In this document: positions 1 through 34,592 of the stretch, in pieces
Layout: the number at the start of each line of letters is the position of its first letter
How positions within the stretch are numbered: position 1 is the first letter of the stretch
Assembly: GCA_015057955.1 (NCBI GenBank)
Contig: SVDE01000014.1
Coordinates: 1-34,592, forward strand
Source: Lachnospiraceae bacterium
GTDB taxonomy: Bacteria > Bacillota > Clostridia > Lachnospirales > Lachnospiraceae
Reading direction: 5' to 3'
Length of the DNA stretch: 34,592 nt
Notes under the pieces: generated by a model
Told to the model about the DNA's origin: nothing
Databases searched by the model: none
Seen by the model: the letters and a program-made list of their open reading frames with translations, nothing else
Made by a program: the position numbers and the translations under genes

Positions 1-172
1 GTGTTATCAGACCTACAGTCGAAATCCCGGAATTGACCATGTTGGACAGAGGGAAGTCGATAAGTCTGTATCTTCCGCCGAACGGCAGGCTCGCAACCGG
101 ACGTTCCTCGGTAAGGACGCCGAATTCATCAATGTTGTAGTTTGTGGATATAAGACCCATTAAGCTTTTCAT
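1..172 (-). CDS. glgD: Glucose-1-phosphate adenylyltransferase regulatory-like subunit GlgD, N-terminal part (truncated by window edge)
   Basis: Reverse-strand translation from ATG at 172: [54 protein letters not shown]...; overlaps the glgC stop (ATGA). Confidence 0.85.
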
Positions 173-1335
173 TCTGAGGCACCTCCTTTTTTAGGGTAAA
201 CAGCACTGTCTCCGATGACAGCAATGTGGTTAGGTGCATCATCAAGCTGCATGCCGTCAAGGATGGTGTTTTCAAGAACAATGCTTTCCTCACCGAGGAT
301 CGCGCGCCTTACATGGGCATTTGCCTCAATGCGGGCACCCGGAAGTATTATGGAGTCCTCAACGGTTGCCCCGTCTCCGACATAAACATCGGAGGACAGG
401 ATTGAGTGGTTCACGCTGCCTAGTATGACACATCCGTTGCATACAAAGCTTGACCGTACAAGTCCTCTTCGACCGATGTACTGAGGAGCGGAAAGGTTGG
501 AGTTTGAATAGATCTTGAGTTTGCTGTCGAAAAGATCAAACTCAGGATCGTCAGCCATGAGCTCCATCTGGGTATTGTAGTAGCTGTCAATCGTTCCGAC
601 ATCTTTCCAGTAGCCGGAAAACGTATATGCATAAAGGGGATGCCCGTTTTTGAGCATCATCGGGATCACATCACCGCCGAAATCCTTTCCGCTGTTTGGA
701 TCGGCATGGTCTTTGGTAAGTACTTTCTTAAGGACAGAGTATGTGAAGATATAAATACCCATACTCGCAAGATTTGAATCAGGATTCTTTGGCTTCTCAG
801 AAAACTTCGTGATCTTCATGTCCTCGTCGGTGGTCATGATACCGAAGCGGCTGGCCTCCTCCCAGGGGACTTCAATGACAGATACCGTAAGATCCGCGTT
901 CTTCTCCTTGTGGAATGCAAGCATCTCACTGTAATCCATCTTGTAGAGCTGATCTCCTGAAAGAATGACAACATACTGAGGATCATATCTCTCAAGAAAG
1001 TCGAGGTTGCGGTATATGGCATCAGCGGTACCTTCGTACCATTTTCCGCCTGTCTCGGTATAGTAAGGGGGAAGAATATGGAGACCGCCGTCAGGATTGT
1101 CAAGGTCCCATGCACTTCCGTTGCCGAGATAGGAGTTCAGGATAAGCGGCTTATACTGAGTCAGGACTCCCACGGTGTCAATTCCGGAATTTGTGCAGTT
1201 TGATAGCGGGAAGTCAATGATACGGTATTTCCCGCCGAAAGCCACGGCGGGTTTGGCATTTCTTTTGGTCAATGCTAAGAGGCGGCTCCCCTGTCCGCCT
1301 GCGAGAAGCATCGCTACAAGCTCCTTCTTTCTCAT
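169..1335 (-). CDS. glgC: Glucose-1-phosphate adenylyltransferase
   Basis: 388 aa; [44 protein letters not shown] nucleotidyltransferase motif; [10 protein letters not shown]; left-handed beta-helix C-terminus; glycogen gene context. Confidence 0.96.
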
Positions 1336-1367
1336 TTCATCCTCCTTTTATTACGATGAATTTTTTT

Positions 1368-3785
1368 TCAGACTTTCCAGATCTCGTTTGCATATTCCCT
1401 GATCGTGCGGTCACTTGAGAATGTGCCTGCTTTCGCGATATTGATAAGGGACATGCGGTTCCATTTCTCAATGTCGCGGTAATCTGTAGTCATTCGTTTC
1501 CATGTATCGAGATAGTCTGCAAAATCCTTAAGGACGAAGTATTCGTCGTTGCGGTACAGCAGATCGCCGTATACATTGTTGAACTGACGGCGGCTTGTTC
1601 CTAAAGTGCCGTTAGTAAGGCTGTCGACAATGGCTTTGAGGCGGCCATCGCTCATGTATGCCGCATTTGCCGAATAGGACTTATCCTTCCACATCCTTTC
1701 AGTCTCTTCGGATCTGAGACCAAAGATATAGATATTGTCATCTCCTACAAGATCATGGATCTCCACGTTAGCGCCATCAAGGGTTCCGAGAGTAACGGCA
1801 CCGTTGAACATGAACTTCATGTTTCCGGTTCCGGAAGCTTCCTTACCGGCTGTTGATATCTGCTCGCTGATATCCGCAGCAGGGTAGACGATCTGGCCCA
1901 GCGAGACATTGTAGTTCTCAAGGAAGATGACTTTGAGCCTGTCATTTACAGCCGGATCAGCATTGATGGTGTCAGCAACAGTACAAATGAGGGAGATGAT
2001 CTCCTTTGCAAGTATGTACGATGCAGCCGCCTTGCCTGCAAATATGAACGTCGTCGGAGTTATGTCCGCAAGGGGATTTGATTTCAGTTCATTGTATAAG
2101 GCCATTACCTTGAAAATGTTAAGGTGCTGCCTCTTGTATGCGTGTATCCTCTTGACCTGTACATCGAATACGGAATCAGGATCGACTTTAATGTGGTTCG
2201 TACGGGCAATGTAATCCGCGAGCCTGACCTTGTTTTCCCGCTTGACTTCTGAAAGCCTGTGCAGAAATCCCGGATCATCCTTGTATTTCAGAAGGTCTTC
2301 AAGCCTGAAGGTATCAGTCATCCATTCGTTGCCTAGGGCCCTGTTAAGGAGAACGGTAAGAGGGCGGTTGGACTCGATCATGAACCTCCTGTGGCTGACG
2401 CCGTTGGTCTTGTTGTTGAATTTATCCGGAGTCAGCGTGTAGAAATCGTGGAGCGTATCTGCCTTAAGGATATCGCTGTGAAGCGCGGCAACGCCGTTCA
2501 CAGAATAGCTTCCTATGACGGAGAGGTTCGCCATGCGGACCTGGCCGTCCCAAAGAATGGCAGTGCTCTGGATCATCTGGCCGATGTCGGATCTTCCGGT
2601 GAGAGTCGCCTTATAGCGGCGGTCAATCTCTTCAATGATCTTGTAGATCCTCGGAAGAGTCCTGGAGAACATGTCTATGGACCACTTCTCAAGAGCTTCA
2701 GGAAGTACAGTATGATTTGTGTAGGAAACGGTCTTCCTTACTATTTCCCATGCCTCATCCCATTCGAGTTTTTCCTCGTCAATGAGAACCCTCATGAGTT
2801 CGGGAACGCACATGGCGGGATGGGTGTCATTTATATGGATCGCGATCCTGTCAGAGAACTTGTCCCAGGCATTGCTGCCGTATTCGAGTTTGTATTTGCG
2901 TACGATGTCGGTAATGCCGGCGCAGACAAAGAAATATTCCTGCTTAAGCCTCATCTCGCGGCCTTTTTCAATGCTGTCGTCAGGATAAAGGACATAAGAA
3001 AGGCTTTCGGCTTCGATCCTGTCTTTAGATGCGTTGGCATAATCGCCTCTGTTGAATGCGGCAAGGTCAAAAAACTCTTTATAAGGCTTGCTGCTCCAAA
3101 GGCGCAGTGTGTTTACGGTCCTTCCGCCGTAACCGACAATGGCTACATCATAAGGAATGGCAAGAACATATGTTCCGCCTGTGTGTTCGACACGGAGTTT
3201 GCCGTTTTCCATGTATTCGTTTACTGTTCCGCCGTATCTGACCTTTACAGATTCTTTAAGCTTTACGGCTTCCCATGCGTAGTAATCATTCAGCCATGAA
3301 TCAGCCAGCTCTATCTGGTTTCCTGATTCGATCTTTTGTTTAAAGAGACCATACCTGTAGCGGATACCGACACCGGTGGCGTTGATGCCGAGAAATGCGA
3401 GCGAGTCAAGGAAACATGCGGCAAGTCTTCCGAGACCGCCGTTTCCGAGGGCAGGATCATTCTCAACTTCGCTCAGAGTATCCAGGTCCATTCCGAGTTC
3501 TTCAAGATACCGGGATACTGTATCAAGTTCACCAAGATTGAGGAGATAGTTTTTAAGGAACCTTCCCACAAGAAATTCAAGGGAGAAATAGTAAACCTGT
3601 TTGTTCCTCAGCTGGGAGTATCTTTTTTCAGTTGCCCTGCGGATGGAGACCGCATGGTTCCATATGACTTTTGCCAAGGCGGTAAAACGTTCTTCGTCGT
3701 TGCAGACTGTAAGATTTTTGCCGAACAGTTCTTCGGCCTGTGCTTCAAATTGTTCCTGAAAATCTTTTTTGTTGTTAAATATCAT
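1368..3785 (-). CDS. glgP: Glycogen/maltodextrin phosphorylase
   Basis: 805 aa; NDTHPA, VKRIHAYKRQHLN, EASGTGNMKFMFNGAVTLGTLDGANVEI PLP-site motifs. Confidence 0.97.
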   Translation of the reverse strand: MIFNNKKDFQEQFEAQAEELFGKNLTVCNDEERFTALAKVIWNHAVSIRRATEKRYSQLRNKQVYYFSLEFLVGRFLKNYLLNLGELDTVSRYLEELGMDLDTLSEVENDPALGNGGLGRLAACFLDSLAFLGINATGVGIRYRYGLFKQKIESGNQIELADSWLNDYYAWEAVKLKESVKVRYGGTVNEYMENGKLRVEHTGGTYVLAIPYDVAIVGYGGRTVNTLRLWSSKPYKEFFDLAAFNRGDYANASKDRIEAESLSYVLYPDDSIEKGREMRLKQEYFFVCAGITDIVRKYKLEYGSNAWDKFSDRIAIHINDTHPAMCVPELMRVLIDEEKLEWDEAWEIVRKTVSYTNHTVLPEALEKWSIDMFSRTLPRIYKIIEEIDRRYKATLTGRSDIGQMIQSTAILWDGQVRMANLSVIGSYSVNGVAALHSDILKADTLHDFYTLTPDKFNNKTNGVSHRRFMIESNRPLTVLLNRALGNEWMTDTFRLEDLLKYKDDPGFLHRLSEVKRENKVRLADYIARTNHIKVDPDSVFDVQVKRIHAYKRQHLNIFKVMALYNELKSNPLADITPTTFIFAGKAAASYILAKEIISLICTVADTINADPAVNDRLKVIFLENYNVSLGQIVYPAADISEQISTAGKEASGTGNMKFMFNGAVTLGTLDGANVEIHDLVGDDNIYIFGLRSEETERMWKDKSYSANAAYMSDGRLKAIVDSLTNGTLGTSRRQFNNVYGDLLYRNDEYFVLKDFADYLDTWKRMTTDYRDIEKWNRMSLINIAKAGTFSSDRTIREYANEIWKV

Positions 3786-5803
3786 TTTTGTTCCTTTTTC
3801 TTATCAGTGGTTTTTTTCGCGGCCTTTTTCTTCGCAGGTACCTTTATCGCCGGATTCTTCATCTTTTCAGTCAGGGTGAAGATGATACCTGAAATGGGAG
3901 GCAAATGGAATACAAGAGTCTGATCCAGACCATGATTCTCATCGGTAGTAGTCTTGATCGGAGAATCATTGACTGCGCCGGATCCTCCGAACCGCTCCAT
4001 GTCGGTGGTCAGTACTTCTTTGTAGATACCGTATTCCGGAACTCCGATGCCGTAATCAGGGAAATCTATGGTCGACATGTTGAATACGCAGACGCATATG
4101 TCGCCTGTGACTGTATCAGTCCGGTAAAAGCTCAATACGCTCTGAGAACGGTTGTCCGCATCTATCCACCTGAAGCCTTCCCAGCTGAAATTATCCCTCC
4201 AGAGTGCCGGCGTTTTAAGGTAGAGCAGGTTCAGCATCCTGATGAAATCCAGATGCTTGCGGTGGCTGTCGAAGTCGAGCAGAAACCATTCCAGCGGCTC
4301 GTAAAAACGCCATTCAATGAACTGACCGAATTCATTGCCCATAAAACTGAGCTTCGAACCCGGATGGCAGATCTGGTACATGGCCAGGACTCTGAGACCT
4401 GCAAACTGGTCATTATAATAACCGGGCATGCGGCCTATGAGGCTGCATTTTCCGTGAACCACCTCGTCGTGAGAGAAGGGCAGTATGAAATTCTCGGAAA
4501 ATGCATACATCATGGAGAAGGTGAGCAGATTGTGATGATCTCCTCTCCACGGGAAATTAACTGAAAAATATCTGAGGGTGTCATTCATCCAGCCCATGTT
4601 CCACTTGTAGTTGAAACCAAGACCGCCGTCCGAAGGCGGATAGGTGACGAGAGGCCATGCCGTACTTTCTTCAGCCACTGTAAATACGCCCTTGAACTCT
4701 TTTCCGACCATGGTATTGAAATCCTGAAGGAATTTAACAGCCTCAAGGTTTTCTTCACCGCCGTTTTCATTGAATACTTTTTCAGCCGGGTTATTTACTC
4801 CGTAATTGAGATAGAGCATGCTTGACACTCCGTCAACCCTGATGCCGTCAAAATGATACATCGAAAGCCAGTAATGCGCATTGCTCAGCAGAAAGCTCTT
4901 TACCTCGGTGCGGCCGAGATCAAATATGTATGTGCCCCATTCCTTATGGTCTTTTTTCTCATAAAGCTTATGGCCGTTAAACCGTCCCAGTCCGTGGGCA
5001 TCACGGCAGAAATGTCCGGGCACCCAGTCCATGATGACACCGATGCCGGCTTCGTGACATTTGTTCACCAGATACATGAGTCCCTTGGGAGTACCGTATC
5101 TTGAAGTGGGAGCATAATAGCCGGTTACCTGATAACCCCAGCTGCCGTCAAAAGGATGCTCGGCAACAGGCAGCAGCTCTATATGGGTATATCCCATGCT
5201 GCGGACATAAGGGACAAGCTGGTTGGCGATATCCCTGTAATCCATGAATTTCTGGCCGCCTGCATTATCCTCACAGCCATCAGCGCTTTGAGCACTGAAA
5301 GTGCAGGGATGTTCTGCTTCTCCCGGAACACGTGTGTCAGGACCTCTCCAGGAACCGAGATGTACTTCATAAATGTTCATGGGGGACTTAAGCGTGTCAG
5401 ACACGGCTCTTTTTGCCATCCAGTCGCCATCGTTCCATTCGAACCCGTCAAGAAAGCTGATGACAGAAGCTGTCTCCGGCCTTAACTGTGCGGAAAAGGC
5501 ATACGGATCAGCTTTGACAAGTAATTCACCCTCATCAGTTGTAATGAAGAATTTATACAGGTCGCCTTCCTGTGCAGAGGGTACGGTTGTGCTCCAGACA
5601 CCGCTGCTCTCAAGAGGGCTTAAAAAGAATTCATCCTGCCGCCAGTCATTGAAAGAACCGGCAACTGTTACTGATCGGGCACCGGGAGCCCATACCGAAA
5701 AAACGATGCCGCCTTCTGCAGAAGGATGGGCACCCATATTTTCGTAAGCGCGCAGCAGAGTCCCCTGATTAAATAGATACAGATTATCTGATGACCAGCC
5801 CAT
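3782..5803 (-). CDS. glgB: 1,4-alpha-glucan branching enzyme with Lys/Ala-rich C-terminal tail
   Basis: 673 aa; CBM48 N-domain (VFSVWAPGARSVTVAGSFNDW), GH13 motifs DGIRVDGVSSMLY, TVAEEST, FSHDEVVHGK; overlaps glgP start. Confidence 0.96.
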   Translation of the reverse strand: MGWSSDNLYLFNQGTLLRAYENMGAHPSAEGGIVFSVWAPGARSVTVAGSFNDWRQDEFFLSPLESSGVWSTTVPSAQEGDLYKFFITTDEGELLVKADPYAFSAQLRPETASVISFLDGFEWNDGDWMAKRAVSDTLKSPMNIYEVHLGSWRGPDTRVPGEAEHPCTFSAQSADGCEDNAGGQKFMDYRDIANQLVPYVRSMGYTHIELLPVAEHPFDGSWGYQVTGYYAPTSRYGTPKGLMYLVNKCHEAGIGVIMDWVPGHFCRDAHGLGRFNGHKLYEKKDHKEWGTYIFDLGRTEVKSFLLSNAHYWLSMYHFDGIRVDGVSSMLYLNYGVNNPAEKVFNENGGEENLEAVKFLQDFNTMVGKEFKGVFTVAEESTAWPLVTYPPSDGGLGFNYKWNMGWMNDTLRYFSVNFPWRGDHHNLLTFSMMYAFSENFILPFSHDEVVHGKCSLIGRMPGYYNDQFAGLRVLAMYQICHPGSKLSFMGNEFGQFIEWRFYEPLEWFLLDFDSHRKHLDFIRMLNLLYLKTPALWRDNFSWEGFRWIDADNRSQSVLSFYRTDTVTGDICVCVFNMSTIDFPDYGIGVPEYGIYKEVLTTDMERFGGSGAVNDSPIKTTTDENHGLDQTLVFHLPPISGIIFTLTEKMKNPAIKVPAKKKAAKKTTDKKKEQK

Positions 5804-5830
5804 AATTGTACCTCTGTGATATTTTTTTTA

Positions 5831-5859
5831 ATTATAGAATAAAAGTGCTTACAGGTCAA
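5831..5859 (-). promoter_or_regulatory. SigA-type promoter for glgBPCD
   Basis: On the minus strand TTGACC-N17-TATAAT (plus strand ATTATA 5831-5836, GGTCAA 5854-5859), just upstream of glgB. Confidence 0.75.
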
Positions 5860-5927
5860 AGAAATGAACAGAAAAAATACATAAAAAAAGAAAACCTTAA
5901 AGACATGATCACAGATTTAACGTAAAA

Positions 5928-5956
5928 TTGACTAATGATAATACAGATAGTATAAT
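5928..5956 (+). promoter_or_regulatory. SigA-type promoter for the alpha-oxoamine synthase operon
   Basis: TTGACT (5928-5933) N17 TATAAT (5951-5956), divergent from the glgB promoter. Confidence 0.8.
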
Positions 5957-6015
5957 ATTTGGGACTTTTTTTATGCTGCGCATTTTTAGGGAAAATGCAG
6001 TTATGGGGAGATTTT

Positions 6016-7194
6016 ATGAAAGATTTTTTTGCAAAATGTTATGAACCTCAGTTACAGGATCAGTTAAGGGAGAAGAATATCTACCCTTATTTCAGGGCTC
6101 TTGAATCCAGGCAGGATGTTGAAGTTATCATGGAGGGGAAACGCCGCATCATGCTCGGATCAAATAACTACCTTGGATTGACGGTCCAGCCGGAAGTGAT
6201 CGAAGCCGGCATCAAGACCATGGAAAAACTCGGAACGGGTTGTTCGGGATCAAGGTTCCTCAACGGAACTCTCCAGCTTCACTACGAGCTCGAGGACGAG
6301 CTTGCAAGATTCCTCGGCAAAGAAGCGGTAATGACTTTCCCGACCGGTTTTTCATCAAACCTTGGTATCATATCAAGTCTGGTAACCAGGCATGATTATG
6401 TAATCCTTGACAGAGAAGATCATGCTTCGATATATGATGCCGCAAGGCTCTCATACGGCAAGATGCTCAGATACAGGCATGCCGACATGGCCGACCTTGA
6501 GGAACAGCTCAAACTTGTTCCGGAACAGTGCGGCGCGCTCATCGTAACCGACGGCGTGTTCTCAATGGGCGGCGACATAGCAAAGCTTCCTGAAATATGT
6601 GAGCTTGCTGAAAAATACGGCGCAAGAGTCATGGTTGATGACGCTCATGGCCTCGGCGTTCTCGGTGAAGGCGGAAGAGGAACCGCAAGCTATTTCCACC
6701 TTGAGGACAAAGTTGACATCTACATGGGAACATTCAGCAAGTCGCTTGCTTCACTTGGCGGCTACATGGCTGCTGACGCCCAGATCGTTGATTATGTACG
6801 CCATACATCACGTCCGTACATGTTTGCCGCATCCATACCGCCGGCACAGACAGCTGTCGCGCTTGCTGCGTTAAGATATCTGGAGGCTCATCCGGAGCTC
6901 CCCGAAAAACTCAGCAGCATTGCGGCGAGATTCAGGAAAAACCTCAAGGAAAGGGATGTGGCGATCATCGAAGCTCCCACACCCATTGTTCCGATCTATA
7001 CATATGAACCGGAGAATACACTCATTAAAAATACCCAGATCTACGAGGCCGGGGTATATACAAATCCGGTGCTTCCTCCCGCATGTGCTCCGGGTGAGTG
7101 CCTGCTGAGGACAAGCCTCATGGCTTCGCATACAGAAGCGCTTGTGGATGAGGCAGCTGACATTATTGCTGAGGTTATGCATAGAGAGCAGTGA
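6016..7194 (+). CDS. PLP-dependent alpha-oxoamine synthase, serine palmitoyltransferase-like
   Basis: ORF begins at 5959, but this lies against the -10 box; ATG at 6016 follows GGGGAG. Motifs GSNNYLGLT, GTGCSGSRFLNGTLQLHYELE, DREDHASIYDAARLS, DGVFSMGGDIAKLPE, VDDAHGLGVLG, GTFSKSLASLGGY (PLP lysine). Confidence 0.85.
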   Translation: MKDFFAKCYEPQLQDQLREKNIYPYFRALESRQDVEVIMEGKRRIMLGSNNYLGLTVQPEVIEAGIKTMEKLGTGCSGSRFLNGTLQLHYELEDELARFLGKEAVMTFPTGFSSNLGIISSLVTRHDYVILDREDHASIYDAARLSYGKMLRYRHADMADLEEQLKLVPEQCGALIVTDGVFSMGGDIAKLPEICELAEKYGARVMVDDAHGLGVLGEGGRGTASYFHLEDKVDIYMGTFSKSLASLGGYMAADAQIVDYVRHTSRPYMFAASIPPAQTAVALAALRYLEAHPELPEKLSSIAARFRKNLKERDVAIIEAPTPIVPIYTYEPENTLIKNTQIYEAGVYTNPVLPPACAPGECLLRTSLMASHTEALVDEAADIIAEVMHREQ

Positions 7195-8000
7195 TCAACA
7201 TGTCTGATACAAAGATCGCGATAGTTACCGGAGGTTCATCCGGAATAGGCAAAGCCGTTGCTTCCTGTCTGGCATCTGCCGGCTGCAGGGTTTATGAGTT
7301 CAGCCGCAGGGACAGGGAAAGCACTGAAGCCGTGATCCATGTCGGGACTGATGTTACAGATGAGATATCTGTAAACAGGTCGGTTTCGGAAGTGCTGGAA
7401 AAAGAGGGGCGGATAGACATCCTTGTAAACTGTGCCGGATTCGGCATTTCAGGAGCCGTGGAGTTTACGGAAAACGATGCTGCAAAAAAACAGCTGGATG
7501 TCAATTTCTTCGGGATCGTACGCTGCACGAAGGCAGTGCTGCCCCCCATGAGAAAAGCCGGGAAAGGCCGCATAGTGAACATCAGCTCTGTCGCCGGTCC
7601 CATAGCGATACCGTTCCAGGCTTTTTATTCAGCATCTAAGGCTGCGATAAACAGTTATACGCTTGCTCTTTCAAATGAAGTAAAAAGATACGGCATCACG
7701 GTATGCGCCATAATGCCCGGAGACATCGCCTCGGGCTTTACAGAAGCCAGGGAGAAGACCATAGCCGGTGATGATGAATACGGCGGCAGGATATCAAAGA
7801 GTGTCCGTGTCATGGAGCATGATGAACAGACAGGCATGTCTCCTGAAAAAGCGGGAGCATACATCGCAAAGATCGCACTGAAGAAGAACGTCAAGCCGCT
7901 TTATGCCATCGGGTTCGTATATAAACTGTTTACGGTACTCATCAGGATCCTGCCATGCAGGCTGTCCAATTGGATACTGGGTCTGATCTATGGAGGCTGA
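7191..8000 (+). CDS. Short-chain dehydrogenase/reductase with hydrophobic C-terminus
   Basis: VTGGSSGIGKAVA Rossmann motif, NCAGFG, ISSVAG, YSASKAA catalytic YxxxK; C-term LYAIGFVYKLFTVLIRILPCRLSNWILGLIYGG. GTG 7191 overlaps the upstream stop; ATG 7200 is an alternative start. Confidence 0.88.
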   Translation: MINMSDTKIAIVTGGSSGIGKAVASCLASAGCRVYEFSRRDRESTEAVIHVGTDVTDEISVNRSVSEVLEKEGRIDILVNCAGFGISGAVEFTENDAAKKQLDVNFFGIVRCTKAVLPPMRKAGKGRIVNISSVAGPIAIPFQAFYSASKAAINSYTLALSNEVKRYGITVCAIMPGDIASGFTEAREKTIAGDDEYGGRISKSVRVMEHDEQTGMSPEKAGAYIAKIALKKNVKPLYAIGFVYKLFTVLIRILPCRLSNWILGLIYGG

Positions 8001-8003
8001 CTC

Positions 8004-8417
8004 TTGATAAAAGCTGAGAAAGTCAAACTTATGGCACAGACGGTACTGTATGAGAAGGGCCAAAAAGGAGAGAACATAACTCTCAGATCGTACTGCGAAA
8101 AAGATGCAGGCAGGTTTAAAGCCTACAGCATCTTTGCAGGAGTGATCACGTATCTTCTGATCGCTTTCGTGGTATTCCTGATAGCAGGCGCAGATATTTC
8201 AGTCATGGAAGGAAAACCGTTCCTGATCGCTTTCGCTATCGCGGCAGCAGTTATTTCGGGGACCGTGTTCACCATACTCTATGCAGGGATATTGAGGAAA
8301 GTCGTCGCTTCCAGATACAGGAATGTCAGGAGCAGCATGGTGAGCTATGATCTGCGCAGGAGAAAGCTCAGACAGATGACGCAGGAAGGCAAAACAGAAA
8401 CCAGTCCCACAGAATGA
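8004..8417 (+). CDS. Uncharacterised small membrane protein (two predicted TM helices)
   Basis: 137 aa; TTG start 8004 preceded by GGAGG; hydrophobic segments AYSIFAGVITYLLIAFVVFLIAG and FLIAFAIAAAVISGTVFTILYAG. Confidence 0.7.
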   Translation: MIKAEKVKLMAQTVLYEKGQKGENITLRSYCEKDAGRFKAYSIFAGVITYLLIAFVVFLIAGADISVMEGKPFLIAFAIAAAVISGTVFTILYAGILRKVVASRYRNVRSSMVSYDLRRRKLRQMTQEGKTETSPTE

Positions 8418-9421
8418 AGATACTGCTTACGATAAGAAACAGAATAGAGACAGTTTTTAACCGGTTCCCAATGGCTCTGAGATTTGTTCTGCGGCTGCTG
8501 ATCAGTTTCTTTGTGCTTCTTGCGGTAAGAAACGGCCTGGGGTATAACGCCCTGCTCTCACATCTCTGGTTCGTGATCGCTTTTTCGGTGGTATGCGCAT
8601 TCATACCGGTCAGGGTGCTGCCTCTGGTATTAGGTGCATATACCGCGGTGCAGATAGTATCACTTTCGGTAGGGGTTGCAGTGACGGCATTTATCATCAT
8701 GGTGATCATTTACCTTATGTATCTGAGGCTCAATGCCAGATACGGATACGTGCTGCTGCTGATGATGCTGGCATGTGTGCTCAGGATACCTCTTGTCATA
8801 CCTCTGGTGCTTGCTGTATCCATGCCGATGAGTTCGATCGCTGTTGTGATAAGCGGATGCATCGTTTATTACATGCTCCACTACATAAGCATAAATTCAG
8901 CCGTGATCACAGGATATACCGAATCCGGAGAACTGGCCACTGCGTCAGTTTTCATAAACGGACTGCTGACATACAAGGAATTTGTTTATACATTGATACT
9001 GCTGGCCCTGGTATTTTTCATTGTATATTTTGTTAAGAAGATAAACATGAACAGGGCAAATGACATGGCGGTGGCTATCGGTGCCGGCGCGTATGTCATA
9101 ATGGCGCTTATAACACATGTCATACTTAGCTCACTCACATTCCAGAGGCTGAGGACGATCCTGATCGGAACAGCGGTTGCCCTCGTACTGGCATTGCTGG
9201 CTGAAAACATTATTATGCCTGTTGATTTCAGCAAGGCAGAACTTCTGGAATTTGACGATGAGGAATATCATTATTATGTAAGGGCTGTCCCGAAGGTTGC
9301 GCTTGACAGGGAAAATGTGCGCATCACCAGGATCAGCGGCAGGAAAAAAGCACCGGTGGCAAAAAAAACTGAACAGACATCTAGAAAAGACGCCGCACCG
9401 GCGGCTGAAGGGAGGAAGTAA
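8414..9421 (+). CDS. Uncharacterised polytopic membrane protein upstream of cdaA
   Basis: 335 aa; multiple hydrophobic helices, then a cytosolic-looking tail LLEFDDEEYHYYVRAVPKVALDRENVRITRI...; ATGA overlap with the previous ORF. Confidence 0.8.
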   Translation: MKILLTIRNRIETVFNRFPMALRFVLRLLISFFVLLAVRNGLGYNALLSHLWFVIAFSVVCAFIPVRVLPLVLGAYTAVQIVSLSVGVAVTAFIIMVIIYLMYLRLNARYGYVLLLMMLACVLRIPLVIPLVLAVSMPMSSIAVVISGCIVYYMLHYISINSAVITGYTESGELATASVFINGLLTYKEFVYTLILLALVFFIVYFVKKINMNRANDMAVAIGAGAYVIMALITHVILSSLTFQRLRTILIGTAVALVLALLAENIIMPVDFSKAELLEFDDEEYHYYVRAVPKVALDRENVRITRISGRKKAPVAKKTEQTSRKDAAPAAEGRK

Positions 9422-9423
9422 AC

Positions 9424-10320
9424 GTGAGCAGTATATGGCATACACTTGTTTCATATATAAGGCAGTATTTCTCGATAACTTCGATATCTGTGAGCGATAT
9501 TATTGAGATGCTGATAATCGCGTTCCTCTTTTATGAGATCATGCTGTGGTTCAAGAAGACCAGGGCGTGGGCTCTGTTCAAGGGCATAGTGATCATCCTG
9601 GTCATAGTCCTGGCGGCAGCGGTACTCCAGTTCAATACTATCCTCTGGATCGCGAGTAAAACGGTCGGGGTAGGCTTGATCGGTATCATTATCATATTCC
9701 AGCCTGAATTGAGGCGTGCTCTCGAACAGCTCGGAAAAGGAAAACTCTACCGTAAGATACTGGGCGTTGGCAGGGACAAGATCAGGATATCTGACAGGGA
9801 CATTGATGAGATCCTGGAAGCGGTAAGGGTAATGAGCGATGCCCATACCGGCGCCCTCATCTGCCTTGAAAAGGACATCGGCCTCGGTGAATATGAAAAT
9901 ACAGGAATAAAACTGGATAGTGACATATCCAGGCAGCTGATAATAAATATATTTGAAAATAAGACTCCGCTTCATGACGGTGCGATCATCATACGCGATG
10001 ACAAGATCGTTGCGGCGACATGTTATCTGCCCATGTCTGAAAACCTGTCGCTCAACAAGCAGTACGGGACCAGGCACAGGGCTGCGGTCGGCCTGAGCGA
10101 AGTCACAGATGCTATGACGATCGTTGTATCTGAGGAGACGGGAGACATATCGATCGCGATGGCAGGCGAACTGGAAGAAAAGGTCAGCGTGACTGATCTT
10201 AAGAACCGTCTGCTCACATACCAGAAGTCCGGGATTGACAGCGGACTGATCAGCAAAATAAAGAAAGGAGCCGGCACTGATGAAATTCAAACAGTTAGTT
10301 CAGAAGTGGATAATAAATAA
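9424..10320 (+). CDS. cdaA: Diadenylate cyclase CdaA (DAC domain, TM N-terminus)
   Basis: GTG start; N-terminal TM helices; FQPELRRALEQLGKG; LHDGAIIIRDDKIVAATCYLP and GTRHRAAVGLSE DAC motifs. Confidence 0.95.
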   Translation: MSSIWHTLVSYIRQYFSITSISVSDIIEMLIIAFLFYEIMLWFKKTRAWALFKGIVIILVIVLAAAVLQFNTILWIASKTVGVGLIGIIIIFQPELRRALEQLGKGKLYRKILGVGRDKIRISDRDIDEILEAVRVMSDAHTGALICLEKDIGLGEYENTGIKLDSDISRQLIINIFENKTPLHDGAIIIRDDKIVAATCYLPMSENLSLNKQYGTRHRAAVGLSEVTDAMTIVVSEETGDISIAMAGELEEKVSVTDLKNRLLTYQKSGIDSGLISKIKKGAGTDEIQTVSSEVDNK

Positions 10321-11353
10321 CTGGCAATACAAACTGCTGGCTCTTGTATTTGCGTTTATACTCTGGCTGGTGATCGTAAATATCCAGGATCCGGAGATCA
10401 CAAGGACCATTTACGGAATACCGGTAGTAAGTGAGAATGTTGAAGCTCTTGAGGGCGATGATTATGTGTGGTCGATAGCTTCAGGCGAGACTGCCACGGT
10501 AGTCGTAACCGGAAAAAAGAGCATTGTCGGAGGTCTGACAGTAAATGATTTCTATGCATATGCGAACTATGAGGAGCTCTCGTTAACGCATGCCATTCCG
10601 ATCAAGGTCCAGCTCACGGGCAGCAAGACGGTTTACGCAAACGATGTCAGCATCAGAGTACAGACTACGAGCATGATACTTACGCTCGAAGATATCTCAA
10701 GCAAACTGATCCCTGTTGAGGTCGTGTATGTTGGCGACCTGCCTGAAGACAAGAGCATGGACTCGGTGACGGTTGATCCCAAAGAGATAGAAGTCAGGGC
10801 TCCGAGCAGCACGCTTGATACGATCACCAGGATAGAAGCTGTCATCAATACTGATGATGTAGCGAATGGAGTGACATTAAGGGCAACTCCTGTACTGTAT
10901 GACTACACCGGAAGCGTGGTGAGCATAGGCGTTGATGACATATCAACGAACTGCAGCGAAGTATTGGTGTCTTTTGAAATAAGCAGCATTAAGACGGTTG
11001 AACTGAGGGCAGGTACTTCCGGCACGCCGGCGGAAGGATATGAAGTAGGCAACATCTCATACTCATTTGATTCTGTGGTGCTGAAGGGCAGCGAAGAAGC
11101 TCTGGAAGGCCTGGACTACATAAGGATACCAAACTCAAGGGTTTCCCTTGCAGGCGCGAAAGAAGATGTAGTGGTAAAGGTTGATATCACCGAATATCTT
11201 CCTGAGGGAGTAGAGATATTTGACAATAACATAAACGTGGTGATAACAGTAAGGATAAGGGAGAAACCGACAGAGACCACTACGGCCGAGACTACATCGG
11301 AGACGGTGGCAGCAGATGCTGCGGCGCAGGAGACCACGTCTGCCCAGCCCTGA
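10280..11353 (+). CDS. cdaR: YbbR-domain regulator CdaR
   Basis: Single N-terminal TM (YKLLALVFAFILWLVIVNI) followed by YbbR-like repeats; overlaps cdaA by 41 nt; Thr-rich C-terminal tail. Confidence 0.9.
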   Translation: MKFKQLVQKWIINNWQYKLLALVFAFILWLVIVNIQDPEITRTIYGIPVVSENVEALEGDDYVWSIASGETATVVVTGKKSIVGGLTVNDFYAYANYEELSLTHAIPIKVQLTGSKTVYANDVSIRVQTTSMILTLEDISSKLIPVEVVYVGDLPEDKSMDSVTVDPKEIEVRAPSSTLDTITRIEAVINTDDVANGVTLRATPVLYDYTGSVVSIGVDDISTNCSEVLVSFEISSIKTVELRAGTSGTPAEGYEVGNISYSFDSVVLKGSEEALEGLDYIRIPNSRVSLAGAKEDVVVKVDITEYLPEGVEIFDNNINVVITVRIREKPTETTTAETTSETVAADAAAQETTSAQP

Positions 11354-11371
11354 AAAGAAAGGATACGCATT

Positions 11372-12385
11372 TTGAAAGTATTAGTTACCGGCGGAACCGG
11401 TTTTATAGGAAGTCATACACTTGTTGAGCTCATTGAAGCAGGCCATGATGTTGTAGTGGTTGACAATCTGGTCAACTCTTCAGCTGAATCTCTGAACAGG
11501 GTCGCACAGATCACAGGGACAGAGCCGGTATTCTATGAGGGAGACATAAGAGATCAGAACCTGCTCCTTGACATATTCGGAAAAGAAGCCCCTGAAGCGG
11601 TCATTCATTTCGCGGGACTGAAGGCAGTTGGCGAATCCTCCTCAAAACCGCTTGAATACTACGACAACAACATAGCCGGAACGATCACTCTCTTAAAAGC
11701 CATGAAAGAGAGCGGATGTAAGAACATCATATTTTCTTCATCCGCGACAGTATATGGAAAACCTGAAAGTGTTCCCATCAGAGAGGACTTCAAGGTTGGT
11801 GAGGTGACCAATCCCTACGGAAGGACCAAGCTCATGATAGAGCAGATACTTCAGGATATCTATGCTGCTGACAACAGCTGGAATGTCATCCTGCTCAGGT
11901 ATTTTAATCCCATAGGAGCTCATAAGAGCGGCCTGATGGGAGAGGATCCCCAGGGTATCCCCAACAATCTGCTCCCGTATATCGCAAAGGTTGCTGTCGG
12001 TCAGCTTGATCATATAAATGTATTCGGAAATGATTATGATACCAAGGACGGAACAGGCGTAAGGGACTATATCCATGTAGTGGATCTTGCTTACGGCCAT
12101 GTGAAGGCGCTTGAAAAGATAAGCGAAGCTCCGGGACTTAAGATATATAACCTCGGAACGGGCAACGGTTACAGTGTGCTCGAGATGATCAGGGCGTTCA
12201 GCAAGGCATGCGGAAGGGATCTTCCTTATGTAATCGCGGACAGGCGCCCGGGTGACATTGACGTATGCTATGCGGATCCGGCGCTGGCTAAGAAGGAACT
12301 TGGCTGGGAAGCTAAACGCGGCATTGAGGAAATGTGCGAAGATGCCTGGAGATGGCAGAGCAATAACCCTACAGGTTACAGATAA
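11372..12385 (+). CDS. galE: UDP-glucose 4-epimerase
   Basis: TTG start; VLVTGGTGFIGSHTLVELIEAGHDVVVVDNLVNSS; SSSATVYG; YGRTK; LRYFNPIGAH; HVVDLAYGHVKAL. Confidence 0.95.
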   Translation: MKVLVTGGTGFIGSHTLVELIEAGHDVVVVDNLVNSSAESLNRVAQITGTEPVFYEGDIRDQNLLLDIFGKEAPEAVIHFAGLKAVGESSSKPLEYYDNNIAGTITLLKAMKESGCKNIIFSSSATVYGKPESVPIREDFKVGEVTNPYGRTKLMIEQILQDIYAADNSWNVILLRYFNPIGAHKSGLMGEDPQGIPNNLLPYIAKVAVGQLDHINVFGNDYDTKDGTGVRDYIHVVDLAYGHVKALEKISEAPGLKIYNLGTGNGYSVLEMIRAFSKACGRDLPYVIADRRPGDIDVCYADPALAKKELGWEAKRGIEEMCEDAWRWQSNNPTGYR

Positions 12386-13737
12386 TGAAAAACAGAGATC
12401 AGTATAAGAGACTTACGGAATTCATAGAGGTTGCGTTTATTTTCGCGGTCTTTTCCGTGATATATCTTATCATCTGGACAACTTTATACCAGTACATGGC
12501 GGAGATACCGCTGTTCAGGAGGGGAAACTGGGCGATCGTTGCCTCATATCCTATCCTTCTTTTTGTGTTCGGAAAAGTATTCGGCGCGTTCAAGATGTCG
12601 AGCCGCAGGATAGACATCCTGTTCTCTCATGTTGCGACACACATAGTAGTAAACATCTTAAGCTACTTCATCATAGTACTTGCAACGCGTGTGTATGTTC
12701 CGGTATGGCCGCTGGCCGCCATGTTCATCGGAGAAGTAGTGCTGACCGGCATATGGATCATAGTTGCCAAAAAGATCAACCTGATCCTTTTCCCGACAAG
12801 GCGGATGCTCCTGATCCATGGAGATTATTCCTATAAAGATATAGTGTTCACGATAAACTCGAAAAGCGAGCGCTACATGGTCAAAGAGACCATCAGCTCA
12901 GATGAAGATATAGAAGTGATCAAACAGAGGATATCGGAATATGAATCGATACTAATTTCCGACATCCCGGCCCAGAGAAGGAACGATCTTGTAAAATACT
13001 GCTACGAGATAGGCAAGCGCGTATACATGCTGCCTAAGCTCTCCGATATCCTGATCAGGAGCGCGAGCGATGTCCATGTAGGCGATACCCAGATATTCCT
13101 TCTTAAGAATTACGGGCTTTCCGCAGAGCAGAAGTTCATAAAACGGGCGTTTGATATTGTGGTATCCGGGCTGATGATAGCTGTATCAAGTCCCGTCATG
13201 CTGATCATAGCCATACTTATTCATGCGGAAGACAAAGGTCCGGTGTTCTACAGGCAGGAGAGGCTTACCAGGGATGCGAAGGTCTTTAACATAATCAAGT
13301 TCAGGAGCATGAAAGTCGATGCCGAGAAGATGGGAGCGCAGCTTTCCCAGAAACATGACCCCAGAGTCACAAAAGTCGGCAAGATCTTAAGAGTGAGCCA
13401 TCTGGATGAGCTGCCTCAGCTGTTCAATGTGTTCAAGGGAGACATGTCCATGGTTGGACCGAGGCCGGAACGCCCTCAGATCATGAAGGAGTACATGGAA
13501 AATGTACCGGAATTTGTTTACCGCCTCAAGGTAAAGGGAGGGATCACAGGATACGCGCAGGTCTATGGCAAGTACAATACGACGCCTTATAACAAACTGC
13601 GGCTGGACCTCATATATATACAGAATTATTCACTGTGGCTGGACATCAAATGCTTTGTCTCAACGATCAAAGTTGTGTTCAGAAAAGAGACCTCCGAGGG
13701 GGTTGAAGACAGCCAGATCACTGCCATTAAAAAATAA
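12385..13737 (+). CDS. Polyprenyl glycosylphosphotransferase (initiating undecaprenyl-phosphate sugar transferase)
   Basis: N-terminal TM helices; C-terminal FKRAFDIVVSG-like, IKFRSMKVDAE, HLDELPQLFNVFKGDMSMVGPRPERP, GITGYAQVYGKYNT. Confidence 0.93.
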   Translation: MKNRDQYKRLTEFIEVAFIFAVFSVIYLIIWTTLYQYMAEIPLFRRGNWAIVASYPILLFVFGKVFGAFKMSSRRIDILFSHVATHIVVNILSYFIIVLATRVYVPVWPLAAMFIGEVVLTGIWIIVAKKINLILFPTRRMLLIHGDYSYKDIVFTINSKSERYMVKETISSDEDIEVIKQRISEYESILISDIPAQRRNDLVKYCYEIGKRVYMLPKLSDILIRSASDVHVGDTQIFLLKNYGLSAEQKFIKRAFDIVVSGLMIAVSSPVMLIIAILIHAEDKGPVFYRQERLTRDAKVFNIIKFRSMKVDAEKMGAQLSQKHDPRVTKVGKILRVSHLDELPQLFNVFKGDMSMVGPRPERPQIMKEYMENVPEFVYRLKVKGGITGYAQVYGKYNTTPYNKLRLDLIYIQNYSLWLDIKCFVSTIKVVFRKETSEGVEDSQITAIKK

Positions 13738-13766
13738 TTGACTTATGTATTGCCGTGTGATATATT
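13738..13766 (+). promoter_or_regulatory. Candidate SigA-type promoter for rpmG-secE-nusG-rplKA
   Basis: TTGACT (13738-13743) N17 TATATT (13761-13766). Confidence 0.55.
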
Positions 13767-13774
13767 CGTATGGC

Positions 13775-13798
13775 AAGAGCGAAAAAACTCTTTTTTTT
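13775..13798 (+). terminator. Weak terminator-like hairpin with T-tract
   Basis: AAGAG-N8-CTCTT followed by a run of T. Confidence 0.4.
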
Positions 13799-13893
13799 GT
13801 GCTTTAAATTTTAAATTTATGCTCCGGACGCGGGGTCCCTCAGGCACAGAAAAGCGTGTTATTTCTACTAAATATTATAAGGAGGGATTTTTT

Positions 13894-14043
13894 GTGAGAA
13901 CAAGGATCACATTAGCATGCACAGAGTGCAAGCAGAGAAACTACAACACAACAAAAGACAAGAAAACTCATCCGGACAGAATGGAGACAATGAAGTACTG
14001 CAAGTTCTGCCGTAAGCATACAATGCATAAGGAGACAAAATAA
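13894..14043 (+). CDS. rpmG: 50S ribosomal protein L33
   Basis: GTG start after [57 protein letters not shown] (49 aa, CxxC pairs). The 13738 ORF start is too long. Confidence 0.95.
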
Positions 14044-14046
14044 TCC

Positions 14047-14247
14047 ATGTCTGATACAGCTGCTTCAAAGAATAATAAAAAGGGCTTTTTCGAGAACGTG
14101 AAGCGTGAGTTCAAGAAGATCATCTGGCCGGACAAACAGTCTGCTTTCAGACAGGCCGTGCTCATCATCATCACGACTATCATTCTCGGTGTTCTTATCA
14201 AGTTACTGGATACAGGCATTCAGGCGCTTATCGGCCTGATAGCTTAA
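14047..14247 (+). CDS. secE: Preprotein translocase subunit SecE
   Basis: 66 aa; FFENVKREFKKIIWPDKQSAFRQAVLIIITTIILGVLIKLLD; located between rpmG and nusG. Confidence 0.95.
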   Translation: MSDTAASKNNKKGFFENVKREFKKIIWPDKQSAFRQAVLIIITTIILGVLIKLLDTGIQALIGLIA

Positions 14248-14260
14248 TTAAGGAGTTTAT

Positions 14261-14779
14261 ATGGCTGAAGGAGCAAACTGGTATGTAATACATACCTATT
14301 CCGGATATGAGAATAAGGTTAAGGCCAACCTGGAAAAGACAATAGAGAACAGAAAACTTCAGGATCAGATATTTGAAGTTGCGGTGCCGGTACATGATGT
14401 GATCGAGATCAAGAACGGAACACGCAAGCAGGTCCAGAAGAAGCAGTTCCCCGGATATGTTCTTGTAAATATGATCATGAATGACAACACCTGGTATGTT
14501 GTCCGTAATACAAGAGGCGTAACAGGATTTGTCGGACCGGGATCCAAACCCGTTCCGCTTTCCGAAGAGGAGATCAAGCCGCTCATCTCTGCAGGCGAGC
14601 AGATCATGATCTCATTCGAGGTCGGCGACGTTGTAACAGTTGTCAGCGGAGTCTGGGAAGGAACCATAGGCAAGGTCCTCACCGTAAATGAGAACAAACA
14701 GACCGTCACCATCAAGGTAGACATGTTCGGAAGAGAAACACCTGTTGATATCAGTTTTATGGATATCAAGAAATTATAA
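14261..14779 (+). CDS. nusG: Transcription termination/antitermination protein NusG
   Basis: WYVIHTYSGYENKVKANLEK; FPGYVLVNMIMNDNTWYVVRNTRGVTGFVG; C-terminal KOW domain. Confidence 0.98.
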   Translation: MAEGANWYVIHTYSGYENKVKANLEKTIENRKLQDQIFEVAVPVHDVIEIKNGTRKQVQKKQFPGYVLVNMIMNDNTWYVVRNTRGVTGFVGPGSKPVPLSEEEIKPLISAGEQIMISFEVGDVVTVVSGVWEGTIGKVLTVNENKQTVTIKVDMFGRETPVDISFMDIKKL

Positions 14780-14799
14780 AGTAAGAAAGGAAGATTACC

Positions 14800-15225
14800 A
14801 TGGCAAAGAAGATCGATGGTTATATCAAATTACAGATAGAGGCAGGAAAGGCAACACCGGCACCGCCTGTAGGACCTGCTCTTGGTCAGAAGGGTGTTAA
14901 TATCGTACAGTTCACAAAGGAGTTCAATGCCAGAACAGCTGATCAGGCAGGAATGATCATCCCTGTTGTCATCACTGTTTACGCTGACAAGAGCTTCACA
15001 TTCATCACAAAGACACCCCCGGCTCCGATCCTCATCAAGAAGGCTTGCAAGATCGAGTCAGGATCAGGACAGCCCAACAAGAAGAAAGTTGCTACTATCT
15101 CCAAGGCTGATCTTCAGAAGATCGCAGAGACAAAGATGCCGGATCTTAACGCCGGAAGCCTTGAGGCAGCAATGAGCATGATCGCAGGAACCTGCAGATC
15201 CATGGGTGTTGTTGTAGAGGAGTAA
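14800..15225 (+). CDS. rplK: 50S ribosomal protein L11
   Basis: [38 protein letters not shown]. Confidence 0.99.
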
Positions 15226-15258
15226 TATAAGCAAACAGGGCGGAAGCCTTGAAATAAA

Positions 15259-15289
15259 GTGGGAGAGCCGCATGGCTTGCCATTACCAC
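15259..15289 (+). promoter_or_regulatory. Candidate L1-binding translational operator upstream of rplA
   Basis: GTGG-GAG-AGCC-GCAT-GGCT-TGCCATTA-CCAC: two short stems flanking an asymmetric GAG internal loop, directly before the rplA RBS. Confidence 0.5.
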
Positions 15290-15303
15290 AGGAGGTATTT
15301 TAA

Positions 15304-16002
15304 ATGAAACGCGGAAAGAAGTATATTGAGAAAGCAGCTCAGGTAGAGCGCGGAACTCTTTACGATGTTGATGAGGCTATCGCACTCGTAAAGAAGAACG
15401 CAACAGCCAAGTTCAATGAGACTGTAGAAGTCCACATCAGGACCGGATGCGACGGACGTCGTGCCGATCAGATGATCAGAGGAGCAGTTGTTCTTCCCAA
15501 CGGAACAGGCAAGGAAGTCAGAGTCCTGGTATTCGCAAAAGGCGAGAAGGAAAAAGAAGCTCAGGAAGCCGGAGCTGATTTCGTAGGAGCAGAGGAACTC
15601 ATTCCGAAGATCCAGCATGAAAACTGGTTTGAGTATGACGTTATCGTTGCTACACCTGACATGATGGGTGTTGTAGGACGTCTCGGTAAGATCCTCGGAC
15701 CTAAAGGCCTCATGCCTAACCCCAAGGCAGGTACAGTAACAATGGATGTTGCAAAAGCTGTTAAGGAGCTTAAAGCAGGTAAGATCGAGTACAGACTTGA
15801 CAAGGCAAACATCGTACATTGCCCGATCGGAAAAGCAGCATTCACAGAGGATCAGCTTAAAGAGAACTTTAAGGCTCTGCTCGATGCCATCGTTAAGGCT
15901 AAACCCGCAGCTGTAAAGGGAACATATCTTAAGAGCATCACACTTGCATCTACAATGGGCCCCGGCGTCAAGCTGAATGCCCAGAAGATCATGAACGGCT
16001 GA
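15304..16002 (+). CDS. rplA: 50S ribosomal protein L1
   Basis: 232 aa; [32 protein letters not shown]. Confidence 0.99.
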
Positions 16003-16015
16003 TCTTAATATAATG

Positions 16016-16044
16016 TTGACATTGACAATTTAATATGTTAGATT
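16016..16044 (+). promoter_or_regulatory. SigA-type promoter for the L10 leader/rplJL
   Basis: TTGACA (16016-16021) N17 TAGATT (16039-16044). Confidence 0.75.
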
Positions 16045-16050
16045 TTCATT

Positions 16051-16103
16051 TGCCGAAGACAGTAGGTGCCCCCGGGCGTAACGTATAACAACCTACCGAG
16101 GAG
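16051..16103 (+). ncRNA. Ribosomal protein L10 leader
   Basis: TGCCGAAGACAGTAGGTGC...ACCTACCGAGG: L10-leader-type stem (GTAGGT/ACCTAC) between rplA and rplJ; boundaries approximate. Confidence 0.85.
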
Positions 16104-16122
16104 ATTTAAGAGAGTTCAACAG

Positions 16123-16153
16123 AACCCTCCCGTCTTTGGCGGGAGGGTTTTTT
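16123..16153 (+). terminator. Intrinsic terminator/attenuator in the L10 leader
   Basis: AACCCTCCCG-TCTTTGG-CGGGAGGGTT followed by TTTT. Confidence 0.9.
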
Positions 16154-16197
16154 AATCCTCATGCGGCAGAAAATAAATACTACAAAGGAGGAGAGAC

Positions 16198-16713
16198 ATG
16201 GCAAAAGTTGAATTGAAACAGCCCGTAGTCCAGGAGATCGCTGAGAATCTTAAAGATGCTCAGTCTGCTGTTGTTGTTGATTACCGCGGACTTACAGTTG
16301 AGCAGGATACAAAGCTCCGTAAGACTTTCCGTGAGGCAGGCGTTGTCTACAAAGTCTACAAGAACACAATGATCAACTTCGCTATCAAGGATACGGCATT
16401 TGAGCCCCTTTCAGTTACTCTTGAAGGACCTACAGCCATCGCGATTGCAAAAGACGATGCGACAGCACCTGCAAGGATCATCAAGAAGTTCGCTGCAGAG
16501 GCTCCTGCACTTGAAGTTAAGGGCGGAATTGTTGACGGCGCATTCTATGACGCCACCGGGATCAAGGCAATAGCCGATATCCCCGGAAGAGATGTTCTCA
16601 TCGGAAGACTTCTCGGAAGCATGCAGTCACCTATTGCTAACTTCGCACGCGTACTTAAACAGATCGCTGAGAAGGATGGAGCACCTGCTGCAGAAGCAGC
16701 TCCCGCAGAGTAA
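16198..16713 (+). CDS. rplJ: 50S ribosomal protein L10
   Basis: VVVDYRGLTVEQDTKLRKTFREAGVVYKVYKNTM. Confidence 0.98.
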   Translation: MAKVELKQPVVQEIAENLKDAQSAVVVDYRGLTVEQDTKLRKTFREAGVVYKVYKNTMINFAIKDTAFEPLSVTLEGPTAIAIAKDDATAPARIIKKFAAEAPALEVKGGIVDGAFYDATGIKAIADIPGRDVLIGRLLGSMQSPIANFARVLKQIAEKDGAPAAEAAPAE

Positions 16714-16782
16714 AAACTGCATAAGTAAACCAGTTCCGGGAAAACCGGAGAAAACACAATCATTAAATGGAGGATAAAAATA

Positions 16783-17157
16783 ATGGCTAAGATTACAGCT
16801 GAAGAACTGATCGCAGCGATCAAAGAAATGTCAGTATTAGAGCTTAACGAGCTTGTTAAGGCTTGTGAAGAAGAGTTTGGAGTTTCAGCAGCAGCAGGTG
16901 TTGTAGTTACAGGACCGGCTGAGGCAGCAGCAGTTGAGGAAGAGAAGACTGAGTTCGATGTAGAGCTTACAGAGATCGGACCTAACAAAGTTAAGGTCAT
17001 CAAGATCGTCCGTGACAACACAGGTCTTGGACTTAAGGAAGCTAAGGAACTCGTTGACAGCGCTCCGAAGGTAATCAAGGAAGGCATCTCTAAGGCAGAG
17101 GCTGAAGACCTTGTTAAGCAGCTTGCTGAGGTTGAGGCAAAGGGTACTATTAAATAA
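16783..17157 (+). CDS. rplL: 50S ribosomal protein L7/L12
   Basis: [46 protein letters not shown]. Confidence 0.99.
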
Positions 17158-17179
17158 TCAGATAGTGATCCGAAAAAAC

Positions 17180-17210
17180 AGGCTGGTGCATCATGCACCA
17201 GCCTTTTTTG
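17180..17210 (+). terminator. Strong intrinsic terminator after rplL
   Basis: Perfect palindrome AGGCTGGTGCAT-C-ATGCACCAGCCT followed by TTTTT. Confidence 0.95.
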
Positions 17211-17259
17211 ATCCCTTGATAGGATCTGTTAAAAAAATCAAAAAATAAAAAAATAGTGG

Positions 17260-17288
17260 TTGACACCACCTTGACATTTCTGTAAAAT
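17260..17288 (+). promoter_or_regulatory. SigA-type promoter for rpoBC
   Basis: TTGACA (17260-17265) N17 TAAAAT (17283-17288). Confidence 0.8.
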
Positions 17289-17389
17289 GTAATGTGTTTT
17301 ACTGTGGAAAAATATGCACTAACTTTCGATCAGTGTTGATAGTTTATCATGTTTTTTTGCAAAAATCTATAATTATTTGAAAGGAAAAA

Positions 17390-17443
17390 AACCGTCACCG
17401 GAAATCAGCAATATTTAGCGAAACTGAGAGACGGTTGTTTTTT
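17390..17443 (+). promoter_or_regulatory. Candidate attenuator hairpin in the rpoB leader
   Basis: AACCGTC (17390-17396) pairs with GACGGTT (17430-17436), followed by GTTTTTT; lies between the promoter and rpoB ATG. Confidence 0.5.
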
Positions 17444-17477
17444 CTGCAGATAAAATACAGCATAAGGAGTGACTTTA

Positions 17478-20400
17478 ATGGAGATAAACAGAATGCATCC
17501 TGTGAAGAGCGGCAAGAACACCAGAATGAGTTTTTCCACACAGGAAAATGTCTTGGAAATGCCGAATCTGATCGAAATCCAGAAAGCCTCGTATGATTGG
17601 TTTATCACGGACGGCCTCAGGGAGGTCTTCAATGATATTTCCCCCATCGAAGACTATGATGGAAATCTCAGCCTTGAATTTGTCGATTACAAGGTTGCTT
17701 ACGAAGACATAAAGTACACTATTGATGAATGTAAGGAGAGGGACGCCACATATGCGACTCCCCTTAAAGTCACCGTACGTCTTAACAATAAGGAAACCGG
17801 AGAGATCAGCGAGCATGAGATCTTCATGGGCGATCTGCCTCTGATGACTGAGACAGGTACTTTCGTGATCAACGGTGCTGAACGTGTCATCGTTTCACAG
17901 CTCGTCAGGTCACCCGGTATCTATTTCACTCTCAGCCATGACAAATTCGGCAAAGAGCTGTACGCATGCAACGTGATCCCGAACAGGGGTGCATGGTTTG
18001 AATATGAGACAGATTCAAACGATGTCTATTATGTTCATGCTGACAAGGCCAGGAAAGTTCCCGTTACCGTGCTCATCCGTGCGCTCGGAGTAGGCACCAA
18101 TGAGGAGATCATCGAGATGTTCGGCGAGGAGCCGAAGCTTCTTGCCTGCTTTGAAAAGGATCCGTCCAAGAATTATAAGGATGGACTTCTTGAACTCTAC
18201 AAGAAACTCCGTCCGGGCGAGCCTCTTCAGGTTGAGAATGCTGAGAACCTTATCACATCCATGTTCTTTGACAGTAAGAGATATGACCTCGCAAGAGTTG
18301 GCCGTTATAAATTCAACAAGAAGCTCGCTTACAGCAACAGGATCATCGGCGAGACCCTCGCAGAGGATGTTATCGACCAGACATCAGGAGAGCTCATCGC
18401 AACTGCGGGAACTGAAGTTACCCCGGAACTGTGCGAGAAGATCCAGAACGGTGCTGCTCCTTATGTACTCATCGCAAAAGACGGCAGGGGCGTAAAGGTC
18501 CTTTCCAACCTTATGGTAAATATCGATGAGTTCATCAAACTGAAGGACGAGGAGAAGAAGGAATTCGGCATCATCGAGGATGAAGTATATTGGCCGGCAC
18601 TCAAACCGATCCTTGAGGATTACAGCAAGAAAGCTGACAGGATCGAAGCGATCAAAAAGAACATTCACGAACTCGTTCCTAAGCATATTACCAAGGAAGA
18701 CATTTTCGCGAGCATTTCATACGGACTGAACCTTGATTCAGGCCTTGGAAACTTTGACGATATAGACCACCTCGGAAACCGCCGTATCAGAAGCGTTGGA
18801 GAACTTCTCCAGAATCAGTACAGAGTCGGACTTTCCAGGATGGAAAGAGTAGTCCATGAGAGAATGCAGACACAGGACATCGAGAGCATCACTCCCCAGT
18901 CCCTGATCAACATCAAACCCGTGACAGCTGCTGTCCGTGAGTTCTTCGGATCTTCACAGCTTTCACAGTTCATGGACCAGTGCAACCCGCTCAGCGAGCT
19001 TACACATAAGAGACGTCTTTCAGCACTTGGACCCGGCGGTCTGTCAAGAGACCGTGCAGGATTTGAGGTCCGAGACGTTCACTATACACATTACGGAAGA
19101 ATGTGTCCTATCGAGACACCTGAAGGTCCGAACATCGGTCTTATCAACTCACTGGCTTCATATGCCCGCGTGAACAAGTACGGATTTATCGAGGCTCCTT
19201 ACAGAGTTGTTGACAAGAGCGATCCTGAGAACCCCCGTGTTACCGATCAGGTTGTATACATTACAGCTGATGTGGAGGATAACTACAAAGTCGCACAGGC
19301 TAACTCACTTCTTGATGAGGAAGGACATTTCATCAGGAACACGGTTGCAGGCCGTTATAAGGATGACACATCTGAGTACGACAAGACTGAGATCGATCTC
19401 ATGGACGTTTCACCCATGATGGTCTTCTCAGCAGCAACAGGAATGATACCGTTCCTTGAGAACGACGACGCGAACCGTGCGCTCATGGGTTCCAACATGC
19501 AGCGTCAGGCGGTTCCGCTCCTTACTACCGAGGCTCCTGTCATCGGTACAGGAATGGAAGAAAAGGCTGCGAAGGACTCCGGCGTATGCGTACTTGCCAA
19601 GACCGGCGGTATCGTAGAGAGAGTTACTGCTACAGAGATCGGCATCAGGAATGACGCCGGCATCTATGAGACATATAAGATCTCCAAGTTCGCAAGATCC
19701 AACCAGAGCAACTGCTATAACCAGAGACCCATAGTTGAAAAGGGTGAAAGAGTTGAGGCAGGACAGGTAATTGCAGACGGAGCTTCAACATGCAACGGAG
19801 AGCTCGCCCTCGGCAAGAACCCGCTCATAGGATTCATGACTTGGGAAGGCTACAACTACGAGGATGCTGTTCTTATCAGCGAGCGCCTCGTCATGGATGA
19901 TGTTTACACATCGATCCATATTGAAAGATATGAGACCGAGTCCCGTGACACCAAGCTCGGACCGGAAGAGATCACCAGAGACGTACCGGGCGTCGGCGAC
20001 GAAGCTCTCAAGGACCTTGATGAGCGCGGAATCATCCGTATCGGCGCAGAAGTCCGTGCCGGTGACATCCTGGTCGGAAAAGTCACTCCTAAGGGAGAGA
20101 CAGAGCTTACTCCTGAAGAGAGACTTCTTCGTGCGATCTTCGGTGAGAAGGCAAGGGAAGTAAGGGATACTTCACTCAGAGTCCCTCACGGCGCATATGG
20201 AATCGTAGTTGACACAAAGGTCTTCTTAAGAGAAGAAGGCGACGAACTTAGCCCCGGCGTTAACCAGACAGTACGTGTCTACATTGCCCAGAAGAGAAAA
20301 CTCTCTGTTGGTGACAAGATGGCAGGACGTCATGGAAACAAGGGTGTTGTATCAAGAGTGCTTCCTGTGGAAGACATGCCTTATCTTCCTAACGGACGTC

Positions 20401-21347
20401 CCCTTGACATAGTGCTTAACCCGCTCGGCGTTCCTTCACGTATGAATATCGGACAGGTCCTTGAGACACATCTGTCTCTGGCTGCAACAGCGCTGGGATT
20501 CAACATCTCAACACCGGTATTCGGAGGAGCAAATGAGAAAGATATCGTTGACAATCTTGCCATGGCAAATGATTACGTCAACGGTGAATGGGATGACTTC
20601 AAAGCTAAATATAAAAAGAAACTCAACCCTGAGATCATGCAGTATCTTGAGGATCATCTGGACCACAGGGCAGAGTGGAAAGGCGTTCCTTTCAATGCTG
20701 ACGGACGTGTACAGCTGAGGGACGGACGCACAGGAGAATTCTTTGACTCACCTGTAACCATCGGATTCATGCATTACCTGAAGCTGCATCATCTTGTTGA
20801 TGACAAGATCCATGCACGTTCAACAGGTCCTTACTCTCTGGTAACCCAGCAACCTCTGGGAGGAAAAGCCCAGTTCGGCGGACAGAGATTCGGAGAGATG
20901 GAAGTATGGGCTCTTGAGGCTTATGGCGCTTCCTACACACTTCAGGAAGTACTCACAGTCAAGTCTGATGACGTTGTCGGACGTGTCAAGACTTATGAGG
21001 CCATCATCAAGGGCGAGAATATTCCCGAGGCAGGAACACCCGAGTCATTCAAGGTGCTTGTCAAGGAACTTCAGTCACTTGCTCTGGACATCAGGGTGCT
21101 GAGTGAGGACAATACTGAAGTTAAGCTTCTTGAGTCAGTTGACTACGGCGAGACTAACTTTAACGCAATGCTTGCCCATAACAGCCATCCCAGGGAGAAG
21201 GAGAACTATGCTGCGCATGGATTCTCAGTCCAGGAATTTGCGGGCAGCGAGCTTGAGTATGTTGAAGACGAAAAAGACAATGATTACATTGATGATGATT
21301 ATACATCAGACAAGATGTTCACCGACGATTTCGATGATGAGTTTTAA
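17478..21347 (+). CDS. rpoB: RNA polymerase beta subunit (ORF also allows ATG 17469/17478 region start)
   Basis: ~1290 aa; [51 protein letters not shown]; acidic C-terminal tail. ATG codon after AAGGAGTGACTTTA is at 17478; the ORF track opens at 17469. Confidence 0.98.
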
Positions 21348-21358
21348 AAGGAGGGAGA

Positions 21359-24300
21359 ATGGTTATGGCACAGCGCAGCGTGGTAAATGAAAACTATGAG
21401 CCTATGACATTTGACAAGATCAGGATCGGACTTGCAAGCCCCGAGACTATCAGAGAGTGGTCATATGGTGAAGTTACAAAGCCGGAAACTATTAACTACA
21501 GAACCCTCAAGCCTGAAAAGGACGGCCTTTTCTGTGAAAGGATCTTCGGACCGAGCAAGGACTGGGAGTGTCACTGCGGTAAATATAAAAAGATAAGATA
21601 CAAGGGCATCATTTGTGACAGATGCGGAGTTGAAGTTACAAAGGCTTCTGTCCGCCGTGAGAGAATGGGAAGCATCGAGCTTGCCGCTCCTGTATCACAC
21701 ATCTGGTATTTTAAAGGCATACCTTCAAGAATGGGACTGATCCTCGATCTGTCACCCAAGACACTTGAGAAGGTGCTGTATTTCGCAAGCTACATAGTCC
21801 TGGATCCCGGCGAGACCGATCTTGAATACAAGCAGGTTCTCACAGAGAAGGAATACGGCGATGCGAAGGAGAGAAATGAAGCTGTGATCTCAACTCTCCG
21901 TGTCGGCATGGGCGCAGAGGCAATAGATGAACTGCTTTCATCGATCGACCTGGATCAGCTTGCTGCTGAACTCAGGGAAGGCCTGGCAGGTTCCACAGGA
22001 CAGAAGAGGGCAAAGATCGTTAAGAGACTTGAGGTTGTTGAAGCATTCAGAAACAGCGGAAACAAGCCTGAGTGGATGATCCTTAAGGTCATCCCGGTCA
22101 TACCGCCCGATCTCAGACCGATGGTCCAGCTTGATGGCGGCAGATTTGCCACATCAGACCTTAACGACCTTTACAGAAGGATCATAAACAGAAATAACAG
22201 ACTTGCCCGTCTGCTTGAAATGGGCGCGCCTGAGATAATCGTCAGAAACGAGAAGAGAATGCTCCAGGAAGCTGTCGATGCACTTATCGACAACGGCCGC
22301 CGCGGACGTCCGGTCACAGGACCTGCAGGAAGATCCCTTAAGTCTCTGTCGGACATGCTCAAAGGTAAGCAGGGACGATTCAGGCAGAACCTCCTTGGAA
22401 AGCGTGTTGACTATTCAGGACGTTCAGTTATCGTTGTCGGACCTGAACTTAAGATCTACCAGTGCGGTCTTCCCAAAGAGATGGCCGTTGAGCTATTCAA
22501 ACCATTCGTCATGAAGAAACTGGTCGATTATGAAAAGGCAAACAACATCAAGGCTGCAAAGAAGATGGTAGAGAAACTCCAGACCGAGGTCTGGGACGTG
22601 CTCGAGGAGGTTATCAAGGAGCATCCTGTTATGCTCAACCGTGCACCTACACTTCACAGACTTGGTATCCAGGCATTCGAGCCGGTACTGGTCGAGGGAC
22701 GTGCAATCAAGCTTCATCCTCTTGTATGTACAGCATTCAATGCCGACTTCGATGGTGACCAGATGGCTGCACACCTTCCTCTTAGCGTAGAGGCTCAGGC
22801 AGAGTGCAGGTTCATGCTCCTGTCACCTAACAACCTGCTCAAGCCGTCAGACGGAGCACCTGTTGCCGTTCCTTCACAGGACATGGTACTGGGTATATAC
22901 TATCTGACACAGCAGAGAGATGGTGAGCCCGGTGAAGGCAAGGCTTTCAAGGATGTAAATGAGGCAATATTTGCATATGACAGCAACATCATCACTCTTC
23001 ACAGCAAGATCAAGATCCGCATGGAGAGGACTCTTCCAGACGGAAGGACTGTAAGGGGCATTATCGATACCTCACTCGGACGTGTGCTCTTTAACGAAGT
23101 GATCCCCCAGGATCTCGGCTTCGTAAAGAGAGAGAAGGATGAGGATTATCTCAAGCTTGAGATCGACAAGCTTGTTAAAAAGAAAGATCTCAAGAAGATC
23201 CTTGAGAAGGTCATCAACATCCACGGAGCTACAGTTACATCAGAAGTTCTTGATAATATCAAGAGCATGGGCTACAAGTATTCGACTAAAGCAGCGTTTA
23301 CAGTATCCATTTCAGACATGACTGTTCCTGAGAAAAAGCAGGAGATCATAAAGCAGGCCGAGGAAGATGTCGAGACTATCCAGAATGCATACCGCATGGG
23401 TCTTGCAACCGAGGATGAGCGTTACAGACAGATCATCAATATCTGGGACGCAGCCGATAAGAAGATTGCTGAAGAGCTTATGTCTTCACTTGACAAATAC
23501 AATAATATTTACATGATGGCTGACTCCGGTGCCCGTGGTTCCGAGCAGCAGATCAAGCAGCTTGCAGGCATGCGTGGTCTGATGGCGGATACAACAGGAC
23601 GCGCGATCGAACTTCCGATCAAGTCAAACTTCCGTGAAGGTCTGGACGTTCTGGAATACTTCATTTCAGCTCACGGCGCACGTAAGGGTCTGTCTGATAC
23701 AGCTCTTCGTACAGCTGACTCAGGATACCTTACACGTAGGCTTGTTGACGTCAGCCAGGAGCTCATCATCAACCAGGTAGACTGTATGGATACCAGCGAC
23801 AGCGACGAGATCCCGTACATGGAAGTACATGCTTTCAATGAGGACAAGGAAGTCATCGAAAGCCTTGAGGAGAGGATCGTCGGCAGATACGCTGCAGTTG
23901 ATATCACTGATGAAAATGGCAATGTCATAGTAAGAAAGAACTGCATGATCACTCCTTCAAGAGCTGAAGCAATCGTTGCAGCGGGAATCGAGAGAGTCAA
24001 GATCCGTACCATCCTTACTTGCAAGAGCGAAAACGGCATCTGCTCAAGATGCTACGGAGCGAACATGGCTACAGGACAGCCTGTTCAGATCGGTGAGGCA
24101 GTCGGTATCATAGCTGCACAGTCCATCGGTGAGCCCGGTACACAGCTTACAATGAGAACATTCCATACCGGTGGTGTTGCCGGCGGAGATATCACACAGG
24201 GTCTTCCTCGTGTAGAAGAGCTTTTCGAAGCAAGAAAACCTAAGGGTGTTGCCATAATCTCCGAATTTGAAGGCGACGCGGAAGTACGCGATTCAAAGAA

Positions 24301-25084
24301 CAAGACCGAAGTTGTTGTTGTCGACGGCGAAGGCAAGGAAAAAGCATACCTTATCCCTTACGGATCAAAGATCGCCAAGAAGATCATGATCGCAAATGAT
24401 GAGGGCCATACAGTTCACATTGAACGCGGTGAGAGGATAACCGAAGGAAATATCAATCCTCATGACATCATAAGGATACTTGATGTAAATGCATGCCAGG
24501 ATTACATCATGAAGGAAGTCCAGATCCCTTACAGGCTCCAGGGTGTTGAGATCAACGATAAGCACATCGAGGTCATCATCCGCCAGATGCTGAGAAAGAT
24601 CCGCATCGAGGAAGCCGGCGATTCACAGTTCCTTCCGGGTACCGTTGAGAACGTATTCGAATTTGAACGCGTTAACAAGAAGCTCATTGCTGAAGGCAAG
24701 GAGCCGGCGATCGGTAAGAGGATCGTTATGGGTATCACAAAGGCATCTCTTGCAACCGAGTCATTCATGTCTGCAGCATCATTCCAGGAGACCACAAAGG
24801 TTCTTACTGAAGCTGCTATCAACGGCAAGGTAGATCCGCTCATCGGACTTAAGGAGAATGTCATCATCGGTAAGCTCATACCTGCAGGTACAGGAATGAA
24901 GCTCTACAGAGATGTCAAACTCAATACAGATGAGATGATCGCTAAGAAGAAAGCGGAAGAGAATGCCATCCTCGCAGCGGTCGAAGAGGAAACTCTTGCT
25001 GCTGAAGAGGCGGAAACCGAAGAGACTGTGGAAGAGGTCGCAGAAGAGGCCGTTGAAGCTGCCGAGGAAACAACCGAGGAGTAA
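21359..25084 (+). CDS. rpoC: RNA polymerase beta' subunit (ATG 21365 also possible)
   Basis: [16 protein letters not shown] catalytic motif; zinc-binding [23 protein letters not shown]; Glu-rich C-terminus. Confidence 0.99.
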
Positions 25085-25112
25085 GATCATTCCGGTCATT
25101 CAAAGATAATGT

Positions 25113-25158
25113 AAATGCCCCCTAATGCACATTAACGCAGTAGGGGGCATTTTTGTTT
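25113..25158 (+). terminator. Intrinsic terminator after rpoC
   Basis: AAATGCCCCCTA ... TAGGGGGCATTT followed by TTGTTTTT. Confidence 0.92.
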
Positions 25159-25171
25159 TTCTAAATCACGC

Positions 25172-25200
25172 TTTACATATATTGTTATCTGCGGTACAAT
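25172..25200 (+). promoter_or_regulatory. SigA-type promoter for FMN riboswitch-ribU
   Basis: TTTACA (25172-25177) N17 TACAAT (25195-25200). Confidence 0.75.
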
Positions 25201-25220
25201 ACGACCAATCAAATAATCTG

Positions 25221-25328
25221 TTTCGGGGCGGGGTGAGATTCCCCACCGGCAGTATAGTCTGCGAGCCTTAACTGGTTGATCAGGTGAGATTCCTGAACCG
25301 ACGGTCATAGTCCGGATGAGAGAGACAA
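25221..25328 (+). ncRNA. FMN riboswitch (RFN element)
   Basis: CGGGGCGGGGTGAGATTCCCCACCGGCAGTA...GTGAGATTCCTGAACCGACGGTCATAGTCCGGATGAGAGA matches the RFN conserved core. Confidence 0.97.
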
Positions 25329-25350
25329 AAAGGCTTTTCTTTAAATGCAT

Positions 25351-25377
25351 GCCCTGACATTTCGTCAGGGCTTTTTT
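25351..25377 (+). terminator. Riboswitch expression-platform terminator
   Basis: GCCCTGAC-ATTTC-GTCAGGGC followed by TTTTTT. Confidence 0.92.
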
Positions 25378-25433
25378 CATTAAAGCATGTCTTTCCAAAC
25401 AGATTAAATAAACATTTGAAAGGAAAGATAATC

Positions 25434-26114
25434 ATGGAAAAAACAAAACAGAGATTCGGTGTCAGAGAGATAGTAATGATCGGCATGTTCTGCGCACTCA
25501 GTTATGCAGTCATGGCGCTGTCAAAGCTCATTCCAGTAAATGTCATGGGCTTTTTGAGCTTTGACTTCAAGGACGTTATCATCGCCATATGCGGCTTTAT
25601 GTTCGGCCCGCTCCCGGCAGTTATAGTGTCAGTCATAGTATCGTTTATTGAAATGATAACCATAAGCAGCACAGCATGGATAGGGTTCTTAATGAACGTG
25701 CTGTCCACATGTGCTTTTGTAGTTCCCGCAGCAGTTATCTATAAATCAAGGAAAAAGTTCTCAGGCGCCCTTATAGGCCTCATCGCAGGAGTGCTTAGCA
25801 TGACTGCCATCATGCTGCTTTGGAACTGGCTGATCACTCCTCTTTACATGGGCACACCCAGGGAAGTGGTCGTAGGCCTGCTGATGCCGGTATTCCTGCC
25901 GTTCAATCTGATCAAGGGAGGAATGAATGCGGCCCTGACAGTACTGCTTTACAAACCGGTTGTGACTGCGCTCAGAAAGGCACGGCTGTTGCCCCAGAGC
26001 AGCAGCTCAGGAGCCTCAAAGAGGCGGAGCATCACTGTGCCGGTCGTTATCGCATCGGTAGTTGTATTTGCTTCGCTTGTACTGATCGTGCTCGTATGGC
26101 AGAAGATCATATAA
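25434..26114 (+). CDS. ribU: ECF transporter S component, riboflavin-specific RibU-like
   Basis: FLSFDFKDVIIAICGFMFGPLPAVIVSVIVSFIE; six-helix S-component plus an extra C-terminal TM; directly downstream of an FMN riboswitch. ATG 25434 follows AAAGGAAAG. Confidence 0.93.
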   Translation: MEKTKQRFGVREIVMIGMFCALSYAVMALSKLIPVNVMGFLSFDFKDVIIAICGFMFGPLPAVIVSVIVSFIEMITISSTAWIGFLMNVLSTCAFVVPAAVIYKSRKKFSGALIGLIAGVLSMTAIMLLWNWLITPLYMGTPREVVVGLLMPVFLPFNLIKGGMNAALTVLLYKPVVTALRKARLLPQSSSSGASKRRSITVPVVIASVVVFASLVLIVLVWQKII

Positions 26115-26122
26115 AAAAACGC

Positions 26123-26152
26123 TTGATTGTTCACCTGACATAGGTGTATAGT
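26123..26152 (+). promoter_or_regulatory. Candidate promoter for the lysine riboswitch-dapA operon
   Basis: TTGATT (26123-26128) N18 TATAGT (26147-26152). Confidence 0.55.
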
Positions 26153-26177
26153 ATACAAAATCAAATATTGCAATTAA

Positions 26178-26338
26178 AGGATAGAGGATGCGGTTGCCAT
26201 TAGTAGCACCAGTGCAGAAGGCCGGGCAGGGCCGTTGCTGATGGGAAAGGGGACGCCGCCGAAGGAAAAGAGATTGCAGTCTTTTCCTGGGCATGCGGAT
26301 AAGATCCGCATGACTGTCGCATTTTGCGGAGAGCTATG
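26178..26338 (+). ncRNA. Lysine riboswitch (L box)
   Basis: GGATAGAGGATGCGG ... AAAGGGGACGCCGCCGAAG ... CTGGGCATGCGG ... GACTGTCGC ... GCGGAGAGCTATG resembles the L-box core; upstream of dapA. Confidence 0.92.
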
Positions 26339-26387
26339 TATTGATTGGAATTTTATGACACAGTCATAATACTCATTAGTCCGATTG

Positions 26388-26424
26388 AACACAGCGTTAG
26401 CAGATGCAAAACGCTGTGTTTTTA
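26388..26424 (+). terminator. Lysine riboswitch terminator
   Basis: AACACAGCGTT-N11-AACGCTGTGTT followed by TTTATTTT. Confidence 0.92.
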
Positions 26425-26478
26425 TTTTCCCGATTGCAATAGATGAAAATTAATCTGATTTCAGGAGGAAAACAAACA

Positions 26479-27369
26479 ATGACAGACAATCCTATCTTCA
26501 AGGGAGCAGCAACAGCACTTATCACCCCTACAAATTCAACAGGCGTGGATTATGACAAACTCCGCCGTCTTATCGACTGGCAGATAGATGAAGGCATCAA
26601 CGGCCTTGTTATCTGCGGAACCACAGGTGAGAGCTCAACTCTTACCGACGCTGAACATAAGAAAGTCATAGCATATGCGGTTGAATGCATCAACGGAAGA
26701 GTACCGTGCATCGCGGGAACCGGATCAAACGAGACAGATTATGCTCTTGAGCTTTCAAGGTTCGCATGCTCTGCAGGCGCGGACGGAGTCCTTGTCGTAA
26801 CACCTTACTACAACAAGGCAACCCAGAACGGACTTGTAAAGATGTACAGCTCCATAGCTGACGCCATCACCATTCCGGTTGTAGTATACAACGTACCTTC
26901 AAGGACAGGCGTGAGCATTGAACCTGCCACATATGCAAAGCTGGCTGATCACGGCAACATCCGTGCCATCAAGGAAGCCAACAGCAATATTTCCAAGATA
27001 GTTGAGACCGTATCACTTGTCGGTGACAAGCTTGATATTTATTCAGGAAATGATGACCAGATAGTTCCGATCATGTCAATGGGCGGACTCGGAATAATCT
27101 CAGTTCTTTCAAACATCATGCCTAAGAAGACAGTGGAACTGTGCGACAAGTTCTTCGCCGGAGACATTGCGGGAGCTGCTAAGATGCAGGCCGATTTCAT
27201 GCCGATCATCAAGGCTCTGTTCTGCGAAGTGAATCCTATCCCTGTAAAAGCTGCCATGGCTGCCATGGGCTGGTGCGAGAACTTCCTTCGCCTGCCGCTT
27301 ACCGAGATGGAACCCGAACATCAGGAAAAACTCTTTGCCGAGATGCGCAAATGGAGCCTGATCAAATAA
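26479..27369 (+). CDS. dapA: 4-hydroxy-tetrahydrodipicolinate synthase
   Basis: GAATALITPTNSTGVDYDKLRRLIDWQIDEGINGLVICGTTGESSTL; VYNVPSRTGV; IKEANSN. ATG 26479 after AGGAGG. Confidence 0.98.
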   Translation: MTDNPIFKGAATALITPTNSTGVDYDKLRRLIDWQIDEGINGLVICGTTGESSTLTDAEHKKVIAYAVECINGRVPCIAGTGSNETDYALELSRFACSAGADGVLVVTPYYNKATQNGLVKMYSSIADAITIPVVVYNVPSRTGVSIEPATYAKLADHGNIRAIKEANSNISKIVETVSLVGDKLDIYSGNDDQIVPIMSMGGLGIISVLSNIMPKKTVELCDKFFAGDIAGAAKMQADFMPIIKALFCEVNPIPVKAAMAAMGWCENFLRLPLTEMEPEHQEKLFAEMRKWSLIK

Positions 27370-27383
27370 TGCCGGAGGGAAAA

Positions 27384-28133
27384 ATGAGAATTCTAATTAG
27401 CGGAATACTTGGCGCAATGGGCCACGAAGTTGAAAAACTCGTGAGAGCCGGAATGAGAGGCGCTGTCCTTGCAGGCGGAGTGGATGTAAATGCTGCAGAT
27501 GACGGATATGACGTTCCGGTTGTTACATCATTTTCGGATGCCACGACAGATGCTGACTGCATCATAGATTTTTCCCACCATGCTGCGACTGCTGAACTTA
27601 CAGCATTTGCAGTATCGAACAGGATCCCTCTGGTACTGGCTACCACAGGACAGACTGACGAGGAAAAGCAGATGATATTCGATGCGGCCAAAACAATACC
27701 GGTCTTCTTCGCATCAAATTATTCATTGGGAGTAGCACTGCTCGTTGAACTTGCAAAGAAGGCTGCGGCAGCAATGCCTGATGCCGAGATCGAGATCATT
27801 GAGGCGCATCACAACCGCAAGATCGACGCACCGAGCGGAACGGCTCTTACTCTTGCAGAAGAGATAAAGACTGTAAGAACAGATGCCCAGATCACAACCG
27901 GAAGGACCGGACACGGAAAACGTCTTCCGAACGAGATAGGCATCCAGAGCATAAGGATGGGAAACATAGTCGGCATGCATGAGGTCATGATAGGCACTGC
28001 AAACCAGACGATCACACTTAAGCATGAAGCCCACAGCAGAGCCCTCTTTGCGGAAGGAGCACTGTCAGCAGCGGCGTTCCTGCAGGGTAAAGGTCCCGGG
28101 CTTTATGACATGAAGTGCCTGGTAGCTGACTGA
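27384..28133 (+). CDS. dapB: 4-hydroxy-tetrahydrodipicolinate reductase
   Basis: MRILISGILGAMGHEVEKLV; ASNYSLGVALL; EIIEAHHNRKIDAPSGTAL. The ORF-track start at 27273 overlaps dapA and is too long. Confidence 0.98.
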   Translation: MRILISGILGAMGHEVEKLVRAGMRGAVLAGGVDVNAADDGYDVPVVTSFSDATTDADCIIDFSHHAATAELTAFAVSNRIPLVLATTGQTDEEKQMIFDAAKTIPVFFASNYSLGVALLVELAKKAAAAMPDAEIEIIEAHHNRKIDAPSGTALTLAEEIKTVRTDAQITTGRTGHGKRLPNEIGIQSIRMGNIVGMHEVMIGTANQTITLKHEAHSRALFAEGALSAAAFLQGKGPGLYDMKCLVAD

Positions 28134-28154
28134 CATAGGAAAGGAAAATATATT

Positions 28155-29132
28155 ATGAGATTAGGATTATTCGGATACGGAAACATCGGACGCGGCGTTG
28201 AAGCCGCAGTCAGACAGAATCCGGACATAGAATTGGTCGCGGTATTTACACGCCGTGACCCCGCGACGGTAAAAACACGCACAGGAGTTCCTGTTTACAG
28301 CGCTGCGGATGTGGCAAAGTTCAAAAATGACATAGACGTAATGATCATCGCAGGCGGATCCGCAACAGATCTTCCGGTACTTACACCCGAGCTTGCCAAG
28401 GTATTCAACGTTGTGGACAGCTTTGACACACATGCCCGCATTCCCGAGCATTTTGCAAATGTTGACAAAAGCGCTTCGGAGAACGGTCACATAGCAGTCA
28501 TCTCAGGCGGCTGGGATCCGGGTATGTTCTCAATAAGCAGGATCTACGCGTCATGCATCCTTCCTCAAGGATCATTTGCAACATTCTGGGGCAGGGGAGT
28601 AAGCCAGGGCCATTCGGATGCCATCAGAAGGATACCTGGAGTACTCGACGCAAGGCAGTACACTGTTCCGATCCAGGAAGCAGTTGAACTTGCCCGCAAG
28701 GGAGAGGCAGGAGGCCTGACAGCAAGGCAGATGCATCTGCGTGAATGCTATGTTGTTGCCGAAGAAGGCGCTGACAAGGCAGCCATCGAGGAAGCCATCA
28801 AGACGATGCCGAACTATTTCGCGGACTATGACACTACCGTCACTTTCATAACTGCCGAACAGATGAAAGCAGAGCACAGTGAGCTTCCTCACGGCGGAGT
28901 AGTCATATGCACCGGAAAGACCGGACTTGAGAATGAACATTCCCATACCATAGAGTACAGGCTTACTCTGGATTCAAATCCTGAGTTTACCTCGGGAGTG
29001 CTCGTATCTCTTGCAAGGGCAGCTTATAAAATGAATTCAAGAGGCATCACCGGATGCAAGACCATGTTCGATATAGCACCGGCAGATCTCTCAGCGCTGA
29101 GCGCCGAGGAACTCAGGGCACACATGCTGTAG
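28155..29132 (+). CDS. ddh: meso-diaminopimelate D-dehydrogenase
   Basis: LGLFGYGNIGRGVEAAV; SFDTHARIPEHF; SGGWDPGMFSISR; FWGRGVSQGHSDAIRRIPGV. Confidence 0.96.
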   Translation: MRLGLFGYGNIGRGVEAAVRQNPDIELVAVFTRRDPATVKTRTGVPVYSAADVAKFKNDIDVMIIAGGSATDLPVLTPELAKVFNVVDSFDTHARIPEHFANVDKSASENGHIAVISGGWDPGMFSISRIYASCILPQGSFATFWGRGVSQGHSDAIRRIPGVLDARQYTVPIQEAVELARKGEAGGLTARQMHLRECYVVAEEGADKAAIEEAIKTMPNYFADYDTTVTFITAEQMKAEHSELPHGGVVICTGKTGLENEHSHTIEYRLTLDSNPEFTSGVLVSLARAAYKMNSRGITGCKTMFDIAPADLSALSAEELRAHML

Positions 29133-29151
29133 GATAATGAGGATAAAAAAG

Positions 29152-30456
29152 ATGGCCTTTGTATGTGAAAACATTTCCGTAAATGAAGAAGGAGTACTGA
29201 CATTCGCCGGTCAGAGCACAGAAGAGCTCGCAAGGCAGTACGGCACTCCGCTGTATCTCATGGATGAAGACAGGATACGCCAAAACTGCCGTACATATGT
29301 AAATGCTTTCAGTGAGCATTTTCCTGAAGGTTCCATGCCGCTGTTCGCGGGAAAAGCATGCTGCTTCAAGCAGATATACCGTATCATAAGCTCTGAGAAC
29401 ATGGGATGCGATGTTGTATCCTCCGGAGAGATATTCACTGCCAGCGAAGCAGGCATGGACATGGAGAAGGCATTCTTCCACGGAAACAATAAGACAGATG
29501 CAGACATAAAATTCGCAATGGACAGGGGAGTCGGATACTTTGTGGCCGATAACGAAGAAGAGATCCTTGCGATAGAAGCCGAAGCCGCGGCAAGAGGCAT
29601 TGTACAGAAGGTCCTGCTGAGGATAACTCCCGGCATAGACCCGCATACATATGAAGCTGTAAGCACAGGAAAAGTGGACTCCAAGTTCGGACAGGCTATA
29701 GCCACCGGACAGGCGGAGGAGATCACTGCTCTTACCCTCAGACAGGAGCATGTTGAACTTGCCGGTTTCCACTGCCATGTCGGATCCCAGGTATTTGCCG
29801 AGGACGTTTTTGAAAGAGCTTCAGATGTCATGCTTGAGTTCATTGCCGACATGAATGCTAAATTCGGATACATGGCCGGCTGCCTTAACCTTGGCGGAGG
29901 CTACGGCGTCAGATATGTGGATTCAGACCCGTATCTATACATAGCGGAAAAGATCGGCTCCGTGGCAGGAGCGATAAAGAGAAAATGTGAAAGCCTTGAT
30001 ATTCCTGTTCCTGTTATCTGCATGGAACCCGGAAGAAGCATTGTCGCTGATGCCGGAATGACGCTTTATACAGCAGGATCGGTCAAAAAGATCCCCGGAT
30101 ACAAGAATTATGTGTCTGTTGATGGAGGAATGACGGATAATCCGAGATATGCACTGTATAAGTCTTCATATTCCTGTTATAATGCTTCAAGGATGAACGA
30201 GGAAGCGGACATGGAAGTTACCATAGGCGGACGCTGCTGCGAGAGCGGCGACCTGATCCAGCTGGACGTTCCGATGCCTTCCTCTACCGAACGCGGTGAC
30301 ATAATAGCCGTATGCACTACAGGGGCATATAACTATTCGATGTCGTCCAATTATAACAGGATACCGAGACCTGCGGTGGTGATGCTTAAAAGTGGAAGCT
30401 CCTACGTAGCTGTAAGAAGAGAAACATTTGAGGATGTTGCTGCCCAGGATATCTGA
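29152..30456 (+). CDS. lysA: Diaminopimelate decarboxylase (alternative ATG at 29137)
   Basis: FAGKACCFKQIYRI (PLP lysine), FHCHVGSQVF, LNLGGGYGVRY, EPGRSIVADAG, CESGD. Confidence 0.95.
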   Translation: MAFVCENISVNEEGVLTFAGQSTEELARQYGTPLYLMDEDRIRQNCRTYVNAFSEHFPEGSMPLFAGKACCFKQIYRIISSENMGCDVVSSGEIFTASEAGMDMEKAFFHGNNKTDADIKFAMDRGVGYFVADNEEEILAIEAEAAARGIVQKVLLRITPGIDPHTYEAVSTGKVDSKFGQAIATGQAEEITALTLRQEHVELAGFHCHVGSQVFAEDVFERASDVMLEFIADMNAKFGYMAGCLNLGGGYGVRYVDSDPYLYIAEKIGSVAGAIKRKCESLDIPVPVICMEPGRSIVADAGMTLYTAGSVKKIPGYKNYVSVDGGMTDNPRYALYKSSYSCYNASRMNEEADMEVTIGGRCCESGDLIQLDVPMPSSTERGDIIAVCTTGAYNYSMSSNYNRIPRPAVVMLKSGSSYVAVRRETFEDVAAQDI

Positions 30457-30474
30457 TCATTAACGGAGAAAGAC

Positions 30475-31041
30475 ATGAAGAAGATCATTGTCGGAATAAG
30501 CGGTGCCAGCGGAGTGAGGCTCGGAGCCGAACTGCTAGCGGCATACAAAGAGATACCGGATGTGGAAACACATCTGGTTATTTCTGATAACGCTTTTGTA
30601 ACCATGAAACAGGAAACGGGCATTGACCCCGATGAGGTCCGCGCACTGGCAGACCGGAATTATGATCTTTATGACATGGCTGCTGACATATCCAGCGGAT
30701 CATTCAGGACAGACGGCATGGTGATCATACCATGCAGCATGAAAACTCTCGCCGGAGTGGCTAACGGCTTCTCGGAAAACCTTCTTCTGCGGGCAGCTGA
30801 TGTGACCATAAAGGAATGCAGAAAGCTGGTCGTTGTGCCGAGGGAAGCGCCGCTCAGCAGGATCCACTTAAGGAACCTTCTGACGCTGACAGAGTGCGGC
30901 GCTGTAGTGATACCGCCTGTCATGACTTTTTACAGCGGACAGGAGACAGCTTCTGAAATGACAGATTTCCTGATCGGAAAGATATCCGATCAGTTCGGTA
31001 TAGACTACAAAGGCTATAAACGCTGGGGCAAGGAGAGGTAA
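30475..31041 (+). CDS. ubiX: UbiX-family flavin prenyltransferase
   Basis: KKIIVGISGASGVRLGAELL; MVIIPCSMKTLAGVANGFSENLLLRAADVTIKECRKLVVVPREAPLSRIHLRN. Confidence 0.95.
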   Translation: MKKIIVGISGASGVRLGAELLAAYKEIPDVETHLVISDNAFVTMKQETGIDPDEVRALADRNYDLYDMAADISSGSFRTDGMVIIPCSMKTLAGVANGFSENLLLRAADVTIKECRKLVVVPREAPLSRIHLRNLLTLTECGAVVIPPVMTFYSGQETASEMTDFLIGKISDQFGIDYKGYKRWGKER

Positions 31042-31045
31042 GAGC

Positions 31046-32347
31046 GTGGGACTGATCACCAGGATAATATCAAATGAACCCATTAACGGAACGATCAAAG
31101 TCCCGCAGGCTGGATCGATCCTTCACAGATACATGATCTGCAGTGCCCTTTCCGGACAGGATCCCGAATTTATATGTACAAATGATTCAAAAGACATACG
31201 GGTGACAAGAAACTGCCTTGGAGTACTGGGACTCGGAGAAACATCAATTTCCGATGAGAATTTCGTGTACAGACTTGAATGTGGGGAAAGCGACACCACG
31301 TATAAGTTCATGCTTCCTATAGCAGGTGCTTTCGGAAAGACATGCATCTACGCTCTGAGGGGTAACCTGGTTTTTACATCCATGGACCAGTTTTACCGCG
31401 TTCTAAGGACTCACGGGATCAAAAGGGATGAGATCAGACCCGATCTCGTAAAAGTTACGGGACAGCTTACCGCCGGGACATACATTTTCCCGGGAGTATC
31501 GGACGGACAGGCCCTTTCCGGACTTTTGATGGCCCTTCCGCTCCTTAAGGAAAAGAGCGCTGTCATGGTGGAGAAGAAGCCCCAGTCAGAAATGTATGTT
31601 GACATGACGATCAGCATGATGCGCAGAGCCGGTATCAGCATTGAGGTGCTGAAAGACCAGAACGGACTTGCCAGGGTTTACAGGATACCCGGCGGACAGC
31701 GATATGACATGAAAGAAGTTCCGGCAATAGAAGGAGACTGGGAACTGGCAGCTTACTGGCTGACCGGAGCAGCAGTGAGCAACGGAACCGTCACATGTAC
31801 TGACCTGAATACCGCATCGCTGCAGGGAGACAGGCGTATTCTCAGGATCCTTGAACTTTTTGGAGCGAAAACCGAAGAGAAGAAGCACGAGCGCGCTGAT
31901 GCCTGGGAGGAAGGAGAACCGGTATTCTGGTCTGACATAACAGTAAAAGGCGGAAACCTTAAGGGAACGAACATTGACGCTTCCGACATACCTGACCTGC
32001 TGGCACATGTTGTGCTGCTGGCCAGCGCGGCAGAAGGAGTGAGCATAATCAAAAACCCCGTCAGCATAGGAATGGATGCAGACCGGGTCAGGGCACTTAC
32101 ATCAGTGATGACTGAACTCGGAGCCCAGATAACAGAGGTTCCGGACGGATTGCTGATCGACGGCAGCGGCGGGAAACAGCTTTTCGGAGGAAGAGTAGGG
32201 ACGCACCATGATTACAGGCTCGCCATGATGGGGACACTTGCTGCGGGCATGTGCCGGAAAGGGGTGATCCTGGAACAGGCAGATGCCGTGGAGCGGACGT
32301 ATCCGCAATTCTTCGAAGAACTTGAAAGGTTAAAGCAGAATAGATGA
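31046..32347 (+). CDS. EPSP synthase-family protein (AroA-like), divergent active site
   Basis: GTG start; fold-level matches GTIKVPQAGSILHR, GESDTTYKFMLP, SGLLMALPLL, EGDWELAAYWLTGAA, IPDLLAHVVLLA, DADRVRALTSVMTELGA, HHDYRLAMMG, ERTYPQFFEEL; several canonical catalytic residues are absent. Confidence 0.85.
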   Translation: MGLITRIISNEPINGTIKVPQAGSILHRYMICSALSGQDPEFICTNDSKDIRVTRNCLGVLGLGETSISDENFVYRLECGESDTTYKFMLPIAGAFGKTCIYALRGNLVFTSMDQFYRVLRTHGIKRDEIRPDLVKVTGQLTAGTYIFPGVSDGQALSGLLMALPLLKEKSAVMVEKKPQSEMYVDMTISMMRRAGISIEVLKDQNGLARVYRIPGGQRYDMKEVPAIEGDWELAAYWLTGAAVSNGTVTCTDLNTASLQGDRRILRILELFGAKTEEKKHERADAWEEGEPVFWSDITVKGGNLKGTNIDASDIPDLLAHVVLLASAAEGVSIIKNPVSIGMDADRVRALTSVMTELGAQITEVPDGLLIDGSGGKQLFGGRVGTHHDYRLAMMGTLAAGMCRKGVILEQADAVERTYPQFFEELERLKQNR

Positions 32348-32364
32348 CAACTTAATGGCGGGGA

Positions 32365-32757
32365 TCATTTTCTCGCCATTATCGCACCTATGATAAAGAA
32401 AAAGATCTGGGGGATCAGAATGCCGCATACCGCAAGGATGATAATGTGGCTCACCAGGATCCCGTTGGCAGCTGAGATTATCAGCGAAGCTACGGCCAGA
32501 AATACTCCGACCTGCACGAACGGCCTGACACGCACCACACGGCGCGGTATGTTCCTGGTCAGGGCAAGAAGACCGCATACTATGTAAATAAGCGCATATA
32601 TAAACATAAGGACATCTGCTGCGAGCATCATCTTATGGGAATTCGCAACAGCTCCGAGACGGGATCTGGTCACGAAAAAGATCATTGCGCCGCATACAAT
32701 TCCTGAGATCAGCAGAAAGATGCTGAATATATTCTTTAAAGTGCTCCTAAACATCAT
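32365..32757 (-). CDS. Uncharacterised small membrane protein (about four TM helices)
   Basis: 130 aa; hydrophobic helices IFSIFLLISGIVCGAMIFFV, LAADVLMFIYALIYIVCGLLAL, VGVFLAVASLIISAANGILV, IIILAVCGILIPQIFFFIIGAI. Confidence 0.75.
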   Translation of the reverse strand: MMFRSTLKNIFSIFLLISGIVCGAMIFFVTRSRLGAVANSHKMMLAADVLMFIYALIYIVCGLLALTRNIPRRVVRVRPFVQVGVFLAVASLIISAANGILVSHIIILAVCGILIPQIFFFIIGAIMARK

Positions 32758-32763
32758 GAGGAC

Positions 32764-32792
32764 ATTTTATCTTAAGCCAAATCATTATTCAA
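32764..32792 (-). promoter_or_regulatory. SigA-type promoter for the small membrane protein
   Basis: On the minus strand TTGAAT-N17-TAAAAT; the -10 ends 6 nt before the ATG at 32757. Confidence 0.6.
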
Positions 32793-32805
32793 GATTATGA
32801 TTTTA

Positions 32806-32834
32806 TTGCGGGGTTTTTTTATTGGTGCTATAAT
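32806..32834 (+). promoter_or_regulatory. Promoter for citrate synthase (extended -10)
   Basis: TTGCGG N17 TATAAT with TGC immediately before the -10 (TGCTATAAT). Confidence 0.6.
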
Positions 32835-32880
32835 TAACAATTAATTATACTAGGCATTTTATACACAAAAAGGGGAATAT

Positions 32881-34257
32881 ATGAGTAACAAAAGCGTAAA
32901 TCCATTTTCAGAGAACACACCGGAAATAGAAGAACTTGCAAGGATCTGCAGGGAAAACGATGTCATAGATCCTTCTCTCTATTACAGGTACAATGTCAAG
33001 AGGGGACTTCGTGACGAGAACGGAAAAGGTGTCCTCACGGGACTTACCGAAATAGCAGAAGTTAAGTCTTACACCATTGATGACGATGAGATGGTGCCAT
33101 GTCCCGGAAAACTCTATTACAGAGGTTATAATATAGAGGATCTCGTAAAAGGCTTTTCAAAGGAAAAACGGTTCGGTTTTGAAGAGACTACATATCTTCT
33201 GATGTTCGGAAAGCTCCCCAACAAGGATGAGCTTAAGACTTTTGAGGAAACAGTTGAGTCATACAGACAGCTTCCTACGAACTTCGTGAGGGACATCATC
33301 ATGAAAGCGCCGAGCAAGGACATGATGAACACTCTCATGAGGAGCGTGCTCACGCTCTATGCATATGATGACAATCCTGACAGCACAGATGTAGTTAACG
33401 TACTCAGGCAGTGCCTTGCGCTCTATGCAGTCATGCCTATGCTTGCCGTATACGGCTATCAGGCATTCGAGCATTACAAGGAAGGACAGTCACTGTTCAT
33501 CCATCAGCCAAAGAGCGGACTTTCAACCGCTGAGACGATACTCCATCTGCTCCGTCCGGACAGCTCATATACAAAAACAGAAGCCAGGATCCTGGATCTG
33601 TGCCTGGTACTTCATGCTGATCACGGCGGCGGAAACAACTCCGCATTCACTACCAGGGTAGTAACATCTACGATGACGGACACTTATTCCACAACGGCTG
33701 CAGCTCTCGCTTCCCTTAAAGGCCCCCGCCACGGCGGCGCAAACATCAAGGTTGATGACATGATGGCGTTTCTCAAGTCGAAAGTCAGACACTGGGATGA
33801 TGAAAATGAGATCAGGAAGCAGCTCGAGAGGATAATCTCAGGCAAATCATTTGACAAGAGCGGCCTCATTTACGGCATGGGACATGCAGTATATACAATA
33901 TCTGACCCGAGGGCGGTCATACTCAGCCAGTTCGTTGAAAAACTTGCTGCGGAAAAAGGATGTCTCGAGGAATATGAATTTTATAAGAGAGTCGAGCAGA
34001 TCGGTACTGATGTCATCGCAACAAAGAAGAAGATGAACAGGGCAAACATATGCGCAAATGTCGACTTCTACTCAGGATTTGTATACAGGTTGCTCGGACT
34101 TCCCCACGAGCTCTTCACACCGATATTCGCCATAGCCAGGACAGCAGGCTGGGGAGCACACAGACTTGAAGAGATCGCTACAGGCAGCAAGATCATCAGA
34201 CCCGCATACAAGAACGTGGTAAGACATGCGGCATATGTACCCATCAAGAAGAGATAA
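32881..34257 (+). CDS. gltA: Citrate synthase
   Basis: CPGKLYYRGYNIEDLVKGF; LHADHGGGNNSAFTTRVVTST; LKGPRHGGAN; GMGHAVYTISDPRAV. Confidence 0.95.
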   Translation: MSNKSVNPFSENTPEIEELARICRENDVIDPSLYYRYNVKRGLRDENGKGVLTGLTEIAEVKSYTIDDDEMVPCPGKLYYRGYNIEDLVKGFSKEKRFGFEETTYLLMFGKLPNKDELKTFEETVESYRQLPTNFVRDIIMKAPSKDMMNTLMRSVLTLYAYDDNPDSTDVVNVLRQCLALYAVMPMLAVYGYQAFEHYKEGQSLFIHQPKSGLSTAETILHLLRPDSSYTKTEARILDLCLVLHADHGGGNNSAFTTRVVTSTMTDTYSTTAAALASLKGPRHGGANIKVDDMMAFLKSKVRHWDDENEIRKQLERIISGKSFDKSGLIYGMGHAVYTISDPRAVILSQFVEKLAAEKGCLEEYEFYKRVEQIGTDVIATKKKMNRANICANVDFYSGFVYRLLGLPHELFTPIFAIARTAGWGAHRLEEIATGSKIIRPAYKNVVRHAAYVPIKKR

Positions 34258-34592
34258 ATGGATCTTTTTGAATATGCACACAACAATAAATTAAAGCAGG
34301 AGGCCCCTCTGGCATACCGGATCAGGCCGCGTACGCTGGACGAGATCAAAGGCCAGAAACACATACTGGCTGAAGGAAGCCAGCTGTACAGGTCCATTCA
34401 GGCGGACAGGCTTTCTTCTGTCATATTTTTCGGACCGTCGGGAACGGGCAAGACGACACTTGCGCGGGTGATAGCAAATACGACATCAGCCGAATTCAAG
34501 CAGCTGAACGCGACAGTTGCCGGCAAAAAGGACATGGTCGAAGTCGTCGAGAATGCCAAGATGATCTCCGGCGCATACGGGCGCAAGACCAT
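34258..34592 (+). CDS. rarA: Replication-associated recombination protein RarA (MgsA) AAA+ ATPase, truncated by window edge
   Basis: PLAYRIRPRTLDEIKGQKHILAEGS; IFFGPSGTGKTTLARVIANTTSAEFKQLNAT (Walker A); ATG directly follows the gltA stop. Confidence 0.9.
   Translation, partial: MDLFEYAHNNKLKQEAPLAYRIRPRTLDEIKGQKHILAEGSQLYRSIQADRLSSVIFFGPSGTGKTTLARVIANTTSAEFKQLNATVAGKKDMVEVVENAKMISGAYGRKT

Follow-up and report, generated by a model that had tools for sequence, protein, structure and literature searches.

A serine palmitoyltransferase-like synthase paired with a KdsR-like reductase in Clostridia: candidate first steps of long-chain-base lipid synthesis

We analysed a 34,592-nucleotide stretch of DNA (the window), positions 1 to 34,592 of contig SVDE01000014.1 of a gut/rumen Lachnospiraceae bacterium (assembly GCA_015057955.1). 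Two adjacent genes of the forward strand, encoding an alpha-oxoamine synthase (AOS) and an SDR, were the focus of the analysis, and their features and neighbours are collected in the table. The AOS and SDR reading frames share 4 nt if the SDR starts at the GTG codon. An earlier note on this DNA had described such an overlap and had quoted the AOS motifs; both reading frames were located where the note had placed them, and the AOS motifs were identical letter for letter. Both proteins matched NCBIfam families over their full length, with E-values far beyond chance (4e-150 for the AOS and 2e-76 for the SDR). The SDR is followed on the same strand by genes for two membrane proteins (MP1 and MP2), cdaA, cdaR, galE and a sugar transferase gene. 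On the other side, an ordinary glycogen cluster (glgC-glgP-glgB, 169-5803) occupies the minus strand, divergent from the AOS.

Table. Features of the AOS-SDR locus and its 3' neighbours (window positions)
Feature	Position	Strand	Remarks
Promoter-like site TTGACT-17-TATAAT	5928..5956	+	upstream of the pair; 11/12 matches in a consensus scan that gave, in total, no more such sites than in shuffled sequence
Predicted ribosome-binding site GGGGAG	6005..6010	+	5 nt ahead of ATG 6016; direct sequence reading
AOS	6016..7194	+	SPT-like alpha-oxoamine synthase, 392 aa, start ATG 6016
SDR	7191..8000	+	KdsR-like reductase; 269 aa from GTG 7191, or 266 aa from ATG 7200
SDR hydrophobic C-terminal tail IGFVYKLFTVLIRILPCRLSNWILGLIYGG	7905..7997	+	predicted, likely membrane-binding
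MP1, small membrane protein	8004..8417	+	no Pfam/NCBIfam match; genus-level neighbour
MP2, polytopic membrane protein	8414..9421	+	no Pfam/NCBIfam match; genus-level neighbour
cdaA, diadenylate cyclase	9424..10320	+	TIGR00159, 257 bits (cut-off 189)
cdaR/YbbR, CdaA regulator	10280..11353	+	PF07949

The AOS was compared with known enzymes by family models, structure and phylogeny. First, its top NCBIfam model was the Bacteroidota serine palmitoyltransferase (SPT) model SerpalmtaseCFB (NF047600) at 500 bits, against 388 bits for the other SPT model, 366 for Kbl and 359 for BioF. All these scores were below the cut-offs of the respective models, and the 500 bits fell short of the curated NF047600 equivalog cut-off of 640. 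None of the clostridial SPT-like sequences tested reached 640 either (highest, 597 bits), and the sub-cut-off score of the AOS fits a separate clostridial clade. In addition, the closest solved structure in the PDB by sequence was the SPT of Sphingobacterium multivorum (3a2b; E=1.6e-115, 389 bits, 47% identity), and the same entry was nearest to the AlphaFold model of the AOS (pLDDT 85; TM 0.94). Finally, a tree was built from 46 proteins, comprising clostridial sequences, SPTs of Bacteroidota and Sphingomonas, cysteate fatty acyltransferases (CFATs), Kbl and BioF. The clostridial AOS formed one clade (support 97/90), which joined the biochemically verified Bacteroidota and Sphingomonas SPTs at 95/95, and the cysteate enzymes, Kbl and BioF all lay outside this grouping. 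AU tests rejected the union of the clostridial AOS with Kbl (p=0.0015) and with BioF (p=0.0019).

The active site of the AOS was read from alignments. The catalytic residues H136, D208, H211, K242 and R365 were all present and corresponded to H159, D231, H234, K265 and R390 of the Sphingomonas SPT, whose positions were taken from the literature (PMC6148460). At these positions H, D, H, K and R were found in 26/26 clostridial AOS. The SPT signature, GSRxLNGT plus TFSKS, was likewise carried by all 26 and was missing from CFAT, Kbl and BioF. In its place, GARMMSG/TFAKS or a close variant occurs in the cysteate enzymes, SVRFICG in Kbl and a separate motif in BioF. The window AOS carries the form GSRFLNGT, and this motif and TFSKSLASLGG are common to it and the Bacteroidota SPT. 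Although the two are alike in sequence, fold and catalytic residues, the window AOS belongs to a separate clostridial clade, scores 500 bits where the Bacteroidota cut-off is 640, adjoins a reductase gene and has Ser in GC[S/A]GSR, where the Bacteroidota SPT has Ala. The earlier note had judged the AOS to be nearer to bacterial SPT than to BioF or Kbl and had proposed a phylogeny as the check. NCBIfam scores, PDB matches, tree and motifs agreed with that judgement, the AOS falling outside BioF and Kbl and together with verified SPTs. By these comparisons, the AOS is classed as SPT-like and as neither BioF nor Kbl.

Among the 225 NCBIfam families that matched the SDR, the best model was KDhSphingRedKdsR (NF049977) at 257 bits (3-267/267), below the curated equivalog cut-off of 400. 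The window SDR was the closest to this KdsR model among 17 matches in its genome, and the runner-up scored 134 bits. A cofactor motif (TGGSSGIG) and the triad S130/Y143/K147 (numbered from ATG 7200) were identified, and both were kept in the partner SDRs. The triad and the Gly-rich cofactor motif are features that the window SDR shares with 3-ketosphinganine reductases, namely KdsR and BT_0972 of Bacteroides thetaiotaomicron (PMC9278070). The match to the KdsR model extends over the full length and includes the C-terminal tail, but at the sub-cut-off score; BT_0972 is likened to the window SDR by description, and the clostridial SDR is linked to the synthase gene in most clostridial genomes. 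The tail pattern G-YK-LP-N-I-Y was common to nearly all clostridial partner SDRs, and the tail formed two helices in the predicted structure. This tail likely binds the membrane. A fold search with the SDR model returned generic SDRs only. Thus, the YxxxK site and the hydrophobic C-terminal segment reported in the earlier note are both present, and the tail is conserved.

The association between the two genes was assessed in several ways. First, of 39 clostridial loci obtained in the first scan of the collection, 32 had the SDR beside the AOS, and each genome with one of the remaining 7 loci had a full-length KdsR-like SDR elsewhere. The arrangement in other families was AOS-SDR in 5 genomes, SDR-AOS in 4 and divergent in 12, and in the phylum-wide sample the SDR was divergent at 5/6 loci. 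Second, a KdsR-like SDR (counted at a score of at least 190 bits) was found in 31/35 clostridial genomes with an SPT-like AOS and in 1/45 without (Fisher p=1e-16, a value that is overstated and indicative only, since the genomes share ancestry and most of the negatives belong to the same family and order as the window). The one clear exception in this comparison was a genome of the same order (G049, 5.9 Mb) with three KdsR-like SDRs (208-228 bits) and no SPT-like AOS. Third, the pairwise distances of AOS and SDR were correlated (r=0.76; 0/5000 permutations), as common descent alone would also yield. No third conserved gene was found beside the pair in 50 clostridial loci, and a Pfam search of its immediate neighbours returned unrelated genes, among which no noteworthy family recurred. 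The AOS and the SDR are functionally coupled and form a real module. Linkage, co-occurrence and family score support the proposal that the SDR is the partner of the AOS; for reduction of the AOS product by the SDR, linkage and co-occurrence are indirect evidence.

An SPT-like AOS was present in 14/14 genomes of the window's genus, where all matches besides the AOS were weak and spurious; the sampled genomes of other genera of the same family were without it. In the class sample, 49/391 Clostridia genomes (approximately 12%, the window's included) had an SPT-like AOS, at 455-597 bits. Sixteen BioF/Kbl-type AOS of the same sample scored 405-416 bits, clearly apart from this range, and the three that were checked matched BioF/gly_Cac_T models. 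The phylum sample contained SPT-like AOS in 20/399 genomes. The pair had earlier been noted as occurring in a Firmicute, which holds, but the scope was understated, because it is found throughout Clostridia and in further classes of the same phylum. One contig titled 'uncultured Sutterella' (L015, 3381-5350) also bore an AOS-SDR pair of clostridial type that falls within the clostridial clade; this contig is probably mislabelled or mis-binned.

We consider it probable, from the sequence comparisons, that the AOS and the SDR catalyse the two opening reactions of a lipid pathway of the long-chain-base (sphingoid) type. Family, catalytic residues, the exclusion of BioF and Kbl and the gene coupling are the computed part of this reading. 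In the first step, the AOS, a PLP enzyme, would condense a long-chain acyl-ACP or acyl-CoA with an amino acid, for which L-serine is the most likely candidate; CO2 would be lost, and the product would be 3-ketosphinganine or a closely similar 3-keto base. In the second step, the SDR, which its hydrophobic tail would keep at the membrane, would use NAD(P)H to turn the ketone into an amino alcohol of the sphinganine type. We infer serine as the substrate, the acyl donor, the chain length and the order of ketone before alcohol. Two orders have been published: in Bacteroides the keto group is reduced first, by the SDR BT_0972 (PMC9278070), and in Caulobacter N-acylation precedes reduction, for which a different, periplasmic enzyme is used (PMC11087976). 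For the window pair, the reduction-first order is favoured over the CerS-first order by the presence of a linked classical SDR. SPT is the first enzyme both here and in the Caulobacter Spt-bCerS-CerR pathway (PMC11087976, PMC11324152), whereas CerR of Caulobacter has been described as an NDUFA9-like, periplasmic protein and the window reductase is a classical SDR. Another difference from the Caulobacter pathway is that no gene for CerS, a dedicated ACP or an acyl-ACP synthetase lies beside the window pair. As a proxy for bacterial ceramide synthase we used PF04339 (FemAB type), a family to which Caulobacter CerS may belong; it had no match in the 14 genus genomes and did match in Caulobacter. 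Given that no known N-acyltransferase accompanies the module, the pathway may end in an unmodified long-chain base or in a newly decorated one.

Four other readings of the pair were weighed. The one that survives best, although we regard it as unlikely, is that the SPT-like enzyme uses alanine or glycine and makes 1-deoxy or 1-deoxymethyl bases, or a mixture. The site equivalent to Asn100 of the Sphingomonas enzyme is Ser in 25/26 clostridial AOS and Ala in Bacteroidota, so that the clostridial site is unlike both verified SPT groups and the choice between serine and alanine or glycine is not readable from the sequence. 1-Deoxyceramides have also been reported from anaerobic bacteria (PMC11334938), which counts for this reading; on the other side, the rest of the active-site motif is identical to that of the serine enzymes. 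It is very unlikely that the AOS is a CqsA-like enzyme of secondary metabolism or signalling, with a short- or medium-chain amino ketone or alcohol as a signal and not a membrane lipid as the product. Pairs of AOS and reductase do also make signals, and no lipid head-group or N-acyl gene adjoins the pair in any arrangement. However, the CqsA model gave the AOS only 177 bits, the SPT motif is fully kept, and the SDR tail suggests a membrane substrate. CqsA and HemA were rejected as identities of the AOS on their low scores.

The capnine/sulfonolipid pathway (CFAT, PDB 28eh and 7u7h; KCR, PMC11211663) combines an AOS and an SDR reductase by the same logic and the same chemistry, and the AOS could accordingly be read as a CFAT and the SDR as a 3-ketocapnine reductase. 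Topology alone would allow the clostridial AOS to group with the cysteate acyltransferases (AU test, p=0.31), and a Fluviicola genome has, besides a CFAT-like AOS (L117), a KdsR-like SDR (L119) that shares 43% identity with the window SDR in the best-matching segment and is a candidate ketocapnine reductase. Nevertheless, this reading is highly improbable: the CFATs are set apart on a long branch as a separate clade (support 100/100), the CFAT signature PMGARMMSG/TFAKS occurs in 0/26 clostridial AOS, all of which carry the SPT signature, and CFAT 28eh gave the AOS 224 bits as against 389 for SPT. Clade and active-site motif are thus distinct from those of the window AOS, and a CFAT identity was rejected on motif and score. 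Lastly, a role of the AOS as BioF or Kbl, in biotin synthesis or in threonine/glycine metabolism, can be practically dismissed, because despite the common fold the AOS scores below the BioF (TIGR00858, 359 vs 426 bits) and Kbl cut-offs (TIGR01822, 299 vs 493; NF005394, 366 vs 460), the clade tests reject both, its partner is a KdsR-like SDR, several other Clostridia carriers (L110-L113) have a true Kbl as a second AOS beside the SPT-like gene, and neither BioB nor Tdh exceeded its cut-off in any of the 14 genus genomes, which makes biotin and threonine roles unlikely. The earlier note had named firm placement within BioF or Kbl, in a genome whose biotin or threonine pathway lacks another such enzyme, as one finding that would speak against its proposal; with the AOS outside both and the genus without BioB or Tdh over cut-off, the long-chain-base reading stands.

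The 3' neighbourhood of the pair was peculiar to the genus. MP2 adjoined the pair, in single copy, in 14/14 genus genomes, of the clostridial loci that were fetched, only L001-L005 had an MP1-homologous reading frame, and cdaA and cdaR lay 3' of the pair wherever the locus was read (L001-L005). Flags for an in-frame TGA in MP2 were interpreted, from the L001 coordinates, as an overlap of the MP2 stop with the start of cdaA and not as recoding. The cdaA-cdaR context was absent outside the genus in the fetched loci and is therefore not part of the AOS-SDR module. Since the pair is directly upstream of MP1-MP2-cdaA-cdaR, lipid-base and c-di-AMP synthesis may share a transcript, and the gene order suggests that the pair is co-transcribed with cdaA-cdaR in this genus.

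A clostridial SPT/reductase pair was not described in the open-access literature that we searched (subscription literature was outside the search), and we regard the pair as new representatives of an established pathway, in a group that is under-recognised for it, and not as a new kind. Clostridia are, to our knowledge, not normally counted among sphingolipid makers, and Bacteroidota are usually regarded as the source of those gut sphingolipids that reach the host. At least one recent vaccine study measured only the spt of Bacteroides (PMC12816596). A wider picture, which we put forward only tentatively, is that about one in ten Clostridia, gut and rumen lineages included, makes sphingoid-type lipids via the SPT/KdsR module, that the product may be a free long-chain base or have a new head group or acyl link, and that in one genus transcription couples this synthesis to the c-di-AMP cyclase. 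If this is true, the clostridial module (49/391) would represent a second producer group in gut and rumen, which current annotation would miss or mislabel as BioF/Kbl. Concrete genes and a single-contig genome are now at hand for experiments.

Follow-up and report, generated by a model that had tools for sequence, protein, structure and literature searches.

EPSP synthase (AroA), the target of glyphosate, is a textbook enzyme in which the fold and the catalytic residues are taken to go together, and NikO and PolA are placed in the same family. The latter two form 3'-enolpyruvyl-UMP from PEP and UMP in the polyoxin and nikkomycin pathways (PMC5365060). In EPSP synthase, R124 and D313 are catalytic and their equivalents are essential in M. 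smegmatis, where R134 is the counterpart of R124 (PMC8694188); that article quotes the E. coli R124A and D313E variants as 5,000-fold and 20,000-fold less active. Shikimate-enzyme domains, thought to be catalytically inactive, serve as regulators in the fungal repressors QutR, GaaX and TanX (PMC10512348), although these are kinase, dehydroquinase and dehydrogenase domains, not an EPSP synthase domain. In trypanosomatids, the deoxyhypusine synthase and AdoMetDC prozymes, themselves catalytically dead, activate a paralogue that is still active (PMC3663545, PMC5201418). No paper treating an EPSP synthase and a pseudoenzyme together was found in the open literature, and a broader search of it returned nothing relevant.

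The gene compared here with these systems lies in a 34,592-nucleotide stretch of Lachnospiraceae DNA (hereafter, the window), at positions 31046-32347 of the plus strand, and encodes 433 amino acids from a GTG start. A profile search matched residues 11-426 of its product to PF00275 (181.6 bits), phmmer matched it over the full length to E. coli AroA in the PDB, and the AlphaFold model, built from six sequences (pLDDT 86.6, pTM 0.86), had E. coli EPSPS as its best solved-structure match (TM 0.81). By these three lines of evidence the EPSP synthase fold spans the whole length of the protein, in agreement with the preliminary description, which had regarded the fold as kept. The protein scored 213.5 bits against the TIGR01356 aroA model, below the cut-off of 287.25; this shortfall is weak on its own because full-length copies of a second AroA type in the genus (type B, see below) also fall under the cut-off, with 276.6 bits in genome G009 and 277.2 bits in G011. 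A MurA identity was rejected (42.8 bits against the 392.7-bit cut-off of the murA model).

The active-site motifs were located in a MAFFT alignment of the window protein with E. coli MG1655 AroA and 15 or more relatives, and all are given on the plus strand. The equivalent of PGSKSVSNR is PQAGSILHR (31103-31129; K22G, with S23 and R27 kept), that of NAGTAMR is ESDTTYK (31286-31306; G96D, R100K), the ERP loop is GNLVFTSMDQF (31361-31393; R124T and P125S, the latter common to all eroded copies described below), and that of the SSQ motif is SDGQALSG (31499-31522; S169D and S170G, with Q171 kept). S197 and Y200 are kept in QSEMYVD (31583-31603) and D313 in ASDIPDL (31979-31999). The N-x-R-x-KExDR equivalent, NPVSIGMDADR (32054-32086), has N336S, a one-residue deletion at K340, E341D and a kept R344, followed by HHDYRLAM (32204-32227; H385Y, R386 kept) and ERTYPQFF (32291-32314; K411R). 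Thus, among the PEP-binding positions K22, R124 and K411 have become G, T and R and only R344 and R386 are kept, and among the catalytic positions D313 is kept, E341 is D and K340 is deleted. In comparison with AroA, the window protein has the same fold, length and motif order and shares R27, Q171, S197, Y200, D313, R344 and R386, but K22, G96, R124, S169/S170, N336 and K340 are missing, E341D, H385Y and K411R are present, and the family score is below the cut-off.

The preliminary description had read the same table by eye, and the MAFFT alignment reproduced K22G, G96D, R100K, R124T, S169D/S170G, E341D, H385Y (implied there by HDYRLAM), K411R and the seven kept residues. The loss of K340 also stands, but as a one-residue deletion and not as the clean substitution by M proposed there; phmmer placed the deletion in the same KExDR motif. 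The idea that the shikimate half is kept holds only in part, because S169D, S170G, N336S and the K340 loss affect the S3P side. No shift of gaps restored K22, R124 or K340, and the gap-light matches to the related genome G006 gave G, T and a deletion at these positions.

The pocket positions are kept in 108 intact AroA relatives. Comparable erosion was not detected outside the genus among the best 80 GTDB AroA loci, nor in 25 further loci from 397 genomes of the family, and among about 80 named AroA loci such losses occurred only in the genus's own copies (one of them the G002 copy, listed as L105). The residue losses of the window protein are thus far from chance. Because K22, R124 and K340 are gone together, EPSP synthesis by this protein would be very unlikely, which upholds the earlier view that normal PEP chemistry is unlikely.

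To place the gene within its genus, a small one of gut bacteria, we used 14 genomes (the window genome is G000), all of them draft assemblies of many contigs (MAGs); three of the relatives are MAGs of uncultured Lachnospiraceae, recovered from horse faeces and sheep duodenum. Two types of AroA were found. Type A occurs with rarA, citrate synthase and a small hydrophobic protein in G000, G002-G006 and G008, except that citrate synthase is not next to it in G006 and that the G002 contig stops at the type A gene. G001, G007, G012 and G013 have as their sole AroA a sister form linked to aroB-aroC (A'), and type B, the operon copy, occurs in G000, G002-G005, G009 and G011. In G006 and G008 (assemblies 87-90% complete) no AroA other than type A was found; both have dispersed aroB, aroC, aroE and an aroDK-like fusion. 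The type A gene of G006 is syntenic with the window gene and encodes a complete pocket, and the type A proteins of G004 and G008 differ from this only by G96A. The window gene is the older, rarA/citrate-synthase-linked AroA of the genus. The G96A change of G004 (L038, 3005-4360) and G008 (L040, 9524-10879), both horse-faeces MAGs, was also seen in Lancefieldella rimae AroA (L136); according to the title of PDB entry 1mi4, alanine at this position is the substitution of a glyphosate-insensitive EPSP synthase.

The synteny markers follow the window gene: a small hydrophobic protein (cluster c6; 32365-32757, minus strand), whose homologue adjoins type A in G006, a citrate-synthase-like gene (cluster c5; 32881-34257, plus strand), which adjoins type A also in G003, G004, G005 and G008, and a RarA-like AAA ATPase (cluster c3; 34258-34590, plus strand) cut by the window end, the latter two families being named from sequence. 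Upstream, with a gap of 4 nt, is a UbiX-family flavin prenyltransferase gene (30475-31041, plus strand), whose end is overlapped by a Shine-Dalgarno-like AAGGAGAGG (31030-31038, plus strand) located 7 nt before the GTG. This ubiX gene, whose best NCBIfam match is VdcB (under its cut-off), is placed between lysA and the type A gene and was not found in the 13 other genomes of the genus, so the adjacency is local and a functional tie between the two genes was rejected. The window genome also has three UbiD-family decarboxylases (contigs C61, C160 and C232).

Four PF00275 matches were detected in the window genome, namely the window gene, a MurA-like copy on contig C70 and two halves of one type B AroA at contig ends, the N-terminal half on C252 and the C-terminal half on C174. 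The joined halves hold all 21 pocket residues, which bears out the earlier suggestion of a paralogue; the second, canonical aroA for which a check had been proposed there is spread across two contig ends. The operon order is pheA (chorismate-mutase/prephenate-dehydratase-like), aroB, aroC, aroEK and aroA on C252, continuing with aroA and aroF (DAHP synthase) on C174. The two ends have in common only a 29-base, 93% identical stretch, with no exact overlap, and we infer the join from gene order; G009, G011, G005 and G002 show the same order without interruption, whether or not aroE and aroK are fused, and G004 shows it slightly rearranged. The tetranucleotide correlation of both contigs with the window (0.82-0.89) does not suggest that they originate from contamination, although such an origin is still conceivable.

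Eroded type A genes were also found in G002, G003 and G005, which carry the operon copy as well and whose residue losses differ from those of the window. G002 and G005 have S23D, G96R, R100K, R124K, S170P, S197H, D313S and K340I, and G003 has S23D, G96R, R100N, R124A, S197Y, D313A, K340T and E341A. In the tree, the type A clade is supported at 100/99, the window branch measures 1.32 compared with 0.30 for its sister G006, and a single origin of the four eroded copies was rejected when they were constrained to one clade (p-AU 0.00027). The phylogeny indicates that the type A active site was lost at least twice, in genomes also carrying type B. Type B is present in 4/4 genomes with eroded copies and in 1/7 (G004) of those with intact or G96A-only A or A', a count that ignores phylogeny. 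In both eroded lineages R124 and K340 are lost and a charged residue is gained at G96, and R27, Q171, R344 and R386 are kept in all eroded copies. However, the overlap of kept residues between the two lineages is no more than chance (4 observed, 3.6 expected) and thus indicates no shared new active site; a common remodelled pocket was rejected on this basis.

Selection on the eroded gene was most evident in the lineage with three orthologues. The G002/G005 pair has dN 0.010, dS 0.37 and omega 0.026, and both have omega 0.09-0.11 against G003; these values resemble those of neighbouring genes, and in the G002/G005 pair the eroded gene is held more tightly than type B (0.175). A neutral nonsynonymous share was rejected at 1e-47 to 1e-60 from the synonymous excess. 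Between G002 and G003, only 10/21 pocket positions are identical compared with 327/415 elsewhere (p=0.002), whereas control pairs of intact copies are identical at 21/21 pocket positions (19/21 for G006/G004). All of the 20 non-pocket invariants are kept in the three genomes. A shift of constraint at the N terminus between G002 and G003 was too weak to be used as evidence (p=0.02). The combination of a fast-changing pocket with a selected remainder is what a protein maintained for features outside its pocket would show, and it speaks for a retained pseudoenzyme, against random decay and against a newly conserved active site.

Taken over the genus, the window gene is probably such a retained EPSP-synthase pseudoenzyme. 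For the window copy itself, the signs of selective retention are only indirect, comprising the open frame, the confidently predicted fold, ordinary codon use (0.083, neighbours 0.047-0.175) and the retained Shine-Dalgarno-like site, set against the long branch. A rather unlikely alternative, yet the one with most in its favour, is that type A became redundant when type B arrived and is drifting, with the window open frame as a passing stage. The canonical AroA would indeed make type A redundant, the window branch is long and the two lineages lost different residues; moreover, the pocket and the remainder of the window copy are about equally diverged from G006 (43% and 45%), and a late phase of decay is therefore possible for it. 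Against drift, the eroded orthologues have omega of only 0.03-0.11, and the window copy retains 16/20 non-pocket invariants, a confident fold and 0 in-frame stops, where 7-9 were simulated under neutral drift to 45-55% identity. The preliminary description had named random decay without conservation among orthologues as a case against its reading; the altered residues are indeed not conserved, but the purifying selection on the rest of the gene in the orthologues contradicts decay.

A quite improbable reading is that the pocket was remodelled for another substrate, giving an enolpyruvyl transferase or other enzyme with a new function, as NikO and PolA act on UMP. The kept fold, the anion-binding R27, Q171, R344 and R386 of all eroded copies and the strong selection in G002, G003 and G005 would fit such a change. 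Yet it is in the pocket that the eroded orthologues resemble each other least, what the two lineages keep coincides at chance, and both lost R124 and K340 and gained charge at G96; nor do they have a common pathway neighbour, ubiX being beside the window copy only and citrate synthase elsewhere. NikO and PolA use PEP, whereas the window protein has lost the PEP contacts K22, G96 and R124, and the window showed no genes for nucleoside antibiotics. The neofunctionalised enolpyruvyl transferase named in the preliminary description is thus disfavoured, and the evidence agrees best with the other option named there, a regulatory or dead enzyme. That the protein still works as an EPSP synthase through an atypical active site is scarcely credible: it belongs to the family and keeps R27, D313, R344 and R386, but K22, R124 and K340 are lost together, R124A being the weakened E. 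coli variant and R134 the essential M. smegmatis residue (PMC8694188), and a complete canonical AroA is present in the same genome.

For the pseudoenzyme reading, the selection in the better-sampled lineage points to a new non-catalytic job. Type A stands at the rarA/citrate-synthase locus, and several species, the window species included, also carry a separate aro operon with a complete type B. In at least two operon-carrying lineages type A has lost contacts to PEP and S3P together with some of the catalytic residues, with frame and fold kept. The operon copy may have taken over the synthesis of EPSP, so that type A was no longer needed for catalysis, and type A would then have persisted in a role without catalysis, probably in protein binding or regulation. 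It is conceivable, though doubtful, that a resident AroA beside an operon AroA repeatedly turns into a regulator or scaffold of aromatic metabolism that has no pocket, and equally doubtful that the intact (G006), G96A (G004 and G008) and dead (window; G002, G003 and G005) copies form a parallel series of this kind. That the partners would be the active shikimate enzymes of the operon is a slightly less likely suggestion. As with the prozymes, a dead copy stands beside an active paralogue, but for the prozymes the partners and effects have been measured.

In this genus the fold has outlasted the catalytic residues at least two times, and one lineage or more shows demonstrable selection on it. 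Because a single syntenic locus offers active, intermediate and dead orthologues within the genus, the way in which a pseudoenzyme arises can be tested directly. A caution follows for gut metagenomes: where aroA is annotated by fold only, function and glyphosate sensitivity will be misassigned.

Several features of the operon copies were observed in passing. The type B proteins (L003/L004 and L183-L188) lack about 20-30 residues between E. coli positions ~285 and ~310 with the pocket complete, and represent a shortened EPSP synthase variant. Type B is 84% identical in amino acids between G002 and G005 (L183 and L184), compared with 98% for eroded type A; it differs far more than the type A neighbours of this pair, so the operon copy has either changed fast or been replaced. 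In the type B operon of G003, aroB (L185, 4341-5335) is split into two open frames by an in-frame TAG, either a real break or an assembly error.
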